A DNA stretch of 64,000 nt from a virus: the IMG/VR virus record IMGVR_UViG_3300033143_002031, positions 1 to 64,000 of that record; one strand, written 5' to 3'. This document shows positions 1 through 64,000 of this stretch, in pieces. The notes beneath the pieces were generated by a model that worked only from the letters and a program-made list of their open reading frames with translations, did no database searches and was not told where the DNA came from. Both the position numbers and the translations under genes were made by a program. The first letter of the stretch is position 1. Each line of letters begins with the position of its first letter.

Positions 1-1
1 A

Positions 2-238
2 GAAGTCCAGGACGAGCAAGTCGAGGAGATAGGCGCGGTCAAGGAACGGGTCAACGCCATGTCGACCACTCTCGATGTCGTCTTCCAAACTCAGGGCGCG
101 CACGGCAAGGAACTCGGTGAGATCGGACAGCAGTGTCACAAACGATTTGAGACGTGCTCTCACGCGATGAAGAAGCTCCGGGATCGCCAAGCAGGGAATG
201 AGAAGGACACTGGAAGTTGGCCAGCCGAGGCTAAGTAG
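2..238 (+). CDS. C-terminal fragment of a coiled-coil protein (5' truncated)
   Basis: The reading frame enters from the left edge and stops at TAG 236-238, leaving 78 residues. The visible part is charged and helical (EQVEEIGAVKERVNAM), with a Cys/His-containing stretch (QQCHKRFETCSHAM). It has no recognisable domain. It precedes another coiled-coil gene on the same strand and is probably in the same operon. Function is unknown. Confidence 0.6.
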   Translation, partial: EVQDEQVEEIGAVKERVNAMSTTLDVVFQTQGAHGKELGEIGQQCHKRFETCSHAMKKLRDRQAGNEKDTGSWPAEAK

Positions 239-260
239 GGGGAGGGGGAAGGATGCGAGA

Positions 261-1178
261 ATGTCTGAAGATCCTCGGTGGACGATTTCAGATGTCGCCC
301 TCGACAGAAGGAAGAGGCTGACTGTGACGCCACCCCCCTCTGATCTGAAGGTCAAAGACTCGGACGGGTTCACGGCGCAGGAAGGTACCCCTGTCGTGGA
401 CAAGCAAGAGGTCGCGTGGGAGGAGATCGGCCGGATGTCCAAGAACATCCGAGGGCTCGTGCGCGCCACGAACAACCAGGCGGAGCACGTCAAGCACATC
501 CCCGAGATGCAACGGGACGTGAAGGCTGCCAAGCGGTCTTCCGACAAGGCGCTTCAGATGGTCGAACTGGTGGAGACCAAACTCGGTACTGAACTGAAGT
601 CGGTCGATCGCCGGGTCGGGAAGGTGGAGGACAAGGGGCACGATTGCGCGCAGGTGGCGGTGATATCTTCGTTGCAGGAGTCTAGCTTGGAGACGCGCCT
701 GAAGGTCGACAAGAATGTCCAGGAGGGTGTCAGGACCCGTGAGCGGCTTGACAACACTCGCAACGATCTTGAATCGGTGGACAAGGAAGTGAAGACCTTT
801 TCGACTGCGAGAAGGAACTTCTTCATGGGCCTCGTTGGGGTCGCTATCTTCATCATTTCGACGGTTGGCTCGCTCATCTGGTTTTTGTCGGCTATGGACA
901 CACGGGTTGATAACGAGCAGCGGGAACGTCGGGAGAGCGACAGGCGAGTAGAAGCACAGGTCAAGGCGATGGGGGAGACATCCGACACAGCGCCGGTCCA
1001 GGAGAAGCTGACGAATCTGACCAAGGCGGTGAAGGCTGCGAACGGGCACGAGACGACTGAGGAGTATTGCGCTGGGTTGTCGGATCGAGCTATCCGGGTT
1101 GTGAAGAGGTCCATTCCAAGGACTGAGTGGCCGAGGTGTCGTCGGTTCGGGTTAGAGCCGGTTCGGCGCTCCCAATGA
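261..1178 (+). CDS. Coiled-coil protein with one membrane-spanning segment
   Basis: 305 residues from ATG 261, preceded by a purine-rich GGGGGAAGG site; an upstream in-frame start at 198 has no such site. Residues about 60-185 are heptad-like and highly charged. A hydrophobic segment (FFMGLVGVAIFIISTVGSLI) around residues 187-210 should span the membrane, followed by a second charged helix. The stop overlaps the next start (ATGA at 1175). A single transmembrane segment between coiled coils suggests a structural or membrane-anchoring role, but no family is recognised. Confidence 0.7.
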   Translation: MSEDPRWTISDVALDRRKRLTVTPPPSDLKVKDSDGFTAQEGTPVVDKQEVAWEEIGRMSKNIRGLVRATNNQAEHVKHIPEMQRDVKAAKRSSDKALQMVELVETKLGTELKSVDRRVGKVEDKGHDCAQVAVISSLQESSLETRLKVDKNVQEGVRTRERLDNTRNDLESVDKEVKTFSTARRNFFMGLVGVAIFIISTVGSLIWFLSAMDTRVDNEQRERRESDRRVEAQVKAMGETSDTAPVQEKLTNLTKAVKAANGHETTEEYCAGLSDRAIRVVKRSIPRTEWPRCRRFGLEPVRRSQ

Positions 1179-1405
1179 GCTTTCCCACCTTCGAGGTACC
1201 CTCGGGGGCGGTGGATGGTGTCAACCGTATCTTCTACGTCAGCACGGACTACAGATCGGGTACCCCTCGGGTGTGGCTGAATGGGCTCCTCCAGGTGAAG
1301 CACGGGCAGGACGGATGGACGGAGATCGGCGGGAAGAAGCTCCGGCTACACGAGGCTCCGCGCACGGGTGACACGGTGCAGGTCTATTACACGCCGATCT
1401 CATAG
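1175..1405 (+). CDS. Small virion-type protein, paralogue of the next gene
   Basis: 76 residues starting at ATG 1175 within the previous stop. The core FEVPSGAVDGVNRIF, then LNGLL and DGWTE, is repeated almost motif for motif in the gene at 1440, so the two are paralogues from a local duplication. A small beta-rich domain is likely. Position in a run of tail and baseplate genes suggests a virion part. Family not recognised. Confidence 0.7.
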   Translation: MSFPTFEVPSGAVDGVNRIFYVSTDYRSGTPRVWLNGLLQVKHGQDGWTEIGGKKLRLHEAPRTGDTVQVYYTPIS

Positions 1406-1439
1406 ACACGTCTATCAAACTTGAGGTATAAGGGGTTCC

Positions 1440-1898
1440 ATGCCGCTGCCCCATTTCGAGGTTCCATTGGGAGTGATCGACGGGGTGAACCTCGTCTTCA
1501 ACGTCTCCCAAGCCTACAAGCCGGGCACGACGGCGGTGTTCCTGAATGGGCTCCTCCTCCGGGAGGACTACACGGACGGCTGGACCGAATCGAACCCCGC
1601 CACGGGCGAGGTCACGATGAAGGAGCCACCGAGGGTGACCAAGATCACCCCCGATGTGGTACAGGTTTTCTACATCGACACCTCTCCGGACGTCCTGGAC
1701 GCGAGCATCGTCTGCCGCCTCGTAGGCCGTCTGAGGGACGTGGAGGCCCTGGAGGGGCGCCTGGTACCCTTGACCCCGCTTCGGGCCTCTCTGGACGTCT
1801 CAGGAGCCTTGACGGGGCACCTGGTACCCGAGCCGATGCTCCACGCGGAACTCAGGGACCACGAGGCACTCCACGGGCGGCTCGAAGCGGTGTGCTGA
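1440..1898 (+). CDS. Virion-type protein with beta core and leucine-rich C-terminal repeats
   Basis: 152 residues. Residues 1-80 carry the same FEVPxGxxDGVN...LNGLL...DGWTE core as the preceding 76-residue protein. The C-terminal half is an imperfect repeat of about 25 residues (RLRDVEALEGRLVP, SGALTGHLVP, ELRDHEALHGRLE), which the smaller paralogue lacks. The repeats look like a fibrous or oligomerising extension. Function is unknown beyond a probable structural role. Confidence 0.7.
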   Translation: MPLPHFEVPLGVIDGVNLVFNVSQAYKPGTTAVFLNGLLLREDYTDGWTESNPATGEVTMKEPPRVTKITPDVVQVFYIDTSPDVLDASIVCRLVGRLRDVEALEGRLVPLTPLRASLDVSGALTGHLVPEPMLHAELRDHEALHGRLEAVC

Positions 1899-1917
1899 TG
1901 TACGGGGAGGTGTGGTA

Positions 1918-2304
1918 ATGTCCGGTACGACGAGCATCCTTGGGCCGGAGAACGAGATCGAAATCTTCCGAGGGTCCTCCAAGACCTACGAGTTGGAAGT
2001 GCTCGACGGCGAGAGCCACGCTGTGAACCTCACCGGGGCTCGCGTCGTGCTCACCGTGAAGTGCGCCCTCTCGGACCCTGCACCGCTCATTCAGAAGGAC
2101 AGTCAGGTCGGCGCAGCGCAGGTGGACATCACGCACCCGGTGGAGGGGATCGCGGAGATCAAGTTCGTGCCTTCGGACACACAGACCATGGACGTGGGAG
2201 AGTACATCTTCGACGTGTGGGTCGTCCTGGCAAGCGGGACGAGGGGGCCGGTCGTCTTGCCGTCGCCGTTCAGGGTGGTGGCGGGCGTGACCATCTTGAC
2301 CTAG
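1918..2304 (+). CDS. Baseplate/tail protein with Ig-like N-terminal domain
   Basis: 128 residues; ATG 1918 follows a GGGAGG-type ribosome site. The pattern of beta strands (TYELEVLDGES, VNLTGARVVLTVK, then TDI-like ITHPVEGIAEIKF, SDTQTMDVGEYIFDVWV) matches the Ig-like domain found at the N terminus of many phage baseplate upper proteins and fibre adaptors. It would act as a structural adaptor in the tail. Assignment rests on pattern recognition only. Confidence 0.6.
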   Translation: MSGTTSILGPENEIEIFRGSSKTYELEVLDGESHAVNLTGARVVLTVKCALSDPAPLIQKDSQVGAAQVDITHPVEGIAEIKFVPSDTQTMDVGEYIFDVWVVLASGTRGPVVLPSPFRVVAGVTILT

Positions 2305-2305
2305 A

Positions 2306-2320
2306 GCGACCATTGGTCGC
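2306..2320. repeat. 15-bp palindrome GCGACCATTGGTCGC, copy 1
   Basis: Seven-base arms (GCGACCA / TGGTCGC) around one central base, in the 19-base gap between two genes. Identical 15-mers occur at 29884-29898 and, in reverse orientation, at 50572-50586. Three copies in 64 kb are far above chance, so a protein-binding site is likely; see the ParB-like gene at 48612. Confidence 0.75.
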
Positions 2321-2323
2321 AGC

Positions 2324-2932
2324 ATGAGGGCCACGATGAAGTGGACACATTGGATTCTGTACGCGATTTGTTGCCCCTGGGACCTGCTCGTGGCATGGCC
2401 GGTCGTTCTGCTCATCCGAGCCTTCTGGGGCGAGGATCTGCGCTGGGAAACTCCCCCTCCCTACGACCGGGAGAAGGGAGGAGGGGGTGGCCCTTGTCTC
2501 TCCTGCCGCATCCGTGAGAACTCGTTTCCGGTGACCAAGGGTACCTTCCCGAAAGGATGGTACCTGCACAAGGGATCGGGGCGACCGTGGGGCGGTACCA
2601 GCCTCGGCCACGGGGTGTTCTACGGCCCTGGAGGTCGTAAGGGTCCGGACGACTGGACCAGGACGCAGGCGCATGAGCACGTCCATGTGGAGCAGGCGGA
2701 AGTGGCCATGGTGCGGGGCTTCGCTGTAGGGCTTACCACGGGTATCGTTCTCTGGTCTCTGGGGCACCCTATTGCTGGCACGATCATGTTCCTGACCTTC
2801 TGGACGATCGGCTACCTGCTCATGGGGCTCGCGGGCTGGCCTACGGCGGTGCTTCGAGGTGAGGAAGCGTATTGGGGCTCGACGCACGAGGAGAGTGCGC
2901 GGGCGCAGGATGACCACCTGGCGGGGAGGTAG
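2324..2932 (+). CDS. Membrane protein with HEHVH metallopeptidase-like motif
   Basis: 202 residues. A hydrophobic N-terminal segment (about 8-30) and a hydrophobic pair of segments (about 131-168) bracket a soluble part with a CxxC pair. The motif HEHVH at residues 117-121, followed by an acidic helix and a later THEESARAQ, fits the HExxH zinc-binding signature of metallopeptidases. The short length and membrane segments argue for a small membrane-bound enzyme or a zinc-binding relic. Activity is inferred only. Confidence 0.6.
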   Translation: MRATMKWTHWILYAICCPWDLLVAWPVVLLIRAFWGEDLRWETPPPYDREKGGGGGPCLSCRIRENSFPVTKGTFPKGWYLHKGSGRPWGGTSLGHGVFYGPGGRKGPDDWTRTQAHEHVHVEQAEVAMVRGFAVGLTTGIVLWSLGHPIAGTIMFLTFWTIGYLLMGLAGWPTAVLRGEEAYWGSTHEESARAQDDHLAGR

Positions 2933-2934
2933 CC

Positions 2935-3813
2935 ATGGCTAACACGCCACGGATGAACTGGCCCTTTCCGAACGAGAACAAGGACCCCTGGTATGAGGCG
3001 CTCGAAAACTTCTCGAACGCCCTCGATGCTTCTGGCTACGCGGCCCGGGAAGACCGCCAACTCATTCTCATCGGTGGCGGCACCATAGACTGGGATGCTG
3101 TCGGCTCGATCCTCCAGTGGTCGGGGTCTTTTCAGGTCGTCTCCCCCATCTCCGGTTTCCTGCTCAGTGTGCCAGCCACCTCAGTCACCATCGAAGACGG
3201 CCAAGCGCTCTACGCGAAGCTGACGCGGGCGCCGACGCGGAACCTAAATGTCGAGGTCGTGGTTGAGAACCAGGTTCCACAGACGGACACCGACTACATC
3301 CTCGCCATCCGGGTCGGGGACTCGATCTACTGGCGCAATGGCCTCTCGATGGACTCCGGCGATAGCATGCCCGGGGTCACCATTCGTAATGTCGGTGCGG
3401 GGGCCAAGGACTGGCAGGTAGATTTCGCCGATGTGTACCTCTACACGCAAGCGGTTGTCGCGGTGGAGGAGACGGTCGGCCAAGCGCAGTTCGATGGCTC
3501 CCGGATTGGAGCGAGCGCGCTTCGCTTCTTTGCCATGGTGTCGCCGACCTTTGCGGGGGCGGGGACGGCGCTAGTCCGTCTGTACGACCAAGGTCCGGCT
3601 GTTGGTCCGCCTGGGGCCGCTCAGTTGGTCTCAACGCTCTCCACAATCGTAGGTGGAGGGCCGCAGCACTTGGATCAGGTGCTCACTGTGGCTGGCGCTG
3701 TTGGGGTAAACCAGATCATGAATGTGCCTCGCATGTATGAGATACGGGTGATCACCTCGGCGCTGCCTGGGGATACAATCTTCGTCGGTGGTGGCGGGAT
3801 GGAGGTTCACTGA
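2935..3813 (+). CDS. Tail-fibre protein, head of first receptor-binding cassette
   Basis: 292 residues from ATG 2935, four bases after the preceding stop. Residues 1-140 (MNWPFPNE..DPWYEA, SREDRQLIL-type segment, IYWRNGL, DSGDS) closely match the N terminus of the 612-residue protein at 7552. The C-terminal half (AVEETVGQAQFDGS, VRLYDQGPAVGP, VNQIMNVPRMYEI) matches the C-terminal half of the protein at 9400. This gene is therefore either the fused version of those two, or they are its split and expanded copies. The shared N terminus is likely the virion attachment domain. Confidence 0.75.
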   Translation: MANTPRMNWPFPNENKDPWYEALENFSNALDASGYAAREDRQLILIGGGTIDWDAVGSILQWSGSFQVVSPISGFLLSVPATSVTIEDGQALYAKLTRAPTRNLNVEVVVENQVPQTDTDYILAIRVGDSIYWRNGLSMDSGDSMPGVTIRNVGAGAKDWQVDFADVYLYTQAVVAVEETVGQAQFDGSRIGASALRFFAMVSPTFAGAGTALVRLYDQGPAVGPPGAAQLVSTLSTIVGGGPQHLDQVLTVAGAVGVNQIMNVPRMYEIRVITSALPGDTIFVGGGGMEVH

Positions 3814-3816
3814 GCC

Positions 3817-5196
3817 ATGGCGACATTCGTTAGGAATTTTCACACCCCCTACGTCGCGGCCACGAACTGCCAGATCGCGTGCCTGTGGACCTACGCCGAG
3901 TTGTTTCGGTTGGCCGGGTACACCTACGATTCGGACGATGGCGACCCTGCGTGGGCTTCTGCTCTCAACGTGCTGGTGAGTGAACCTGGTGGGGTGAACG
4001 GGTTTCAAGTGGACCCGCTAGAGCCGTTGATCATCACCGACCCATTGGCTCGGTTCACGCAGGCGATGGTGGATGACGAGGCTTCGATCTACCTCCATGC
4101 GGCCAACGACGTGAACAAGGGGGCTTGGCAGATGGCCGAGCTTCTCACAACTGGCAAGGTGAGGATCGACAGCGCAGGGCGCCCACCGGCCAACTGGGTG
4201 CCTGAAACAGGGGCTCCTGGGCGTGTCACGATCCCTGACGGCCTGTTCCCGCTAGACGGGGCTTGGATTCTTTTCAATGCTCCGGCTCCGAGCCGGTTGC
4301 AGGTCCGGCTCGTGAAGACGGTTTACAACAACTGCGCTATCTATGTCCGTCCGAAGGGACAGCCGGTAGTCGGTGTCGGGGACGACATCAACATCGCTGG
4401 CGCTCCGACCGTGCAGTTGACCGACGCGGCCGGGCTCTTTCGAGCGGAGATGGTCGGCCGGAACATCACGATCACGAACGCTGCCAACGCGCCAAACAAT
4501 GGGACCTTCCCGATCACAGGCTACGTCAGCGACACTGTGATCCAGTACACGAACATCAACGCGGTGGCCGAAGGGCCTGTGGCGACTTTCGACTGGGAGA
4601 TTGACGGGGACGCAACAGAGACCGTCGGGCAGACCACTGGGCACGTCTATGACTATCGCTACCGGATGAACATGATTGCGGACGGTCCAAACGTGTTCAT
4701 CTTCCACTTTGGCCCGGCCACACGAAAGACGGAAATGTGGATGCTCGTGGGAGAGCTAGAGGCTTCGGAGGTCGAGGACGAGACCCCTGGTTTTTTGTGG
4801 GGTACTCCGTTCAGCGTGACGGACCTCAAAGGGCCGTGGGAGTACGATGCGGAGATGCTCGACCACCTTTCGACTCCAGGGCAGTTGGCCGGGCACCCCA
4901 CCTACCTGAAAACCGGCTGGAATACCAATGCTGTCGATCAGTGGAACAAGAAAGCTCAACGGCGCCTTGTGAACGGGTACGCCTTTGGACGATCGCCCTG
5001 GGTAGTCATGGCCGACGTAGCGACCGGGGGCTATGTGAGAGGACGCCTCCCGCTGGTGGTGTTCACAAGCACAGCTTTTGCCCCGTATCAGCCTTTGGAT
5101 GGTGCCGGGCAGTGGCAATACCTGGACATGGGTCTTGCTATCCCGAGGAACGGTCCTAACGATCCTTTCATTCTCTCGGCGGCGGCGGAGGTGTAG
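3817..5196 (+). CDS. Tail-fibre/appendage protein, cassette 1
   Basis: 459 residues, starting four bases after the previous stop. It contains one copy of the small beta repeat (AGLFRAEMVGRNITIT, PNNGTFPITGYVSDTVI at about residues 205-255) that recurs in other virion proteins here. The C-terminal 90 residues align with those of the 371-residue protein at 10042 (PWV, GGYVRGR / GGFHRGR, NGPNDP / NGVNDP). It is thus the cassette 1 counterpart of that gene. Probably an exposed appendage or receptor-binding component. Confidence 0.7.
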   Translation: MATFVRNFHTPYVAATNCQIACLWTYAELFRLAGYTYDSDDGDPAWASALNVLVSEPGGVNGFQVDPLEPLIITDPLARFTQAMVDDEASIYLHAANDVNKGAWQMAELLTTGKVRIDSAGRPPANWVPETGAPGRVTIPDGLFPLDGAWILFNAPAPSRLQVRLVKTVYNNCAIYVRPKGQPVVGVGDDINIAGAPTVQLTDAAGLFRAEMVGRNITITNAANAPNNGTFPITGYVSDTVIQYTNINAVAEGPVATFDWEIDGDATETVGQTTGHVYDYRYRMNMIADGPNVFIFHFGPATRKTEMWMLVGELEASEVEDETPGFLWGTPFSVTDLKGPWEYDAEMLDHLSTPGQLAGHPTYLKTGWNTNAVDQWNKKAQRRLVNGYAFGRSPWVVMADVATGGYVRGRLPLVVFTSTAFAPYQPLDGAGQWQYLDMGLAIPRNGPNDPFILSAAAEV

Positions 5197-5199
5197 GCC

Positions 5200-7233
5200 A
5201 TGGCGACGAAGCACTGGGCGCGAGACGTCAATCTCCAAGATCCAACCAGCTACATCGCTGGCGGAAACCACAACCGCGCGAACGCACTTCTGTACCACTT
5301 TCTCCGTGTGGCGGGGTGGGGGTGGCTCTGGGAGTGTGACGGGGACACCGGGCCGCACTCAGAGGTTCCGAATCACATCGTGGACGGGAACGTGAGGGCC
5401 GGAGGTGTGACGAACTGGTCCGCCGTCAATGCTGGGGTCCCGACCAAGGACACCACGGTCGTTCATAGCGGTGCTCAGAGCCTCAAGATCGTGGCCTCGG
5501 CTCTCGGCGACGGTGCTATCAGCGACACCCTGCTCAATATGAAGCCCAACTTCGCTGCAACTACTGGAACAGGGGATGGTCTCAGTGGGCCGGTCAACGG
5601 CATGATGACCTACACCGATTCCTCCAGCATCTTCAGCATGGAGCTTCCCGGTGCTACCTTCTCGATGACAGGATCGACCCACCCGACGAACAACGGCGAC
5701 TTCCCGATCGTAGCTCATCTTTCTGCGAACAGCATCCTCATCTACAATCCTGTCGGTGTGTCGGAGGGCTACATCACTCCGAATCCCCCCACGACGCCAG
5801 GCTACACGACCAATATCTACGGTTGGTACAAGTACGAGCTTGAAGTTTGGGCCTACAACGCTGGAGACGCCTGGGATGTCGAGGTCGACCCAGGGACAGG
5901 GGTCTTTGCGAGCGTGGGTACCCTGCCCAACAACGGAGGTGCGTGGGTTCGGTATCACTTCGACTTCGAGGTCCAGGGCGGTGGAGGGGTGAAGGTCCGT
6001 TTCGTCTCGACAGGGGTGGGGGCACACACGATCTATATCGGAGGTGCACTCTGCTTCCGATCTCAGTTCGAGTATATGGCCAGCGATCATCACACCGGCT
6101 ATACGGCTGGGGCTCCGAATGTTCGCGGGACCGACGGAATCCTGACCAATCCTGATCGGTTTTCGACAGCCGGTAGCCACACCTGCGGAGTCCATGACGT
6201 AGGAAAGCATCTGTTCGTCTGGGACCCGACCAACAACAAAAACTCTGGGGTCTACGAGGTCATTGCTGATCTCGGAGGTGGTGTGGTCCAGGTGGACATG
6301 CGGTCTGGGTCGGCAGCGTTTGTCACTCAGAGCGCGCTCAACTGGCGCCTCATAAGCATCGCGTACCCCTCATCCGGAGGGATGATCCCGAACAGTCCCA
6401 TGCCGGTGTGGCAGCAGACTGCGGGCTTCGGCGTCGAGTCCTTTCACTCCTCGAAGTGGCGGTGGTTCATACGGCAGAACCAGTCATCCGCTCAGACGGT
6501 GAAATCTTCCGAGATGTGGTCGGCACCGGAGGACACGGACTTCGACTTCTCGGATGGGCACTTCTACAAGAGCGGCCCGTCCGTCATGCGGAACAGGGCG
6601 CAACACTGGACGCGGAACGTCGGTGGTGGAGGTCTGAACCCTGGCATGCACACGTGGCGGGGTCTGTATTCCTACTTCATCGGGACGACCGTATCGCGCA
6701 CCTTCATCATGACGGACGAGGAGGGCGCTTTTTTCCTGTTCGTCCACTACTCGACTCACGATGACGGCCATGGGTGTCACTTGAACGGGTATCTAGGGAG
6801 CAGTCCGCAGCATCCCGGGATCATGTCGTGCTACCAGTTCGCTCCTTGGGAGAGTGTGAATAGTTACAATGCGATCTTCTTCGATGACTTCTATCGTTAT
6901 TTCAGTGCGCTAGGGACTGGGTACGACTCGGATGGCCAGTCACGGCGAGCTTGCCTCGGTCAACTTGGGTATGAGAATGGGCTGCTCGATGTGCACACGA
7001 TGCCCCAGCAGAAGGCGAACCCGTTCTCAGGTCGGGAGTGGGTCCATACTCCGTTTATCGGTCTCGATCCGGAGGGGGTCGATAACATGGGAGGGGAGAT
7101 GGATGCGGACGGGTGCGGGGTCTATCAGGGCGGGACGGGCATCGTTGCAGACCTGTCCACGTTCGACAGCGAGCAATTCCTGCACTTCACCAATGGGCTC
7201 GTGATCGAGTGGTCCGGAGAGACCATCTTGTAG
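5200..7233 (+). CDS. Large tail-appendage protein with carbohydrate-binding-like segment, cassette 1
   Basis: 677 residues. The N terminus (ANALLYHFLRVAGWGWLWECD) matches the 637-residue protein at 11170 (SYVLFHFFRVMGWVWLWECD). Both then carry a jelly-roll-like stretch (VTNWSAVNAG..VVHSGAQSLKIVAS) typical of carbohydrate-binding modules, followed by further beta-rich segments. One beta repeat (GSTHPTNNGDFPIVAHLS) lies near residue 150. The role is most likely host surface recognition; the sugar specificity cannot be read from the sequence. Confidence 0.7.
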   Translation: MATKHWARDVNLQDPTSYIAGGNHNRANALLYHFLRVAGWGWLWECDGDTGPHSEVPNHIVDGNVRAGGVTNWSAVNAGVPTKDTTVVHSGAQSLKIVASALGDGAISDTLLNMKPNFAATTGTGDGLSGPVNGMMTYTDSSSIFSMELPGATFSMTGSTHPTNNGDFPIVAHLSANSILIYNPVGVSEGYITPNPPTTPGYTTNIYGWYKYELEVWAYNAGDAWDVEVDPGTGVFASVGTLPNNGGAWVRYHFDFEVQGGGGVKVRFVSTGVGAHTIYIGGALCFRSQFEYMASDHHTGYTAGAPNVRGTDGILTNPDRFSTAGSHTCGVHDVGKHLFVWDPTNNKNSGVYEVIADLGGGVVQVDMRSGSAAFVTQSALNWRLISIAYPSSGGMIPNSPMPVWQQTAGFGVESFHSSKWRWFIRQNQSSAQTVKSSEMWSAPEDTDFDFSDGHFYKSGPSVMRNRAQHWTRNVGGGGLNPGMHTWRGLYSYFIGTTVSRTFIMTDEEGAFFLFVHYSTHDDGHGCHLNGYLGSSPQHPGIMSCYQFAPWESVNSYNAIFFDDFYRYFSALGTGYDSDGQSRRACLGQLGYENGLLDVHTMPQQKANPFSGREWVHTPFIGLDPEGVDNMGGEMDADGCGVYQGGTGIVADLSTFDSEQFLHFTNGLVIEWSGETIL

Positions 7234-7242
7234 GGGTGATCG

Positions 7243-7539
7243 GTGTCTACGCGGATATACGGTACTGAAGCGGACCTGCTCTCATGGGACTGGGCGAGCA
7301 CACTCGACACGCAGGTGTATGGGAGCGCTGGGACGCTCATCCGCGTCCAGCCTCTCACAGGAGAGGTCGAGTCCCAGTACATCAACCGCGTCTGGGATGC
7401 TGCGCTTGGGAACTATGTTCGGTGGCTGACCTACTACATCGACTACACCGGGCAGGAGTTTCCCGGCCCCTCCACGTGGGCGGCCGTCACCGCTTCCTAT
7501 TGCGTGGAAGCGATCAAGTTCGGAAGGAACGTCGGGTGA
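7243..7539 (+). CDS. Small terminal gene of cassette 1
   Basis: 98 residues from GTG 7243, after a TAGGGGTGAT purine-rich stretch. The C-terminal half (YINRVWDAALGNYVRW, GQEFPGPSTW, SYCVEAIKF) aligns with the 113-residue protein at 13093 (LNRAWQTTG, GAHFPGPGVF, YGVESIVYV). Its place at the end of each cassette suggests a tip, chaperone or assembly protein for the preceding fibre. No family recognised. Confidence 0.65.
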   Translation: MSTRIYGTEADLLSWDWASTLDTQVYGSAGTLIRVQPLTGEVESQYINRVWDAALGNYVRWLTYYIDYTGQEFPGPSTWAAVTASYCVEAIKFGRNVG

Positions 7540-7551
7540 TGGAGGATCGCG

Positions 7552-9390
7552 ATGCCCACTAGCCCACGAATGAACTGGCCCTACCCGTCCGATAAACAAG
7601 AGGCGTGGTACGAGGCGTTCAAGACATTCGTGGAGTCCATGGACTCTTCGGGCTTCGCCTCCCGCGAGGACCGGCAACTCATCCTCTCCGGCGGCAACGT
7701 CGTGTCGTGGGACGGGGTCACAGGCGCGCTCCAGTGGACAGGTGCGATCAATCTCATCTCCCCGATCACAGGGTTTCAGGTCCAGGTCGCTCCTGCGGTC
7801 GTCTCGTTGGCCAACGGGCAGGTTCTCTACGCGGTTCTGACCCGTGCCCCGACGAAGAACGTCACCATCGAGGTCGTAGTCGCCGGTCAAGTGCCGAACA
7901 CGGACACGGCTATCACGCTGGCTGTGCGTGTCGGTACCAGAATCTACTGGCGGAACGGGCTTCTGTTCGACAGCGGTGATTCGGTCACGAACCTCGGTGC
8001 GAAGCAGGGCGGCGGTGGGGGCTCCCCTTTGCAGGTGGACGACGAGGGAGCACCGCTCGTCGCAAACTGCAATCTCATGGACTTCATCGGGGCTGGTGTC
8101 ACTGTTGCCCTGACCGCTCCGAACCAGGTGAGCGTGACGATTCCTGGTATTCCTGTAGGGGCTGCCGCTGGCGATCTCTCTGGGAACTATCCGGCGCCGA
8201 CCGTGGACAAGATCCAGGGCGGGGATGTCTTCGACGCCATCGCCCCTGTCAATGGCGACGTGCTGTCGTGGGACGGTCCGAACAGCCGATGGGATGCAGC
8301 GGCCATAGGGGCTGCGAGTGACAGGCGCACGGCCTACTACGTCGTCGGCAACGCGGCCAACGGCGACACTGCGGTCGTCTGCGACTACCTGGACGTTGGG
8401 GACGGGGTGCAGCTTCAGGCGGCTCTGATAGCGGCAGGGGCCGGAAGAGATGTGTATGTGCGCCCAGGTCTCTACGACCTCGGGGTCGGGGCTGCGACGT
8501 CCCCCCTGATCGTTCCAACTGGGGTACGTGTTCGTGGAGCCGGTCGGGGTCACACCTTCGTTCGGACCAAGAACACGGACCAGGGAGCTTTCCAGGTGAA
8601 CCTCGGTTCCTTGGTTGAAGACCTCACGGTGGAGGTAGCGCTCTCGAATGCGGGCGGCTGTGTCGGACAAACCTCGGTTGTCTTGCTCAACAACGAACTC
8701 GCAAGGTGCTACCGGGTAGCGGTGAGGTTCCTTGGAGCCTACACGCCTGTCGAGGCAGCCAATTCGATCCTTCTCGGCGTCTTCGGGTTGTCCAGTGTGC
8801 TCGTGGAAGACGCCAAACTCGTGGACTGCACGGTCGGGGAGAAGACTGCTCCGGCTCCACAATTCATGGCGCTCGGGAAGCTACTTCTGCAAAGCCTTCG
8901 GGCTGTCTACGTGCCCGGCATCTCTACGCTGTTGAACGTGTTGGACTTGCGTGGCTTCATTTCGCACGGTGCGGATGTTGGAGTGGAAGCCGCCTCCAAG
9001 TCCAGGGTGCTCGACTACACGATCTACGACGCCTACCAGTACGGGCTGTGGCTTCATGACACCTCTGGCTGTGAGGTCTCGGTCGGTGAGATCAACATGG
9101 TCGCCTCTGGTGGCACGGAGGCTGGCATCCGCCTCGAAGCACTCACTGACTCCGATGTGGACGGTGTGCGAGTGATCGCGTCGACAGGGGCAGCCGGGAC
9201 CAAGGCTGTGGAACTGGTGAACGCGGACAGGAACATCATTCGGGGTGTGCGAGCCTCGTCAGGGTGGGGGTACGGGGCCGACCTCGACGCGAGCAGTGAT
9301 TACAACATCGTCAATGCGAACCAACTATCGCAGGCGACGACCCCTGTTCGCGATCTTGGTGTCGGCAACGACGTGGCGCACAACTTGTAG
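7552..9390 (+). CDS. Tailspike-like protein with right-handed beta-helix, head of cassette 2
   Basis: 612 residues. Residues 1-150 are the same attachment-type domain as in the protein at 2935. A glycine-rich linker and a tail-fibre segment (GNYPAPTVDKIQGG) follow. From about residue 270 the sequence has the rung pattern of a right-handed parallel beta-helix (QLQAALIAAGAGRDVYVRPG, GVRVRGAGRGHTFV, GIRLEALTDSDVDGVRV, YNIVNANQLS), the pectate-lyase-like fold of phage tailspikes. Such spikes bind and often cut surface polysaccharide; no catalytic residues are identified here. Confidence 0.75.
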   Translation: MPTSPRMNWPYPSDKQEAWYEAFKTFVESMDSSGFASREDRQLILSGGNVVSWDGVTGALQWTGAINLISPITGFQVQVAPAVVSLANGQVLYAVLTRAPTKNVTIEVVVAGQVPNTDTAITLAVRVGTRIYWRNGLLFDSGDSVTNLGAKQGGGGGSPLQVDDEGAPLVANCNLMDFIGAGVTVALTAPNQVSVTIPGIPVGAAAGDLSGNYPAPTVDKIQGGDVFDAIAPVNGDVLSWDGPNSRWDAAAIGAASDRRTAYYVVGNAANGDTAVVCDYLDVGDGVQLQAALIAAGAGRDVYVRPGLYDLGVGAATSPLIVPTGVRVRGAGRGHTFVRTKNTDQGAFQVNLGSLVEDLTVEVALSNAGGCVGQTSVVLLNNELARCYRVAVRFLGAYTPVEAANSILLGVFGLSSVLVEDAKLVDCTVGEKTAPAPQFMALGKLLLQSLRAVYVPGISTLLNVLDLRGFISHGADVGVEAASKSRVLDYTIYDAYQYGLWLHDTSGCEVSVGEINMVASGGTEAGIRLEALTDSDVDGVRVIASTGAAGTKAVELVNADRNIIRGVRASSGWGYGADLDASSDYNIVNANQLSQATTPVRDLGVGNDVAHNL

Positions 9391-9399
9391 GAGAAGTGG

Positions 9400-10032
9400 A
9401 TGGCGACGAAATCTCCAAGGCAGCACCATGGGCAATGGCCGAACGTCGTGTCAGCCGCACAGCTTCCGAATGTCCTGGGGGCTACGATTCAGGACGCGGC
9501 ACTGGAGATCGGGGACATCGCCTATGTCGTAGGCACGGGGCTCTACCAGTGCGACGCTGCGGGCCTTGGTGCTGCGTCATGGTCGCAGCCAGGTGGGGGC
9601 GGAGGCGGCGGCGGGACCGTCCTGACCGACGCGGACTGGGGTGGGGATCATCAGTACAGTCAGCAGGCGGCCCCGGTCGAAGAGACCGTCGGCTATGGCG
9701 TGCTCAACGGGTCGCTCGTTGGGTTGTTTACGGCCTACTTCCGGGTGGCGTGGAACCCGCAGTTCACTGTCCCAGGCTCGGCCGACGCCAGGCTCTACGA
9801 CCTCGGCCCGGCGGCTGGACCCCTGGTGGCTCCGACGCTCATCGCTACGCTGTCCAACGGACCTCCAGGAGTGAACGGGGTGGAGTACCTGGAGCAAGCT
9901 CTCGCTATCGGGGGCTCACCAGGTCCGAACCAGATTCAGAACACGGCCCGGCTCTACGAGGTGGCGGTGTATCAGTCATCGCAGGCCGGGGACTCTGTGC
10001 GCGTCGGCAGCATAGGGATCACGATTCGGTAG
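9400..10032 (+). CDS. Tail-fibre C-terminal-type protein, cassette 2
   Basis: 210 residues starting nine bases after the previous stop. A polyglycine hinge at about residue 67 separates a small N-terminal domain from a C-terminal domain (APVEETVGYGVLNGS, ARLYDLGPAAGP, NQIQNTARLYEVAVY) that matches the end of the protein at 2935. In cassette 1 this domain is fused to the attachment domain; here it is a separate gene. Likely a beta-sandwich fibre tip. Confidence 0.7.
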   Translation: MATKSPRQHHGQWPNVVSAAQLPNVLGATIQDAALEIGDIAYVVGTGLYQCDAAGLGAASWSQPGGGGGGGGTVLTDADWGGDHQYSQQAAPVEETVGYGVLNGSLVGLFTAYFRVAWNPQFTVPGSADARLYDLGPAAGPLVAPTLIATLSNGPPGVNGVEYLEQALAIGGSPGPNQIQNTARLYEVAVYQSSQAGDSVRVGSIGITIR

Positions 10033-10041
10033 GAGAAGACA

Positions 10042-11157
10042 ATGGCAATCCATGTTCGCAACGTCGTCTCGCTCGATAATACGGTCTCGACGGGCCAGTT
10101 CTGGTCGCGGGGCCTTATCCTCATGCGAGAACTATTTCTCGCCGGGAGATGGGTGCAGAGCGCGATCTCGAACGGCGCGACGTGGGATGCCAATATCGTG
10201 CTCAACAACGTGGACTGCGTGGTCAACCCTGCGTCTCCTGCTCGTATCACGTCGGTGGTCGGTGGATTCACGGGCTACGAGGACTATGGGATCACGCTCA
10301 TCGGTGGCGTGGCGGATGACGACAACAACCGAGGGGTCTACCGCATCGCTACCGTGATCGACGACAACACGATCGAGATCGAACCCCCGCCGCCGAACAA
10401 TTGGGTCGCTGACACAGGGATGACCTGTCGAGTTTTCAACTGGGGGCTCCTCTCCCCGCTCTCGAACGCAGAGTACGTCGTGATGGACCCCCCGACCGGG
10501 AACAACCAGGCCTACCTGTCGAAGGAGTCTGGGGACTACAACGGAAATTTCCACGCGCACCCTCGTGGCGACTACCCAGCCAACCCGACAGCCAACTTTC
10601 CATGTGACACCTCTTCTTCGGATCGAACCGCTAGGTGGAACGCCTATTTCGATGGGTCTACGGCGGCAATTTACTGGATCTCGGACGCCGGGCAGGTGTG
10701 GTGGTGTTTGATCTTTGGTGAGCTTGAGGACGCGGCTTCGGGAGACCTGTACCCGGGGTTTGTGTCGCTGGGGAACGGTGCAGAGTGTTTCGATTTGCCC
10801 GGTGGGGACATCAACACGCTCTACATGCTCTACGACAATGGTGGTGTTGGGCAGCAGATGGCGAAGGTGGCGAATGTCTGTCGAGGTGAGACTGTGGTAG
10901 CGAACCGCCAAAACTCGAAGGCGTTGTGCAGGGTCGTGAAAGAGAAGGTCCAGATCGTCAAGCCGTGGGTGTACGCGGTTGGGTCGAGCGGTGGGTTCCA
11001 CCGAGGGCGTCATCCGTTCCGAACGACGAACGAGTACTGGGAAAACTGGCGACCTGTGACCTCGGACGGGACGTGGAGGCACCTTGAAGACGGGGGTGTG
11101 TTCCCGATGAACGGTGTGAACGACCCGAGGCCGATTTCTGGCGTGGCTACGGTGTAG
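10042..11157 (+). CDS. Tail-fibre/appendage protein, cassette 2
   Basis: 371 residues, paralogue of the 459-residue protein at 3817. It starts with a similar MAIHVRN segment and ends with the same PWVYAVGSSGGFHRGR...GVNDP pattern. It includes a copy of the beta repeat (GITLIGGVADDDNNRGVYRI at about residues 90-125). Divergence is strongest in the middle, as expected for exposed receptor-binding parts. Confidence 0.7.
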   Translation: MAIHVRNVVSLDNTVSTGQFWSRGLILMRELFLAGRWVQSAISNGATWDANIVLNNVDCVVNPASPARITSVVGGFTGYEDYGITLIGGVADDDNNRGVYRIATVIDDNTIEIEPPPPNNWVADTGMTCRVFNWGLLSPLSNAEYVVMDPPTGNNQAYLSKESGDYNGNFHAHPRGDYPANPTANFPCDTSSSDRTARWNAYFDGSTAAIYWISDAGQVWWCLIFGELEDAASGDLYPGFVSLGNGAECFDLPGGDINTLYMLYDNGGVGQQMAKVANVCRGETVVANRQNSKALCRVVKEKVQIVKPWVYAVGSSGGFHRGRHPFRTTNEYWENWRPVTSDGTWRHLEDGGVFPMNGVNDPRPISGVATV

Positions 11158-11169
11158 GGAGGAGTCGAG

Positions 11170-13083
11170 ATGCTGCACTACATTCGAGACCTGCTCATCC
11201 CGAGGCGTCCAGCGGGGGATTACGCTGCGACGAACATGATCGCGAGCTACGTGCTCTTCCATTTCTTCCGTGTGATGGGCTGGGTGTGGCTCTGGGAGTG
11301 CGACACGCAGAACTCTCCTGCGAACCACTGCCCTGACGGAGACATGGAAACTTCCGGTGTTGCGGACTGGACCGTGATCGGAACAGCCACCCGTGTCAAG
11401 GACGCGGCGGTGAAGCACCAAGGGCTCTACTCCCTGAAGGTCACATCGGCTGCGCTCAACGATGGCATCCGCACGGCGATTCTCACGAGCACGGAGAACA
11501 CGACCGTCTACCGGGTCGCTCTGTGGGCCTCGAACAATTCAGGGGCCGCGTGGAACGTGGACGTGGACAATGGCTCAGGGGCCTTCGCGAACGTCGGTAC
11601 GATCCCGGACAATGGCGGCGTTTGGACGCTCTACCACTTCACTTTCACGACGAATGCCGGAGGCAACCGCTATGTCCGTGTCGTGGACAACAACACCACG
11701 ACGACCGATGTATACCTGGACGACATCAACGTCTTCCGAAGCTGGTTCGAGTACAACGGCGTAGACCAGAACGGATCGGATGGGGACGTTCAGAATGGGG
11801 ACGAGTTCTCGTCGGCTGCTTACACGTTCGTGGTCGGGGACGTCGGGAAGGTGGTCGTCTTCTACGATCCTACCAACCTTGGAAACTCCGGTGCCTACAC
11901 TGTCGATTCGATCAACGCAGGGAACGCGGTCCTGGCGCTGCGGATGGGGGGCTCTGAGACCCTGATCAACACGGCAGTCGGCACGCTCGTTTGGCGTTTG
12001 TTGGACCTCACGGCGGCCCCGATCAGTTCTTATGCAACAGGAGGGAGTGCCTCGGAATCGGGTGCGGGGTGGGGGCTGGAGAGCCCGCATGCGAGCGGGT
12101 GGAGGCTTTTCTTCCGGCATCGGGCTCTGGCAGGGAGCAACGCGAAATCGATCATGACGTGGAGTTCGCCTATCGACGCTGATTTCTCGGTCATGACTGG
12201 CGAGTTCATGAACTACGAGCCCTCTACGTTCCGTCCGCGTGGGGATTCTTATGATTGGGCTGGATACGCCTCTGTCGAGGGGTGGTTCTTGGTCGGTAAC
12301 GGGGGGAGCACCTCGGAGACGCACAAGCGGCTCTACGCCATGGTCTCTAGTGGTGGGGAGCTTGCCGCGATTGCCACGCGGACGGTCCCAACGCACACGT
12401 CCAACACACTTGGGATGTTTGGGTTGTCCGGTACAGATGCCAGGCACACGGCTCGTGAGTCGCACGTGCACCTGGCCAAACGAGACGGGGGGAATACCCC
12501 CTTGAACGAGATGATCTTCACCGTCTTCTCTTACGACGGTGCGTGCGGATCGGACGAGGCTACGATGCCTCCTGTCGCGCTTGGTATGTGGAACACGGAC
12601 GAGGTGTCGATCCGTGACTTGGACAACCAAGCCAACATCTATTCAGGGGAGGAGGTTCTCCAGAGGCCGATCGTCCTGCGCGATCACAGTGGGGACTACG
12701 GTTTCTACTCTGAGAAGGAGTTTGATATCGAGGACGCCCTGTGGATGTGCCGAACCAACTTGGGCGAGTTCGCCCCGTTCTCACCGATAGAGGGTGTAGG
12801 GGATTCGCTCGCGTTTGCTGCCGGGACGGTGACACTGACGGACGCGGCAGGGGACTTCACTGCGGGTATGGTGGGGAGGGAGATCACGATTGCCGGCTCT
12901 ACTACCCCTGCGAATGACGGGACGTTCGTTGTCACGGGCTACACGAGCCCGACTGTGATCGCCTATGCAAACGCCGCTGGTGTGACGGAGGCATTTCCGG
13001 GGACGTGGAGTGCGGCGCCAGGGTACTTCCACTTCCAGAACGGGGTGTGCTGGAAGTGGCCAGGGCTCACGGCGGTGGCGTAG
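11170..13083 (+). CDS. Large tail-appendage protein with carbohydrate-binding-like segment, cassette 2
   Basis: 637 residues, paralogue of the 677-residue protein at 5200. The N-terminal helix (FHFFRVMGWVWLWECD) and a following jelly-roll segment (VADWTVIGTATRVKDAAVKH) are conserved between the two. A beta repeat near the C terminus (DFTAGMVGREITIAGSTTPA) is the clearest example of that family. The protein ends in a beta-rich region. It probably forms an exposed part of the tail fibre. Confidence 0.7.
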   Translation: MLHYIRDLLIPRRPAGDYAATNMIASYVLFHFFRVMGWVWLWECDTQNSPANHCPDGDMETSGVADWTVIGTATRVKDAAVKHQGLYSLKVTSAALNDGIRTAILTSTENTTVYRVALWASNNSGAAWNVDVDNGSGAFANVGTIPDNGGVWTLYHFTFTTNAGGNRYVRVVDNNTTTTDVYLDDINVFRSWFEYNGVDQNGSDGDVQNGDEFSSAAYTFVVGDVGKVVVFYDPTNLGNSGAYTVDSINAGNAVLALRMGGSETLINTAVGTLVWRLLDLTAAPISSYATGGSASESGAGWGLESPHASGWRLFFRHRALAGSNAKSIMTWSSPIDADFSVMTGEFMNYEPSTFRPRGDSYDWAGYASVEGWFLVGNGGSTSETHKRLYAMVSSGGELAAIATRTVPTHTSNTLGMFGLSGTDARHTARESHVHLAKRDGGNTPLNEMIFTVFSYDGACGSDEATMPPVALGMWNTDEVSIRDLDNQANIYSGEEVLQRPIVLRDHSGDYGFYSEKEFDIEDALWMCRTNLGEFAPFSPIEGVGDSLAFAAGTVTLTDAAGDFTAGMVGREITIAGSTTPANDGTFVVTGYTSPTVIAYANAAGVTEAFPGTWSAAPGYFHFQNGVCWKWPGLTAVA

Positions 13084-13092
13084 GGAGGGGCT

Positions 13093-13434
13093 ATGGGCGT
13101 CTACCTCGTAGAGATGAGCGACCTCGCAGGTATTCCGGCAGCCCGGACCGTTGGGGACAGAATCGGGTTCGATGTCGTTTACGGGTCGCCGGGGACGAAG
13201 CAGGTGGACACGAAGTTTGGGCTTGAGGCCAGCTATGCGGACGCCTACGGAGGCGCCGGAGGGGGCTACAACGCGCAGACGCTCAACCGGGCGTGGCAGA
13301 CAACTGGCGCTCCTCACTGGGTGTACTGGCGCACGGACGACCCCGACCCGACTGGGGCGCACTTCCCGGGGCCAGGTGTGTTCGGAACCACAACGAACTA
13401 CGGCGTGGAGAGCATCGTCTACGTGTCGGTGTGA
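13093..13434 (+). CDS. Small terminal gene of cassette 2
   Basis: 113 residues, start ten bases after the preceding stop with GGGAGGGG upstream. It aligns in its C-terminal half with the 98-residue protein at 7243 (AW/VW, FPGP, YGVES). The N-terminal half differs. Same position in the cassette implies the same, unknown, role. Confidence 0.65.
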   Translation: MGVYLVEMSDLAGIPAARTVGDRIGFDVVYGSPGTKQVDTKFGLEASYADAYGGAGGGYNAQTLNRAWQTTGAPHWVYWRTDDPDPTGAHFPGPGVFGTTTNYGVESIVYVSV

Positions 13435-13450
13435 GAGGTAGGGTGTAGCT

Positions 13451-16282
13451 TTGCCAGGATTCGGAAGCGGGGCGTTCGGCGGGGCAGCCTTCGGCCAGTA
13501 CAACTGGTCGCGGCGAGTGCTCTTCCAAGCGGCCCCTGAAATCTACCGCACGGCCGATCTGGAGCAGAGCGAATTCTTCCGCCGGTATGCCGAGGCGCAG
13601 GGAGTCTCATTCGACAACCTCCGCAACAAGATCGCTGCATTCGCCGACCTACGTGACCCGAGGGCCGTCCGCACCCGCTACGACGAAACCACCCTCCTTC
13701 GCCTTGGGCGTGTGGAGACGATCAAGGGGACGGTCGAGCAGCAAGGCGTCCTCGCTACAGTGATCGCGGGAAGCATCTTCACTACCCGACGCGGGCGCTT
13801 CACGTTCGCAGACGTCGGCAAAGAGATCACCGTCACAGGCTCCACGACCGGGACCAACAACCGCTCCGTGGTCGTGACCAACATCGTCAGCCCGAAGGAG
13901 GTTCTGACCAATCCGCCGCTCACAGTGGATGCTGGCCCCCTTCGATGGGAGCTACGAGAGGTCGAAGCCTCGACAGAGGTGGAGACGCGCGTCCAGGTGG
14001 TAGGTGGCGACGTCGAGTCCATCACTCCCGGCTGGCTCCTTTCGGACGGATTCGCGGACTTCACGGTCCTGAAGCGGGAACAGTTCAAGGCAGAAACGGA
14101 GGAGCGCAAACTTCTCACTCTGAGAGAGGGCTCGGACGGTGCGATCAGCGCGACCTTCCAGTTCTCCTCCCCTACTCTGGCCTTGACCTCGCGAGATGTG
14201 GGCCGACGCATCACCGTCGCAGGCTCGGTCTTCCCGGACACAAACGATGGGAAGTTCGAGATCGTGGACGTGCTCAGTGCGACGTTGTGCCTCCTCGACT
14301 CCACAGACATCGTGGCGGAGACCGCAGGAACGCTCGTGTGGGCACTCCTTCGGGACCCTGAGTTGATCCTCTCCGGGTCGGCCACGCTCAAAGGCGCGGT
14401 CGAGCAGGAGGACGAGGATGGGGATATCATCGCGATCGGCCCTCCTTCCGTCTTCGAGGCGATCTCCGCGACGTTCGCTTCTACGGACGAGGGTAAGCTC
14501 CTCACTCTGCACGAGCCCGGCGACCCTGTAGGGAACAACGGTACCTATGAGGTGCTGTCCGTCCTGTCGGCGAACCAGATCGAGGTAGACGCAACGCTGG
14601 CGATCCGGGTCGGTATGCGGTGGGAGCTACGAGCTTCGACTGACGTGGGCGACGAGACGCAGGTCGAGGTCCGCGCTTCGAGTTTGCTCCAGTACCTCGC
14701 GCAGGACTACGGGGTCGAGGTTGATCATCGTGAAGAGGAGGAGTGGCAGCGGCGGTGGGTCGAGTCCGTGTCTCGCTGGATAGGGATGAAGGGGCACGAG
14801 GACTGCTACAAGTACCTCGCCGAGTTGACCGGGTTCACGGCCGAGGTGCGCGGCCTCTATCGCGTGAGCCAGGAACTCTACGAGGCGGTGGCGGCGGCCG
14901 GCGCTGATACGTTTGACGTCGGCGAGGATGGGGAAGGGCGCTCTGGTCTCGACGGCAGCCTCGACAAGGTAGGGCTCCTCGTCCAGTTCTCATCCCCCAC
15001 GGCGGCGTTCGTGAACGGCGACGTCGGCCGGCACATCGACGTGGCGGGCTCAGGAGGTGGTGCGAACGACGGGCTCTACACCATCAACCGAGTCGTGGAC
15101 GAGTTCACGGTCGAGTTCCGCTCGATCGACGTGATGATTGGCGCAGCCGACCCGAACAACGGGTCGCTGGAGTGGCGCATCGTGCGCCTGTACGCCGACC
15201 AGGCCCCGCTCCTGCCTCACCACGACGAGATCATGATGGGTCTGATGGCCTATCTGAAGACGGTCGCGGTCTTCACTGTGGACAAGTACTGCTGGGAGCA
15301 AACTCCTTCCCCGTGGAGTACGCTCCTCGGGCCTGGAGACGTAGGCGACGGCCGTATCTGGATCACCACCGTGACCCCGGCAGGTCCGGCGGCCTTCCCG
15401 TCCATCTACACCGTTTCCGGACGTGGTGACTTCGAGGTCGCTACAGGGCTTGGAGGGGGCCGCTGGAGGCTCACGGACTCCGACCCTGCCGCGTACTTCC
15501 TGGAGACCGTTCCGACGCTCCACGAGCGGCACAGCGGCACGCAGGGGCTATTGCGGCACAACCTCCCGTTCATCGTCCGCCGGTTCGCGGACCCAGACGC
15601 CTCGTTTACGGCGGCGGAGGTGGGCCGGGTACTCGTAGTCGAAAACTCTGTCTACCCGGAAAACAACAAGGCGTACCTCATCGCGGCACTTGTCACTTCG
15701 ACATCGCTCGAAATGTCCGTAAGTAGCCCGGTCCGCAGCGATAGCAGCGGGACGCTTCGATGGCGCATCCTGCACCCGGACGCTACAGGGCTCACCGGGT
15801 CGCTGACGGCCCCGAGACGATTCAACTCCACAGTCCCGGTCTTCGCCCTATCGGACGAGGGCAAGCGGCTCATCGTTTCGGAGAGTGCGTCAGGGAACGA
15901 TCGGGAGTTCGTGATCGAGACCTTCATCGACGTGAACAATGTGGACCTGGCTCCCTACCAGACGCCCGCGACTCCGGACGTGAACAACGGCGCGCTCGTC
16001 TGGGCTATGTTCTCCTACGAGTTCGAGGTGGTGGCTACGGAACCCCCGAACATCGGAGCAGCGACCCTGGAGTACATCTGCCCGGAGCAGATGACGTGTA
16101 GCTACTGCCGATCGAACAAGGCGCTCGTAGAGGCCAGCACGCCCTACTTGCTGGAGAAGGGGCTCGATAGGCTCCGCGACAGGCTAGCGCAGGGGACGCC
16201 CAAGCACGTCGAGTTGATCGAAAACTACGGGTACGAGGTGAATGCGAGCCTCAACCTGACAGCCACAGTGGACTCCCCGTGA
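13451..16282 (+). CDS. Baseplate-type protein with six beta repeats
   Basis: 943 residues from a TTG start (no ATG or GTG fits near the N terminus; GAGAGGTAGGG lies upstream). Repeats of about 65 residues with the pattern DVGRxIxVxGS....NxGxFxI...GxLxWxL begin near residues 116, 237, 335, 512, 711 and 790. Between the third and fourth is a helical segment (LLQYLAQDYGVEVD, SVSRWIGMKGHEDCY, LAELTGF) that resembles the core of P2 gpI-like baseplate proteins. A CxxC near the end (MTCSYC) may bind metal. Large baseplate wedge or hub protein is the best reading. Confidence 0.65.
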   Translation: MPGFGSGAFGGAAFGQYNWSRRVLFQAAPEIYRTADLEQSEFFRRYAEAQGVSFDNLRNKIAAFADLRDPRAVRTRYDETTLLRLGRVETIKGTVEQQGVLATVIAGSIFTTRRGRFTFADVGKEITVTGSTTGTNNRSVVVTNIVSPKEVLTNPPLTVDAGPLRWELREVEASTEVETRVQVVGGDVESITPGWLLSDGFADFTVLKREQFKAETEERKLLTLREGSDGAISATFQFSSPTLALTSRDVGRRITVAGSVFPDTNDGKFEIVDVLSATLCLLDSTDIVAETAGTLVWALLRDPELILSGSATLKGAVEQEDEDGDIIAIGPPSVFEAISATFASTDEGKLLTLHEPGDPVGNNGTYEVLSVLSANQIEVDATLAIRVGMRWELRASTDVGDETQVEVRASSLLQYLAQDYGVEVDHREEEEWQRRWVESVSRWIGMKGHEDCYKYLAELTGFTAEVRGLYRVSQELYEAVAAAGADTFDVGEDGEGRSGLDGSLDKVGLLVQFSSPTAAFVNGDVGRHIDVAGSGGGANDGLYTINRVVDEFTVEFRSIDVMIGAADPNNGSLEWRIVRLYADQAPLLPHHDEIMMGLMAYLKTVAVFTVDKYCWEQTPSPWSTLLGPGDVGDGRIWITTVTPAGPAAFPSIYTVSGRGDFEVATGLGGGRWRLTDSDPAAYFLETVPTLHERHSGTQGLLRHNLPFIVRRFADPDASFTAAEVGRVLVVENSVYPENNKAYLIAALVTSTSLEMSVSSPVRSDSSGTLRWRILHPDATGLTGSLTAPRRFNSTVPVFALSDEGKRLIVSESASGNDREFVIETFIDVNNVDLAPYQTPATPDVNNGALVWAMFSYEFEVVATEPPNIGAATLEYICPEQMTCSYCRSNKALVEASTPYLLEKGLDRLRDRLAQGTPKHVELIENYGYEVNASLNLTATVDSP

Positions 16283-16290
16283 GGTAGCAG

Positions 16291-16785
16291 ATGCCTGTGA
16301 ACATCGAAGCAGTCGTGACGGATATCGGGAGGCAGCGCCTCATGGAGGGCTTGGGGCAGACGACGGCCCTCGACTTCATCACGTCGTTCAAGGTCGGGGA
16401 GGGCGGCTGGGAAGACACCCCTGGGGGCCGCGTACCCAGGGACCCCACCGACGAGGGACCGAGCGCGAACAGAGGACCGACGCTGGGGGATCTCGATTGT
16501 CTCACCAACCCATCTGACTACCCGGTGGATTCCCGAGGGAACTTCTCCAAGGCGCTGGCGCTCGTCAACTTCGCGTTCACGGCCAACACGACGCTGGAGG
16601 CGACATGCTTTCTCAACTTCGGGGAGTTCAATGACGACGGGCACGGAAACTTCCCCGAGATGTACGAGATCGGTCTCTTCAATGTGTCGGCCGAGATGGT
16701 AGCCTACGGAACCTTCCCGCGAGTCGAGAAGAATCCTGGCGTCTCCCGGACCTTCACTGTAAAGATCAACGCGGACAGGAGCTAG
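16291..16785 (+). CDS. Tail-fibre attachment/baseplate-edge protein
   Basis: 164 residues. The N terminus (VVTDIGRQRLMEG) and later pattern (FTANTTLEATCFLNFGEF, EMYEIGLFN, YGTFPRVEKN) resemble the N-terminal fibre-attachment domains of P2 gpH-like and related tail proteins, where a fibre docks on the baseplate. It lies directly before a 704-residue fibre gene, which fits. Family assignment is tentative. Confidence 0.6.
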   Translation: MPVNIEAVVTDIGRQRLMEGLGQTTALDFITSFKVGEGGWEDTPGGRVPRDPTDEGPSANRGPTLGDLDCLTNPSDYPVDSRGNFSKALALVNFAFTANTTLEATCFLNFGEFNDDGHGNFPEMYEIGLFNVSAEMVAYGTFPRVEKNPGVSRTFTVKINADRS

Positions 16786-16786
16786 C

Positions 16787-18901
16787 ATGCCCACTTTCCT
16801 GGAACAGTTCGCTGACGCCGAGATCAAGGTCCGCTACAAGGAACCTCTCCTCACGGCCGGGCTCGACCAGATGCTCACCGGCATCACGCCACAGGGTGTC
16901 CATCGCGGCTTCAGGCTCGCCCCCAACATCGGGAACCTGAAGGTCACGGTGGAGGCGGACCCGGCGGACAACGACCACATCGCTGCGTATACGACGGACG
17001 ATGGCTACACGCTGCGGCTCCGGCGCACGGGCGGTGATTTCGATCTCGACCTGTCGCCCTTCATCAACAAAGAGGTCGTGATCGCAATCTTCGCGGAGTA
17101 CGGCACGGGCGTGACGACATTCGCGGAGATCCGGGCCTACGAGTACGACCCGGTGGACGAGTTCACGGGAGCGGCAGAGCGCGGTGAGTTGGTCGTCCTC
17201 GGCAAGGTCACGGTGCCGGCAGCCGGGGTCATCCCGGTGACCGACATCGATCCGACTTTCCGCACGCTCGCGTGGGACCACGTAGGCTCAGACGCCGCAC
17301 CGTGGGAGCAGGTGATCGAGAACGGGAGCTTCGAGCTTGCTGCTGATGCTGCCTCGTTTGTCGCTGCGGATCGCGGGTTCGTGCCGCATTGGGACACGCA
17401 GTACATTCTTCCGCAGCACTCGTGGGGGATCGACTCGGTGAACCCCCACACGGGCCGCTACTGCCTGAAGATGACGGGAACGGGAGTCGCCTCGCTCAGT
17501 GTCGTCCCGCCGGACAGGATCGTCGCGGTCCAGCCGGGGCAGTTGATCCGCGTCTCCTACTGGGTCAGAGGGGAGAACTGGCCTGTTATCGGTGCCGGCG
17601 GGACGATGGGCCTCCAGTTGAACTTCTTCGGCCCGAATCTGAGTTTGCTCTCGTTCCGGGTGGTGCAGGACAAGAGCCTCACCGGAACCTTCGGATGGAC
17701 CCAACTGGACGAGTACATCGAGGTGCCAGCCGGCGTGGCGTGGATGGTGCCGGCGATTACGATCCTCGACAGTCCGGTGGCAGGTGTCACGGCTGCGCTG
17801 GCCTTCGATGACATTCGCGTGTGGATGTCCAAGGGTCCGCCGACTATCCCCTACTCCTCGGTCCAGGATGGCCTGACGAACGGAGGCCACGTCGTCGGCC
17901 AACTCGGGATCGCAGAAACGAACGTCACGCAGTTCGGCATCACGCAGGACTTGGAGTCGTTCGTCAAGGGCATCCTAGCCCTGCACAAACTCGACAATGT
18001 GGCGGGGCCAGGAGTGAACCGCTACAAGTGGAGTCGGCTGGACGAGGAGCCATTCAATCTGCGGCTCGTGGAGGGTTCTGTCCATTCGACTGGGCTTGTC
18101 GGGACGACGGACGAGGCGGAGTACCCGCGCTTCGCGGCCGAGTCTCCTGACCCGCTTGTGGCTGCGTGGGCGAACATTCTGGAAGTGACTTCCGCGTTGT
18201 CGGGTAGCTCGGTACCCGCGGCTATGCGGCGTCTTGGCTGGCTCACATCGACCCACACGAAGCTGTACGAGCTTCTGAACGCTCGTAGGGATCTTACTCT
18301 CGGGCAGCACGTTCTGGACGATCCGGCGCAAGACGCGGCCGAGTTCACTGTGGCTGCCTCGAATGGGGGCGGAGCGGTTGTCGGGCTTTCCGGACATGCG
18401 GCGGCGGACGGGACACCCTTCCTGTTCATGCAGCCGCTCTGGGCTGTTTATGGGGACCCTACGGCGGCAGCGCCAAACTGCCATGAGGAGCTACGGGACG
18501 GCTACCTCAACTTCCCGCTCGTCACTGCGGCCCTGTCGAATAGGGTCGATCCTGGCATGGACAACATCCTGTGCAGCGCCAACATCGTGAAGGCGTGGGC
18601 TCATTTCCACTGCGGGGGAGGCGCGGCTGCGATCGATGAGGCATACGGGATTTCCAGCATCGTTTACGACGCCACGTCGCCAGTCTTGAACTTTCACCGG
18701 ACGATGGATTCGAGTGAGTATGTCGTCGTCATCAACTCGCTTGGAGATCCGCAGAGGACTGGACAGCCATTCAACTTGACGACAACTGGATTCAGCTTCA
18801 GGTCGCTGTATCACAGCGCGGTTGGGGCGCACTCGGTGGATGATTTCTCACTCGGTGGGGACATCTATTTCCTTGCTATCGTGATCGGCCGGCAGAGCTA
18901 G
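16787..18901 (+). CDS. Tail-fibre protein with carbohydrate-binding-like module
   Basis: 704 residues, starting just after the previous stop. Residues about 172-345 follow the jelly-roll pattern of CBM4/9-type carbohydrate-binding modules (IENGSFEL, GRYCLKMTGTG, PGQLIRVSYWVRG, LAFDDIRVWMS). The N-terminal part (about 1-150) is beta-rich. A helical stretch (ITQDLESFVKGILALHKLD) precedes a C-terminal receptor-binding-type domain. Likely a host-recognition fibre separate from the two duplicated cassettes. Confidence 0.7.
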   Translation: MPTFLEQFADAEIKVRYKEPLLTAGLDQMLTGITPQGVHRGFRLAPNIGNLKVTVEADPADNDHIAAYTTDDGYTLRLRRTGGDFDLDLSPFINKEVVIAIFAEYGTGVTTFAEIRAYEYDPVDEFTGAAERGELVVLGKVTVPAAGVIPVTDIDPTFRTLAWDHVGSDAAPWEQVIENGSFELAADAASFVAADRGFVPHWDTQYILPQHSWGIDSVNPHTGRYCLKMTGTGVASLSVVPPDRIVAVQPGQLIRVSYWVRGENWPVIGAGGTMGLQLNFFGPNLSLLSFRVVQDKSLTGTFGWTQLDEYIEVPAGVAWMVPAITILDSPVAGVTAALAFDDIRVWMSKGPPTIPYSSVQDGLTNGGHVVGQLGIAETNVTQFGITQDLESFVKGILALHKLDNVAGPGVNRYKWSRLDEEPFNLRLVEGSVHSTGLVGTTDEAEYPRFAAESPDPLVAAWANILEVTSALSGSSVPAAMRRLGWLTSTHTKLYELLNARRDLTLGQHVLDDPAQDAAEFTVAASNGGGAVVGLSGHAAADGTPFLFMQPLWAVYGDPTAAAPNCHEELRDGYLNFPLVTAALSNRVDPGMDNILCSANIVKAWAHFHCGGGAAAIDEAYGISSIVYDATSPVLNFHRTMDSSEYVVVINSLGDPQRTGQPFNLTTTGFSFRSLYHSAVGAHSVDDFSLGGDIYFLAIVIGRQS

Positions 18902-18910
18902 GAGAGCGCT

Positions 18911-19423
18911 ATGATCGAGATGGTGGAAGCACGTTCCCGGACCGAGGTGATGGACCTAGAGGTCGCGATCTCGGGTATGACGATCACTGTTGGGGGCGGC
19001 GGTGCCTCCGTGAACAAGGTGTCAGAGTCCATTGTAGCAACTGAGTTTGTGGCCGAGAGTGATGCGGCCGGTGTGCTCCGTGTTACCGGGTATCTGGTAC
19101 AGGGGGATGAGGACGGGAGTCTCACTATCCTCGTGGATGAGGTAGGGGCAGAGGATGAGCCCTACGTGTTCGTGCCTGGGGGTGAGTTCAAGCTCCTGGC
19201 TCGTGTGTTTTATGTTGCAGTGCCGATAGGAGCTACGAGCCTGGAGGACGAGACGATCACGGTGTGGCGGATCGTACAGGAGACGGACGAGGTGGCGATG
19301 ATCGCGAGGAGAGAGGCTTCGAGGATGGAGCCGGCTCCTGAGCAACCTGAATCTGATCCAGGGCCGACCGAGGAGCAGCTACAGCAAGGTCGGGATGCAC
19401 TGAAGCCGAACGGAGGCGAGTGA
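18911..19423 (+). CDS. Small probable virion protein
   Basis: 170 residues. Beta-rich middle (VTGYLVQGDEDGSLTILVDE, VFVPGGEFKLLARVFYVAV), followed by an acidic, proline-rich tail (EPAPEQPESDPGPTEEQ). It ends within the start of the next gene (TGATGG at 19421). Position after the fibre suggests a structural or assembly role, with no recognised family. Confidence 0.65.
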   Translation: MIEMVEARSRTEVMDLEVAISGMTITVGGGGASVNKVSESIVATEFVAESDAAGVLRVTGYLVQGDEDGSLTILVDEVGAEDEPYVFVPGGEFKLLARVFYVAVPIGATSLEDETITVWRIVQETDEVAMIARREASRMEPAPEQPESDPGPTEEQLQQGRDALKPNGGE

Positions 19424-19629
19424 TGGCTCGCGAGGCAATACGGGCGCGTGATCTTCCTGGTCGTGCCGAGGAGAAGGCGGAACGCCTGGCGCACGAGGCG
19501 CGTGGGAAAGCTCGGCAGGGGAGCGTAGAGGGCTCGACCTTCGAGTCCCTGAGCGCGAAGCAGAAGGATGTGCTCCTGAAGCAGCTTGCCATTCAGGCTG
19601 GTCTGATCGAGGATAGCGACGACGAGTAG
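19423..19629 (+). CDS. Small helical charged protein
   Basis: 68 residues from ATG 19423 overlapping the preceding stop. Almost entirely charged helix (RAEEKAERLAHEARGKARQG) followed by KQKDVLLKQLAIQAGLIED. It could be an assembly chaperone or scaffold fragment. Not recognised. Confidence 0.6.
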   Translation: MAREAIRARDLPGRAEEKAERLAHEARGKARQGSVEGSTFESLSAKQKDVLLKQLAIQAGLIEDSDDE

Positions 19630-19637
19630 GAGAGACC

Positions 19638-20045
19638 ATGAGTATACGACTGCGATACAAGATCGAGGCTTCGGTCTCATCCACGTCGGCCGAGGAGAGA
19701 GACCTCGGGAACGTCGCCTACGAGGTCGTGGACGACGATTCCGGAGAAGGCGGGACCAGGAAGACGCTCCTGGCGGCCGGAGCGACGGATGTCTCCGTGA
19801 TGCTGACCGAAATCTCAGCGGCCCGGTTCGTCCTCATCCGGACGAATGCCAAGGACCCGACCGATACGCTTGGGGCGATCACCGTCAAAAAGAACGCCAT
19901 CGGAGGCGAGCCCATCACGATCGAGCCTCTGCCGGACGCGACCGAGGCTCACCTGCTCATGGCCACCTCGGGCGTCACCGATCTGTTCGCCACGAACGGT
20001 GGGACGGTGGACACCGAGATTACCGTCATGGCAGTCGGCGACTAG
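19638..20045 (+). CDS. Probable virion protein
   Basis: 135 residues, preceded by AGGAGAG. Beta-rich, acidic, no cysteine, no signal peptide (DVSVMLTEISAARFVLIRTN, TDTEITVMAV type strands). It ends the transcription block before the promoter at 20053. A small capsid-decoration or tail protein would fit; there is no direct evidence. Confidence 0.6.
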   Translation: MSIRLRYKIEASVSSTSAEERDLGNVAYEVVDDDSGEGGTRKTLLAAGATDVSVMLTEISAARFVLIRTNAKDPTDTLGAITVKKNAIGGEPITIEPLPDATEAHLLMATSGVTDLFATNGGTVDTEITVMAVGD

Positions 20046-20052
20046 GGCTGGC

Positions 20053-20082
20053 TTGACGGGACGATCGAAGTTACACTAGGCT
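20053..20082 (+). promoter_or_regulatory. Promoter for the gene at 20122
   Basis: TTGACG, 18-bp spacer, TAGGCT. The unusual -10 TAGGCT is the same as in the promoters of the right arm (46922, 50662, 63173), which supports it. It lies in the 76-base gap before a gene that has AAGGGAGG as ribosome site. Confidence 0.6.
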
Positions 20083-20121
20083 CTGACAAGGAACGAGGCC
20101 AAGAGCCCAAGGGAGGTTCCA

Positions 20122-20460
20122 ATGATCGTAACAATGACCAACGTCTCCGGTCGCGCAATCAACGTCCCCGCCGTCGGCGAGGATGGCGTCTCGCTTCCCG
20201 GTGGGAACCACCCCGAGGAGGCCACGCACCGCACCGACCCGCTGCCCTACCCGTTCGCGCACATCGGTGAGGTCGCCATCGCCGGGACCTCCATCCTGCC
20301 GATGCACCACCGCGACTGGCGCTACAGCCGCTCGCAGATGCGCGGCATGCCGATGTCCGAGAAGTGGCAGATGATGGTCCAGGATGGCGTCGTGACGCTC
20401 GGCTACGCGGCGGAGGTCGACCTCCGTGACGAGGAAGACCTCTTCGAGGACGCGGTCTGA
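20122..20460 (+). CDS. Small protein of unknown function
   Basis: 112 residues, GGGAGG eight bases before the ATG. It starts MTNVSGRAINVPA and ends in an acidic tail (DLRDEEDLFEDAV), with several His/Met in the middle (SILPMHHRDW). It has its own promoter. A virion decoration or head-fibre role is possible, but the family is not recognised. Confidence 0.65.
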   Translation: MIVTMTNVSGRAINVPAVGEDGVSLPGGNHPEEATHRTDPLPYPFAHIGEVAIAGTSILPMHHRDWRYSRSQMRGMPMSEKWQMMVQDGVVTLGYAAEVDLRDEEDLFEDAV

Positions 20461-20515
20461 GCAAACTCGGGTGTGACCTGCTCTGCGGGAAGTGATCCCC
20501 GAGCCTGGAGGACCG

Positions 20516-20824
20516 ATGACCGACCTACTGAAAGAGGTACGAAGCCGCGTACTGGCCCCTGGTCCGTTCGCTCGGTGGACGCACGAGGCGTCGAACCAGG
20601 CGCGACCGAACCTGCGAAACCTGGCCGACTCGGCCAGGGCGGTCCAGGCTCAGTGCCGCGATCTTCCAGGCGTGGTTGCGATGGACCTTCGCGAGGACAC
20701 GCGAAGGGTTGCTTTCGCCGTCATGCAGAACCTCTACCCCATCGTGGAGGCCATCGACACCGATGCAGGGCAATACCTCGCGCAAGCGACGGAGGCTCTG
20801 CGGAAGGTCGGGGCGGATGTCTGA
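20516..20824 (+). CDS. Small helical protein
   Basis: 102 residues; start chosen at ATG 20516 because GGAGG lies seven bases upstream, whereas the earlier ATG at 20492 has none. Mostly helical and mildly basic. Overlaps the next gene by eight bases, so the two are translationally coupled. Function unknown. A GCAAACTC word sits just after the previous stop. Confidence 0.65.
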   Translation: MTDLLKEVRSRVLAPGPFARWTHEASNQARPNLRNLADSARAVQAQCRDLPGVVAMDLREDTRRVAFAVMQNLYPIVEAIDTDAGQYLAQATEALRKVGADV

Positions 20825-21164
20825 GTTTGTCCTACGGCCGGCTCGACTGCGGGAAGGGAAGTTCATTCCCGACCGTCATGGCGAGAAGGTCGAGATGGAC
20901 TGGACAGGTTTGGTGGAGCGATTCTCTCCGTCCAGGACGAGACCTAGCCTCTTGATCCTACGAGGCGTTCACCCTGGCATGTTCATCGGCACGCGGAAGC
21001 AGGGGAAGGACATTCGGACCTTCTCTTTCGATGCTGCGGGCCGTTCTCGAAGCGCCGCGCAAGTGTTGAAGCAGGACCCGACGTTCGCGTCTTCGGTCGT
21101 GGAGGTGTTCCTTGTGGACACCGTGAGTTGGGACATGCAGCTACAGGAGCTAGGCGCAGCGTAG
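20817..21164 (+). CDS. Small alpha/beta protein
   Basis: 115 residues, ATG 20817 inside the end of the previous gene. Contains alternating strands and helices (LLILRGVHPGMFIGTRK, SVVEVFLVDTVSWDM). Co-translated with the 102-residue protein. Possible tail-completion or neck protein by size and position only. Confidence 0.6.
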   Translation: MSEFVLRPARLREGKFIPDRHGEKVEMDWTGLVERFSPSRTRPSLLILRGVHPGMFIGTRKQGKDIRTFSFDAAGRSRSAAQVLKQDPTFASSVVEVFLVDTVSWDMQLQELGAA

Positions 21165-21214
21165 GGGCTGTGATATTCTCGCCCTGATCAAGGCGTCGTG
21201 AAGGAGGCCGAGAA

Positions 21215-21760
21215 GTGGAAAGCTACGAAACGATCATGGGTCTCGTGGAAGAGGTTCGCGACATTCTCGACCTCCACGAGGTAGAGGGTCTCTCCGGGAA
21301 GAAGCGCAAGTCCGTGATCGCCAAGATCAAGGCATCGCATGACCCGGAGAAGCATGGCCCGGACGTGACCAAGCACGTCCGGAAGGTGCTGGGCGCCATC
21401 AAGAAGGGCCACGCCGCGTCGACCCCTCACAACCCCTTCAAGAACATCAAGAAGGGGAAGCACCTCGGCGGGACGTCGAGTTCGGTCGCCAAGAAGAAGG
21501 GGCCGAGCACCACGACTCCCGGCTCCAAGAAGAAGCAGTGGAGGTGCCGCTGCCACTCCTATCACTGCATCTGCACGGGCAAGGGCGCGGAGAACAAGGG
21601 CGAGATCAAGCACGTCGAGATCGACCGGAACTACAAGGCGACCTACAACCTGAACTACAAGAAGTGGCGCAAGGCCCACGAGAAGATCTTCAAGGCGGGC
21701 GGCAAGCGCGGCTTCAAGACGCCGGTCAAGTCCCACCACAAGAAGTATCACGAGGCGTAG
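21215..21760 (+). CDS. Lysine-rich protein with Cys/His cluster
   Basis: 181 residues from GTG 21215, with AAGGAGG nine bases upstream. About a quarter of the residues are Lys. A Cys/His cluster (CRCHSYHCIC) near residue 110 looks metal-binding. Strong positive charge suggests nucleic-acid binding inside the particle. It foreshadows the basic cargo-type proteins from 23.7 kb on. No family recognised. Confidence 0.65.
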   Translation: MESYETIMGLVEEVRDILDLHEVEGLSGKKRKSVIAKIKASHDPEKHGPDVTKHVRKVLGAIKKGHAASTPHNPFKNIKKGKHLGGTSSSVAKKKGPSTTTPGSKKKQWRCRCHSYHCICTGKGAENKGEIKHVEIDRNYKATYNLNYKKWRKAHEKIFKAGGKRGFKTPVKSHHKKYHEA

Positions 21761-21776
21761 GTCGTTGGAGGGCTGA

Positions 21777-22607
21777 GTGCCTACCCTGGGGACGCTAGCA
21801 GCGGGGATTCAGAGCGTCTCCGCAGTACGCCGCAGCGAGGTGTACATCACCGAGCTAGGCGACGACGACCTCCCGATCATAGAGAGCGGCGTCCCCCAGT
21901 GGCGAAAGTTCCAGTATTTCCCTGAGTCTGTCGCCGACACCAAGCAGGTAAACTACCAGCCGAAGGAAGTTCCTGGTGGTTCGCTGCCTCTTTACCAGTA
22001 CACAGGCTCCGGCGAGCGGACCCTCGCCTTCACCGCGTACTTCACGACCGACGTCGATCACCTCGTCAATCAGCGCTCGATCGACTTCGACGCCCGCCCG
22101 ATCGGTGGGACCCTCGGCGACCAGACACTTCCTCTCGTTGCGACTCGAACTTCGACAGTCTCGGATGCTGTCGAGGACTCCCGAAACCGTATGGTTGCAT
22201 CGGGAGCCCAGCACCGAAATCCGTTCATCCCGGGGGCGCTTGTGTGGCTCCGGAGGTTCATGTTCCCCCGGTATGGCGAGACTGCTGAGATCGGGGTTCC
22301 ACTGACGAAGCCCCCTCACAAACTCCTGCTCCACTTCACGGGCTCGGAGATCGAACGTCTTGGCGGGGGTGGAGGCTTCAGTGTTGGGGGTGGCGGTATC
22401 CTTTGCGTCATGACCACCTGCGATATCAACATCGAGGCGTTTTTCCCCTCGGGTAACATCCGGATTGCCAGCGTGAGCCTTTCCTTTGCCGAGGTCCCGC
22501 AGCGCGGAGGATCGGTCAAGTTCCCGTCCGCTGAACCCCTCGATACGGTTGCGAACGACTGGTATCAGTTGACCGCGAGCGCATGGAACACTACGAGCGG
22601 CGGATGA
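21777..22607 (+). CDS. Baseplate/tail structural protein
   Basis: 276 residues from GTG 21777. The segment PQWRKFQYFPESVADTKQ...QPKEVPGGSLPLYQ...GERTLAFTAYFTTD resembles a conserved baseplate or tail-tube-end family of large myoviruses; the name is not certain. A glycine-rich loop (GGGGGFSVGGGG) sits at about residue 195. It is co-translated with the next gene (ATG 22604 overlaps its stop). Confidence 0.6.
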   Translation: MPTLGTLAAGIQSVSAVRRSEVYITELGDDDLPIIESGVPQWRKFQYFPESVADTKQVNYQPKEVPGGSLPLYQYTGSGERTLAFTAYFTTDVDHLVNQRSIDFDARPIGGTLGDQTLPLVATRTSTVSDAVEDSRNRMVASGAQHRNPFIPGALVWLRRFMFPRYGETAEIGVPLTKPPHKLLLHFTGSEIERLGGGGGFSVGGGGILCVMTTCDINIEAFFPSGNIRIASVSLSFAEVPQRGGSVKFPSAEPLDTVANDWYQLTASAWNTTSGG

Positions 22608-23035
22608 CGGCGCGAGAACGGCTCCTGAAGGCCCTGGAAGAGACGTTGGGAGCCCCCAGCCCTCAGAGGTCTTCTGCGGCCTGGAAGGGCTTCTACGGCT
22701 CCATGGGGCAGCAGTCGGTCCCCGGCAACCGAGACGGAGCCCAGCAAGCGTGGCCCTATCGGACCCAGACGGCCGAGGTGGTGTGGAAGCACGCCAGCGA
22801 TCTCATCCCGAAGCACCCTGAGTTGGACGAGAACGACATCCTGAAGATGGCTATCGAAATCTCTGGTGTGGACGCGCTCGACCTCTCTCCCGAGGACTGG
22901 CGGCTCTTGGAGATGGCGATCGAGTGGCGCAAGAACGGCGTGACAGGTCAAACCCCGCCTCGCATCGGTGGTGCTCCGGGAGGCCCGGCCAAGTTCTCGA
23001 CCACTGGCTACCTTCCGAGGCGTGGCGCTCCCTAG
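22604..23035 (+). CDS. Small protein coupled to the baseplate gene
   Basis: 143 residues from ATG 22604, which overlaps the preceding TGA; an earlier ATG at 22583 would extend the overlap without a better ribosome site. Helical and charged, with a Gly/Pro-rich C terminus. In this position a T4 gp53-like or tail-assembly role is conceivable, but no motif proves it. Confidence 0.6.
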   Translation: MTARERLLKALEETLGAPSPQRSSAAWKGFYGSMGQQSVPGNRDGAQQAWPYRTQTAEVVWKHASDLIPKHPELDENDILKMAIEISGVDALDLSPEDWRLLEMAIEWRKNGVTGQTPPRIGGAPGGPAKFSTTGYLPRRGAP

Positions 23036-23080
23036 CGCTTGTCGTACAATCCCCCAAGGTGGTAGGTTTCAGGGGGACTC

Positions 23081-23281
23081 ATGGCGATCAGAGCAGTAGT
23101 CGCAGACATCGACAACTTGGAAGCCGAGGCCGAAGCGGCTCCGGAGCCCGGGGAGGACTGGATCATGATTCCGTGCCCCACCCCGACGTACAAGGCCCTG
23201 TCGGATGCGGCAGCGCGCAAGAACATGACGGTGGCGCAACTCTTCGCGCGGTCCATCGCCATCGCAATCGAGGAGGACTGA
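23081..23281 (+). CDS. Small ribbon-helix-helix-like protein
   Basis: 66 residues. The C-terminal half (PTYKALSDAAARKNMTVAQL, then ARSIAIAIEE) has the strand-helix-helix pattern of CopG/Arc-like DNA-binding proteins, preceded by an acidic N terminus. A possible -10 (TACAAT at 23044) lies upstream. It may regulate the cluster that follows. Weak assignment. Confidence 0.5.
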   Translation: MAIRAVVADIDNLEAEAEAAPEPGEDWIMIPCPTPTYKALSDAAARKNMTVAQLFARSIAIAIEED

Positions 23282-23282
23282 C

Positions 23283-23732
23283 ATGGCTTTTCCGACCGGA
23301 TGGCCCCCGAGATTTTCCAGTGGTAAGCGGAACATCCGCTTCTACATTGCTGCGCTGGCAACGGCAAACTTCTCCGACCGCGCGTACCTGTTCGCCGATC
23401 AGGTCGGCGCGAACCCGTACACCCCCCTGCCGGTAGTTCGGCCCGGCGGGGACGTGTCGTCTCCGGACTATCCGGGGCCGACAGACATCGGCGCCAACCC
23501 AGCCGGAACGGGGCAGCACGGTGACGACCCGCACCCGATGATCTGGTCCGAGGGGATCATGATCATCAACAAGGGGGCGACGCCGATCTACTTCTCGTTT
23601 GATGGCGCCAACATCCAAGGCGAGGTCCCGCCGACCGCTGCCGGCGTCCCGGGGCAGATTTACATGGAGCGCTCTGAGGCTGGCATCGCCATCAACGGCG
23701 CCGGAAACAATTTCGTCGTCTATGCGTGGTAG
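23283..23732 (+). CDS. Probable head or tail decoration protein
   Basis: 149 residues, one base after the previous stop. Contains IMIINKGATPIYFSFDG and QIYMERSEAGIAI, patterns common in small beta-barrel virion proteins, with Gly/Pro-rich loops. Followed with overlap by the two-Nudix protein (GTG 23726). Structural role inferred. Confidence 0.55.
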   Translation: MAFPTGWPPRFSSGKRNIRFYIAALATANFSDRAYLFADQVGANPYTPLPVVRPGGDVSSPDYPGPTDIGANPAGTGQHGDDPHPMIWSEGIMIINKGATPIYFSFDGANIQGEVPPTAAGVPGQIYMERSEAGIAINGAGNNFVVYAW

Positions 23733-25339
23733 CTGTGGCTGAGAAGAAGCCATACACGCCCCCGCCTCTCGGGATGCTGGGCATGAAGCTGGGGCAGGTC
23801 GTTCAGGCCCTTGGCCTCGGCAAGGCCAAGGCGCAGATCGTCCAGAAGGGCGGCCCAAAGCTCAAGCCCCTGAAGGTGCACAAGCCGGACGTGAAGCATG
23901 CGAAGAGCAAGACGCATCACGCCGGACCGAAGAAGCCCGCAGGACCCCCGCCGATCGAGGTCTACCCCTACATCGACTCCGAGACCAAGAAAGAGGACTC
24001 CGGCCTCGTCACACTGAAGATGGCCAAGCACAAGATGAGCGTCGAGAAGTTTGCCGCTCGTCTGAAGGAACTCAGCCTTGGCCTCGCGGTCGGGCACCAG
24101 AAGATCATCACCGGGTACAAGGCACACGTCGCCATCGTGTCCCGGGCGGAAGCCAAGGCAGCCTCGAACGAGAACCCGGGCGCGCTCCTCGTGGGGAAGT
24201 CGTCCCCGCTCAAGCCGATAAAGAAGTGGATCTCATCGGGCTGCGTCGTCCTCGACTCTGCGGACGACCACGACCACGTCTACGTGACCAAGCCATCGAA
24301 CCACTACGGTCCGTGGTGCTTGCCGAAGGGTACGGTGGACAAGGGCGAGTCGCTCAAGCAGACAGCACTTCGAGAGGTGTGGGAGGAGACTGGCCTCCGG
24401 GTCAAGATCATGACGGGGAAGATGGCCTACCTCGGGAAGTTTGAGGGCGGCTACTCGTTCACCCACTACTTCCTGGCGGTGAAGGTCGGCGGGAGCCCGC
24501 ACCCGACGAGAGAGACCGAGCGTGTCGCACTGGTCACGTGGGACGAGGCCCTGCGGTTGTTCCGGTCGGGTGGGAACACGCGGGACCCCAAGGTGATCAG
24601 GCTGGCCCGTCGTGCGTTGAGTCTCCGCGAGGACGCAGTAGAGGAAGCGACCGAGGAGCTACAGATCACGGCCTACCCCTACTCCTACGGCGGAGAGAAG
24701 GACACGGCCCGGATCATCCTGAAGGTGCCGACGAGCCAGGGGACGGCAGAGCAGTTCGATGCCATCCTGAAGGAATTCTCGCTCCGAATGGACTCGAAGC
24801 ACCCGGCGATCGAGACGAAGGCTACGGCCCACGTGGCAGTCGTCGCCCGAGACGACCTCGCCCGAGCGGCCAAGGCTGGAATGAAGGTCCAGCGACTCGC
24901 TATGCAGGGCATCGGGAAAGCTCAGAAGAAGTGGACGTCGGCCGGTGGCGTCGTGCTCGACTCGCTCGAAGGCGAGCCCAGCGTCTACATCATTCGGCCC
25001 GCGTCTTGGCCGGGAGGGTGGGCCTACCCGAAGGGGCAGGTGGACGAGGGGGAGACCAAGCAGAAGGCGGCGGTTCGGGAGGTGTTCGAGGAGACCGGCC
25101 TGCGGGCCAAGATACTCCCCGGCAAGTCCTACATCGGCAAGGGCGAGGGCAGCTACGCCGTCGCTCATTTCTATCTGATGGTGAAGACCGGCGGCAGCGC
25201 GAAACGGACGGACGAGACAAAGGGCATTCGGTTGGTCACGCTGGACGAGGCGGAGCGGCTGTTCCAACAGGTCGGGAACACCCGCGACCTCAGAATCACA
25301 CGCAAGGCACAGAAGCTCGTCAGCCAGCGCGTGAAGTGA
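23726..25339 (+). CDS. Tandem Nudix hydrolase (two domains in one chain)
   Basis: 537 residues from GTG 23726, overlapping the previous stop. Two full Nudix boxes (G-x5-E-x7-REVxEETG-L) lie at residues 202-224 and 437-459, with all catalytic glutamates present. Each is preceded by a homologous domain of about 75 residues (VYPYIDSETKKEDSGLVTLK / AYPYSYGGEKDTARIILK), so a two-domain unit was duplicated in tandem. A Lys-rich, Pro-rich N-terminal tail (about 1-75) comes first. Nudix enzymes cut nucleoside diphosphates linked to another moiety (ADP-ribose, NADH, alarmones, RNA caps); the substrate is not evident. Its position among basic modular proteins suggests it may be carried in the virion. 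Confidence 0.85.
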   Translation: MVAVAEKKPYTPPPLGMLGMKLGQVVQALGLGKAKAQIVQKGGPKLKPLKVHKPDVKHAKSKTHHAGPKKPAGPPPIEVYPYIDSETKKEDSGLVTLKMAKHKMSVEKFAARLKELSLGLAVGHQKIITGYKAHVAIVSRAEAKAASNENPGALLVGKSSPLKPIKKWISSGCVVLDSADDHDHVYVTKPSNHYGPWCLPKGTVDKGESLKQTALREVWEETGLRVKIMTGKMAYLGKFEGGYSFTHYFLAVKVGGSPHPTRETERVALVTWDEALRLFRSGGNTRDPKVIRLARRALSLREDAVEEATEELQITAYPYSYGGEKDTARIILKVPTSQGTAEQFDAILKEFSLRMDSKHPAIETKATAHVAVVARDDLARAAKAGMKVQRLAMQGIGKAQKKWTSAGGVVLDSLEGEPSVYIIRPASWPGGWAYPKGQVDEGETKQKAAVREVFEETGLRAKILPGKSYIGKGEGSYAVAHFYLMVKTGGSAKRTDETKGIRLVTLDEAERLFQQVGNTRDLRITRKAQKLVSQRVK

Positions 25340-25367
25340 TCGAGCGAAAGCTCAGGGAGCACGGACG

Positions 25368-25649
25368 ATGGCGTGGTACTTTCTACGGGTCCCGGGGTGC
25401 CGGGCCTTCAACGCAGTCAAGAAATTCAAGCGGCAGGTGGCCCAACTCGGGCGCGTCTACGAGTGTGATCACGGCACAGAGATCGACCCCACTGCCGGCT
25501 GGTACACGGTCAACATCGGCGAGAAGGAGGTTCCGGGTGTTCGTGAGCGCCTGAAGGCTCTGGGTATCAGCGAGCGCGTGGACCACATCGAGCCCCTGTC
25601 GCGCCCTATCGACGGTCGGAGTATCTCCAAGCAACTCGCCTTGTTCTGA
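25368..25649 (+). CDS. Small protein of unknown function
   Basis: 93 residues, start preceded by AGGGAG. Begins MAWYFLRVPGCRAF and is mixed alpha/beta with a basic N-terminal half and the segment VYECDHGTEIDP. It lies between the Nudix gene and a membrane-protein gene. Family not recognised. Confidence 0.6.
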   Translation: MAWYFLRVPGCRAFNAVKKFKRQVAQLGRVYECDHGTEIDPTAGWYTVNIGEKEVPGVRERLKALGISERVDHIEPLSRPIDGRSISKQLALF

Positions 25650-25712
25650 GAGCCCCCGTCAGCTATCCTTCACGCACGTTTCGATGTATGATCGCAACGT
25701 TAGAGGGGGCCG

Positions 25713-26042
25713 ATGAAGGCGCGTCTGAAGGCGTTCTGGAAGCGATCTAAGTGGGTAATCCTGAGCGTTGCCGGGGTTTTGGTCCTGGTCCTCGCCTTCC
25801 TGCTTCGAGGTCTCTTCGCTCGAAAGCTCCCTGAGCGTGACCCGCTGGACCCCAAGCCGCTGCCGCCCATAGATGAACGAGTCCACGAGCGCGTGAAGGC
25901 GGCCGAAGAGGAAGCGACCGTCGCGCGCATCGAGGCCAGGGTCCGGGCGAGCACCGACCGGGAGCAACTGGAGCGCATCTCTCAGGTCGAGGATGGGGCC
26001 GAGCGTCGGCGTCGCCTGGCGGCCATGCTACGGAGGCTCTGA
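25713..26042 (+). CDS. Small membrane protein with coiled-coil tail
   Basis: 109 residues. A basic N terminus (MKARLKAFWKRSK) precedes one transmembrane segment (VILSVAGVLVLVLAFLLRGLF, residues about 15-35) and then a proline-rich, charged helix to the end. This N-in, C-out layout with a coiled coil resembles an inner-membrane spanin, but a u-spanin candidate already exists at 29816. Its stop overlaps the next start. A TATGAT -10-like hexamer is at 25686. Confidence 0.6.
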   Translation: MKARLKAFWKRSKWVILSVAGVLVLVLAFLLRGLFARKLPERDPLDPKPLPPIDERVHERVKAAEEEATVARIEARVRASTDREQLERISQVEDGAERRRRLAAMLRRL

Positions 26043-28297
26043 TGCTCTCCGAGACGTTCGCGAGCACCTTCGGGGTGAAGGCCCAATGGACACGGGTTCA
26101 ACGCTCGGACCTGTCCAAGGACCCCGACCTCGCGAAGGAGCTTCTGCGTCTCATCGGCATCGCTTACAAGCCGCTCGGTGGCCACCTGAAGATCAAGTCG
26201 CCCAAGGACTTGACCGGCGCGATCACGTTCATCACGGCGGTAGACGTCGACAAGGACCCCCAGGCGGATGCAACGCTCTTGGGGCGGAAGGTCGGCAACG
26301 CGGTCAAACTCACAGCGCTGGGCCAGGATGGCAGCGCTCTGGCGAAGAAGGAAGCGCTGTCGTACTGGGGCGAGCTACTGCGCCGGGGCAAGGCATACGC
26401 CGAGGTCAGTGGACCCATCGCTCACATCATGCTCACGCGCCACAGCGTGCCTACGGTAGGCGGGCAGAAGGTCGTTGAGCGTGTCCTCGGGAAGAAGGTC
26501 GAGTGGGTGGGAGAGCGCCCGGACGGCAAGTACCCCGGGGTCAAGAACTGGTACCGGCGGAAGATCGGCGGCGGGACCCACATGAAGATTCTCGTGGGTA
26601 GGGTCGGCGGCGCGAAGTCGGGGCGAACGGAGGCTGTGATGGAGTACGTTACCGAGTTCAATCACCTGGCAGGCATCGGACCATCCCTCTGTGAGAAGGT
26701 GGCGGCCGACCCCATGCTGTCGACGCTGGCCAAGGCGTTCTCCGTCAAGGCGGTCAGGCCGGTGGACGTGAAGTTCATCCGCTACCGCAAGGTCGGCCAC
26801 GGCGTCGAGTTGGAGGACGTGGCCAGTCGGCTCGGGGACATCCTCACCTCGGTCGAGTCCAAGGAAGCCGACCCGAAAGCTCTCGTGGCCTTCCTGAAGA
26901 AGCACGGCGCGAAGCCGGCCCCGAAGGTCACGGAGGAGGTCGGGAAGTCGTGGGTGAACACCGTCGTCCCGAAGGTCATCGAGGCCGGCGGGAAGGTGTA
27001 TGTGGTCCGAAGTGTGTCGAAGATCGAGGCCGGCATGGGTATGTCGCGCACGATCGACTCACGCACCGGGAAGCAGTACTACACCCACTGGCTCAGGCTT
27101 CAGCCGGTGCGGGGCAAGAAGAAGCTGCCGGAGTACACCGCGAAGACTCGCACCATCGACGCCTACCTCGGAAGTGACGGGACGATCGGGATCAAGCAAG
27201 GGCGGTCGCACCGGGCCGGCGTCCTCGGCATGACGTTCAAGGCGGTCCACGGCTTCGACGAGTCCCTGGACGAGGCTGAGAAGTCGTCCCCGCTCATTGG
27301 CTGGCTCAACGAGAAGCTGAAGTCGAAGGGCATCCACGCCTGGCACGCCAAGGACATGAGCAACGGCATGTACCATGTGGCCTTCGGCAAACTCGGGTCC
27401 AAGTACGCCGAGGAGAAGTGGGTCGTCGATCCCAAACGTGGAGGGGTTCACCAGATCGAGACCTCGGCGGACAAGGCTTATGCTGCTGTCTTCTCCCTGA
27501 TCAAGAAGGCCAGGTCGGAGATCAAGAGGTCGCCGGACCTCCTGAAGGTGGAGTCGCTGGACGAGGCGGGCAAGACCTCCATCCACGTCACCACGATCAA
27601 GTCGAAGCACGGCGATAGCTACAAGTTCGACGTGACAGGAGAGTTTCGCGGAGACCCGATCCATGTGGAGTCGCTGGCTGTACACATGCACATTGATCGT
27701 ATCGGCTCGACCCTGGTGGGCCACATCCTGCCCGACACCAAATTCCACCGTGAGAGTGGCAAGTCGTTCCCCTACGGCTTCCGGATGAAGATTGAGAAGG
27801 CGGTCCTTGCTGAACTTCTGAAGCTGGCGAAGAAGCATGGCTCGGACATCGAGGAGTCCACCGCGTCGCTGGATGAGGGTAGTCAGGTCGGCAAGACGAT
27901 CCTTCACCAGATGGGCGGTTCGGGCGCTATCGTAGCCATGCTCGGGGGCTCCTACACCTACTTGTCCAAGGGCGTCGGTATCCGCTGGCCGAACAAGCAA
28001 CGCTCGAAGGGCAACTACGTGGAGATCGTGCTCACGCCTGCCGACGAGTACGACGTGACCTTCTACAACATGAAGGGCACGATGAAGTACTGGCACCCGG
28101 AGAACTCGAAGAAGGCGGTCAAGCGATACAAGGGCCTCATGTTCGATCAGCTTCGCGAGATCTTCTACAAGCAAACCGGCTGGACTCTGAGCAAGCCGAG
28201 GGTCCGTATGGCACCAGCGTCGCCGGAGCGTGAAGAGCGGATCAAGAAAGCCAAGGCGGAGCTACGGGCGAGTTGGAAAAAAGCGGGACTCCTCTGA
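26042..28297 (+). CDS. Modular basic protein with three S-L-D-E junctions (probable processed virion protein)
   Basis: 751 residues, ATG 26042 overlapping the previous stop. Three near-identical junctions split it: ESLDE|A at 407-412, ESLDE|A at 504-509, and ASLDE|G at 608-613. The modules between (about 97, 104 and 139 residues) are basic, mixed alpha/beta and unrelated to each other by eye. L-x-E followed by a small residue is the T4 gp21 prohead-protease consensus, so the chain may be cut during head maturation. The protein at 32393 has the same architecture. No enzymatic motif is recognised in any module. Confidence 0.75.
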   Translation: MLSETFASTFGVKAQWTRVQRSDLSKDPDLAKELLRLIGIAYKPLGGHLKIKSPKDLTGAITFITAVDVDKDPQADATLLGRKVGNAVKLTALGQDGSALAKKEALSYWGELLRRGKAYAEVSGPIAHIMLTRHSVPTVGGQKVVERVLGKKVEWVGERPDGKYPGVKNWYRRKIGGGTHMKILVGRVGGAKSGRTEAVMEYVTEFNHLAGIGPSLCEKVAADPMLSTLAKAFSVKAVRPVDVKFIRYRKVGHGVELEDVASRLGDILTSVESKEADPKALVAFLKKHGAKPAPKVTEEVGKSWVNTVVPKVIEAGGKVYVVRSVSKIEAGMGMSRTIDSRTGKQYYTHWLRLQPVRGKKKLPEYTAKTRTIDAYLGSDGTIGIKQGRSHRAGVLGMTFKAVHGFDESLDEAEKSSPLIGWLNEKLKSKGIHAWHAKDMSNGMYHVAFGKLGSKYAEEKWVVDPKRGGVHQIETSADKAYAAVFSLIKKARSEIKRSPDLLKVESLDEAGKTSIHVTTIKSKHGDSYKFDVTGEFRGDPIHVESLAVHMHIDRIGSTLVGHILPDTKFHRESGKSFPYGFRMKIEKAVLAELLKLAKKHGSDIEESTASLDEGSQVGKTILHQMGGSGAIVAMLGGSYTYLSKGVGIRWPNKQRSKGNYVEIVLTPADEYDVTFYNMKGTMKYWHPENSKKAVKRYKGLMFDQLREIFYKQTGWTLSKPRVRMAPASPEREERIKKAKAELRASWKKAGLL

Positions 28298-28536
28298 TGA
28301 TCTTCACCGAGGCACAGCGGGTCAACCTCCGAGCCCTTGCCGAGAAGCGGTTCAAGGACGCGCGCCAGCACGGCGGCGGGAAAGCTCCTTCCGGGGCGCA
28401 GGTCTCGAAGAAGTTCAAGACGGCCCAGCAAGCCCTCGGAGACCTCGAAGGCGCCTTGCGGTCCTCGCGCCCCGACCTAGCCCGTGACATCGACCACATC
28501 TCGGGCATGGTCCAGGGGGTCGCCAAGAGGATGTGA
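28297..28536 (+). CDS. Small basic protein with possible capsid-targeting N terminus
   Basis: 79 residues from ATG 28297, one base into the previous stop. The N terminus MIFTEAQRVNLRALAE resembles that of the 671-residue protein at 30373 (FTEAQRAGLHALSE) and, more loosely, the capsid-targeting sequence of T4 internal proteins, which end in an x-x-E cleavage site. The rest is helical and basic. Function unknown. Confidence 0.6.
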   Translation: MIFTEAQRVNLRALAEKRFKDARQHGGGKAPSGAQVSKKFKTAQQALGDLEGALRSSRPDLARDIDHISGMVQGVAKRM

Positions 28537-28835
28537 TGGGCTATTCGGACGCGCAGATCATGGAGGTCATGCACAGGCTCGGAGTGAGCCAGCCGGACCT
28601 CCTGCGCGCTCAGACCAGCCAGCGAGCCCTCGATGCCCTGAAGTCCCACCTGAAGCACGCCTACAAGGCCCTCGCGATGGAGTGCCATCCGGACCGCACG
28701 AACGACGACCCGGACAAGGCCGCGCTGTTCCAACTGGCGACCCACGTGGTACAAGAGATCGAGTCCATGGAGTCCTGTCCTGACCCCCGCGCGATCAAAT
28801 GGGCCGTGAGGATACGCTCCCTGACTGTGACGTAG
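28536..28835 (+). CDS. J-domain (DnaJ-like) protein
   Basis: 99 residues from ATG 28536, overlapping the previous stop. The helix-loop-helix LKHAYKALAMECHPDRTNDD with the HPD triad at residues 51-53 is the J-domain signature. The domain stimulates Hsp70 (DnaK) ATPase. No Gly/Phe or Cys-rich region follows, so this is a minimal J protein. It would recruit host DnaK, perhaps for assembly or takeover. Neighbours are cargo-type genes. Confidence 0.75.
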   Translation: MGYSDAQIMEVMHRLGVSQPDLLRAQTSQRALDALKSHLKHAYKALAMECHPDRTNDDPDKAALFQLATHVVQEIESMESCPDPRAIKWAVRIRSLTVT

Positions 28836-28844
28836 GAGACGACG

Positions 28845-29306
28845 ATGGCGAACGCACTCGAAGAGGTCCGCAATCTCATGCCCGGCAGGGGCCACTCGAA
28901 CTGGCGCCAGCCGGAGCCCAAGGAGCAGAGCGAGTCCATCGCCGGAGCGGCCGGGCCGTTCGCAATCTCCGATGCCCCGGCTCCGACCATGCAGGACCAA
29001 GTAGCCGACCTGCTCGACCGCGTGCGGAACCCCCGGTGGGAGTACCCCTCGTGGGCGCTGCCGAAGGTCCATCTCAGCGAGGGTGGCAAACCTGTGGGTC
29101 GCGCCCAGAAGGCCATCCTCTCCCGAGCCCAACAGGAAGAGGGCAATTGGGTAGGCATTTCCGATCTGCCCTATAGCGAGACGGGGGTGGATTTCGGCCG
29201 CACGATGAGCGCGGCTCAGGCGCTCGCGAAGAAGGGCCTCATCAACTACAAGGACTTCGGTGGAGCCAGGGGCGGCTACAAGTTTCGGCTGGCCGAGGAG
29301 CGATAG
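28845..29306 (+). CDS. Protein with possible winged-helix C terminus
   Basis: 153 residues, start preceded by AGGAGA. The first 60 residues are polar. The C-terminal part (SRAQQEEGNWVGISDLPYSE, SAAQALAKKGLINYKDFGGA, GYKFRLAEE) has the helix-helix-wing pattern of small winged-helix domains. DNA binding is possible. Not otherwise recognised. Confidence 0.55.
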   Translation: MANALEEVRNLMPGRGHSNWRQPEPKEQSESIAGAAGPFAISDAPAPTMQDQVADLLDRVRNPRWEYPSWALPKVHLSEGGKPVGRAQKAILSRAQQEEGNWVGISDLPYSETGVDFGRTMSAAQALAKKGLINYKDFGGARGGYKFRLAEER

Positions 29307-29516
29307 GTGGGAACGCGCGACGAACACCTGGCGGAGGTGAAGGCTCGCCTCCGTCTTCGAGTCCCCGGCCTGAAGAAATCAATCGGCGCCGGGGACGTTG
29401 TGCGTAGGGCGACTGAGGCGCTCGGGATCGAGCACTGCTCGGGGTGCGACGAGCGCAAGGAACGGCTCAACCGCTTCCTGCGGTTCGAGGCGTACCTGGA
29501 GGAGCAAGAGGCATGA
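29307..29516 (+). CDS. Small protein with CxxC motif
   Basis: 69 residues from GTG 29307, directly after the previous stop. Helical, basic, with one CSGC pair (residues about 44-47). Its stop overlaps the next start (ATGA at 29513). Unknown function. Confidence 0.55.
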   Translation: MGTRDEHLAEVKARLRLRVPGLKKSIGAGDVVRRATEALGIEHCSGCDERKERLNRFLRFEAYLEEQEA

Positions 29517-29812
29517 AGTCGAGTTTGCAAGAGCAGAAGGTGTTGGCCGGAGTCGAGACGTGGGACCGCCCCCAAGTGACTGAGGCCAGGAAGTCGGCAG
29601 GGGCTCACGTGAAGGTCGCCGTCAAGTCCCTCGTCGCAGCGATGGGTGCGTTCCACAGGGCCGACAAGGGTGAGCGCGCGAAGATGGGCGGTATGGACAC
29701 ATTCCGCGCTCTCACTCGCCTGTCGAACGATGTAGCCAAGGTCGGCCAGAAGATGGGTCTGACCTTCGAGAGCACGGAGCTACCATCTCCTCTCGAAGAG
29801 GTGGACGAGTAG
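29513..29812 (+). CDS. Small helical protein
   Basis: 99 residues from ATG 29513. Basic, helical central part (HVKVAVKSLVAAMGAFHRAD) and acidic C terminus (SPLEEVDE). Coupled to the preceding gene. No family recognised. Confidence 0.6.
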   Translation: MKSSLQEQKVLAGVETWDRPQVTEARKSAGAHVKVAVKSLVAAMGAFHRADKGERAKMGGMDTFRALTRLSNDVAKVGQKMGLTFESTELPSPLEEVDE

Positions 29813-29815
29813 GCG

Positions 29816-30370
29816 ATGAGAAAGCTCGTAGTCATGGTGGCCCTGCTCTCCTTCGGCTGTGGCGCAGCCCAGACCCCCGAGGTGCGACCATTGGTCGCCG
29901 ATGATAGGCGCCCCGAGGCTCGTGAGATGGTCCAGGACGCCCGGGACGAGTCGCTGCCCGAGGGCACGCCCCAGCACCTCCCCGAGTCCTACGTCATGCC
30001 TGTGGAGGCCGGAGAGTGCATCCCCGAGGACGGGCGCCGCATACCACCCTCGGACGAGGAGTTGGTCCTACTCGGACCGTGCCCCGAGGAGTCCGGCATA
30101 TTCGTCTCCGAGGCGCGAGCGAACCGCGACGCCATCTATCGCATCCGCTACCGCGAGATGAGGGACACCTACCGGGCGGATCGGCAGGTGTGGTCGGCGC
30201 ACCGGGAACTCTACGAGGCCCAGGTCGCGGCTGACCGGGAGGAGATTGCTCGGCTCCAGCCCACGTTCTGGGAGCAGCACGACGGGGAGATCCTGGCGAC
30301 GCTCGGTGTCATCGTCGGGGCAGCCCTCACGGTGGCCATCACATTCGCTGTGAACCAGGCATCGGAGTGA
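29816..30370 (+). CDS. Candidate unimolecular spanin (lipoprotein with C-terminal TM)
   Basis: 184 residues. A signal sequence with lipobox (LLSFGC, lipidated Cys at residue 15) is followed by a Pro/Glu-rich periplasmic stretch, a charged helix (about 105-155) and a C-terminal transmembrane segment (TLGVIVGAALTVAITFAV, about 160-178). Lipoylated N terminus in the outer membrane plus a C-terminal inner-membrane anchor is the layout of T1 gp11-type u-spanins, which fuse the two membranes at lysis. It sits 30 kb from the holin and amidase genes. Diderm host implied. A copy of the 15-bp palindrome lies inside the gene. Confidence 0.6.
   Translation: MRKLVVMVALLSFGCGAAQTPEVRPLVADDRRPEAREMVQDARDESLPEGTPQHLPESYVMPVEAGECIPEDGRRIPPSDEELVLLGPCPEESGIFVSEARANRDAIYRIRYREMRDTYRADRQVWSAHRELYEAQVAADREEIARLQPTFWEQHDGEILATLGVIVGAALTVAITFAVNQASE
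29884..29898. repeat. 15-bp palindrome GCGACCATTGGTCGC, copy 2
   Basis: Same 15-mer as at 2306, here inside the spanin-like coding sequence and encoding part of the variable periplasmic stretch. Its conservation within a coding region argues for a DNA-level function. Confidence 0.7.
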
Positions 30371-30372
30371 TC

Positions 30373-32388
30373 ATGGCGGCGGTCTTCACAGAGGCACAGC
30401 GCGCCGGCCTGCACGCTCTCAGCGAGGGCACCATCGACGATCAGTGGATCAAGGGTATCCGTGCCGGGTGGAAACTCCTGGTGAAGCAGACCAAGAAGTT
30501 CAAGGGTCGCCGCTCCACCGCCCCGGCCATGGAGCAGAGCTACCTCGACGCTGCCGCTGACGGGTCCACGGCGGCCCTCCAGAACGTCCAGCGGTACATC
30601 GGACGCCTCCGTGACGACCTGCTCTTGAACAAGGGCTTCTGGGACCTCCCCTCTGATGCTCAGGGCAAGAAAGAACTGAGCATCATTCGTCGCTACAAGA
30701 CCAAGGTCATCGACGAACTCGACGCCGCAGAAGAGGCGATCTCAGACGGCCTGAGCTACGCACGCACCGTCAAGGAAGCAGCCTCGAAGGATGGGGGCAT
30801 CGGTGGGCGCGAAGGCTACATGCACCAGGAGACCTACGCTTCTCAGGATCGGTTCAACTTCACGCTGAATGGGTTCGGGGAGCGTCTCGACGGCATCATG
30901 ACCATGGCGGACAAGGCAATCTCCGGTCGCCTGTTCCGCCATCTGTCCAAGGTGCTCGCCACGTCGTTCAAGCATGTCCTCGACTACCCGACCAAGGGCA
31001 GCGAGAAGTGGCGCAGCAAGAAGCGGTACGTGAAGAAGCAGGTTCCCCTCGACTGGGGCGAGCACGAGCCCCCGGTGGTCCACCTCGGCAAGGCCACGGT
31101 CATCTTCCAGGACATGCCAGGCGAAGGGGCGGGCGGCACCATCTCTCCTCGGAAGGTCGGTTCCGAGACGACGGTGAAGAAGGGCGGCGAGGTCGTCACC
31201 ACCAAAGAGGTTACGTCGCGGACCAAGTACGGCGGCGGGTACATGCACCCGAGGGACCGGAAGGAGTTCGTCGATGGCCTGAAGGAGGCCCAGGCGAGGC
31301 TGCGAGCGAAGCGGCTCGGAAAGCTCTTCCACGGTCACTTCCTCATCGAGCCCAAGGAGCGTGCAGGGACGAACCAGTACGGGGCTCATCTCGGGGTCGG
31401 TGGGAGGTACTACCGCAAGGGCGACGCGATCCACCTCTACGGGGGCAGCAAAGGTCCGCACTCCGTCGCGGTGGTCGCCATTCACGAGATCGGGCACCGC
31501 TACTACTACAAGAACCTGACCTCCCAAGATCGGCACAACTTCGACAAGTGGTTCAAGGATGTGCCGGCGGTGTCGAGCTACGGCGGCATCAACCCTGCCG
31601 AGGACTTTGCCGAGGTCTTTACCCACTACGTGCTCGGGCAAGACATGACCAAGGACCAGATGCAACGGTTCCGGCAGTTCATGACCGGGCACAGGCCGAG
31701 GACGGAAGCAATGGAAGAGAGCGCGGCCACGAAATCTCAGGAGTGCATGTTCTGTGATGAGCCGGCGGTGTCGAGCCTCATCTGGGAAGACGGCCAGAAC
31801 TACGTGGCCGTGTGCCGGGCTCACATGGCCGAGGGCAGGATACATATCAGCCTCGAAGGAGGGTCGGTCTGCGACGTCAAGAACGTCGAGAACGGGCCGA
31901 TCGCCTACCGGGAGAGCCGATGCTACCCGGCGACTCATCCGCAGGCACGCATGGAGGCGGCCCTAGAGCCCGCTCTGGCGTTCGTGGAGGAGGAAGAGGC
32001 TGGAACCCACTTCGGCCTCCAGGCGAGCCCTGAGAGGCTCCAGAGCGCCTTCCAGGAGGCCCCAGCGCAGCCCCCGCCCCGGGCACCTATCGGCAGGAGG
32101 TCCACGCCACGCGGAGCGGTCATCCCCTCCAGGCGAGGCGGCGACGAGCCGATGGGCTTCACCAAGGGTGCGATCACGAAATACCACGGCCAGCGGGCCA
32201 AGCGCGTGAGCCAGCGGACGCCGAGGACGACGCAGCTACCGAGCGGAGTCAAGCAGGAGATTCCGGACTCCCTGATGCAGATGCTCGGGACCGACTGGAA
32301 GAACATGCGCGCCACGCGCGTCCACGACAACCGCATGACCATCAACATTGACGGTGTTCGGTTCTCGGTCTACACGAGGAGAGGGTAA
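30373..32388 (+). CDS. Large protein with HEIGH metallopeptidase motif and zinc knuckle
   Basis: 671 residues from ATG 30373 (a GTG two codons earlier overlaps the previous stop). The N terminus FTEAQRAGLHALSE|G has a possible targeting and cleavage site. Helical region to about 300. HEIGH at 371-375 with downstream acidic EDFAE at 410-414 matches the HExxH...E zinc ligands of gluzincin-type metallopeptidases. A CxxC...CxxH cluster (458/461 and 481/484) may bind a second zinc. The C terminus is proline- and arginine-rich. A virion-borne protease is plausible; the substrate is unknown. Confidence 0.75.
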   Translation: MAAVFTEAQRAGLHALSEGTIDDQWIKGIRAGWKLLVKQTKKFKGRRSTAPAMEQSYLDAAADGSTAALQNVQRYIGRLRDDLLLNKGFWDLPSDAQGKKELSIIRRYKTKVIDELDAAEEAISDGLSYARTVKEAASKDGGIGGREGYMHQETYASQDRFNFTLNGFGERLDGIMTMADKAISGRLFRHLSKVLATSFKHVLDYPTKGSEKWRSKKRYVKKQVPLDWGEHEPPVVHLGKATVIFQDMPGEGAGGTISPRKVGSETTVKKGGEVVTTKEVTSRTKYGGGYMHPRDRKEFVDGLKEAQARLRAKRLGKLFHGHFLIEPKERAGTNQYGAHLGVGGRYYRKGDAIHLYGGSKGPHSVAVVAIHEIGHRYYYKNLTSQDRHNFDKWFKDVPAVSSYGGINPAEDFAEVFTHYVLGQDMTKDQMQRFRQFMTGHRPRTEAMEESAATKSQECMFCDEPAVSSLIWEDGQNYVAVCRAHMAEGRIHISLEGGSVCDVKNVENGPIAYRESRCYPATHPQARMEAALEPALAFVEEEEAGTHFGLQASPERLQSAFQEAPAQPPPRAPIGRRSTPRGAVIPSRRGGDEPMGFTKGAITKYHGQRAKRVSQRTPRTTQLPSGVKQEIPDSLMQMLGTDWKNMRATRVHDNRMTINIDGVRFSVYTRRG

Positions 32389-32392
32389 GACA

Positions 32393-35300
32393 ATGACAGA
32401 CCACCATAGCCATCTTCGCCGCCTTGTTGAGTCTCGGTCGGATGATACGCACCTGGACCCCATGGCTCATTTCCAGACGCTCTCTGGCATCCGTCCGACG
32501 CTTCCGGGCCTGACCGAAGAGGACGAGAGCGTCTTCGACAAGCCCCAGTGGGTCAAGGACTTCAAGGCCGGCTGGGAGGCATCGAAGAAGGCGAAGAAGG
32601 AGATTCCGCCGAAGAAGGCGTACAACATGGCCCGGGTCAGCAAGAAGCACGGCACCTACTGGATCGACGGCTATGCGGCGTGGGTTGATCACAAGCGTGG
32701 AGCCCACGCCCAGCCAGGTGTCCGCGACGCGAAGAAGATGGGTCTCACCGAGGACGTCGAGTTCACCGAGAGAACGGTCCTCGGAGACGTCGCGACCTTC
32801 CTGAAGCGCAAGGACGTGGACAATCTCTCGGCAGCGGACGAGAAGCACGTGGCCATGATGCTGGGGCACATGGGCAAGGGCGAGCTACAGCAGATCATCC
32901 GCGCGTGGGATCGGCCCCTGCACCACCGCAACCCGGAGAAGGTGTTCATCGTCGACACGGCCAAGGACGTGCTCTCCCACAAGATCCACTCCGAGGACGT
33001 GGACGACCTGGACGAGGGCGATCCCAAGATGCTGTCGAAGCTCGGGAAGCCGGTGAAGGTCGTCAAGGCTGGCGTCATGAAGCTCTACGTCTACCGCTCC
33101 AAGAGCCCGTACAGCAAGTACGCGGTGGTCGTGCAGGGCAAGGGAGGCAAGAAGGAATTGCCCGGGGCGAGCGGGAACACGCCGGAAGAGGCGATCGAGA
33201 AGACCAAGGCGATGCTGAAGAAGGCTGGTGGCAAAGTCGAGGACGTGGACGATCTCAGCGAACGCGCGCCACGCTACGCGGCGGGCGGGAAGTCGCTCGG
33301 CTACTTCCTCTCAGGTTTGGATCTCGTCATCGAGAACCAGAAGAAGTACGGCAGGCCGACCTACGTTGGTAGCGCCGTGCGCAAACTCACCCACGATCAG
33401 GCTCAGTGGGTCGTCAAGAGAGTACCCACTGCCGGATGGATGGAAGGCCCGAACCCCACCGAGGGGAAGAAGGCTGTCTATCTGGACGCGCACAGCCGCA
33501 AGATGTGGGACTTCCGAAATGAACTGGAGACCCAAGCCTACGAGGAGGACGTGGATGACCTCGGCGAGGCGGTCCCGCTCAACGTGGCGGCAAAGGAGGC
33601 CAACGCTATCGCCTCTGGTGCCGCGAAGCTGGCTCGCATGCTCGGTCAAGGACGTGCAGCGCAGATGAGCAAGAGCGACTACACCAAGGCTCGAAAGCTC
33701 GTCGGCGAGATGCTATTCACGGCTGCCAGGGCGATGGATGCTCTGAGCATGGACGTGAAGCCGATCCTTCACGCCTCGAAGCAAGCCAAGGGCGGGATGT
33801 CCGAGGCTAGCATCGTGCGAGGGGCTTCCCCGATGGCGGACCTTCCCGGCGGTGGCGGCGCAGGGATGTACGCTTCCGACCTCCAGGGGTTCGCACGCGA
33901 GTTGGGGCGGCATCTCGGACAGGCCGGAGCAGATTACCAGTCCAAGGCTGCGAACCGGGCTCGTGGTGCGCTCGGGTCGGTCTTGGCGGCCCTCGGCGTC
34001 ATCATGAAGAACATCGGCCTGGAAGCTGCTTCCATCGGCGTCCGCAAGTCGGCTCGGGGGATCTTCAAGAAGTACGGGAAGATGGCAGGGCAGTCCAATT
34101 GGCTCGAAGCCATGGAAGACGAGGACGATCTGGACGAGGCCGACAAGCTCGGCAAGCCGGACGTCATCACCGGCATGAAGTTCGGCACTCGCTACAAGTA
34201 CAACCACGGGATCTTCATCGACCACGTGGAGGACAAGCGCGAGTACCACGTCTCTCAGGCTGGGCGACCCTCGAAGAAGCTGGGGTACGCCAAGACGCTG
34301 GCCAAGGCCAAGGAGATTGCCCTGCGGAAGGGCGACTTCATGGAGAGCGCCGACGATCTGGACGAGCGCCAGAAGGTCGAGCCCGGCATGGGCGGCGAGA
34401 CCGTGCCCGGCTCGATCAAGATCCACCCCGGGAAGTGGGGTGACTTCGGCAAGCGTGGGCCGAAGACCGTGACGTCCAAGCCCGTGATGACCCGGCAGGG
34501 CTCCTTCAAGTTGAGCAGCCAAGCCCTGAAGATGTTCGCCAAGATGGGCGACACGCCGGACCAGGCCCTCTTCAAGGGTCAGCAGAAGATCATGAACGCG
34601 ATCCCGCGCGAAAAACTCCCCACGGTCATCGGGGAGACGGACATCGCGGGCGCTCAGGACGAACTAGCTCGCAACCCGAAGGGCGCTATCCAGAAGTTCA
34701 TGCGGAACATCCACAAGGTGTCTCCGAAGGCTGGCAAGATGCTCCGCGCTGTGCCGGAGAACGCCGCGCTGTACTTCTACATCTACGCGATGAACGTGAG
34801 CGGCCGGGACATGGCCGACGAGATCCTGAAGCGGTACCTCACGACTCACCAGGCGTTCAAGCCGGTGAAGAAGGAGGACGTGGACGACCTGGACGAGGCC
34901 ATGGGCCTCGTGAAGGGTGACAAGGTTCGAGTCACCAAGGGGAAGATGAAGGGGCTGAAGGGTGTAGTCACCTATGTCGGCTCAGGGCCGAAAGGCGACA
35001 AGGTATCTGTCCGCATCGACCACCCTGTGCATCGCATGATGGGACCTGCTCTTGTGGACCCGAAGATTCTTGTGAAGGAGGACGTGGACGACCTGGACGA
35101 GGCCAAAGAGCGGTTCGAGTTGGTCTACGGGTCCGGTGGGACCGGCGGCCCGTACTGGACCGAGTGGGCGGCCATGGAGCAGGCTGAAAAGCTCATGAAG
35201 GGCAGCCGCAGCGAGACGTGGATCGCGGTTGTACCCGCCCGGCAAACTACGGACCTCGCTAAGGCCAAGCCCACGGCCTACCTGCACCGGAAGAAGAAGG

Positions 35301-35464
35301 GTTGGACCAAGGGCGGCGGCATGACCCTGAAGCAGATCTTCAAGGGCCACTTCCGCGAGGGGGTCGACCCTGTGGCAGACGGCAACGTGCTGATCACTGA
35401 CGACGTGCGACGGTTCCGCGTTCTCGTGGGCATGGACCCGCTGCCGCGACGCCTGGAGGGTTGA
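32393..35464 (+). CDS. Probable polyprotein: eight basic modules joined by seven acidic L-x-E linkers
   Basis: 1023 residues from ATG 32393. Linkers of the form EDVDDLDE|A occur at residues 201-208, 283-290, 385-392, 575-582, 651-658, 828-835 and 896-903, the fourth and fifth as EDEDDLDE and ESADDLDE. The residue before the bar is always Glu in L-x-E, the residue after is Ala, Gly or Arg. Modules are 68-208 residues and basic. Module 7 (836-903) contains a KOW-type stretch (GDKVRVTKGKMKGLKGVV). Module 4 resembles the end of the protein at 44362 (GLEAAS / GIEAAS). T4 gp21-type prohead proteases cut after L/I-x-E, so the chain could yield eight internal head proteins. The linkers are near-identical in DNA too. 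Confidence 0.8.
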   Translation: MTDHHSHLRRLVESRSDDTHLDPMAHFQTLSGIRPTLPGLTEEDESVFDKPQWVKDFKAGWEASKKAKKEIPPKKAYNMARVSKKHGTYWIDGYAAWVDHKRGAHAQPGVRDAKKMGLTEDVEFTERTVLGDVATFLKRKDVDNLSAADEKHVAMMLGHMGKGELQQIIRAWDRPLHHRNPEKVFIVDTAKDVLSHKIHSEDVDDLDEGDPKMLSKLGKPVKVVKAGVMKLYVYRSKSPYSKYAVVVQGKGGKKELPGASGNTPEEAIEKTKAMLKKAGGKVEDVDDLSERAPRYAAGGKSLGYFLSGLDLVIENQKKYGRPTYVGSAVRKLTHDQAQWVVKRVPTAGWMEGPNPTEGKKAVYLDAHSRKMWDFRNELETQAYEEDVDDLGEAVPLNVAAKEANAIASGAAKLARMLGQGRAAQMSKSDYTKARKLVGEMLFTAARAMDALSMDVKPILHASKQAKGGMSEASIVRGASPMADLPGGGGAGMYASDLQGFARELGRHLGQAGADYQSKAANRARGALGSVLAALGVIMKNIGLEAASIGVRKSARGIFKKYGKMAGQSNWLEAMEDEDDLDEADKLGKPDVITGMKFGTRYKYNHGIFIDHVEDKREYHVSQAGRPSKKLGYAKTLAKAKEIALRKGDFMESADDLDERQKVEPGMGGETVPGSIKIHPGKWGDFGKRGPKTVTSKPVMTRQGSFKLSSQALKMFAKMGDTPDQALFKGQQKIMNAIPREKLPTVIGETDIAGAQDELARNPKGAIQKFMRNIHKVSPKAGKMLRAVPENAALYFYIYAMNVSGRDMADEILKRYLTTHQAFKPVKKEDVDDLDEAMGLVKGDKVRVTKGKMKGLKGVVTYVGSGPKGDKVSVRIDHPVHRMMGPALVDPKILVKEDVDDLDEAKERFELVYGSGGTGGPYWTEWAAMEQAEKLMKGSRSETWIAVVPARQTTDLAKAKPTAYLHRKKKGWTKGGGMTLKQIFKGHFREGVDPVADGNVLITDDVRRFRVLVGMDPLPRRLEG

Positions 35465-35502
35465 TCGGCGACGATACACGGACGTAGGAAAGGACTAGGA
35501 CG

Positions 35503-35916
35503 ATGGGTGTTGTGGAACGGACATGGAAGGAACTCGGGTATGAGATCGAGGCGACGGGCTGGAAGGTATGGGTCCGGACGATGCCTCACCCGAGGAAGCA
35601 CGGAAGCCTCTGGCTCCCTCCGAAGGCGGGGAGCTTTCACGGCGAGCTACCGCACCTCCGGACGGTCTTCGCGACTGTCCTGAGTGCGGGTCCCCTGGGT
35701 GCGGCGTTGGAGTTGGAGCCGGGGGATATCATAGCCTTCAAGCGCCTGGAGTTCGCGTGGTGGAAGAAGCTGGAGTCCACGCAGGCTGATGAGTACGGTA
35801 GCGATGAGGAGTTCGTAGGTTATTTGGATGCGAACCACATCGTCTATATCGTGGAGGAAGCCGATGGTGTTCGAGTCGCACGAGACGCTGGGGAAGCTGC
35901 GGCAGCACCTATGTGA
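35503..35916 (+). CDS. Possible GroES-like (cpn10 fold) protein
   Basis: 137 residues. Pattern: GSLWLPP, then ATVLSAGPLG, LEPGDIIAFKRLEF, and a terminal VGYLDANHIVYIVEE. This order of strands (a mobile loop, a V-x-x-GPG strand, a GD-x-Ixx strand, and a final IxxIVE strand) is that of the co-chaperonin fold, as in T4 gp31. Sequence support is weak. If right, it would help GroEL fold phage proteins. Overlaps the next gene by 53 bases. Confidence 0.4.
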   Translation: MGVVERTWKELGYEIEATGWKVWVRTMPHPRKHGSLWLPPKAGSFHGELPHLRTVFATVLSAGPLGAALELEPGDIIAFKRLEFAWWKKLESTQADEYGSDEEFVGYLDANHIVYIVEEADGVRVARDAGEAAAAPM

Positions 35917-36520
35917 GGCTGTCGGGAAGGTCCCCTTCGGCACGATGATCGGCTGGCGCACGCCGGGCGGACGTGCCTACGGTGTCGTGGTCGGCATGGA
36001 GGGAAAGGAACTTCTCGCCCTGACGACCTACGACAAGGTCCTGAAGAAGGATCGCGGCCTGAAGTACTACCGGGACGAGGCACTGTCCAACAAACTCGAC
36101 CCCCTTATGCCCAGCGTCGTGATGGACCTCCAGCGAGTGCCGGCCGCCAAGGCGTTCAAGCACGGGCGTGTCACGGGCGCGGCCCTGAAGCCCTACACGG
36201 TGGCGGCGAAGCACCTGCAACTCGGAGGGCTCGACGGGTCCATTGGCAGCGAGTTCAAAAGAAGGAGCGAGGACATGAATTTCACAGAAGCCAACGCGAA
36301 GCTGGAAGCCATCCGGGAGGCCCTGGGCAGGCCAGGAGCAGGTCACGAGGAGAGTCGTGTCCCTGAATTCGACCATGCGTGCACGAAAGCGAAAGAGGCG
36401 GTAGGCGAAGCCTTCAAGCCGCTGCGGAAGAAGCACCCGGACGAATTTGCCAAGGTCCACAAACTCTACAGCGATGCGATCGACGCACTGGCCAAGGCAC
36501 AATACAAGTTGCGCCACTAG
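35864..36520 (+). CDS. Two-part basic protein of unknown function
   Basis: 218 residues; ATG 35864 follows GAGGAAG. The first 125 residues are alpha/beta and basic (GTMIGWRTPGGRAYGVVVG). The last 75 (MNFTEANAKLEAIREALG to the end) are a separate helical domain, whose inner ATG at 36276 follows AAAGAAGGAGCGAGGAC and could be an internal start. Part of the cargo-type block. Not recognised. Confidence 0.6.
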   Translation: MVFESHETLGKLRQHLCEAVGKVPFGTMIGWRTPGGRAYGVVVGMEGKELLALTTYDKVLKKDRGLKYYRDEALSNKLDPLMPSVVMDLQRVPAAKAFKHGRVTGAALKPYTVAAKHLQLGGLDGSIGSEFKRRSEDMNFTEANAKLEAIREALGRPGAGHEESRVPEFDHACTKAKEAVGEAFKPLRKKHPDEFAKVHKLYSDAIDALAKAQYKLRH

Positions 36521-36529
36521 GGGGCCGGC

Positions 36530-37300
36530 ATGACCATCTATAGTGACACCCTCGGCATCCTCCAGGAGCTACGGGCTCAGTTCGAGCCGCTCGAACCTGA
36601 CGCCCCGTGGGACGGCACCCTGGACGACTGGTACGAGCACTTCGAGCGCAAACTCGATCTCGACATCACCGAAGAGGAGATGGAGGAGGGCTCCCGCGCC
36701 GTCATGCACTGGGTGAAGAAGAAGTTCGGCGCTGCCAAGATGAAGGCCCACCGCGCGTTCGTGAAGATGGTCCGCAAGAACCCGTCCGCGCACCGCCGCA
36801 AGATGCGCCAGAGCGCGAAGTACCACCGGCTCCACAAGTGGCACGACAAGCTCATGCAGAAGACCAGCCGACCCGGCTGGGTTCGTCGTCACATCCGGGC
36901 TCACGAGGAGATTCCGGACGATCTGATGGCTCTCTCCGAGCGCGACCCGGGCCAGGCGTTCATGGACCTGCCCTTCGAGCTACGCACGACTGAGGGAGGC
37001 GCCACGGACTCCGGCGCCGAGTTGACGGACAAGGGCCGCGCCAAGGCGGCTCAGGCAGCCAGCGACAAGACCGGGAAGGCCGTTCCCCAGCACTACCAGA
37101 AGACCTGCTCCATGGCGTCGTTCAACGCCAACGTCCGCTATTTCTACGATGTCAAAGGGAAGGAGTGGGAGGGCTCGAAGCAGGAGAAACTCCAGCGGGC
37201 CATTGCCGCGTCCTACAGCGTCCTGAAGCGTGCTTGTGGGGTTCACCCGAAAGAGCGCATGACCCCTTCTCAGATCGTGAAGCATGGAAGCAAGGCGTGA
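36530..37300 (+). CDS. Basic modular protein
   Basis: 256 residues. Acidic N-terminal 60 residues, then a very basic helical stretch (KMKAHRAFVKMVRKNPSAHR, RRKMRQSAKYHRLHK), an L-S-E|R site (MALSERDPG) near residue 135, and a C-terminal helical domain. It looks like the other candidate internal proteins. The stop overlaps the HNH gene start (GTGA at 37297). Confidence 0.6.
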   Translation: MTIYSDTLGILQELRAQFEPLEPDAPWDGTLDDWYEHFERKLDLDITEEEMEEGSRAVMHWVKKKFGAAKMKAHRAFVKMVRKNPSAHRRKMRQSAKYHRLHKWHDKLMQKTSRPGWVRRHIRAHEEIPDDLMALSERDPGQAFMDLPFELRTTEGGATDSGAELTDKGRAKAAQAASDKTGKAVPQHYQKTCSMASFNANVRYFYDVKGKEWEGSKQEKLQRAIAASYSVLKRACGVHPKERMTPSQIVKHGSKA

Positions 37301-37764
37301 GGGTCGCAGACACCGAGCGGTTCGGTAGGAAAGTCCAGAAATCAGCCGGGTGTTGGGTATGGGCCGCATACAAGGACAACGAAGGGTACGGACATTTCTA
37401 CTTCGAGGGACGTCGGGAGCTTGCACACCGTGTGGCGTGGGTTCTGGCAAACGGTGATATCCCGGACGATCTGTTCGTGCTTCACTCGTGTGACAATCCC
37501 TCTTGTGTTAGACCTGATCATCTCTTCCTCGGAACTCAATTGGAGAACATCCAAGATCGGAACGTGAAGGGTCGGACCTCGTGTGTGTCCCGGAACGTCG
37601 GAGCTTCGCATGGTCTCGCGAAATTGGATGAGGTGACTGTTCGTGTGGTGAGGGAGAGGTACTGTGGTGGAGGTATTACTCAGCGAGCGTTAGCCGAGGA
37701 GTTCGGGGTTTCTCAGCAGACCATTTCTAGGGCCGTGCGTGGAGAACTCTGGTCGCACGTTTGA
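37297..37764 (+). CDS. HNH homing endonuclease
   Basis: 155 residues from GTG 37297. The core LHSCDNPSCVRPDHLFLGTQ, followed by ENIQDRNVKGR, is the zinc-containing HNH motif of phage homing endonucleases. The C terminus has a helix-turn-helix (TQRALAEEFGVSQQTISRAV) for DNA recognition. Base use is less GC-rich than its neighbours, and it is wedged by a four-base overlap behind a cargo-type gene, so it is probably a mobile gene acquired recently. Confidence 0.85.
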   Translation: MRVADTERFGRKVQKSAGCWVWAAYKDNEGYGHFYFEGRRELAHRVAWVLANGDIPDDLFVLHSCDNPSCVRPDHLFLGTQLENIQDRNVKGRTSCVSRNVGASHGLAKLDEVTVRVVRERYCGGGITQRALAEEFGVSQQTISRAVRGELWSHV

Positions 37765-37816
37765 TCCCACCCTTTGCTCTTGACTACTCCCTTCTTATCT
37801 GGTAGCCCTTGTCTTC

Positions 37817-38470
37817 ATGAGTTCAACGAAAAGAGGGGGCCAGCGCTCACCCGCAGATCAATATCCCACGCCCCCCTGGTGCGTTCATCGTCTCATGGAC
37901 CGCGTGAAGCTGCCGACCGAGGGCATCTGGTACGAGCCCTGTGCCGGCGACGGCTCGATCATTCAGACCGTCAACACACGAGGCTTCTACCCGGAGTGGT
38001 GGGCGAACGAGCTTCGCGAGGAGGAGAGGCCGAAGCTCACGGTGTCTCTGCCACGTGATGGCACGCTCACCATCGGGGACTACCTGGACCCCGGTCTCCA
38101 ACTGCCGCCTCGTGACCTCGTGACGCTGGTCAAGACGAATCCGCCCTACCGCATTGCGTGGGAGGTGTTGCACAAGAGCCTGCGTGAGTTCCCGCTGGCT
38201 CACATCATGTTGCTCCTGCGGGTAAACTTCATCGCCTCGCAGGCCCGGCACGGCTTCATGAGTCAGTTCATGCCGGATCTGTACGTGCTGCCGAACCGGC
38301 CCGGCTTCAAGGGCTGGGGCAAGACGGATAGCCCGGAATATGGCTGGTTCCACTGGCACCCGAGCCCACGGGCACGCACGCGAGGGGCTATCGAGCTACT
38401 GGAACTGACCTCGAAAGAAGAGCGGAAGCGAGTTCCCGACGCTCCGATCGTCTATCCAGTGGAAGCGTAG
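37817..38470 (+). CDS. DNA adenine-N6 methyltransferase
   Basis: 217 residues from ATG 37817. An N-terminal YPTPPWCVHRLMD segment precedes motif I (WYEPCAGDGSII, AdoMet binding) and the catalytic TNPPYRIAW. This is the single-domain adenine methylase type found in many phages, which modifies phage DNA against host restriction. No partner endonuclease is seen next to it apart from the HNH gene. The recognition site is unknown. Confidence 0.8.
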   Translation: MSSTKRGGQRSPADQYPTPPWCVHRLMDRVKLPTEGIWYEPCAGDGSIIQTVNTRGFYPEWWANELREEERPKLTVSLPRDGTLTIGDYLDPGLQLPPRDLVTLVKTNPPYRIAWEVLHKSLREFPLAHIMLLLRVNFIASQARHGFMSQFMPDLYVLPNRPGFKGWGKTDSPEYGWFHWHPSPRARTRGAIELLELTSKEERKRVPDAPIVYPVEA

Positions 38471-38481
38471 AATGTGCTGCT

Positions 38482-38733
38482 ATGAGCAGGCGAGGCAGGC
38501 CGGCGGACGACATGCCACCCATGATCGATCCGAGGTGGGCCGAGTGGTCTGCACCGCTCCTGGATTACCTTGTCGAGAAGCCCCGGACGTGGAAGGGACT
38601 GGAGGCGTGGCGCCGGTCCCAAGGTGTCAGTGGCTACCTGTTTCGCAACTGCCTCGCGTGGCTGGAAGATGCGGGGGTTGTCCGGTCTGAGGGCAGCGGC
38701 AAGCGTGTGAAGTGGAAGGAACGAAAACTTTGA
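38482..38733 (+). CDS. Small winged-helix-like protein
   Basis: 83 residues. The segment WSAPLLDYLVEKPRTWKGLE, then FRNCLAWLEDAGVVRSEGSG and KRVKWKE, has helix-helix-wing spacing with a terminal wing (a typical small winged helix). It follows the methyltransferase and may regulate it. TAGAAT at 38468 could be a -10. Weak call. Confidence 0.5.
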   Translation: MSRRGRPADDMPPMIDPRWAEWSAPLLDYLVEKPRTWKGLEAWRRSQGVSGYLFRNCLAWLEDAGVVRSEGSGKRVKWKERKL

Positions 38734-38746
38734 GAGGAGACGGACG

Positions 38747-39415
38747 ATGGGGATCAGGTTCAACAACGTGACGGTGCTCTGTGATGCGACTTGCAAGGCG
38801 TGCGAGCACAGGTGTTCGGCCGAGACTGTAGCCTCTCTCGACAATGGTCAACTCCGCGTGCTCATTCCGAGTGGCTGGACGCAGGACGGTGACATTCTGC
38901 TCGGCCCCAACTGCACGGAGGAGAGGGCTCTCAGGCTCGTGCACGGGGCCGATCTACCTGACCCGGCCGAGGACCCTCCAGCGCTTCTGGAGACGCGCAG
39001 GGATCGGCTGGAAACCATGAAGGAGGTCGTCCGCGCTGACCTGGAGGACCGCGAGGCCGAGTTCCCAGAGCTACGCGAGTTCGTCCGGCAGATCGTCTTG
39101 AAGGACGGCGACGTGCCTGACTTCCTGGGGCACATCGGTAACGGCGTGAAGACCCAGGCCGAGGTGCGCGTTCGCGGAGGGTACGTCGAAATCTCCATGA
39201 GACCGCATGGGGTGGAGTTCGACCTCACCGGGAAGAAGGCGTCCAGATGGGAGCCCGGACGGGAGAAGCTGTCCCTGACCATGAAGCATGACAACCTCGT
39301 TCTCGTGGACCCGCCGCCGTTTATGGACCCGCAGGTGGTCGAGTGGGTCCAGAACTGTCTAAAGACCATGGCGCCTGAAGAGGTGTCAGCCACCGACGAA
39401 CCCGTGGCGCAGTGA
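38747..39415 (+). CDS. Protein with N-terminal Cys cluster
   Basis: 222 residues, AGGAGA upstream of the ATG. N-terminal CDATCKACEHRC spacing suggests a metal-binding knuckle at residues about 12-23. A charged central helix (RDRLETMKEVVRADLEDREA) and a beta-rich C-terminal half follow. Function unknown. Confidence 0.6.
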   Translation: MGIRFNNVTVLCDATCKACEHRCSAETVASLDNGQLRVLIPSGWTQDGDILLGPNCTEERALRLVHGADLPDPAEDPPALLETRRDRLETMKEVVRADLEDREAEFPELREFVRQIVLKDGDVPDFLGHIGNGVKTQAEVRVRGGYVEISMRPHGVEFDLTGKKASRWEPGREKLSLTMKHDNLVLVDPPPFMDPQVVEWVQNCLKTMAPEEVSATDEPVAQ

Positions 39416-39455
39416 GCAAGATCGGCTATACTGCCCCACCTTTGGGGTGGAGACG

Positions 39456-39653
39456 ATGTTGCAGTCGAGGGATGAAGTTCGCGCCCTGTTCGGCGGGGCG
39501 CAGATGCAGACCAAGGACTCGCGGCGGAGCCAGGTCGCCGCTGCGAGCTACCTGTACCAGTTGGCGGAGCAAGTCCGTGATGGCTCGGTGCAGGACTTCG
39601 ATGTCCGGTGGAACGCCGCAGGGGACGTTGAGGCTAGCGTGACGCCCCGGTGA
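39456..39653 (+). CDS. Small protein of unknown function
   Basis: 65 residues; ATG 39456 chosen over GTG 39447 because GGGGTGGAG then lies correctly upstream. Mixed charge, no motif. A TATACT hexamer at 39427 and a small hairpin (CCCCACCTTTGGGG) precede it. Confidence 0.5.
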   Translation: MLQSRDEVRALFGGAQMQTKDSRRSQVAAASYLYQLAEQVRDGSVQDFDVRWNAAGDVEASVTPR

Positions 39654-39679
39654 CAAACTCGGGCGTCCGGAGGAGACAC

Positions 39680-40996
39680 ATGGCGAAACAACCGAAGAAG
39701 AAGCCTGTCGATGACGCTGGTGACCCTCTGTACGACAGCCTGCCAGAGGTTCCGCACAAGACGTCACCGGCCCAGGCAGCCAAGAACGTCCCGGCCAAGG
39801 TGCCGGACCAGCGTCAGAGGTTCGAGGGGGCCTCGATCGAGGGAGACGACCCTCTGAAGGACACTGGTGGGGGCGTGAGCATCCCGGACTACCAGGATGC
39901 CTACCAGCCCCCGAGCGCGCCCAAGACCGTGGAGGACGACTTCCAGGGCGGCGAGACGCGCTCTGCGATCCGTATGGCGTTCATCGGTGCCGGGCAGGGC
40001 GGGGGACGCATCGCCCAGGCGTTCTACGACATGGGCTACCGGCGTGTGATGGTCTGCAACACGACCTCGCAGGACATGGAGTCGCTCACCATCCCGGCGA
40101 AGCTGGTCATCGGCAACGATCGGGGCGGCGCCGGCAAGGACCCCGAGGAGGGAAAACTCGCAGCCCAGGAGTCCTACGAAGACCTCATGGACGCCATGAT
40201 GCGAACCTTCGGCGAGGGCGTGGAGCACGTCTACATCTGCGTGGGTGGTGGGGGAGGCTCAGGCACGGGCTCGTGGCCGGTGCTGCTCGACGCAGCGCGG
40301 GAGTACGCCAAGAGCACGAACATCGAGAAGCCCTTTGGCAAGCACCTCGGCGTGATCATGAGCCTGCCCAAGAGGAGCGAGGGCGCCAGGGTCCAGCGCA
40401 ACTCGCACATTGCGATCACCGACGCGCTGTCGAAGCTCAACCGAGGGCTCATCTCCTCCCTGGTCATCGTGGACAACGCCAAGATCCACGAGCTTTACCC
40501 CGGTCTGCCAGTGAAGCAGTTCTGGACCGTGGCCAACCGCAACTTCGCGGCTGTGCTTCACACGTTCAACCTGCTTGCGGCCAAGGACTCGGAGTACAAC
40601 ACCTTCGACCGGGCCGACCTCCGAAGCGTCGTCCAGAACGGCCTCATGGTCTTCGGCATGACGCGAGTGGAGCGCTGGCAGGGCAAGGATGACATCTCGA
40701 AAGCTGTCCGTCAGAACCTCAAGGGTACGCTCCTCGCGGACGGCTTCGACCTGTCCAAGGCGGATATGGCCGGTGCCATCGTCCTGGCCCATGATGAGAT
40801 CCTGTCCGAGATACCCATGGAGAACATCGACTACGCCTTCAGCAGTCTTGGTCGTGCGTTGGGCAACGAGGGCATCACCCTCCACAACGGCATCTACGAG
40901 AGCAAGGGCCGCGTCTCCATGCGGGTCTTCACGATCATCTCTGGCCTCGAAGCCCCTCAAGAGCGGATCGACGAGCTAGAGCAAGCGGCCCGCTAA
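39680..40996 (+). CDS. FtsZ/tubulin-like GTPase
   Basis: 438 residues from ATG 39680; an upstream in-frame start at 39650 lacks a better ribosome site. After a disordered N-terminal 100 residues comes FIGAGQGGGRIAQAF (about 103-115), a CNTTSQDMESL nucleotide loop, and the tubulin signature GGGGGSGTGS (about 188-198). A FDLSKADMAGAIV segment near residue 356 sits where the T7 loop would lie. These are the GTP-binding and polymer-contact parts of the tubulin/FtsZ superfamily. Jumbo-phage PhuZ filaments centre the phage nucleus; whether this one does so cannot be told from the sequence. Confidence 0.8.
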   Translation: MAKQPKKKPVDDAGDPLYDSLPEVPHKTSPAQAAKNVPAKVPDQRQRFEGASIEGDDPLKDTGGGVSIPDYQDAYQPPSAPKTVEDDFQGGETRSAIRMAFIGAGQGGGRIAQAFYDMGYRRVMVCNTTSQDMESLTIPAKLVIGNDRGGAGKDPEEGKLAAQESYEDLMDAMMRTFGEGVEHVYICVGGGGGSGTGSWPVLLDAAREYAKSTNIEKPFGKHLGVIMSLPKRSEGARVQRNSHIAITDALSKLNRGLISSLVIVDNAKIHELYPGLPVKQFWTVANRNFAAVLHTFNLLAAKDSEYNTFDRADLRSVVQNGLMVFGMTRVERWQGKDDISKAVRQNLKGTLLADGFDLSKADMAGAIVLAHDEILSEIPMENIDYAFSSLGRALGNEGITLHNGIYESKGRVSMRVFTIISGLEAPQERIDELEQAAR

Positions 40997-41050
40997 CCCC
41001 TCGATCCCTGAAGAGTTTTCATCCTACCCCGTTCGCGCTACCATGTAGTC

Positions 41051-41233
41051 GTGGCTGGCCAACAGGAGTGGGAGCCGGAAGCGACCCCGCCTCGACCGCA
41101 GCCCTTGTGGAAGGTGTACGTGAACGGCCGACTGAAGGCCCTATACGGAATCGAACGGCGGGCTAGCGGAATGAGGCAGGCGAAGCTGTATGCGTGGGTC
41201 GGGGAGCAGCCCCGACGACGCCGCGCGTCCTGA
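41051..41233 (+). CDS. Small basic protein
   Basis: 60 residues from GTG 41051, ending in RRRRAS. Central WKVYVNGRLKALYG could be a beta hairpin. No ribosome site stands out. Possibly real because it fills the gap before the next gene and has a compact, protein-like composition. Confidence 0.4.
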   Translation: MAGQQEWEPEATPPRPQPLWKVYVNGRLKALYGIERRASGMRQAKLYAWVGEQPRRRRAS

Positions 41234-41274
41234 CCGCTGGTCTCGCAAACTCGATCCATGATATAGAGGATGAC

Positions 41275-43128
41275 ATGGCGAACGCTCCGACGATCAACAC
41301 AGCATCGTGGCGGCTCCCGAAGCGGGCTCACTCGGCCCCAGAGGCGACCTTCACGGATGATATGTACCGAGCGAAGGGCCTCCCTGTGGACCCGGAGCGC
41401 CTGCCAACGACAGGCGGTTCCGGCCGGTCTGTCGTGGACACCACCGAGTGGCGTCTCCCGACGAAGGAGGAGCGCGAAGCCAAGGCACTCGAAGAGGCGA
41501 AGGAGCGCCACCACGCCAAGAACTTCGAGGTCGAACTCGACGACTCCGAGTTTGACGACCTCGACGACGAGTACAACGATGACGACTACGCCGGCCTCGA
41601 AGAGCCTGAGCCGAAGAAGAGCAAGGCCGAGAGCCGAATGCAGGAGATCAAGACCTGCAAGGGCTCCTACCTGAAGCGAAGTGCCGGTCTGAAGGTCAAG
41701 GGCCAGCAAGGGCGTGGACGAGGTAGAGGCGTTGGACGAGGCGAAGGTCCGATCGGCAGACAGGACGCAGGACCGCCGCGAGCCGCCGACGATGACGCAG
41801 TGGACGAGGTGACCAGCCTGCGCCACATCCAAAGACAACTCGCCGGCCTCGAAGAGTCCAGGGGCCTGGAGTTTGCCATCGGGCAGCCCTACCGGCGTCT
41901 GCCCGGACCTCTGACCGAGATGGATCGCACCGGCTTCAGCGGCCAGACGCCTGAGAACAAGGCGTACAACGTCATCATGAGCGCTGGCATGGTCTCGAAC
42001 ACGGCTCACGCGAAGAAGGAGATCGAGGCGCTGGCCAAGAAGCTACGGACGACGATGCCGCACCTGATCAGTGCGGCCTTCGAGCGCCACCTTCAAGCGT
42101 TGAAGGGGGGCGCCCGTCCTGTGACCGGGACGCAGAACGACATGAAGCGCGAGATGGCGCACATGGCGAAGGCGGCCAAGGCGCTCGGGGCCTACGAGCT
42201 ATTGGTCAAGGCGGCGAAGAAGTACTCCCCCAAGAGGGAGTCCGAGGTCCCCCGCGAGCAGCAAGCTCTCGCCGGCATGACCGAGCGAGCCCCGCTGCCG
42301 CACCCGATGACCGACACGCGCCCCGTAGGCCCACGGCCAGCCCACGGCATCCTGGACGACGGGACTGACTCGGGCGAGTCCTACGTGGACAAGATCCTCG
42401 CCGAGAGCCGCTGGTTCTTCGACGACGGTCCAGGAGCGACGCGCCCTTTTGACGAGGCGCCCGGCGGCAGAGCCGGGCCGTGGCGGGGCTCCGACGACGA
42501 GCCGGCCAAGACTCCGATCGTTCGCAAGGGCAAGGTCAAGGGGACGGTAGGACAGGCCAAGGGCGGCGACAAGGGCGAGCCCGAGGAAGAGCCCGAGGAC
42601 GACGATGCTGGTGACGGGGAGAAGAAGCAGGTTCCCCCGAAGGGCAAGGGCAAGAGCAAGGGCAAGCCGAAAGCTCCCCCCGAGGAAGAGCCCGACGAAG
42701 ACGAGGAGCAGGACGAGGGGGTGCTCGGTGAGCGCGACTCGGGCGCTGCTCATGGCCTGAAGTCCCTCGGCCACCACCTGAAGGCAGCCGGACACCGAGC
42801 GGGCCATGGGTCTATGGCCCAGAGTGCGAAGGCCGGGCTCCACCACCACCTCCAGAAGTTCGCCAAGAAGCACGGCATCAAAGCATTCGGTCACGAGCCG
42901 GAGAAGGCCGAGCCGAAGGCCAAGGCCAAGCCGAAGAAGTCAGCGATCAAGGCCAAGGCCAAGCCGAAGACCAAGCCGAAGCCCCTGAAGCTGCACACCA
43001 AGGCCCTGAAGAAGTCTCGGGCTGCCAAGGCCAAGGCTGCCAAGGCCGGCACGGCGCCGAAGCTCAAGAAGATGAAGCGCAAGTTGCGTGAAATTCTCGA
43101 TCTCGGTCCTCCCAACATTCTGCTGTAA
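41275..43128 (+). CDS. Histone-H1-like basic protein with acidic N-terminal half
   Basis: 617 residues from ATG 41275. Residues 50-110 are strongly acidic (DDSEFDDLDDEYNDDDYAG). An RG-rich patch (GRGRGRGVGRGEG) follows, then a helical domain (about 225-330). The last 70 residues are Lys/Ala/Pro repeats (AKPKKSAIKAKAKPKTKPKP, KKSRAAKAKAAKAG) like eukaryotic or bacterial H1 tails. It should bind DNA, perhaps in the capsid. An L-x-E site (VLGERD) lies in the second half. Confidence 0.7.
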   Translation: MANAPTINTASWRLPKRAHSAPEATFTDDMYRAKGLPVDPERLPTTGGSGRSVVDTTEWRLPTKEEREAKALEEAKERHHAKNFEVELDDSEFDDLDDEYNDDDYAGLEEPEPKKSKAESRMQEIKTCKGSYLKRSAGLKVKGQQGRGRGRGVGRGEGPIGRQDAGPPRAADDDAVDEVTSLRHIQRQLAGLEESRGLEFAIGQPYRRLPGPLTEMDRTGFSGQTPENKAYNVIMSAGMVSNTAHAKKEIEALAKKLRTTMPHLISAAFERHLQALKGGARPVTGTQNDMKREMAHMAKAAKALGAYELLVKAAKKYSPKRESEVPREQQALAGMTERAPLPHPMTDTRPVGPRPAHGILDDGTDSGESYVDKILAESRWFFDDGPGATRPFDEAPGGRAGPWRGSDDEPAKTPIVRKGKVKGTVGQAKGGDKGEPEEEPEDDDAGDGEKKQVPPKGKGKSKGKPKAPPEEEPDEDEEQDEGVLGERDSGAAHGLKSLGHHLKAAGHRAGHGSMAQSAKAGLHHHLQKFAKKHGIKAFGHEPEKAEPKAKAKPKKSAIKAKAKPKTKPKPLKLHTKALKKSRAAKAKAAKAGTAPKLKKMKRKLREILDLGPPNILL

Positions 43129-43243
43129 TTCCGACAGCCTTCACCGACAAACTCCCTGGAATCGACACGGGCTTTGACGTTTGCTATTGACGTCCCCTCC
43201 TGAGCCTGATAGGGTTGTCTTAGATCGGGGATGCGTTCCCCGA
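43129..43243 (+). promoter_or_regulatory. Promoter and leader hairpin for the gene at 43255
   Basis: Gap between genes. It holds ATCGACAC (end of the upstream box), GTTTGCTA, TTGACG (43187-43192), 17-bp spacer and TAGGGT (43210-43215). Ten bases later comes the hairpin TCGGGG-ATGCGTT-CCCCGA (43225-43243), directly followed by AAGGAGG. An ACAAACTCC word precedes the box. Confidence 0.8.
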
Positions 43244-43254
43244 AGGAGGATGAG

Positions 43255-43605
43255 ATGGCCAAGACGACGCAGACCGACGAGATCCACGCGCAGAAGGTCC
43301 AGTATCACCGGATCATGCAGCGCTCGCTCGCGAAGACGCCTGCCGAGTTCAACGCAGCCGTCGCGAGTCTCCTGCCCAACTCCGCCGACGCCGACCCGAA
43401 GGATTGGGTCCGAGCGGCAGCCCACGCCATGTTCCGCTGCGGGCGCTGCGCTGGCACCGGGGCGTTCATCACCGGCACGGTCAACGGCAAGCCCACCGGC
43501 CCCGGCGGCATCTGCTTCAGGTGCGAGGGCAAGGGCGTGCAGGACGACGCCGACAGACGCCGGAACTACGGGTACGACAACCACGCCGCCGCCCACGCCG
43601 CATAG
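43255..43605 (+). CDS. Small zinc-binding protein (DnaJ-type Cys repeats)
   Basis: 116 residues from ATG 43255, after AAGGAGGATGAG. Two CxxCxGxG motifs (CGRCAGTGAF and CFRCEGKGV) match the zinc centres of DnaJ-type Cys-rich domains. The first 65 residues are helical. First gene behind a hairpin leader promoter. Probably an early protein with a small zinc domain; partner unknown. Confidence 0.7.
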   Translation: MAKTTQTDEIHAQKVQYHRIMQRSLAKTPAEFNAAVASLLPNSADADPKDWVRAAAHAMFRCGRCAGTGAFITGTVNGKPTGPGGICFRCEGKGVQDDADRRRNYGYDNHAAAHAA

Positions 43606-43652
43606 GCGGGGGAGGGGCGCGAAATCTTTGCTCGTGGCTGTCAGGAGGCACC

Positions 43653-43928
43653 ATGTTCGATAGGAACGAGTACGACACCAAGACCTTGGAGGCCCTGCCG
43701 AGGATCTCGGAAGGGCACTCAGAGGACTTGAAGGTCGAGACGACGCTCGACGATGGTACGCCTGCGCGCGTGTGGCTGTCCCGCTGCGGGCTCGACGACG
43801 GTGAGCTATGGGAGAACACCGTGACCCTGGAGACGTGCCCTGACGGGCGCTGGGTCACCGTGCAGCGATGGAACGGAGACGACCCGGACGAGTGCCAGAC
43901 GCCGGGCGGAGGCGATTGCCGCTACTGA
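43653..43928 (+). CDS. Small acidic protein
   Basis: 91 residues; ATG 43653 has CAGGAGG seven bases upstream. Acidic, beta-rich (PARVWLSRCGLDDGELW, GRWVTVQRWNGDD). No recognised family. GAAATCTTT lies between the previous stop and this gene. Confidence 0.65.
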   Translation: MFDRNEYDTKTLEALPRISEGHSEDLKVETTLDDGTPARVWLSRCGLDDGELWENTVTLETCPDGRWVTVQRWNGDDPDECQTPGGGDCRY

Positions 43929-43936
43929 GGGGACCG

Positions 43937-44320
43937 ATGAGCCAGATAGAGTTCACATTCGAGCACGATGGGGACTTCTACGTCGTGTACGGAACGGTCG
44001 GCTGGGAGGGATTCGTGGAGCCTCGGATCGTTCCCGACCCCGCCTGCCCGAAGTGCCATGGTGAGGGCGTGGTCAAGGTCGGCTACGAGCCCCCGGACGA
44101 GTTCAACGCCACGGGCGAGGGCATCTACGACGGCTGCGACTGCGAGAAGGAGGTTCCCGGCTCTGGGCGCCCCGGCTACCCGACCTTCGAGCCCGACGAG
44201 ATCGAGGGGCCGGACGGCGAGCGGATGACGGAGGAGCAGGTCGTGGAGTTTGTCGCCGAGGTCGGGGCCAAGGCGCTCGCTACGGAGGCAGACGAGGCTG
44301 CCTGTGCTTGTGCGGAGTGA
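43937..44320 (+). CDS. Small acidic protein with CxxCxGxG zinc motif
   Basis: 127 residues from ATG 43937, start preceded by GAGGGGACC. CPKCHGEG and CDCEKE flank a 25-residue loop and probably bind zinc. It is acidic at the C terminus and likely in one operon with the two genes before it. Confidence 0.65.
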   Translation: MSQIEFTFEHDGDFYVVYGTVGWEGFVEPRIVPDPACPKCHGEGVVKVGYEPPDEFNATGEGIYDGCDCEKEVPGSGRPGYPTFEPDEIEGPDGERMTEEQVVEFVAEVGAKALATEADEAACACAE

Positions 44321-44346
44321 CCTGTTATTGTAGGCTCGATCGAGCC
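44308..44346 (+). promoter_or_regulatory. Promoter and palindrome upstream of 44362
   Basis: TTGTGC, 17-bp spacer, TAGGCT (44331-44336). The -10 overlaps a perfect 14-bp palindrome GGCTCGATCGAGCC (44333-44346), which could be an operator or a 5' stem. TTGGAGGAG follows as ribosome site. Confidence 0.55.
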
Positions 44347-44361
44347 TTGGAGGAGAGCAAT

Positions 44362-45018
44362 ATGAACGCGGCCAGGGAACTACACCTCTTTGTTGACAAC
44401 GATGCGGACCTGCATCGGCAGCAGTACACGCCCATCCTCAAGAACCTCATGACCAAGCACGCCCAGGGTCGCTACAACCGGGCGCTGGCCGTGAAGCTCT
44501 TCATGTACCTCGTGGATGCCGGGGCGAAGAAGTACGCCAAGATGCACGGCTCCCCGGACCAGCCCTGGCACAAGATGTTCTCCAAGCACGATCGCACGAC
44601 GGTCGCCCAGGCTCTCCGCGACGACTTCGAGGAGGAGGCGAAGCTGGGCAACTACGACGACATGCTCCCGAAGAAGTACCAGGGCAAGGTCTCCGGCAAG
44701 ACGATCGGCGAGGGCGCCGAGGCTCCCGAGGGCGACGGTGGCCCGATCTTCGACGAGAGCACCCGGAAAGCTCTTTCCGAGGCGGCCGGCTCGAAGAAGG
44801 GGTACGCCTCCCTCCCCGGTCTCCAACGAACGGCGCAGTACGTCCAAGACACCGTGTATCTCAGCAAGAAGATGCACGAGGCGTTCAAGGACAACGACGA
44901 GGCCAAGGCCAAGTCTCACATGCGGGGCATGCTCGCAGCCCTCGAACTCGGTCTGAAGGGCATGGGAATCGAAGCTGCTTCCGATCACGTCAAGCAAGCC
45001 AAGAACCTAGTCAAGTAG
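44362..45018 (+). CDS. Helical basic protein, related to a module of the 1023-residue polyprotein
   Basis: 218 residues from ATG 44362. Helical throughout. The last 70 residues (LQRTAQYVQDTVYL..MLAALELGLKGMGIEAAS) resemble residues about 515-560 of the protein at 32393. ALSE|A near residue 133 is a possible L-x-E cleavage site. A separate promoter precedes it. Likely another internal virion protein. Confidence 0.65.
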   Translation: MNAARELHLFVDNDADLHRQQYTPILKNLMTKHAQGRYNRALAVKLFMYLVDAGAKKYAKMHGSPDQPWHKMFSKHDRTTVAQALRDDFEEEAKLGNYDDMLPKKYQGKVSGKTIGEGAEAPEGDGGPIFDESTRKALSEAAGSKKGYASLPGLQRTAQYVQDTVYLSKKMHEAFKDNDEAKAKSHMRGMLAALELGLKGMGIEAASDHVKQAKNLVK

Positions 45019-45028
45019 GAGGCCCACG

Positions 45029-45853
45029 ATGCTCAGGCACACGACGACATCTGGGCACCTGACGAAAACTCAGGTGGGGGCAGTCCACGAGGCTGATGGC
45101 GAGCACGACGCCAACGCCTACAACACGGCGATGGCGAAGGTGCTCAAGAAGCTCAAGAAGGACGTTCCCGGCGTCAAGCGCGTCTGGCAGAACTACAAGG
45201 GCACCGGGAAGAAGAAGCACAGGCGGCAGATCTGGGTTGACTTCGAGGACGGCGACCGCAGCATCGACCTGTGGCTGGACACCGATAGGATCACGTTCGG
45301 CGGCATCCGGTTCACCGGCAAGCACAAGGTCCCGGTGAAGGGGCGCACTGCCGAGCAGGTCTACCGCGACGTCGTGGAGTTCCTGAAGAAGCACGCCATG
45401 AAGGAGTCCGTCATGAAGGAGCCCGTCGAGAGCCACCTCCACACGCGCCGCACTGTCGTGGAGGGTCACCTACGGCGATCCACGATCAGCGAGGAGCTTT
45501 CCGAGTCGCAAGACCCGCTCACCGAGGCCGCATGGAACATGGAGGACGGCTGGAGCCGCATGAAGAAGCAGGCGGTGGAGAGCCTCGGAAAAGACTTCCT
45601 CAAGATGGTGAAGGCCAAGGGAGGCGCCCTGCTCAAGCGCTCCGGGATGGAGCTTGTGGGGGACCCGGAGACGTGGGTTCACGAGCACTCCAGGGGCGGC
45701 ACGACCCGATGGTTGCAGGTGATGGTCGACCCCAAGGGGAAGTTCGAGGACGAGCGCAGTGCGCTCCAAGTGATCAAGACGATCCTGGGCTACCCCTTCG
45801 ATGCGTATCCGAAGCAGGGCGGCCTGTGGTCCATCCGGTGGAAGCTGTACTAG
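45029..45853 (+). CDS. Basic two-module protein
   Basis: 274 residues. N-terminal module (about 25-125: KKLKKDVPGVKRVWQNYKG, IWVDFEDGDRSIDLWLDTD) and C-terminal module (about 170-274: MVKAKGGALLKRSG, TRWLQVMVDPKGKF, LWSIRWKLY) are alpha/beta and basic. The hinge between them has ISE, LSE and LTE sites (ISEELSESQDPLTEAAW). Fits the cargo-type architecture. Not recognised. Confidence 0.65.
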   Translation: MLRHTTTSGHLTKTQVGAVHEADGEHDANAYNTAMAKVLKKLKKDVPGVKRVWQNYKGTGKKKHRRQIWVDFEDGDRSIDLWLDTDRITFGGIRFTGKHKVPVKGRTAEQVYRDVVEFLKKHAMKESVMKEPVESHLHTRRTVVEGHLRRSTISEELSESQDPLTEAAWNMEDGWSRMKKQAVESLGKDFLKMVKAKGGALLKRSGMELVGDPETWVHEHSRGGTTRWLQVMVDPKGKFEDERSALQVIKTILGYPFDAYPKQGGLWSIRWKLY

Positions 45854-45865
45854 CGCAGACCCCTC

Positions 45866-46096
45866 ATGCCCGACGACAACGCCCCCACCACGGTCTGCCA
45901 GGCCGAGGAATGTACGGAGTCCCCGGAGTTCGTCTGCGACGCCTACGTGATGACGCCTCCCCTGCGCGGCTTCCTATCCAGCGAGGTCTTCCTGTGCGCG
46001 GGGCACACGAAGAAGTTCGAGGCCATGAAGCGCATCTCGGTCGTGCTCTACCCCGACAACCCAGACCTCGTGTCGGCCGCTCGCTGGCGGGACTGA
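45866..46096 (+). CDS. Small zinc-binding protein
   Basis: 76 residues. Cysteines at CQAEEC, FVCDAY and CAGH are spaced like a small zinc finger (compare the CxxC..CxxH of the protein at 30373). Last gene before the promoter of the tRNA-like region. Unknown function. Confidence 0.6.
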   Translation: MPDDNAPTTVCQAEECTESPEFVCDAYVMTPPLRGFLSSEVFLCAGHTKKFEAMKRISVVLYPDNPDLVSAARWRD

Positions 46097-46115
46097 AAAA
46101 CTCCGAGCCCGGGTC

Positions 46116-46143
46116 TTGACATGACGGGGAGACGACTTAGGTT
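46116..46143 (+). promoter_or_regulatory. Promoter of the tRNA-like/pth2 region
   Basis: TTGACA (46116-46121), 16-bp spacer, TAGGTT (46138-46143). The best-matching promoter in the gap before the tRNA-like genes. GAAAAACTCC lies just upstream. Confidence 0.6.
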
Positions 46144-46212
46144 GCCAGCATGACCACAGCATCCCGTCATTGACAGTCAGCCCCAAGAGGGCATCCCCGA
46201 CATGGTTATTAC

Positions 46213-46247
46213 ACCCCGCCGCGCAGTCCTGCGCCGTGGGGTTTTTT
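46213..46247 (+). terminator. Intrinsic terminator directly before the tRNA-like genes
   Basis: ACCCC...GGGGT stem continued by an inner CGCGCAG / CTGCGC stem with one C-C mismatch, ending in six T (46242-46247). The T-run touches the first base of the tRNA-like gene at 46248. It may end the upstream unit or act as an attenuator between promoter 46116 and the RNAs. Confidence 0.7.
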
Positions 46248-46325
46248 GCGTGGGTAGCTCAACGGTAGAGCGCCTGGACCCCTTGCGGGTCTGGGAGGTC
46301 GGTGGTCCGACTCCATCCCCACGCA
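46248..46325 (+). tRNA. tRNA-like gene with enlarged anticodon arm (1)
   Basis: Acceptor GCGTGGG / CCCACGC (7 bp), D arm GCTC-AACGGTA-GAGC, T arm GGTGG-TCCGACT-CCATC, variable AGGTC, discriminator A, then CC. The anticodon arm is abnormal: CCTGG / CTGGG (two wobbles) encloses 13 bases (ACCCCTTGCGGGT) that fold as four more pairs with a five-base loop. No normal seven-base loop or clear anticodon exists. The rest resembles ordinary elongator tRNAs, so this is either an engineered-by-evolution tRNA mimic or a tRNA with an insertion. Confidence 0.7.
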
Positions 46326-46330
46326 CCTTC

Positions 46331-46406
46331 GGCTCGGTGGCCCAAGCCGGCAGGGCACCCGGAGTAATGCCCCGGGAGGTTGAAGGTTCGAGCCCTTCCC
46401 GAGCCG
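46331..46406 (+). tRNA. tRNA-like gene with nine-base anticodon loop (2)
   Basis: Five bases after the first. Acceptor GGCTCGG / CCGAGCC (7 bp), D arm GCCC-AAGCCGGCA-GGGC, anticodon stem CCCGG / CCGGG around AGTAATGCC (nine bases instead of seven), variable AGGTT, T arm GAAGG-TTCGAGC-CCTTC (perfect), discriminator G, no CCA. The loop contains ATG (46367-46369), which is in frame with the following Pth2-like gene, and GGAG lies just before it. The anticodon cannot be assigned. Confidence 0.7.
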
Positions 46407-46741
46407 CAAAACTCTACGCTGTGGGGAGGGCCGACCTTTCCCCGGGCCTGCGGGTCGCGCAGATGTTCCACAGCCTCCGTCAGTTTCAGGAGGACCACGA
46501 CGAGATCGAAGCGGAGTGGTATCGCGACTCGAACACCATCGTGCTCCTCGAAGTCCCGGACGGGGAGGCCCTGACGGAACTCGCTTCCCGGGCTCAGGAG
46601 AAGGGGGTCACGATCAGTGAGTTTTCCGAGGAGCCAGACCTCGGGCTCACTGCGCTCGCCCTCGGACCCGACGCTCGCCGCCTCGTCTCTTCTCTGCCTC
46701 TGGCTCTGCGGGACGACAGTCCCAGAGCGCCCGCTGAATGA
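46367..46741 (+). CDS. Peptidyl-tRNA hydrolase (Pth2-like)
   Basis: 124 residues if read from ATG 46367, which lies in the anticodon loop of the second tRNA-like gene; GTG 46421 is an alternative but would remove the first strand. KLYAVGRADLSPGLRVAQMF corresponds to the first strand and helix of Pth2, then SNTIVLLEVPDGEAL, a helix, and EPDLGLTALALGP with a final SSLPLAL. Pth2 enzymes free tRNA from peptidyl-tRNA that has dropped off stalled ribosomes. Small proteins of this type occur in phages and some bacteria. Here it adjoins tRNA-like genes and the genome also encodes tmRNA. Confidence 0.65.
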   Translation: MPREVEGSSPSRAAKLYAVGRADLSPGLRVAQMFHSLRQFQEDHDEIEAEWYRDSNTIVLLEVPDGEALTELASRAQEKGVTISEFSEEPDLGLTALALGPDARRLVSSLPLALRDDSPRAPAE

Positions 46742-46838
46742 GCCCGAACGCGGCCTTGTCGTAGCCCGGCGTCCCGACCGAGCGGTCCCAGAGTTTGAGC
46801 AGCGCTCGCTCCGCTCGCTTTCTCCCAGCGTGTGTCAT
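46647..46838 (-). CDS. Small - strand protein (tentative)
   Basis: 63 residues (GRKRAERALLKLWDRSVG...AAFGLIQRALWD, basic C terminus). On the - strand TTGTAG, 17 bp and TAGTAT lie upstream, with the ATG only six bases after the -10, so the message would be nearly leaderless. It overlaps the end of the Pth2-like gene tail to tail. Composition is protein-like, but this could be a shadow. Confidence 0.4.
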   Translation of the reverse strand: MTHAGRKRAERALLKLWDRSVGTPGYDKAAFGLIQRALWDCRPAEPEAEKRRGGERRVRGRAQ

Positions 46839-46856
46839 CCTCCTATACTACACTAA

Positions 46857-46955
46857 CCTACACTTCCCTACAAATCGACACCCCTCTCACGTTTGCTCTT
46901 GACCTGCTCCCCGCCTCGCGGTAGGCTGGGTACAGATGGCCGATGACTTCGGCCA
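46857..46955 (+). promoter_or_regulatory. Box, promoter and leader hairpin for 46971
   Basis: Upstream box (CCTACACTTCCCTAC ... ATCGACAC, 46857-46881), GTTTGCTC, TTGACC (46899-46904), 17-bp spacer, TAGGCT (46922-46927), hairpin GGCCG-ATGACTT-CGGCC (46938-46954) then AGGGAGG. Very similar to 50596-50695. Confidence 0.85.
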
Positions 46956-46970
46956 GGGAGGCAGGACCGA

Positions 46971-47318
46971 ATGAAGACGCTCCGCTCTGACACCCGCGAG
47001 AACGAGGGGCTCCCCTACTCCGTCAACCTGTGGGGTTCGGACCCGCAGGAGGGCAACGACGACTGCAACACGGGCGGGGACTACACCACGCTCGAAGAGG
47101 CGCTTGCGGTCTTCGACAACCCGTGGAGCGACTTCCACCCCGACTTCTCGGCAAGCACGGCCGTCATCGAGATCGCCGGCCCTGGCGTCTACAAGACGCG
47201 CGAGAACCCCGACCACGCGCCCAGCGCGGACGACGACTCGGACTGGATCGAGGAGATGGCCCGCCAGAACGGCCTGGCCTTCGGTTGCCAGGGCTACAAC
47301 GACACCTACGGGTGGTAG
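46971..47318 (+). CDS. Small acidic protein
   Basis: 115 residues. Acidic, with clustered Trp, Asn and Asp (DDDSDWIEEM, NDTYGW). First gene behind a hairpin leader promoter. No family recognised. Position and composition suggest an early host-interaction protein, but that is inference. Confidence 0.65.
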   Translation: MKTLRSDTRENEGLPYSVNLWGSDPQEGNDDCNTGGDYTTLEEALAVFDNPWSDFHPDFSASTAVIEIAGPGVYKTRENPDHAPSADDDSDWIEEMARQNGLAFGCQGYNDTYGW

Positions 47319-47330
47319 GAGGAGAGGGCG

Positions 47331-47939
47331 ATGACAATCTTCCAAACGATCAAGAGCTACGACCCGTGCGAGCCTGACGAGCACGTGGTCATCGGACGGC
47401 CGGGTGTTGTGCGGATGGACCTCACGACCAGCCCGTCGCTGGTGAAGCGCTTCGGGAAGAAGATCAAAACGGCCGGAGGCACGTACTCCAAGTGCCGAGG
47501 CTACGCCGACTATCGCTACGTCTCGTTGCCGCTCAATGACGACACGCGGGACCTCATCAACACGCTCATTCGAGAGTACGGCAAGACGGGTGGCAAGGAC
47601 ACCACCATGGTGGCCCGTTCCACTGGCGTCTCGGGCGCTCAGGCGTGGATGGACGTCCACTACGTCCCGCACGGTGCCGATAGCCCGCTGCGCGTCTTCG
47701 AGGAGAAGTACTTCCAGGCGCTCCGGAACGCGATGGACCGAGGCATGTGCAACCTTCACGAGGGCGAGCCCCCGGTGGCCGACCCGCTCGTGTACGCCAA
47801 GCGCCGGCTGGAGAGGGCGCAGGTGAACGTGGCGAACGCGGAGACGGCGCTCCTCGAAGCCCAAGGTGACGAGCACGCGGCGCGGGAAGAGGTCGTGTGT
47901 TTGGAAGCGGACGAGAAATCTTCACGGAGGACATCATGA
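47331..47939 (+). CDS. Protein of unknown function with coiled-coil tail
   Basis: 202 residues. N-terminal 120 residues alpha/beta (YRYVSLPLNDDTRDLINTLI). The last 55 form a long charged helix (RRLERAQVNVANAETALLEA). GAAATCTTC lies near its end and the next gene starts before its stop (ATG 47936). Confidence 0.6.
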   Translation: MTIFQTIKSYDPCEPDEHVVIGRPGVVRMDLTTSPSLVKRFGKKIKTAGGTYSKCRGYADYRYVSLPLNDDTRDLINTLIREYGKTGGKDTTMVARSTGVSGAQAWMDVHYVPHGADSPLRVFEEKYFQALRNAMDRGMCNLHEGEPPVADPLVYAKRRLERAQVNVANAETALLEAQGDEHAAREEVVCLEADEKSSRRTS

Positions 47940-48313
47940 TCAACGTACCGAACAGCGTTCCTCTCGCCCGTGTGGCGGACCTGCTCTGCTGTGCGTTCGA
48001 GGGCGGTGTGGGCTACTGGTGCGCCATCACCGGCTACACCAAGCCGGCCGAGCCCCGGAGCGTCTGGGGCGACGGCACCGTCTACAAGCACGTCGACTAT
48101 CCGTTGACGGGTGGGGCGGTCCTGTGCCAGGTCACAGACGAGGACGAGCCCGAGAAGCTGGTGCTCGACGGCGCCGCGATCGAGCGCGGCCTGAAGCTCA
48201 TGGCCGAGAAGTGGCCGCGTCACTGGGCGGACTTCATCGGCGAGAACGAGGACGCATCCACGGGCGACGTGTTCGTCCAGATGTGCCTGCTCGGAGAGGT
48301 CGTCTACGGGTGA
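47936..48313 (+). CDS. Small protein of unknown function
   Basis: 125 residues from ATG 47936; CGGAGGA upstream. Contains CCAFEGGVGYWCAITGYTK and the helix LMAEKWPRHWADFI. The pattern resembles small uncharacterised phage proteins with a FEGG..YW core. Function unknown. Confidence 0.6.
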   Translation: MINVPNSVPLARVADLLCCAFEGGVGYWCAITGYTKPAEPRSVWGDGTVYKHVDYPLTGGAVLCQVTDEDEPEKLVLDGAAIERGLKLMAEKWPRHWADFIGENEDASTGDVFVQMCLLGEVVYG

Positions 48314-48317
48314 CGGT

Positions 48318-48509
48318 GTGAGCCCCGACGCGAGGCTACTTCTGGAACTGAAGGAGCGCGGCCACATCGACGCCAGCGACGCCCTGGAGATCTGTGGGCG
48401 GTGCTGGCGTCGGGCCGACCGCGCGCTGCGGGAACTGACACGCGAGGGCGTGGTGAAGAAGGCGGACGGACGGCGCCGGCAGAGGTCGCGCTGGACATTC
48501 GTAGGTTGA
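48318..48509 (+). CDS. Small winged-helix-type DNA-binding protein
   Basis: 63 residues from GTG 48318. LLLELKERGHIDASDALEI followed by ADRALRELTREGVVKKADGR and a basic end gives helix-helix-wing order, as in small transcriptional regulators. It lies directly before the promoter of the ParB-like gene and might regulate it. Confidence 0.5.
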   Translation: MSPDARLLLELKERGHIDASDALEICGRCWRRADRALRELTREGVVKKADGRRRQRSRWTFVG

Positions 48510-48597
48510 CAATCTTCTCGTTACCTGATACGGGTGATCGAGAAATGGGAGAGGCCGGAACGCAGCCTCTAGGATGACAGACCCCGCAGGTGCGGGG
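48506..48597 (+). promoter_or_regulatory. Promoter and two leader hairpins for the ParB-like gene
   Basis: TTGACA (48506-48511), 17-bp spacer, TACGGG (48529-48534). Downstream AGAGGC / GCCTCT (48550-48570) and CCCCGC-AGGT-GCGGGG (48582-48597) can pair; the second abuts AAGGAGAA. The leader lacks the AUGNNUU loop of the other group. Confidence 0.6.
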
Positions 48598-48611
48598 AAG
48601 GAGAACGGACG

Positions 48612-49550
48612 ATGGGCGGACAGGCATTCACAGGCGACGTCAAGCGGCTCAACGGGTTCATGTTCATGCCGGAGGATGTCGTGATCGTCGGCGGCGACGG
48701 CCCGAACGACGTGGACAAGAAAGACGAGGGAGGGGACTTCCACTTCCTCTACGACGAGCGCGTGGAGCTTCCCCTCTCCGAGGAGTTCGTGCTCAACGTG
48801 ATGAGCCTCGGCGTGAAGAAGAACATTATCATCACCAAGATCGGCGAGCAGGGCTATGTGATCGACGGCCGGCAGCGCGTCCGCGCGGCTCGCGAGGCGA
48901 ACAAGCGGCTGGCGAAGCTCGGGGAGCCCTTGCTCCGCGTCCCTGGCGTGCAGCAGAAGGGCGAAGAGCCCCTGCTCATGACCATCGGCGTCTCCACGAA
49001 CGAGTTCAACATGGAGGACACGCCGCTGGCCAAGGCGCGCAAGGCACAGCGACTCCGCGACCGTGGGCTCGACGACGAGGAGATTGCCACGGCCTTCGGC
49101 GTGACGACCAAAGCGATCGGCAACTGGGAGAAGCTGCTCGGGCTCGCTCCCCCTGTGAAGAAGGCGGTGGCGTCGGGCAAGGTCTCGGCCAGTGCGGCGG
49201 CCCAGCTTCACGACCTGCCGGCGGCCGAGCAGAAGGCACAACTGGACGACCTCGTGAGCAAGGGGAACGGGAAGGCCCCGACGATCAAGCAGGCCAAGGC
49301 GGCAGCGAAGAAGGCAAAGGGACAGGCGACGAACCAGGCCCCCTCGAAGAAGGTGCTCCGGTTCATCGTGGAGAAGCGGAAGGAGCACGAGGCGGCGCTC
49401 TCGGAGGACTTCATCGCGGGCATCGCGTTCGCGATCGGACTGCGGGACCCGAAGTCGGTCAACGGGCTCACGGCCGTCATGAAGGCAGCCAAGAACGCCC
49501 CGGCGAAGAAGAAGGGCACCAAGCCCGAGACCGACCAGCCCTCCGCCTAA
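48612..49550 (+). CDS. ParB/KorB-like DNA-binding protein
   Basis: 312 residues. A ParB-type N-terminal domain with GYVIDGRQRVRAAREAN (about 82-98) and a helix-turn-helix (DEEIATAFGVTTKAIGNWEK) about residue 155. A Lys/Ala-rich linker and a C-terminal helical domain follow. The ParB fold binds CTP and DNA in chromosome and plasmid partition; phage members often act in regulation instead. No ParA is visible in the window. The 15-bp palindrome at 2306, 29884 and 50572 is a candidate site. Confidence 0.75.
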   Translation: MGGQAFTGDVKRLNGFMFMPEDVVIVGGDGPNDVDKKDEGGDFHFLYDERVELPLSEEFVLNVMSLGVKKNIIITKIGEQGYVIDGRQRVRAAREANKRLAKLGEPLLRVPGVQQKGEEPLLMTIGVSTNEFNMEDTPLAKARKAQRLRDRGLDDEEIATAFGVTTKAIGNWEKLLGLAPPVKKAVASGKVSASAAAQLHDLPAAEQKAQLDDLVSKGNGKAPTIKQAKAAAKKAKGQATNQAPSKKVLRFIVEKRKEHEAALSEDFIAGIAFAIGLRDPKSVNGLTAVMKAAKNAPAKKKGTKPETDQPSA

Positions 49551-49595
49551 GACCTCCTCCTCCCGACTTTCATCCACGAGCCCCCCGGATAGCCC

Positions 49596-50132
49596 ATGCA
49601 GATCAGAAACAAGGCTCAGATGTACGACATGCTGCGGGCAGGAAAACTCGGCAACACGCTGAGAACGTGGGACACGGAGACGGAGTACCGATCGTCGGGC
49701 TTCCGAGGGCGGACGAGTTTGCGCTGCCAGAAGCCTGGCGTGACGTTCCGCCACGGCATGACCTATGAGGAGGCGCTCTGCGAGGGGCGCGTGTGCTTCG
49801 AGGGGTGTCAGCCGGGCGACTTCATCTACTGCGAGGCGGCGCCTGATTGGGAGTGCACGTTCCAGGGTGAGGTGCAACGTGGGCTCTATGGGCTCGACCT
49901 CTTCTGGTCAACACGCAAGACGAACCATCGAATCGCTATGCGGAGCGCGAAGCAGGTCCACGGTGTGACGGCGATGGCGCTGCTCCGCCACTACCTGGAC
50001 CCGCAGGACTTGGACGACCTCATGTGCTTGATCGATCTGTATGAGGACCATGTAATCGAGTTTTCCGTGTTCCGTACCGCGCTCGGGAAGCTGAACCGGA
50101 CCATGTGTGTATGGGAGTGCAGGTATTATTGA
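49596..50132 (+). CDS. Protein of unknown function
   Basis: 178 residues, weak ribosome site. Cys-rich second quarter (GRVCFEGCQPGDFIYCEA) may bind metal; C-terminal helices (AMALLRHYLDPQDLDDLMCL). GAAAACTC lies near the start. Convergent with the gene on the - strand 12 bases further on. Not recognised. Confidence 0.6.
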   Translation: MQIRNKAQMYDMLRAGKLGNTLRTWDTETEYRSSGFRGRTSLRCQKPGVTFRHGMTYEEALCEGRVCFEGCQPGDFIYCEAAPDWECTFQGEVQRGLYGLDLFWSTRKTNHRIAMRSAKQVHGVTAMALLRHYLDPQDLDDLMCLIDLYEDHVIEFSVFRTALGKLNRTMCVWECRYY

Positions 50133-50144
50133 AGTTCTGGTCAC

Positions 50145-50510
50145 TTAGCCGGCAAACTCCACCGGCTTCCGCCGCCCGCCCCGCTCCATGAACCACCCTT
50201 TGGCCCGACCACCGAGCCTACGAACCAGGCGCCCCATAGCCTCCCGAGGATCGAGGTTCCCGCAGGTATACATGTCGGCGGAGTAGAACCCGTGCTCGGG
50301 ATAGGTGTGGATGGAGGCATGCGACTCGGCGAGCCCTATGAGCACCGTCACCCCTTGCGGCGCAAAGGAGTGGTACCAGGAGTGTAGCACCGTCGCGCCG
50401 GCCTCCTCGCAGGCGTCCTGAAGGGCTCGCAGAACCTCCTTCTTATCGTTCAAGAGTGACGGGTCTGCGCCCCACGCATCGACCACCACGTGGCGTCCTA
50501 TGATCGCCAT
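50145..50510 (-). CDS. speD: S-adenosylmethionine decarboxylase proenzyme
   Basis: 121 residues on the - strand. GLAESHASIHTYPEHGFYSA (cleavage between Glu62 and Ser63, which becomes the pyruvoyl group), His68 and Cys83 of MYTCG are the catalytic residues of the class 1 bacterial/archaeal enzyme. Length and order match the SpeD/SpeH family. The product, decarboxylated AdoMet, donates aminopropyl groups for spermidine. It is one of very few - strand genes here, so it is probably transcribed apart. A host-derived metabolic gene is likely; no spermidine synthase is seen. Confidence 0.85.
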   Translation of the reverse strand: MAIIGRHVVVDAWGADPSLLNDKKEVLRALQDACEEAGATVLHSWYHSFAPQGVTVLIGLAESHASIHTYPEHGFYSADMYTCGNLDPREAMGRLVRRLGGRAKGWFMERGGRRKPVEFAG

Positions 50511-50571
50511 GGGCCGACTCTACCGGACGGTGAGTTTTCGGGCCAGTCCTCGGCCTTCGGCCTCGGATTCC

Positions 50572-50586
50572 GCGACCAATGGTCGC
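50572..50586. repeat. 15-bp palindrome GCGACCAATGGTCGC, copy 3
   Basis: Reverse complement of the 15-mer at 2306 and 29884. It lies between the divergent speD gene and the box promoter at 50596, so it could control either. The surrounding 200 bases hold no gene. Confidence 0.75.
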
Positions 50587-50595
50587 TGCCTGTTG

Positions 50596-50695
50596 CCTAC
50601 ACTTCCCTACAAATCGACACGGGTCCCGCCGTTTGCTCTTGACGCTGCCCCCGAAGCGCGATAGGCTGGTATTCAGATGGCGGATGACTTCCGCC
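50596..50695 (+). promoter_or_regulatory. Box, promoter and leader hairpin for 50709
   Basis: Same 25-bp box as at 46857 (identical by eye), GTTTGCTC, TTGACG (50639-50644), 17-bp spacer, TAGGCT (50662-50667), hairpin GGCGG-ATGACTT-CCGCC (50679-50695), AGGGAGG. Confidence 0.85.
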
Positions 50696-50708
50696 AGGGA
50701 GGTACCAG

Positions 50709-51206
50709 ATGGCAGCCACTTTCAACGCAATCGCCTTTACCGCCCTCGCGGCGTTCTTGAAGGGGCTCGGATTCATCCCTACCACGATCAAGACCAAGGA
50801 CGGCCACGAGGTTGTTTTCGAGCGCCGCCACCACGGCGACGACCAACTGATCGTGCTCGTCTACACGTCCTGCTCCCCCGAGGGTGGTGCGGTCCGAAAG
50901 AAGGGCAAGGACGCGATCCGCGTCTGCCTCGTGTGCGAGAGCGACCGTGTGGCCTCCGTCCAGAAGCACTACGGCAGCTACCAGCGGGACGGGCGCCTCG
51001 GCCTCGGCAGTGCGACGAGGGTGAACAGGGCGGGGACCACCGAGTCAATCTTCCAACGTATCCGCTCCCGGGCGCAGGGGATGTACAAGTTGGCGAACCA
51101 GTTGCACAGGGGCGAGCACTGCACCTGCGGCGCTCCTCGCTTCCCCGACACCGGGAAGTGCGTTCTGCGCGGCTACTGCCCCGACAAGAACGCGAAGGCG
51201 GCGTAA
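50709..51206 (+). CDS. Protein of unknown function with C-terminal Cys cluster
   Basis: 165 residues. Alpha/beta N-terminal half (GLGFIPTTIKTKDGHEVVF, QLIVLVYTSC). C-terminal CTCGAPRFPDTGKCVLRGYC may bind zinc. First gene of an operon of six overlapping or adjacent genes to 52722. Not recognised. Confidence 0.65.
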   Translation: MAATFNAIAFTALAAFLKGLGFIPTTIKTKDGHEVVFERRHHGDDQLIVLVYTSCSPEGGAVRKKGKDAIRVCLVCESDRVASVQKHYGSYQRDGRLGLGSATRVNRAGTTESIFQRIRSRAQGMYKLANQLHRGEHCTCGAPRFPDTGKCVLRGYCPDKNAKAA

Positions 51207-51208
51207 CC

Positions 51209-51550
51209 GTGCCTGACTTCAACATCGAAACCTCGTGGACCTGTGCCACGAATCAATACTGGACGACCCGCGTGACGGGCTCTCAGGGCGACGTCTACAC
51301 CGTGTGGTGGGGACGCCTCCCCGAGGCCCGCGTCATGGAGACGGGTGCGCAGCACGGCTGGCAGTGCGAGTGCAAGGGCTACCAGTTCCGAGGCACCTGC
51401 AAGCACATCCGCGAGGTCGACGAGAGCGGTGAGCGCTGCGGTTGGAACGCCGCGCTCGAACCCTCGGCCGAGTGCGTGCACGACGCTGACGGCGAGCCCT
51501 GCTGCCCCGAGTGCGGCGGACCCGTCCGAGCGTACCGGGTGGCGGTATGA
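51209..51550 (+). CDS. SWIM-type zinc finger protein
   Basis: 113 residues from GTG 51209, two bases after the previous stop. CECKGYQFRGTCKHI is the CxCx(n)CxH SWIM zinc motif, which binds nucleic acid or partner proteins. A further CCPECGG-type pair lies near the C terminus. Coupled to the next gene by stop/start overlap. Confidence 0.75.
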   Translation: MPDFNIETSWTCATNQYWTTRVTGSQGDVYTVWWGRLPEARVMETGAQHGWQCECKGYQFRGTCKHIREVDESGERCGWNAALEPSAECVHDADGEPCCPECGGPVRAYRVAV

Positions 51551-51867
51551 CGCCCACAATCTTCCCAGAGTACGAGTCGGTCGAGGCGTTCGTGGAGGAC
51601 TGCTTCGATGACGAGCGCGACCACTTCACGACAGGTGACATGCAGGCGTTGAACGCGGCGACGCGCATGCGCCTCTCAGACGTCCGCAAGGCTCTGGAGG
51701 GGTACGGGCTCCTGTTCGTCCCTCGCAAGCCTCAGAAGCGTGTCAGGGGCTTCACAAGCAACCCTCATGATCGTTGGTACGGCAAAGGATCAGACAGGAC
51801 GTATGGAGGTTCCGGATGGGAGCAGATCTCAGGGTTCGCAGGTGACAAGAATCGAGGGGGCTGGTGA
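51547..51867 (+). CDS. Small protein of unknown function
   Basis: 106 residues from ATG 51547 (overlaps the SWIM-gene stop). Helical N-terminal half with a helix-turn-helix-like stretch (TGDMQALNAATRMRLSDVRK), polar Gly-rich C terminus. A role with the SWIM protein is possible. Not recognised. Confidence 0.6.
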   Translation: MTPTIFPEYESVEAFVEDCFDDERDHFTTGDMQALNAATRMRLSDVRKALEGYGLLFVPRKPQKRVRGFTSNPHDRWYGKGSDRTYGGSGWEQISGFAGDKNRGGW

Positions 51868-52238
51868 TGCGCGACCTCGACAAGATCTGTAAAGAGTGCC
51901 TTGAGTGCATCTGCAACCCCTGTGCACGGCGCGACTACGTGGAGGAGCAGCTAGAAGTAGAGGGCACGCTCGTCCTGGACGACCTGCGCCTTCAGGTGCT
52001 CCACACGTCCGCCCCGTGGGGCATGACGCGGCACCTTGTGGTCGAGCGCCACGACGGCAAGGGCGGCATCCCGTGGGAAGTCCTCCAGGCAGCCAAGGAC
52101 GAGGCTCTCGGGCCGGACGCCCTGGCCGTGGAGATTTACCCGGAGAGGGACGACGTGGTGAACGAGGTCAATCGGAGGCACCTCTGGGAAGTGCCTTCCA
52201 TGATGATCGAGGGGCTGACGCTCCGGAGGGGATCATGA
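51867..52238 (+). CDS. Protein with N-terminal Cys cluster
   Basis: 123 residues from ATG 51867. CKECLECICNPC at residues 8-19 probably binds metal. The rest is alpha/beta (TRHLVVERHDGKGGIPW, LQAAKDEALGPDALAVEIYP); the last resembles small uncharacterised phage proteins. Function unknown. Overlaps the next start. Confidence 0.65.
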   Translation: MRDLDKICKECLECICNPCARRDYVEEQLEVEGTLVLDDLRLQVLHTSAPWGMTRHLVVERHDGKGGIPWEVLQAAKDEALGPDALAVEIYPERDDVVNEVNRRHLWEVPSMMIEGLTLRRGS

Positions 52239-52462
52239 GCCTTGGGAACCCTGCTCTGGATCGGCTTTGGACGTGGGCTGTTGAAGGTTCGGGAACGGCG
52301 TGTTGTGGCGAGAGCGCGTCCTGCTACGACGCCTTCGCGCAGCGTATCGAACGTGAGGCCGGGCTTGACCCGTGGGACCCCGAGGTAGCTCGTAGGCGCA
52401 CGGGCGCGGTCAATGCAGCATGGTATGAGCAACAGGCGAAGTACGCGAAGGAGGAGTCATGA
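52235..52462 (+). CDS. Small protein of unknown function
   Basis: 75 residues from ATG 52235, overlapping the previous stop. CCGESASC may bind metal; the rest is helical. Coupled to the TM2 gene that follows. Not recognised. Confidence 0.55.
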   Translation: MSLGNPALDRLWTWAVEGSGTACCGESASCYDAFAQRIEREAGLDPWDPEVARRRTGAVNAAWYEQQAKYAKEES

Positions 52463-52722
52463 TCGGACAACGCGACCTGTTCTTCGGGTACTTGACGTGG
52501 GCCACCTGTTTCGTCGGCTTCTGCGGGCTCCACCGCCTGTACACCGGGCGGTACGTGACGGGGCTCCTGTGGTTCTGTACGGGCGGCTTGCTCTTCATCG
52601 GGCAGTTGATCGACCTCGGGTTCATCCCGTACTTCTGCGCCAATCCGCACATGAGCCAGCGCGAGACGCGGCTCCTCGCGGAGCAGCGGGGGGACGGGGC
52701 GGGAAATCTTCGCCAGGGGTGA
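52459..52722 (+). CDS. TM2-domain membrane protein
   Basis: 87 residues. FCGLHRLYTGRYVTGLLWF then GGLLFIGQLIDLGFIPYF is the TM2 domain: two transmembrane helices joined by a short loop, with the G-x-HRxY-x-G motif. The family is widespread and its biochemical role unclear. It is last in the operon; GAAATCTTC lies at its 3' end. Confidence 0.75.
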   Translation: MIGQRDLFFGYLTWATCFVGFCGLHRLYTGRYVTGLLWFCTGGLLFIGQLIDLGFIPYFCANPHMSQRETRLLAEQRGDGAGNLRQG

Positions 52723-52731
52723 CGTTTGCTA

Positions 52732-52791
52732 TTGACACGGGCTCCGACCCGTGTTAGGGTGGTGCTCAGAGATCGGGGATGGATTCCCCGA
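52732..52791 (+). promoter_or_regulatory. Promoter and leader hairpin for 52804
   Basis: GTTTGCTA, TTGACA (52732-52737), 17-bp spacer, TAGGGT (52755-52760), hairpin TCGGGG-ATGGATT-CCCCGA (52773-52791), AAGGAGG. The upstream box is not present here. Confidence 0.85.
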
Positions 52792-52803
52792 AGGAGGATC
52801 GAG

Positions 52804-53160
52804 ATGAAGTGGCCTTTCAAGTCCCTGAAGCAATCGAGCACGTGGCCGATGCAGCCGTTCGTCGTGCAGTTCGCGGCGGCCGTGCTCAGTGCGCCTCCGC
52901 AGTCGCGGAAGGAATTCGCCGGTAAGATGATCGAGAGGTGTGTCCGCATGGGCGCCCGCCTCGCCGTCGAGTTCGGCATGCCTGCCCCACTGTTCGTGGA
53001 GGTGGCCAAGGCGCAGATCATCCGCGAGGGCGGACCGTCCGCGCAGGCGGCCTTGGCGGAGGCGTTCGGCGAGGACGTGCTCGCTACCATCGACGGCGCC
53101 GACGAGGTGCTGGCGCAGGTGCACGAAATCTTCTCGGGTGACGAGGTGCCCGAGGCGTAA
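52804..53160 (+). CDS. Small helical protein
   Basis: 118 residues from ATG 52804 after AAGGAGGATCGAG. Mostly helix (RKEFAGKMIERCVRMGARLA), acidic C terminus. Single-gene unit with a hairpin leader. Function unknown. GAAATCTTC lies near the end. Confidence 0.65.
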   Translation: MKWPFKSLKQSSTWPMQPFVVQFAAAVLSAPPQSRKEFAGKMIERCVRMGARLAVEFGMPAPLFVEVAKAQIIREGGPSAQAALAEAFGEDVLATIDGADEVLAQVHEIFSGDEVPEA

Positions 53161-53213
53161 CGCAGGGTGACAGTCTGAAATCGGCTTGCCTCCGACGGAA
53201 GACTTTACCATTG

Positions 53214-53279
53214 CCCGGCCCGGGGGTTCTCCCCCCAGGCCCCCGGGTCCGGGCACTTTGATGCGGGACGACTCCCGCA
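53214..53279 (+). promoter_or_regulatory. Long GC hairpin and divergent leader hairpin before 53295
   Basis: CCCGG-CCCGGGGG paired with CCCCCGGG-CCGGG (13 bp, 53214-53253, one bulge), then GCGGG-ACGACT-CCCGC (53263-53278, flanked by T-A) and AAGGAAGG. The second is a shortened variant of the leader hairpin family. No clear -35 or -10 was found. Confidence 0.6.
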
Positions 53280-53294
53280 AGGAAGGAATGAACC

Positions 53295-53678
53295 ATGAAC
53301 GATCATCTGCTCATCACGAAGGCCGACAACCCGAGCGCGAGCCTACCCACGGGCGAGCCCGTCGCCAAGGCCCCTCAGACGGCCCCTGAGACCGTCTGCG
53401 ACCCCCGGGCCATTCTGGTCGCCGAGCGCGTCGAGAGCCCTCACGAGGTGCTTCTGGGCGATTTCGTGCAGGCTCAGGGCTGGAGTCGCCCCCGGCGCGT
53501 CGAGTTCATCGACTCGGCGGAGTCCGGCCCGGTTCTGTTCCTGGCGGACCCTGACGAGTCCCGGACGAACGAGCACGGCATCCGCCGTCTCGACGCGGAC
53601 GGCTGGGAGGGGCGCGGGGCGTGGAAGCGCTACCCGAACCTGCGCCGCGTGTGGGACGCTGCCCACGGTGGGTCCTGA
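53295..53678 (+). CDS. Small protein of unknown function
   Basis: 127 residues. Central EVLLGDFVQAQGWSRPRRVE, then a beta-rich part (GPVLFLADPDESRTNEHGI) and a charged end. The protein overlaps the next GTG start by 11 bases. No family recognised. Confidence 0.6.
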   Translation: MNDHLLITKADNPSASLPTGEPVAKAPQTAPETVCDPRAILVAERVESPHEVLLGDFVQAQGWSRPRRVEFIDSAESGPVLFLADPDESRTNEHGIRRLDADGWEGRGAWKRYPNLRRVWDAAHGGS

Positions 53679-54000
53679 CGAGACCGCCCCCGAGGCCGAA
53701 GACCTGGAGATTGCTCTTGACCTTCAGACGTGCGATAGTACGTCTGAGGTCAGGACAGTGGCTACACGACAACGGGAGTGGCAACAGCGCATGCAGGCGG
53801 AGGGCAGATGTATCATCTGCGGCGAGGAGTCCGTTGTGCCCTGCTACTGCGAGGCCCATCGGAACCAGCGTATGAAGAAGATCCGTGAGCGGCGGGGCGA
53901 GGAGTACCAGCCACAGCAGTGTTCGGCTTGCGGCGAAGAAGGCCATAACAGGCGAACTTGTCCCCACGCGGACAAATCCCAACTCGCAGAAGCAACCTGA
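53668..54000 (+). CDS. CCHC-type zinc knuckle protein
   Basis: 110 residues from GTG 53668. Two zinc sites: CIICGEESVVPCYCEAH and a classical CSACGEEGHNRRTCPH knuckle at the C terminus, as in retroviral and plant nucleic-acid-binding proteins. The middle is charged helix. Single-stranded nucleic acid binding is likely. A terminator follows directly. Confidence 0.7.
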   Translation: MGPDETAPEAEDLEIALDLQTCDSTSEVRTVATRQREWQQRMQAEGRCIICGEESVVPCYCEAHRNQRMKKIRERRGEEYQPQQCSACGEEGHNRRTCPHADKSQLAEAT

Positions 54001-54001
54001 G

Positions 54002-54036
54002 AGCGCGGCCCGGGGAAACGGACCGCGCTTTTCTTT
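54002..54036 (+). terminator. Intrinsic terminator
   Basis: AGCGCGG / CCGCGCT stem continued by CC / GG after one mismatch, loop GGGGAAAC, then TTTTCTTT. It ends the unit of 53295-54000. Confidence 0.75.
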
Positions 54037-54055
54037 GGTCTCCGAGGAAAACTCA

Positions 54056-54550
54056 ATGGGCGGCATGAGCCAGAACGACAAGAACGAGCTTCTGATCGAG
54101 ATGTTTGAAGCCCCTGTGATCGGGGCAGACTACGGGCACTACTACGACCCTCCCGAGGGGTTCGTCAAGCCCACGAGCTACCCAGGGCTCGGAGGCGGTA
54201 AGTCCATGGCGGCCATGAATGTGGGCTACGTGGACCTCGGCCTCGTCAACCCTTACGGAGAAGGGCCGAAGGACAAGAAGCTGCGCTCCACGATCCTCCG
54301 GTACGTCGTCAAACTCCTGATCGCCTCAAAGGGTAAGTCAGTCTTCATACGCGATCCGGAGTGGGCCCTGAAGGAGGTCTACCCGGGTCAAAAGGTCAAG
54401 ACCGTCCTGAAGGAGAAGGTCGAAGAAGCGCTCGAAGCCATGTTCGGCGTGGACATGCTCGTTGTCGTCAGCGGCTTCAAGGGCAAGACCGGCTTCGGCT
54501 GGCGGTTCAAGTGCACGGACCTTGCGAAGCATCCAAAGGTGGTAGCGTGA
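54056..54550 (+). CDS. Protein of unknown function
   Basis: 164 residues from ATG 54056; the alternative ATG nine bases later is equally possible. A Gly-rich loop (YPGLGGGKSMAAM) resembles a P-loop but has one residue too few. Helix-rich C-terminal half (VKTVLKEKVEEALEAMFGVD). Coupled to the next gene by GTGA. GAAAACTC lies just upstream. Confidence 0.6.
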   Translation: MGGMSQNDKNELLIEMFEAPVIGADYGHYYDPPEGFVKPTSYPGLGGGKSMAAMNVGYVDLGLVNPYGEGPKDKKLRSTILRYVVKLLIASKGKSVFIRDPEWALKEVYPGQKVKTVLKEKVEEALEAMFGVDMLVVVSGFKGKTGFGWRFKCTDLAKHPKVVA

Positions 54551-54843
54551 GTTGGATTCGAGACGTGCTCGACTGGGACGAGTCGCAGGACCCCGCGCAG
54601 GCGCCTGCGAAGACCCTGACGGCCCCCTGGCACGCTCTAGGGGCTCGGGACCGTCAGTTGCTCGACGCGCTTGCAGACGGCACCTGGACGAAAGAGAGTG
54701 CGCTTCGGGGAGTACTTCGATGGAGTCGAGCCCGCTTCTTCCTGACGACGCTCCGGATGGTAGCGGTCGGGTGGATCAAGGCCCGGCCGGCAAACTCCTT
54801 CCTCACGAGCGAATACCAACTGAGCCCAGAGGTGTGGAAATGA
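54547..54843 (+). CDS. Small winged-helix-like protein
   Basis: 98 residues from GTG 54547, overlapping the previous stop. Helix-turn-helix-type centre (RDRQLLDALADGTWTKESA, LRGVLRWSRARFFLTTLRMV) followed by a wing-like strand. GGCAAACTCC lies within the C-terminal coding part. Coupled to the next gene. Confidence 0.5.
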   Translation: MSWIRDVLDWDESQDPAQAPAKTLTAPWHALGARDRQLLDALADGTWTKESALRGVLRWSRARFFLTTLRMVAVGWIKARPANSFLTSEYQLSPEVWK

Positions 54844-55049
54844 TGGACATGGCGAATACCTCTGGTGGCAAACGGTGTGCGCACGACTGGCGCATCGTAG
54901 ACACCCGTGTCGATCAGATGTACGGCCTGGACAAGAATCCAGTCTTCGACGTGAGGTGCCGCAAGTGTGGGGCCACGCAGCAGGTAAAGGGGCAGGCTGC
55001 CCTGAAGGCGCTGTCCAACCGGGCTCCCTTCGCTACCAGCCTCGGCTGA
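54840..55049 (+). CDS. Small zinc-ribbon-like protein
   Basis: 69 residues from ATG 54840 (overlaps the preceding stop). CAHDW and CRKCGATQQV are likely zinc ligands. Basic C terminus. Last gene of the unit, followed by the repressor promoter. Confidence 0.6.
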   Translation: MMDMANTSGGKRCAHDWRIVDTRVDQMYGLDKNPVFDVRCRKCGATQQVKGQAALKALSNRAPFATSLG

Positions 55050-55059
55050 GAGTTTGCCA

Positions 55060-55088
55060 TTGACATCTGTATAGCGCTCTGCTATACA
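55060..55088 (+). promoter_or_regulatory. Promoter with internal operator for the RHH repressor
   Basis: TTGACA (55060-55065), 17-bp spacer, TATACA (55083-55088). A perfect inverted repeat TGTATAGC-GCTCT-GCTATACA (55068-55088) covers the spacer and the -10. A ribbon-helix-helix protein bound here would block polymerase. The ATG at 55096 is seven bases after the -10, so the message is leaderless or nearly so. Confidence 0.8.
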
Positions 55089-55095
55089 CACCTCC

Positions 55096-55281
55096 ATGGC
55101 CAAGAAGTTCGATCGTCCTCTGCTCGTCCGTGTGGATGCTGCGCTCTTGAAGCGGCTGGATGCGCTTCTGGCCCAGCGTCAACGCGCTACCCCTCATAGC
55201 GTCATGAGCCGGTCGAGCCTGGTCCGAATGATCCTCTGGGAGGCCATCGAGCGGGAACTGGAAAGGGACGAGAGCCCATGA
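55096..55281 (+). CDS. Ribbon-helix-helix (CopG/Arc-like) repressor
   Basis: 61 residues. RPLLVRVDAALLKRLDALLA (strand then helix A), and MSRSSLVRMILWEAIERELE (helix B) give the RHH fold. Small dimeric DNA-binding repressors of this type bind short inverted repeats and usually repress themselves; the repeat at 55068-55088 is the obvious operator. No ribosome site precedes the start. Overlaps the next gene by four bases. Confidence 0.8.
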   Translation: MAKKFDRPLLVRVDAALLKRLDALLAQRQRATPHSVMSRSSLVRMILWEAIERELERDESP

Positions 55282-55898
55282 CAATCCAGACGAAAGCAGA
55301 GGCGATCGAAATCCTCGAACGCTACTACGCGCACATCATTGCGCTGGGGCGATACGAGGCTACGCAGATCGCGCTAGCCGAGGGTACGATTCACAGTCGG
55401 CGTCTTCGAGCCCGACTGAAAGAGATCGACCGGCTGCCCATCGGGGACGAGCGGTGGATGGGCGCAATCTTCTCGGCCAAGGTGTTCGAGTACACCGGGC
55501 GCATGCTGGAGGTGGAGGAAGCCTCGCCGCGAACTCGTGGTGGAGGTGGGGGTGGTAGGCCCATCCGCATCTGGCGCCTGCGCGCCGGGGAGCCTTTGCC
55601 GCAACGGCCGGCAACGTGGCAGGGACAGCGCCCTCTCGGCTTCCCGGACAAGATCGACCCCGTCACCTTGAAGCTGGCCCTCGATGAGCTACGAGAAATC
55701 TTCGATCTGGCCCAACTAGTGCGTGAGCACGTCGATGCGAAGAGGAGGCAACTGATCCTTGGTCAGGAGGGGCCGACCGAGGCTGACATCGCTGCGCTGG
55801 AGAAGAAGGTCGAGAACCGGGCCACCTACACGGGTAATCACGTGATGGAACTCACGCAGGTCGGGCTCTGGCTCGCGTGGAAGACGCGGCGGGGGTGA
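55278..55898 (+). CDS. Protein of unknown function
   Basis: 206 residues from ATG 55278. Helical N-terminal domain (about 1-85), a Gly-rich loop (TRGGGGGGRPIRIWRLR) around residue 90, then a helical C-terminal half (LKLALDELREIFDLAQLVRE). It is in the repressor operon, just before RNase HII. Function unknown. Confidence 0.6.
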   Translation: MTIQTKAEAIEILERYYAHIIALGRYEATQIALAEGTIHSRRLRARLKEIDRLPIGDERWMGAIFSAKVFEYTGRMLEVEEASPRTRGGGGGGRPIRIWRLRAGEPLPQRPATWQGQRPLGFPDKIDPVTLKLALDELREIFDLAQLVREHVDAKRRQLILGQEGPTEADIAALEKKVENRATYTGNHVMELTQVGLWLAWKTRRG

Positions 55899-55902
55899 TG
55901 CT

Positions 55903-56571
55903 ATGCCCTATGTGATCGGAGTGGACGAATCTGGGACGGGCGCTTGGGCGGGAAGTTTTTTTGTAGGGGCAGTCGCCGTTGAGGTGGTGCCATTCAACAG
56001 TGCCATCGGGCGCCACCTGAAGGACTCGAAGAAGCTGAGTGACGCCCGGAGGCGGAAGGCGTGCCCGCTCATCCGGGAGCACGCCGCAGCCGTTGCTGTG
56101 GTGGAGGTCCCGGTCTGGCAGATCAACCTCGGACCGAGGACGGCCTGGCGCATCGCAATCTCCAAGGCCCTCATGGAGGTCCGGGAGGCCCTGGGCATCG
56201 AGCGGGAGCAGGCCGACGAGCACGCGCTCTTGATCGACGGGCCACCCGACTCGGACCTGATCACGATGCTCGGGAGCGGCGGCTGGTACCACCCGCGCTT
56301 CGAGGTGGAGGGGGACGACAAGTTCCCCGCCATCATGGCCGGGGCGATCCTCGCCAAGACAGCACGCAACGATGCCATGGTTGGGCTGTCCTCGGAGTTT
56401 CCCGAGTACGGCTGGGAGCGCAACTCGGGGTACGGCACGCCGGAGCACTGGAGGGCGTGTCAGGAGCACGGCATCACCAAGCACCACCGCCGGATCAAGC
56501 GGCTGCGGAAGTGTGAGGGCTACAAGCCCAAGGGCAACTGGTTCGATGAAGAAGGAAACCGTGACGAGTGA
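55903..56571 (+). CDS. rnhB: Ribonuclease HII
   Basis: 222 residues. VDESGTGAWAGSF (Asp7, Glu8), KDSKKLS, LLIDGPP (Asp112), ILAKTARND and a C-terminal GYGTPEH..KHHRRI are the ordered motifs of RNase HII, which cuts RNA in RNA:DNA hybrids (primer removal). The fourth acidic position usually reads AKVxRD; here it is AKTARND, so either Asn replaces the catalytic Asp or the Asp is shifted by one. Second-to-last gene of its unit. Confidence 0.85.
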   Translation: MPYVIGVDESGTGAWAGSFFVGAVAVEVVPFNSAIGRHLKDSKKLSDARRRKACPLIREHAAAVAVVEVPVWQINLGPRTAWRIAISKALMEVREALGIEREQADEHALLIDGPPDSDLITMLGSGGWYHPRFEVEGDDKFPAIMAGAILAKTARNDAMVGLSSEFPEYGWERNSGYGTPEHWRACQEHGITKHHRRIKRLRKCEGYKPKGNWFDEEGNRDE

Positions 56572-57127
56572 TGGTCGTTGGCAGGCTGTTCTGGAGGCGC
56601 ACAAAATGGGCGGACCGGAGTGGCAGCAAGAGGAGAAGTTCAAGCCGCTCGGCGCTTCGGGCGAGGTGCTGGGGATGAAGTGCGTCGAGCCTGGCTGCGA
56701 TGGGCTCCTCCACCTCATGTGGTCCGACCGCGTGCAACGCTACTGGTACTCGTGCACGAACTGGCCACGGTGCAAGGGCTCCCTGCCGTGCGACAAGGCG
56801 GGAGCCCCACGCGGGAAGCCCCGGACCAAGGAACTCCAGGGGTGGCGCAACAAGGCCCACGAAATCTTCGACACCTTGTGGAAGGACAAGCACTGCGCCC
56901 GATCGGCTGCCTACGCCTGGTTCCGCCGGGTGATGGTGTGCACGCCCGATCAGGCGCACATCTTCAAGCAGGATGTGGAGGGCTGCCAGAAGCTCATTGC
57001 TCTAGTCGAGGAGAAGGGACCTGGAACCGAGTTCTGGGAGTCGTGGTTCAGGCCAGGCAAGCGCGTGACGCCGAAGAAGGGCAGCGGAAAGAAGCGGCGA
57101 CGATCTACTTCTCAGGGGACTCGGTGA
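56561..57127 (+). CDS. Topoisomerase-type zinc ribbon protein
   Basis: 188 residues from GTG 56561, with AAGGAA upstream (ATG 56546 is the alternative). CVEPGCDGLLHLMWSDRVQR followed by SCTNWPRCKG is a C4 zinc finger as in the C terminus of topoisomerase I. A second domain (KAHEIFDTLWKDKHCARSAA, AWFRRVMV) occurs in phage proteins annotated as zinc-finger-containing domain. DNA binding likely; no catalytic motif. Confidence 0.65.
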   Translation: MTSDGRWQAVLEAHKMGGPEWQQEEKFKPLGASGEVLGMKCVEPGCDGLLHLMWSDRVQRYWYSCTNWPRCKGSLPCDKAGAPRGKPRTKELQGWRNKAHEIFDTLWKDKHCARSAAYAWFRRVMVCTPDQAHIFKQDVEGCQKLIALVEEKGPGTEFWESWFRPGKRVTPKKGSGKKRRRSTSQGTR

Positions 57128-57272
57128 TGTGTTCGAGCCAGTCCACGTTGCCGTCGATGCTAGGATCGGGATTGTCGCGAAAGATGTTCACGAGGAGACG
57201 AGGATCGTTAGGATCGCGCTTGTCACCAGGGTCCTGCGGTTCGCACGCTTGAAACCAAGGTTCCCACGGCAT
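57105..57272 (-). CDS. Short - strand gene of 55 residues
   Basis: Reads MPWEPWFQACEPQDPGDKRD on to GNVDWLEHITESPEK, then TAG (57105-57107). On the - strand AGGAG lies seven bases before its ATG (CCAGGAGACGATC-ATG), a good ribosome site. It fills an otherwise empty 177-base gap and overlaps the preceding gene tail to tail by 23 bases. No family recognised. Confidence 0.6.
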   Translation of the reverse strand: MPWEPWFQACEPQDPGDKRDPNDPRLLVNIFRDNPDPSIDGNVDWLEHITESPEK

Positions 57273-57304
57273 GATCGTCTCCTGGTAGAAGGGTAGAGTA
57301 GCAC

Positions 57305-57505
57305 ATGGGAGTGGATAAGTGTGAGTGCGGGAAGCGTCTACCGACGCACCTGCTAGGGATCATGAAAAGCTACGAGCACGTGTGCTCCTGCGAGCGCAGA
57401 TACGTGGACCGGGATGGGAAGTTTGCTCGGGACAGGACCGCTCCCAACTCAATCGCTGAGTATGATCGAGCCCACCCTGTGGACGGAGAGGTGGAAAAGG
57501 GATGA
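57305..57505 (+). CDS. Small zinc-binding protein
   Basis: 66 residues. CECGKRLP and CSCERRY give a CxC...CxC zinc site. Charged elsewhere. GGGTAGAGTAG upstream is a weak ribosome site. Coupled to the next gene by ATGA at 57502. Confidence 0.6.
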   Translation: MGVDKCECGKRLPTHLLGIMKSYEHVCSCERRYVDRDGKFARDRTAPNSIAEYDRAHPVDGEVEKG

Positions 57506-57777
57506 GTGTAGGAAAACTTCGCCTAATTCAGTACATACGCGGACACCTCGATGCCGCTATCCACAGGTTGCTCCGACCCTACGTCGGTAGGCTCATGGAG
57601 AAGATGGCTGCCGAGGTGACGTTCGAGGGTGAGTGCGAGGATGACGACCTGCCCGACTGCGACGCTTGTGATCAGCACGGTCACTGCCCCTTCGAGGTCG
57701 GCGAGATGTACCAGGCGCCTCCCGGCTTCATGCTCGTGCGGCCGGGGCCTCCCCCGGACCCGCGCGACATGAACTGA
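57502..57777 (+). CDS. Small acidic Cys-containing protein
   Basis: 91 residues. Basic helix at the N terminus (IQYIRGHLDAAIHRLLRPYV), then acidic CEDDDLPDCDACDQHGHC, which may bind metal, and a Pro-rich end. Unknown function. Confidence 0.6.
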   Translation: MSVGKLRLIQYIRGHLDAAIHRLLRPYVGRLMEKMAAEVTFEGECEDDDLPDCDACDQHGHCPFEVGEMYQAPPGFMLVRPGPPPDPRDMN

Positions 57778-57784
57778 GGGCATC

Positions 57785-58174
57785 ATGGGCGAGCTACTGT
57801 TCCCGGGCATCCTGTACGGCGCACCGCTGGACGAGGAAACTCTCGGCCTCCGCAGCGGCTCGATCCACGTGTGGCGTGAGGCTGACCTCAAGACCACGCA
57901 CGTCTGGTTCGGGCGCCACGAGGGGGAGGATCGGAAGTGCGTCGGCATCGACCTGGCGCGCATCACCCACGAGGTCCCCGTCGAGTCGGAGGAGCCTCCC
58001 GGTGTGGCGATGCTGATCGACTACGGCGAGGGGCGTACCTACTCGGTCGGGAACGACGTCTGCTGGAACAGCCACGAGCGGCTCGTCTACTGCCTCGATC
58101 ACATCCTCCACGAGTGTGCCGACAGCATCTCGGAGTGGATGGACGCCGACCCTGTGGAGCTACCCGAGGACTAG
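57785..58174 (+). CDS. Acidic protein of unknown function
   Basis: 129 residues, ribosome site weak (GAGGGCATC). Beta-rich N-terminal half (SIHVWREADLKTTHVWFGRH) and helical acidic end (LDHILHECADSISEWMDADP). Last gene of the unit. GGAGTTTTCCTCCCCGCC follows the stop, an 18-mer that recurs at 63020. Confidence 0.6.
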   Translation: MGELLFPGILYGAPLDEETLGLRSGSIHVWREADLKTTHVWFGRHEGEDRKCVGIDLARITHEVPVESEEPPGVAMLIDYGEGRTYSVGNDVCWNSHERLVYCLDHILHECADSISEWMDADPVELPED

Positions 58175-58228
58175 GAGTTTTCCTCCCCGCCGGGGCGCCG
58201 CGCCGGTCGATAGGGCCATTTCCGCTTA

Positions 58229-58329
58229 CCCACACTTCCCCACATATCGACACCGACTGCAACGTTTGCTCTTGACTCTCGCCGTGTCCTATGCGATGCT
58301 GGGTACATGGTCGCGGATGGGTTCCGCGA
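58229..58329 (+). promoter_or_regulatory. Box, promoter and leader hairpin for 58342
   Basis: Variant box (ACCCACACTTCCCCAC ... ATCGACAC, 58229-58253), GTTTGCTC, TTGACT (58272-58277), 17-bp spacer, GATGCT, hairpin TCGCGG-ATGGGTT-CCGCGA (58311-58329), AAGGAGGG. Confidence 0.85.
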
Positions 58330-58341
58330 AGGAGGGATGAG

Positions 58342-58599
58342 ATGAAGACGAAATACCACAACGGTGTGACCTTGAAGCTAACGACGACCGAGTGTGAGGT
58401 TGTGGACCCGAGCGCGAGAATCTGGATCATCGTTGCGACGATCGAGGGGTCCAGAGAAGTGACGTTCGGCCCGTACACCCGCCCCCAGGCGATACGCGGG
58501 TTGAACGCGCTCGCCCCCGCGTTCGGTGCGATCGAGCAGGCGTTCGCGGATGTGTGTCTCGCGATCGATACCTTCAGCCTCAACGACCTCGGGTCGTAG
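58342..58599 (+). CDS. Small protein of unknown function
   Basis: 85 residues from ATG 58342. Beta-rich N terminus (NGVTLKLTTTECEVVD), IWIIVATIEGSREVTFGPYT, then a helix. Its own hairpin-leader promoter makes it a single-gene unit. The fold resembles small phage single-strand-binding-like or regulatory proteins only vaguely. Confidence 0.6.
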   Translation: MKTKYHNGVTLKLTTTECEVVDPSARIWIIVATIEGSREVTFGPYTRPQAIRGLNALAPAFGAIEQAFADVCLAIDTFSLNDLGS

Positions 58600-58642
58600 G
58601 GGAGTAGAGGCCGGCAATCTTCACCGGCAGTGACGTTTGCTC

Positions 58643-58698
58643 TTGACACGCTCCCTGCTCCGTGGTAGGGTGAGAATAGATGGCGGATGACTTCCGCC
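58643..58698 (+). promoter_or_regulatory. Promoter and leader hairpin for 58712
   Basis: GTTTGCTC, TTGACA (58643-58648), 17-bp spacer, TAGGGT (58666-58671), hairpin GGCGG-ATGACTT-CCGCC (58682-58698, same stem as at 50679), AGGAAGG. No box. Confidence 0.85.
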
Positions 58699-58711
58699 AG
58701 GAAGGATCGAG

Positions 58712-58918
58712 ATGCCCTACGGATACGACGACTTCGACGACGGCGCGGGCTTCGCTGACCCCGGCGGCCGGAGCGCCTTGCGCGCGGCCACCCGCAACAA
58801 CCCCCGCGACCGGACCTGCCCGACCTGCGGGACCCCCAACGTGCTCACCCGCATCGACGCGGCACGGGGCTACCAGTGCGACCGCTGCGCGGACCGCGAC
58901 GAGATGGGAGGCTACTAG
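58712..58918 (+). CDS. Small zinc-ribbon protein
   Basis: 68 residues. CPTCGTPNVL and CDRCADRDE form a CxxC...CxxC zinc ribbon, preceded by a polar, acidic segment. Likely nucleic-acid or protein binding. Adjacent to the next gene (three bases). Confidence 0.7.
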   Translation: MPYGYDDFDDGAGFADPGGRSALRAATRNNPRDRTCPTCGTPNVLTRIDAARGYQCDRCADRDEMGGY

Positions 58919-58921
58919 GCC

Positions 58922-59134
58922 ATGATCGTCGCGAACCAGAACTTCACCGAGGCGCAGTCGTCCCTGCTCCGCTCGATGGTCTTCGCACCTTCCCAGTGGC
59001 GCTGCCCCCTCGTGAGCGACGAGGACCTGACGGACGACCTCGCCTGGCTCGCCGAGCGAGGGTACATCGTGGCGAGCGACTGGGACTGGCTCCCGACCCG
59101 TCTTGGGGCTCGTCTCGTGTGGTCGGTGGACTAG
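58922..59134 (+). CDS. Small helical protein
   Basis: 70 residues. NFTEAQSSLLRSMVFAPSQW followed by DEDLTDDLAWLAERGYIVAS, resembling a winged-helix core without strong DNA-binding charge. Coupled to the zinc ribbon. TTACAATCTTC follows the stop. Confidence 0.55.
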   Translation: MIVANQNFTEAQSSLLRSMVFAPSQWRCPLVSDEDLTDDLAWLAERGYIVASDWDWLPTRLGARLVWSVD

Positions 59135-59168
59135 GGGGTTACAATCTTCTCGTGTGGAGGGAGCCAAG

Positions 59169-59423
59169 ATGCGTATCTGTGCGAGTTCGGGGGAGTTCAT
59201 CCCGTCTGGGGGTAGCGTGCGTTGCACCTGCGGACGCCTTTGGACAAACCACGACAAGTCGGGCGAGCCTCAGTTCGTTGTGCCCCTGCACACGAGCCAG
59301 AGGGCGGTGACTGCGGCGAAGATCCGCAAGGAACTGGACATCTATTTCGATGCGTCCGTGAGCCGGAAGCGGGTTCGCGAGACGGCTCGTCGGGACAGCG
59401 AGCGGAAGTGGGCACGACGGTAG
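59169..59423 (+). CDS. Small basic protein with Cys pair
   Basis: 84 residues from ATG 59169. CTCGRLWTNHD may be part of a zinc site with an earlier Cys (RICASS). The C terminus is a very basic helix (KRVRETARRDSERKWARR). DNA or RNA binding possible. Confidence 0.55.
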   Translation: MRICASSGEFIPSGGSVRCTCGRLWTNHDKSGEPQFVVPLHTSQRAVTAAKIRKELDIYFDASVSRKRVRETARRDSERKWARR

Positions 59424-59464
59424 CATTGGACGCGCTCTGAGCGCACCGGCTCGGAGCTACCAGG

Positions 59465-59482
59465 AGTCTCAGGTCTGAGACT
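59465..59482 (+). promoter_or_regulatory. Hairpin before the non-AUG gene
   Basis: Perfect 8-bp inverted repeat AGTCTCAG-GT-CTGAGACT, immediately followed by AGGAGG (59483-59488), the ribosome site of the gene at 59497. It could occlude that site. Confidence 0.6.
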
Positions 59483-59496
59483 AGGAGGATGAAATT

Positions 59497-60213
59497 ATCT
59501 GGGTATTCACGCCGATCGGCTTCTTCTCAGCCACGCTCACGAACAAGAGCTACAACGAACTGCCCCCCGAGATGCAGACTGGCCACATCATGGTCCGTGC
59601 CCGCGTGTACGATGACCTCGTGCGGCTCGTCGCCGAGCACCAGACGCGCGGGTTCGGGAGTGAGCCCGAAATCTTCGCTCTCAAGGGGCACGACTACCCG
59701 TACCGGATCGTCATCCCGCAGGTGGAGTGGATCGCTCTCGCGGCTCGCCTCGCCGAGATGGTCGACTACTCGAACTTCAAAAATGCCGTGACTGACAAGG
59801 CGGCGACTCGAATCGAGGGTGACGCGCGGCACGACCTCTACATGAAGATCTGGGGGGTCATGCACGGGGCCGAGGACTGGCTCAAGAGGCGCGTGTCGGA
59901 CCTCCGGCGCCCCCGGCCCAGGCAGGGCGGCCTGGGCTTCTGGCAGAGCCCTGGGCTCTACCACGGCGATCCTCGCAGCGACGCGGAGATGCGGGCCAAC
60001 TATGAGCCTGCGCGTGGCTGGGAGGCGTGGCTGTCGGACGAAGAGCGCGAGGCGATCGAGTGCGAGCCCCCGCTGGTCGACGGGGAGGACATCACCTTCG
60101 ACGAGGACGAGGACCCGTTCGACCTCGTGATCGACGACCCGACGCCCGATGACATCGCCCGGTTCGAGTTGGCTCTGATGCGGTCGGACCAGCGCCGAGG
60201 AAGGGGCCGGTAA
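59497..60213 (+). CDS. Conserved phage protein (WVFTPIGFFSA family), apparent AUC/AUU start
   Basis: 238 residues if started at ATC 59497. The N terminus WVFTPIGFFSA and later YDDLVRLVAEHQTRG, GHDYPYRIVIPQVEW and MVDYSNFKNAV match a conserved phage family whose members begin Met-Trp-Val-Phe-Thr. In frame there is no ATG, GTG or TTG before 59572, which would drop the conserved part. AGGAGG sits eight bases before ATC (five before ATT 59494). An ATG at 59489 is in another frame. Hence a non-AUG start, or an indel in the sequence. The C terminus is acidic and poorly conserved. Function of the family is unknown. Confidence 0.65.
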   Translation: MWVFTPIGFFSATLTNKSYNELPPEMQTGHIMVRARVYDDLVRLVAEHQTRGFGSEPEIFALKGHDYPYRIVIPQVEWIALAARLAEMVDYSNFKNAVTDKAATRIEGDARHDLYMKIWGVMHGAEDWLKRRVSDLRRPRPRQGGLGFWQSPGLYHGDPRSDAEMRANYEPARGWEAWLSDEEREAIECEPPLVDGEDITFDEDEDPFDLVIDDPTPDDIARFELALMRSDQRRGRGR

Positions 60214-60219
60214 TCTCCC

Positions 60220-60519
60220 ATGTTCGATCTCGACTTCAGTGAAGAGTTCTTCATGGGCGAGGGTTACGACTACTGCGCCCTACCCGAGCCCAGCGAGACG
60301 CCGACGTCCGTCCTCCAAGCCTTCGTGTCCATGCACCCGGACGACTGGGTGACCTACTGCCGCGACGTCGTGGACGTGATGCCAGGCACCGAGGCCGCGC
60401 TACCCACAGCCATGCGGCACGTCCGCAAGGTCAACTCGTGCACGACCCTGACGCCCCCTGTCGAGGTCTGCGCGGGCGGCGGCTACGTCCTGCTCGTCTA
60501 CCCGAGCGAATCCAACTAG
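60220..60519 (+). CDS. Small acidic protein
   Basis: 99 residues; ATG 60220 lies six bases after the previous stop without a clear ribosome site. Acidic N terminus (DLDFSEEFFMGEGYDYCALP). Not recognised. Last gene before the lysis genes. Confidence 0.55.
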   Translation: MFDLDFSEEFFMGEGYDYCALPEPSETPTSVLQAFVSMHPDDWVTYCRDVVDVMPGTEAALPTAMRHVRKVNSCTTLTPPVEVCAGGGYVLLVYPSESN

Positions 60520-60616
60520 AGCCCCCGCCGAGCCTACTTCCAACCCCGCGCGATCTGGTGCGTTGTCCATGAAAACTCACCCGTGGTACGCTGGCTGCCT
60601 CATGAGGGAGGAAACG

Positions 60617-61159
60617 ATGAAGAAGCTACTCGTCTTGGCGGCGTTTGCGGCCATCGTCCTGGTCCCGTCTCTGGTGCTGGGACAGCCGTGCCCGCCGGTC
60701 GATATCAACCTGTCGGTGGCCGACCAGGCGCAGGAGTGGTGGATGGTGCTCCTGGACTTCCTGGTCCAGTTGTCCGCGCCGCTCGTCACGATGATCCTTG
60801 GTGTCCTTGGCACCTGGATGGTCCGAAAACTCGGTAAGAAGTGGGACGTGGAGAAGCAGCAAGCGGCGATCACCCTGACCAACAACATGGTGGCGGCCGG
60901 CGTCTCCTTTGCGGAGGAGCAGGCCCGGAAGGCGCTTCGCTCGGACAAGGTGAAGACAGAGGGAGCCGACAAGATGCAGGCCGCTGTCGATTTCGTGATG
61001 CAGCAGTTGGACTCGTCGGGACTGCCAGGCATCGCCGAGGCTGAACTGGAAGACCTGATCGAGTCGCGGCTCCACCAAGAGCGATCGAAGCCGGACGGGA
61101 TCATCCCGAATGATCCGGCAGGGCCTCTCGATCCTGAGCCCCCACCCGTCGCTGCCTGA
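60617..61159 (+). CDS. Holin-like protein (LL-H type) with signal peptide
   Basis: 180 residues from ATG 60617 after GAGGGAGGAAACG; ATG 60602 is an alternative. N-terminal hydrophobic segment (LLVLAAFAAIVLVPSLVLGQ) and a second one (LLDFLVQLSAPLVTMILGVL), then a charged amphipathic tail with AEAELEDLIESRLHQ, as in LL-H-type holins. It would form lesions that release the endolysin or trigger lysis. Two genes before the amidase, which supports it. Confidence 0.65.
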   Translation: MKKLLVLAAFAAIVLVPSLVLGQPCPPVDINLSVADQAQEWWMVLLDFLVQLSAPLVTMILGVLGTWMVRKLGKKWDVEKQQAAITLTNNMVAAGVSFAEEQARKALRSDKVKTEGADKMQAAVDFVMQQLDSSGLPGIAEAELEDLIESRLHQERSKPDGIIPNDPAGPLDPEPPPVAA

Positions 61160-61189
61160 CTATCGCGCCCTACCACATAACGATTGCTC

Positions 61190-61219
61190 TTGACACATCG
61201 GCAAACTCCTGCCTATCCT
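61190..61219 (+). promoter_or_regulatory. Promoter of the tmRNA gene
   Basis: TTGCTCTTGACA (TTGACA 61190-61195), 18-bp spacer containing GGCAAACTCC, TATCCT (61214-61219). It lies 60 bases before the mature 5' end of the tmRNA. Confidence 0.75.
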
Positions 61220-61278
61220 GATGGTTCACGGCTGGGGCGATTCTCTGCGGTCAATCAGGGGTACGCTGCCAGCCACAC

Positions 61279-61687
61279 GGGCTGGAAATGGCTTCGACAG
61301 GTACACGGAAGATCGAGGGAGCGTGCCGGGGATGATCGTCGCCCGTAAAAACGCGGTCGAACAGCAATTGCCAACAGCGATAGCTACCCGGAGGTTCGCG
61401 CAGCAGCGTGACCTCTCGTCCTGCCGGGGCTCTGCTCACGGCTTCGGGTCAGGGCGTCATTCAGTGGGCTGGTCTGTGAAACGGCGTCTCCGAAGAACGC
61501 CGGGGGTCCTGCACTGGTCAGGCGTCAGCCCCCACGGACGAGATAGGACGCGCGATCTAGCCCCTCCCAGTCCGGGTCTAACCAGGGAGTGGTGAAGTGG
61601 TGGGCATACCCCACCAGGCTCGGCTTGTGCACGGAGAGCCCCCGAACTGAAGGTGCGTGGACTCGGGTTCGATTCCCGACCAGTCCA
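61279..61687 (+). ncRNA. ssrA: tmRNA (transfer-messenger RNA)
   Basis: 409 bases. The 5' end GGGCTGG pairs with CCAGTCC (61680-61686), with a G-U at the third pair, the alanine identity element. The 5' core AAATGGCTTCGACAGG is the conserved tmRNA start. The T arm is TCGGG-TTCGATT-CCCGA, discriminator A, no CCA encoded. The tag frame GCC-AAC to GCG-TGA (61370-61411) gives ANSDSYPEVRAAA, beginning AN and ending in a small hydrophobic degron like bacterial tags. tmRNA with SmpB frees stalled ribosomes and tags the product for proteolysis. No smpB in the window. Confidence 0.9.
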
Positions 61688-61689
61688 AA

Positions 61690-61739
61690 GGTGTTGGCAA
61701 CACCGTTGCTCCACCCCTCGGCTAGCCACTGAGGGGTGG
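61690..61739 (+). other. Two hairpins after the tmRNA
   Basis: GGTGTT-GGC-AACACC (61690-61704) and CCACCCCTC / GAGGGGTGG around an 11-base loop (61711-61739). No T-run follows, so these are more likely 3' processing or stability structures than an intrinsic terminator. GCAAACTCC follows at 61742. Confidence 0.55.
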
Positions 61740-61763
61740 GGCGCAAACTCCTAGAGGGGGTAC

Positions 61764-62552
61764 ATGGCACTGATCATCCGAGGCACCGAGGTCGAGGTTC
61801 CCAACCTGGCCATCCGATCCTGGCACGACGACCCGAAGCTGAAGCTCGACGGTGAGGACTACCGCGCACGACCTGATACGTGGGTGCGCGGGATCATCCT
61901 TCACACGACGATGGGCATTCCTGGCGGCCGGATCAAGACGCCGCAGGACATCCAACCCGGGCTCGGCCCTGACACCGGGAGAGACGAGCGCATGGCGCAG
62001 ATGTGGTCGGCGGACGATCGGCGCGCGGGCGCGCATATCGCTGTGGACCACGACGCCTCGATCTGTTGCTTCGCGGACCTTCAGGAGCACATGCCCTTCC
62101 ATGCCGGCAACGTCAATGCGGTGACGATCGGCATCGAGATGTACCAAAACTCCAAGGGGCGCCTATACCAGGGCCAGTTGGAGGCCGTGGTGAGGCTCGT
62201 GCACTTCCTCACCAAGACGTTCTCGATCCAGCGGCAGTTGCACCACCCCTACGGGCGCCAAGCCTTGAAGCGCGGCTTGAGGCGTGGCACCGACATGGTA
62301 GGGGTCTTTGGCCACCGCGACGTGAGCAACAACCGAGGCGAAGGTGACCCCGGCAACCCGATCATGAGTTTGCTCATGGACGCCGGCTACGAGGCGTTCA
62401 ACTTCGCTCACAACGAGGACAAGGACGTCTGGGCCACGCGGCAAGAGAACCTCGGTCTTCTGCCCGATGGCGTGCCCGGTCCGAAGACGGCGGGCGCCCT
62501 TCTGACGAGGGGACGCCCTCACGGTCTCTGGGTCAACAGGCCCGGCGACTGA
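61764..62552 (+). CDS. N-acetylmuramoyl-L-alanine amidase endolysin
   Basis: 262 residues. Amidase_2 motifs: IILHTTMG (His47), AHIAVDHDASICCFADLQEH, VTIGIEMY, and FGHRDVSNN (His184) with GDPGNP, whose His and Asp ligands would hold zinc. The C terminus has NLGLLPDGVPGPKTAGAL, a short peptidoglycan-binding repeat. It cuts the amide between muramic acid and the stem peptide. It is close behind the holin gene, with the tmRNA gene between them. No signal peptide, so release depends on the holin. Confidence 0.85.
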   Translation: MALIIRGTEVEVPNLAIRSWHDDPKLKLDGEDYRARPDTWVRGIILHTTMGIPGGRIKTPQDIQPGLGPDTGRDERMAQMWSADDRRAGAHIAVDHDASICCFADLQEHMPFHAGNVNAVTIGIEMYQNSKGRLYQGQLEAVVRLVHFLTKTFSIQRQLHHPYGRQALKRGLRRGTDMVGVFGHRDVSNNRGEGDPGNPIMSLLMDAGYEAFNFAHNEDKDVWATRQENLGLLPDGVPGPKTAGALLTRGRPHGLWVNRPGD

Positions 62553-62890
62553 TGAGCGATCAACTCAGCCTAGACACGGGGCCGAACCCCTACGCGACCT
62601 TCGAGGGCAAGACCTACCTGAAGGCCGTCATCATAGCGTCGGCAAACTCCGCCTTGGCGAGGAAGGAGTGGCTCATCTTGCCGCCCGGCGTGATCTTCGA
62701 GCCTGTGAATTCGCCGTGGCCGTGGCGTTCCGTGAAGCCGCTTCCATTCAAGGGTCGGTTCCTGGCAGAGCCGGTCGAGACCCGTGACGACATGAGCCGC
62801 CTTCACGCGCTGGCACACGCCGTCAAGTGCGTTGTGGATGTACCTGACGACTGCCCGCCGATCGGGCGATGGGAGAGAGCCGATGTGTAG
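62552..62890 (+). CDS. Small protein downstream of the amidase
   Basis: 112 residues, start overlapping the amidase stop. Contains KTYLKAVIIASANSALARKE and a Trp/Pro-rich middle. GGCAAACTCCGCC lies within the coding part. Not recognised; may be a lysis accessory by position. Confidence 0.55.
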   Translation: MSDQLSLDTGPNPYATFEGKTYLKAVIIASANSALARKEWLILPPGVIFEPVNSPWPWRSVKPLPFKGRFLAEPVETRDDMSRLHALAHAVKCVVDVPDDCPPIGRWERADV

Positions 62891-63089
62891 CCTCTGTGGG
62901 GACCCTCGACACGCCGACATGCGCTGCCCGTGCTTTGGGTACTCAGGCGGGGAGTACAGTCCGCCGGCCGAGGCGCAGCACGGCGCCGAGTCGAAGCCCC
63001 AACAGGAGTCCAAGAGCAGGGAGTTTTCCTCCCCGCCAGCCGCGCCGCGCCGACCCTCCGCCAGTCCTCCGGACCCCCAGCACTCATAG
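62883..63089 (+). CDS. Small Cys-rich, Pro/Ser-rich protein
   Basis: 68 residues from ATG 62883, overlapping the previous gene. CSLCGDPRHADMRCPC is a likely zinc site. The rest is low complexity. GGAGTTTTCCTCCCCGCC lies in its coding part (63020). Confidence 0.5.
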   Translation: MCSLCGDPRHADMRCPCFGYSGGEYSPPAEAQHGAESKPQQESKSREFSSPPAAPRRPSASPPDPQHS

Positions 63090-63096
63090 CCCCCGC

Positions 63097-63207
63097 ACCC
63101 ACACTGACCTGCCAATCGACACACCTCCGATCTTTTTTCACGTTTGCTCTTGACACGAGCCCTCCCCTCGCGTAGGCTGTAAGTGAGGTCGGGGATGAGT
63201 TCCCCGA
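63097..63207 (+). promoter_or_regulatory. Box, promoter and leader hairpin for 63219
   Basis: Variant box (ACCCACACTGACCTGC ... ATCGACAC, 63097-63122), GTTTGCTC, TTGACA (63150-63155), 17-bp spacer, TAGGCT (63173-63178), hairpin TCGGGG-ATGAGTT-CCCCGA (63189-63207), AAGGAGG. Confidence 0.85.
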
Positions 63208-63218
63208 AGGAGGACAGG

Positions 63219-63539
63219 ATGCCCGGAACCAAGATCGCTACCGTCTACCACGCCGACACCGACGCTGTTCGCGCCCGGGGCGGGAGCGCCTTCGACTGCG
63301 AGGCCAACTGGCCCGAGGAGTACAACGTCGTGGCGCGCGTCGAGACCGGCGACCTCGGAACGGTCTTCGAGAAGACCAACCACATCGACCACGAGTGGTG
63401 GGACAACGACGGCGTGGAGCGCATCGGCCCCCCGACTCGCTCGACCTCGGTCGGGGACGTGGTGGTCCTGGACGGCGTAGCTCACCGCTGCGAGCCCTGC
63501 GGCTGGTCTGTGATCGGCCCTTTCGAGGTGGCTGCGTGA
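63219..63539 (+). CDS. Small protein of unknown function
   Basis: 106 residues from ATG 63219. N-terminal TKIATVYHADTDAVRARGGS, acidic middle with HEWWDNDG, then GDVVVLDGVAHRCEPCGWSV containing CxxC. First gene of a hairpin-leader unit and coupled to the next by GTGA. Not recognised. Confidence 0.65.
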   Translation: MPGTKIATVYHADTDAVRARGGSAFDCEANWPEEYNVVARVETGDLGTVFEKTNHIDHEWWDNDGVERIGPPTRSTSVGDVVVLDGVAHRCEPCGWSVIGPFEVAA

Positions 63540-63757
63540 CCCCGAAGCTGACGACAGAGGCCGTCTGCGCGGCTCTCCGGAAGCGCGGCGGGTCTGCCAG
63601 GCATAAGGTATTGGCCCGAGACCTCAAGTGCTCCTATGAGAGCCTGACGGCTTGGTTCGAGGACGAGAGCGGGTGCGAGGTCGAAGCTCGCTTGGTGCGA
63701 GGGAAGCACACGAGCCAGGTCGAGTTCCGACTGAGTGGGGAGAAGAAATCTTCATGA
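63536..63757 (+). CDS. Small winged-helix-like protein
   Basis: 73 residues from GTG 63536, overlapping the previous stop. Helix-turn-helix-like ALRKRGGSARHKVLARDLKC then SYESLTAWFEDESGCEVEAR and a basic wing (VRGKHTSQVEFRL). Likely DNA binding. GAAATCTTCATGA closes the gene. Confidence 0.55.
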   Translation: MTPKLTTEAVCAALRKRGGSARHKVLARDLKCSYESLTAWFEDESGCEVEARLVRGKHTSQVEFRLSGEKKSS

Positions 63758-64000
63758 CTGGGCGGGATGCTGGGGACTGCTATCAGGCCGCAGCGAGCTA
63801 CCTGTCGCGGCTCGGCCCGGTCCAGTCCGAGGGCTACACGCTCGTCCACGGCACCGTGAGCGGGCAGGGCTGGCTCGAAGGCCGGCGCATCGACCACGCA
63901 TGGGTCGAGGTGGACGACGGCCCGGTCGTTATGGTGATCGACCACTCGCAGGGCAAGAACCTCGTTCTGTCCCGTGATGCCTACTACCACATCGGGAAGA
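63754..64000 (+). CDS. Partial gene at the right edge
   Basis: 82 residues are visible from ATG 63754, overlapping the previous stop; the frame runs off the window. TLVHGTVSGQGWLEGRRIDH followed by AWVEVDDGPVVMVIDHSQG resembles uncharacterised phage proteins with a WLEG..DHAWVE core. Function unknown. Confidence 0.6.
   Translation, partial: MTGRDAGDCYQAAASYLSRLGPVQSEGYTLVHGTVSGQGWLEGRRIDHAWVEVDDGPVVMVIDHSQGKNLVLSRDAYYHIGK

Follow-up and report, generated by a model that had tools for sequence, protein, structure and literature searches.

What does a 1023-residue chain do in a tailed phage when seven acidic seams, each ending in L-x-E, divide it along its length, and would its pieces be released as separate proteins? 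This question is raised by gene g039 of an uncultured T4-like phage represented in IMG/VR by a record of 184,744 bp; the window analysed here is the 64,000-nucleotide stretch formed by bases 1-64000 of that record. Translation of the open reading frame at 32393-35464 (+ strand) confirmed a product of 1023 aa, with D-D-L-x-E ends at Glu208, 290, 392, 582, 658, 835, and 903, and a previous sequence-only reading had been correct in both the reading frame and all seven Glu positions.

Organization of the g039 polyprotein

The DDLxE pattern was found seven times in g039 and in none of the other called genes of the window. In 20,000 shufflings of g039 it averaged 0.025 occurrences and never exceeded 2, vs the 7 observed. 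The linkers had been described as almost identical EDVDDLDE↓A sequences (the arrow marks the predicted cut). Their number held and their uniformity did not: EDVDDLDE was exact in only three seams (208, 835, and 903), the rest being EDVDDLSE, EDVDDLGE, EDEDDLDE, and ESADDLDE, and the P1′ residues were, in order along the chain, G, R, A, A, R, A, and A, with Ala in 4/7. Ahead of the eight modules stands a separate N-terminal segment of 42 residues that closes with GLTE↓E; the modules are 68-190 aa long, with core pI values of 9.2-10.4. The earlier description of eight basic modules stands for the count and for the cores; with the acidic tail kept, the modules at residues 43-208 and 291-392 are neutral (pI 6.9-7.0). 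The features of g039 are listed below.

32393..35464, + strand: polyprotein g039, 1023 aa
32393..32518, + strand: N-terminal segment, aa 1-42, ending GLTE↓E; candidate capsid-targeting segment
32519..33016, + strand: module 1, aa 43-208, seam EDVDDLDE↓G
33017..33262, + strand: module 2, aa 209-290, seam EDVDDLSE↓R
33263..33568, + strand: module 3, aa 291-392, seam EDVDDLGE↓A
33569..34138, + strand: module 4, aa 393-582, seam EDEDDLDE↓A; possible additional site within the module, GGMSE↓A at 471
34139..34366, + strand: module 5, aa 583-658, seam ESADDLDE↓R
34367..34897, + strand: module 6, aa 659-835, seam EDVDDLDE↓A
34898..35101, + strand: module 7, aa 836-903, KOW-like domain, seam EDVDDLDE↓A
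35102..35464, + strand: module 8, aa 904-1023, carrying the C-terminal motif FRVLVGMDPLPRRLE
32993..33016, + strand: seam 1 DNA, 24 bases shared with seams 6 and 7 and one seam of the related phage G026
33239..33262, + strand: seam 2 DNA
33545..33568, + strand: seam 3 DNA
34115..34138, + strand: seam 4 DNA
34343..34366, + strand: seam 5 DNA
34874..34897, + strand: seam 6 DNA
35078..35101, + strand: seam 7 DNA

At the DNA level, the 26-base seam sequence had 5 matches in the window (≤3 mismatches) vs 0 expected. Apart from the 24 bases that are identical in seams 1, 6, and 7 and one G026 seam, the g039 seams varied in amino acids as well as in synonymous codons.

A Pfam scan of g039 recognised only one of the eight modules, the KOW-like module 7 (PF23284, E 2.4e-5, below Pfam's curated cut-off), and gave no peptidase domain and no named polyvalent domain. 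Module 2 was predicted to be a folded alpha/beta domain (pLDDT 74) with a disordered seam, and the predicted fold had no significant PDB match; weak PDB matches included several dsRNA-binding domains, which are taken as a lead only. An AlphaFold prediction of the whole chain from its single sequence was uninformative (pLDDT 39). Searches with whole g039 resulted in no matches in the phage collection or IMG/VR and in nothing significant in the PDB.

Conserved ends and exchanged modules in related phages

The region was present in two other contigs only, and the comparison covers these three. In both relatives a polyprotein occupies the same place, after the g038 orthologue: it has 1022 aa in IMGVR_UViG_3300027917_000078 (G026) and ~690 aa in IMGVR_UViG_3300017989_000073 (G002). 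The first 42 residues were 61-74% identical among the three polyproteins, and this segment ended in GLTE↓E, GLAE↓M, and SLEE↓K in the three phages. A C-terminal motif, FxVLxGxxPLPRRLE, was also common to the three chains, with those of G026 and G002 running on beyond it. Between the conserved ends, module 2 alone had a recognisable homologue, in G026 (61%), and the other modules differed. With relatives sharing the same two ends around different proteins, the chain therefore resembles an interchangeable set of head-cargo proteins. The G002 chain ends in a module that recurred at 44% identity within a different carrier protein of G026, and neither the G026 nor the G002 polyprotein had a match in the phage collection.

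Among the 22 predicted seams of the three chains, P3 was L in 20 and M in 2 and P1 was E in all 22, both of which follow from the choice of sites. Position P1′ was A in 10 and S in 4, and the positions upstream were mostly acidic and variable. A match to the linker pattern in L052 was rejected as a chance occurrence of EDVDDFDE in an unrelated protein. The window also encodes a TubZ/FtsZ-like tubulin at 39650-40996 (PF00091, E 4.8e-12) with a TubZ C-terminal domain. The tubulin gene of the relative G018 (L109:9378-12041) has 888 codons, with ~330 extra internal residues that are possibly an intein. In the distant TubZ-bearing relatives L126-L130, no acidic-seam polyprotein was seen beside the TubZ gene.

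The prohead protease and its specificity

The T4 protease gp21 cleaves after L/I-x-E (PMC9026906). The sequence-only reading had named the lack of such a protease in the genome as a finding that would speak against it; the gene is present at G000:154,121-154,567, and its product matched Peptidase_S77 (PF03420, E 2e-20, 69.7 bits vs a Pfam gathering cut-off of 27) and PHROG 207, 'head maturation protease' (E 7e-47). A T4-type major head protein, for which no relative was found in bacterial genomes, a portal, and a contractile tail sheath are also encoded. The head cluster lies at ~146-157 kb of the 184.7-kb contig vs 32-35 kb for g039, which is therefore not beside the portal and protease genes. 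A terminase-like ORF of 1058 aa (L006:6566-9742; G000:146566-149742) is interrupted by an intein-like stretch, and an endonuclease-like reading frame lies inside that stretch (L006:7515-8369).

In the 31 major head proteins compared, all from this lineage, L-x-E↓(E/D) was found near residue 65 in all, one of them with Met at P3. In an unbiased comparison of 1,884 ORFs for excess [LIM]xE↓[AGS], the top ranks went mostly to genes adjacent to the portal and protease, the same ones across several relatives. Such enrichment would be expected if these encode core proteins cut at several sites and the protease has that specificity. Two genes between portal and protease (L006:11959-13774) carry many such sites in several relatives and likely encode multi-cut core proteins; in the phage studied here, the genes in this interval have 7-8 L-x-E sites. 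By simple count of LxE↓AGS, g039 was outside the top 22 ORFs, with G or R at P1′ in 3/7 of its sites.

Neighbouring carriers of the same design

The repetitive polyprotein is not an isolated case: g039 is one of several such carriers in the genome, and the sequence-only reading had overlooked its similarly built neighbours. Further carriers in the window are the following.

26042..28297, + strand: second polyprotein g031, 751 aa
28845..29306, + strand: g034, whose similarity to G002 stops exactly at LPKVHLSE↓ / LPKVELDE↓
30367..32388, + strand: g038, with a 20-residue N-terminal segment ending ALSE↓G and a HEIGH zincin-like domain
41194..43128, + strand: g046, with QRQLAGLEE↓S and QQALAGMTE↓R
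44308..45018, + strand: g050, conserved up to KALSE↓A

The seams of g031 are ESLDE↓A (411), ESLDE↓A (508), and ASLDE↓G (612), plus FNHLAGIGPSLCE↓K, and its middle modules are absent from the G002 orthologue. The last module of g031 matched PHROG 9437 and corresponds to a stand-alone protein in Vibrio phage KVP40 and Tunturiibacter phage Tunturi_5. The start of Tunturi_5 gp289, MTIAQTILQQLG, lined up, in both phages here, with the sequence immediately beyond the predicted cleavage point (SLDE↓GSQVGKTILHQMG and ALDE↓SVARTILKQMG); the annotated start of the KVP40 homologue is further upstream. The N-terminal module of g031 matched a stand-alone protein of Tenacibaculum phage pT24. A match of a g031 module in Paride was not counted, as it falls outside the annotated ORF translated.

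Among the remaining carriers, g034, g046, and g050 retain similarity as far as an L-x-E and diverge beyond it. The G002 orthologue of g034 has an extra module, and in g046 the relatives have extra winged-helix-like modules between L-x-E sites. In g038, a second conserved site (MEE↓S / LEE↓G) precedes a Cys-rich module. In g050, two phages share the site KALSE↓A, and G002 has SLHE↓ followed by unrelated sequence, the module being exchanged at the site.

An F..LAGI.P.LxE↓ element was observed in g031 (window 26657-26695) and at both ends of g039, with a shorter LAG[LM]xE↓ form in g046; this element is a candidate targeting motif. The middle domain of g038 also occurs in a 485-kb uncultured phage (LR745208.1). 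Inside the carrier cluster, g037 (window 29816-30370) is lipoprotein-like, with a C-terminal membrane segment, and is conserved in relatives. At 23726-25339 of the window, a unit whose last part is a NUDIX domain (PF00293, two stretches) is duplicated in tandem; the G002 orthologue has it in single copy. Fusions of Nudix and head proteins have been reported in phages (PMC9503650), so the product of this gene could be head cargo.

Conservation and breakpoints at L-x-E sites

Considering all window genes with matches, 11/22 similarity breakpoints were located ≤5 aa from an [LIM]xE site vs 5.3 expected (p = 0.006); the excess at a 10-residue window was not significant (p = 0.146). In the carriers, the Glu of L-x-E↓(A/G/S/R) was conserved in 26/32 cases (81%) vs 91/189 (48%) for other Glu residues (p = 0.0005), figures that support the reading and do not prove it, because the list of carrier genes was picked after inspecting their sites. 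In the other window genes, the conservation of site Glu and other Glu residues was no different (23/34 vs 493/770). The cleavage of g039 at its seams proposed by the sequence-only reading is well supported as a prediction by the conservation of the sites, by the breakpoints at them, and by the stand-alone homologue that starts at a cut.

Proposed role of g039 and alternative explanations

We propose, with a probability of about 0.7, that g039 is a polyprotein of about eight head-cargo proteins that would be cut by the gp21-like protease in the prohead, comparable to several T4 internal proteins in series. Binding to the prohead core is probably the task of the N-terminal ~42 residues, which would thereby bring the entire chain into the prohead, where the protease would cleave after L-x-E within the acidic disordered seams. 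The freed small basic proteins may then stay with the DNA and would probably be injected, either to counter host defences or to aid takeover. Location in the head and injection are assigned to the modules by analogy with T4 biology, and we infer likewise the cutting in vivo, the anti-defence role, and the role of the seams in recombination. Since targeting and cutting would require just the ends and the seams, modules could be swapped freely, and among close relatives the module content does differ.

A chain with many L-x-E sites could instead be a sacrificial protein of the prohead core, cut only to be destroyed for DNA filling and leaving fragments without a later role. Such behaviour would agree with the sites in the genes between portal and protease, similar in this to T4 core proteins, and with the long propeptides of SPN3US head proteins, which are cleared by multiple cuts (PMC10052503). 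We regard it as unlikely for g039, whose gene is far from the portal-protease-head cluster and whose fragments of 68-190 aa are domain-like, one of them KOW-like and another (module 2) predicted to be folded. Moreover, a scaffold would be expected to have a conserved sequence, whereas the modules are exchanged between phages, and the end modules of g031 occur elsewhere as stand-alone genes.

It is quite improbable that the chain is an effector of the polyvalent type, packaged whole and processed on delivery by a metallopeptidase such as the HEIGH domain of the adjacent g038. Peptidases of the zincin-like kind found in this immediate neighbour do occur in polyvalent proteins, which have been likened to polyproteins (PMC5512222). 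However, g039 itself is without a peptidase domain, its seams fit both the specificity of gp21 and the phage's own head-protein site, and the same sites are present in proteins that have no acidic seams, as well as within g038. Very doubtful, finally, is the explanation that the multidomain protein stays intact, with the seams serving only as flexible acidic tethers and L-x-E deriving from duplication of one linker. The identity of seams 1, 6, and 7 over 24 bases does mean that some duplication occurred, but across relatives the only constant seam positions are P3 (L/M) and P1 (E), synonymous codons differ between seams, and L-x-E also marks module edges in unrelated neighbouring proteins.

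Returning to the head-cargo polyprotein, the DNA identity among three seams and one seam of a relative suggests that the seams may also act as recombination joints. An extension of this proposal, to which we give even odds, is a general delivery platform in which several virion carriers would bear interchangeable effector cassettes bounded by prohead-protease sites, each seam being both cut site and DNA joint. With both functions in the same seam, one recombination event would load a new injected effector with no new targeting signal. If the proposal is true, this is a tailed phage with a true polyprotein strategy, in which the capsid-maturation protease is the processing enzyme. The seams would also mark the borders of injected effectors, allowing small, likely anti-defence phage proteins to be mined from sequence only, and the gain of new internal proteins by T4-like phages would become testable. 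The arrangement further suggests a design in which several cargo proteins are loaded into a phage head from one gene.

Comparison with known systems

The T4 core and scaffold proteins gp22, gp67, and gp68 resemble g039 in that gp21 cuts them at L/I-x-E during maturation. Prohead core genes adjoin those of portal and protease, and their products are degraded. The g039 gene, by contrast, is at a different location, and its product shows module exchange among relatives. SPN3US gp53 and gp54 also undergo several prohead-protease cuts per head protein (PMC10052503); there, an N-terminal propeptide is largely cleared, whereas the cuts predicted for g039 are spread over the full length of the chain and would part modules of domain size from one another.

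The sequence-only reading knew of no phage polyprotein of this form, a statement to be qualified by the polyvalent proteins, a known multidomain polyprotein-like class (PMC5512222). These have many exchangeable domains per polypeptide, for which packaging, delivery, and proteolytic release have been proposed; they differ in their embedded metallopeptidase, g039 having prohead-protease sites and no peptidase. Searches of open-access journal papers gave no instance of a phage polyprotein that a prohead protease processes.

The T4 internal proteins are small, basic, diverse, and injected (PMC3012670, PMC9026906, PMC12373910). They have been described as diverse defence proteins with only the targeting sequence in common (PMC3012670), and each of Ip1-Ip3 inhibits a distinct type IV restriction enzyme (PMC12373910). 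The searches run here gave no sequence homology of g039 to them. The setting of IPI, IPII, and IPIII (and Alt) is the same, with a T4-type head, a gp21-type protease, and L-x-E cut sites. The internal proteins are, moreover, small, basic, fast-evolving proteins behind a conserved N-terminal segment ending in L-x-E, as predicted for g039, whose cleavage is likewise a prediction. In T4, on the other hand, each is encoded by one gene with its own propeptide of 10-19 residues, whereas g039 would place about eight behind one segment; having seven internal seams rather than one protein per gene, g039 is therefore not classed as an internal protein.
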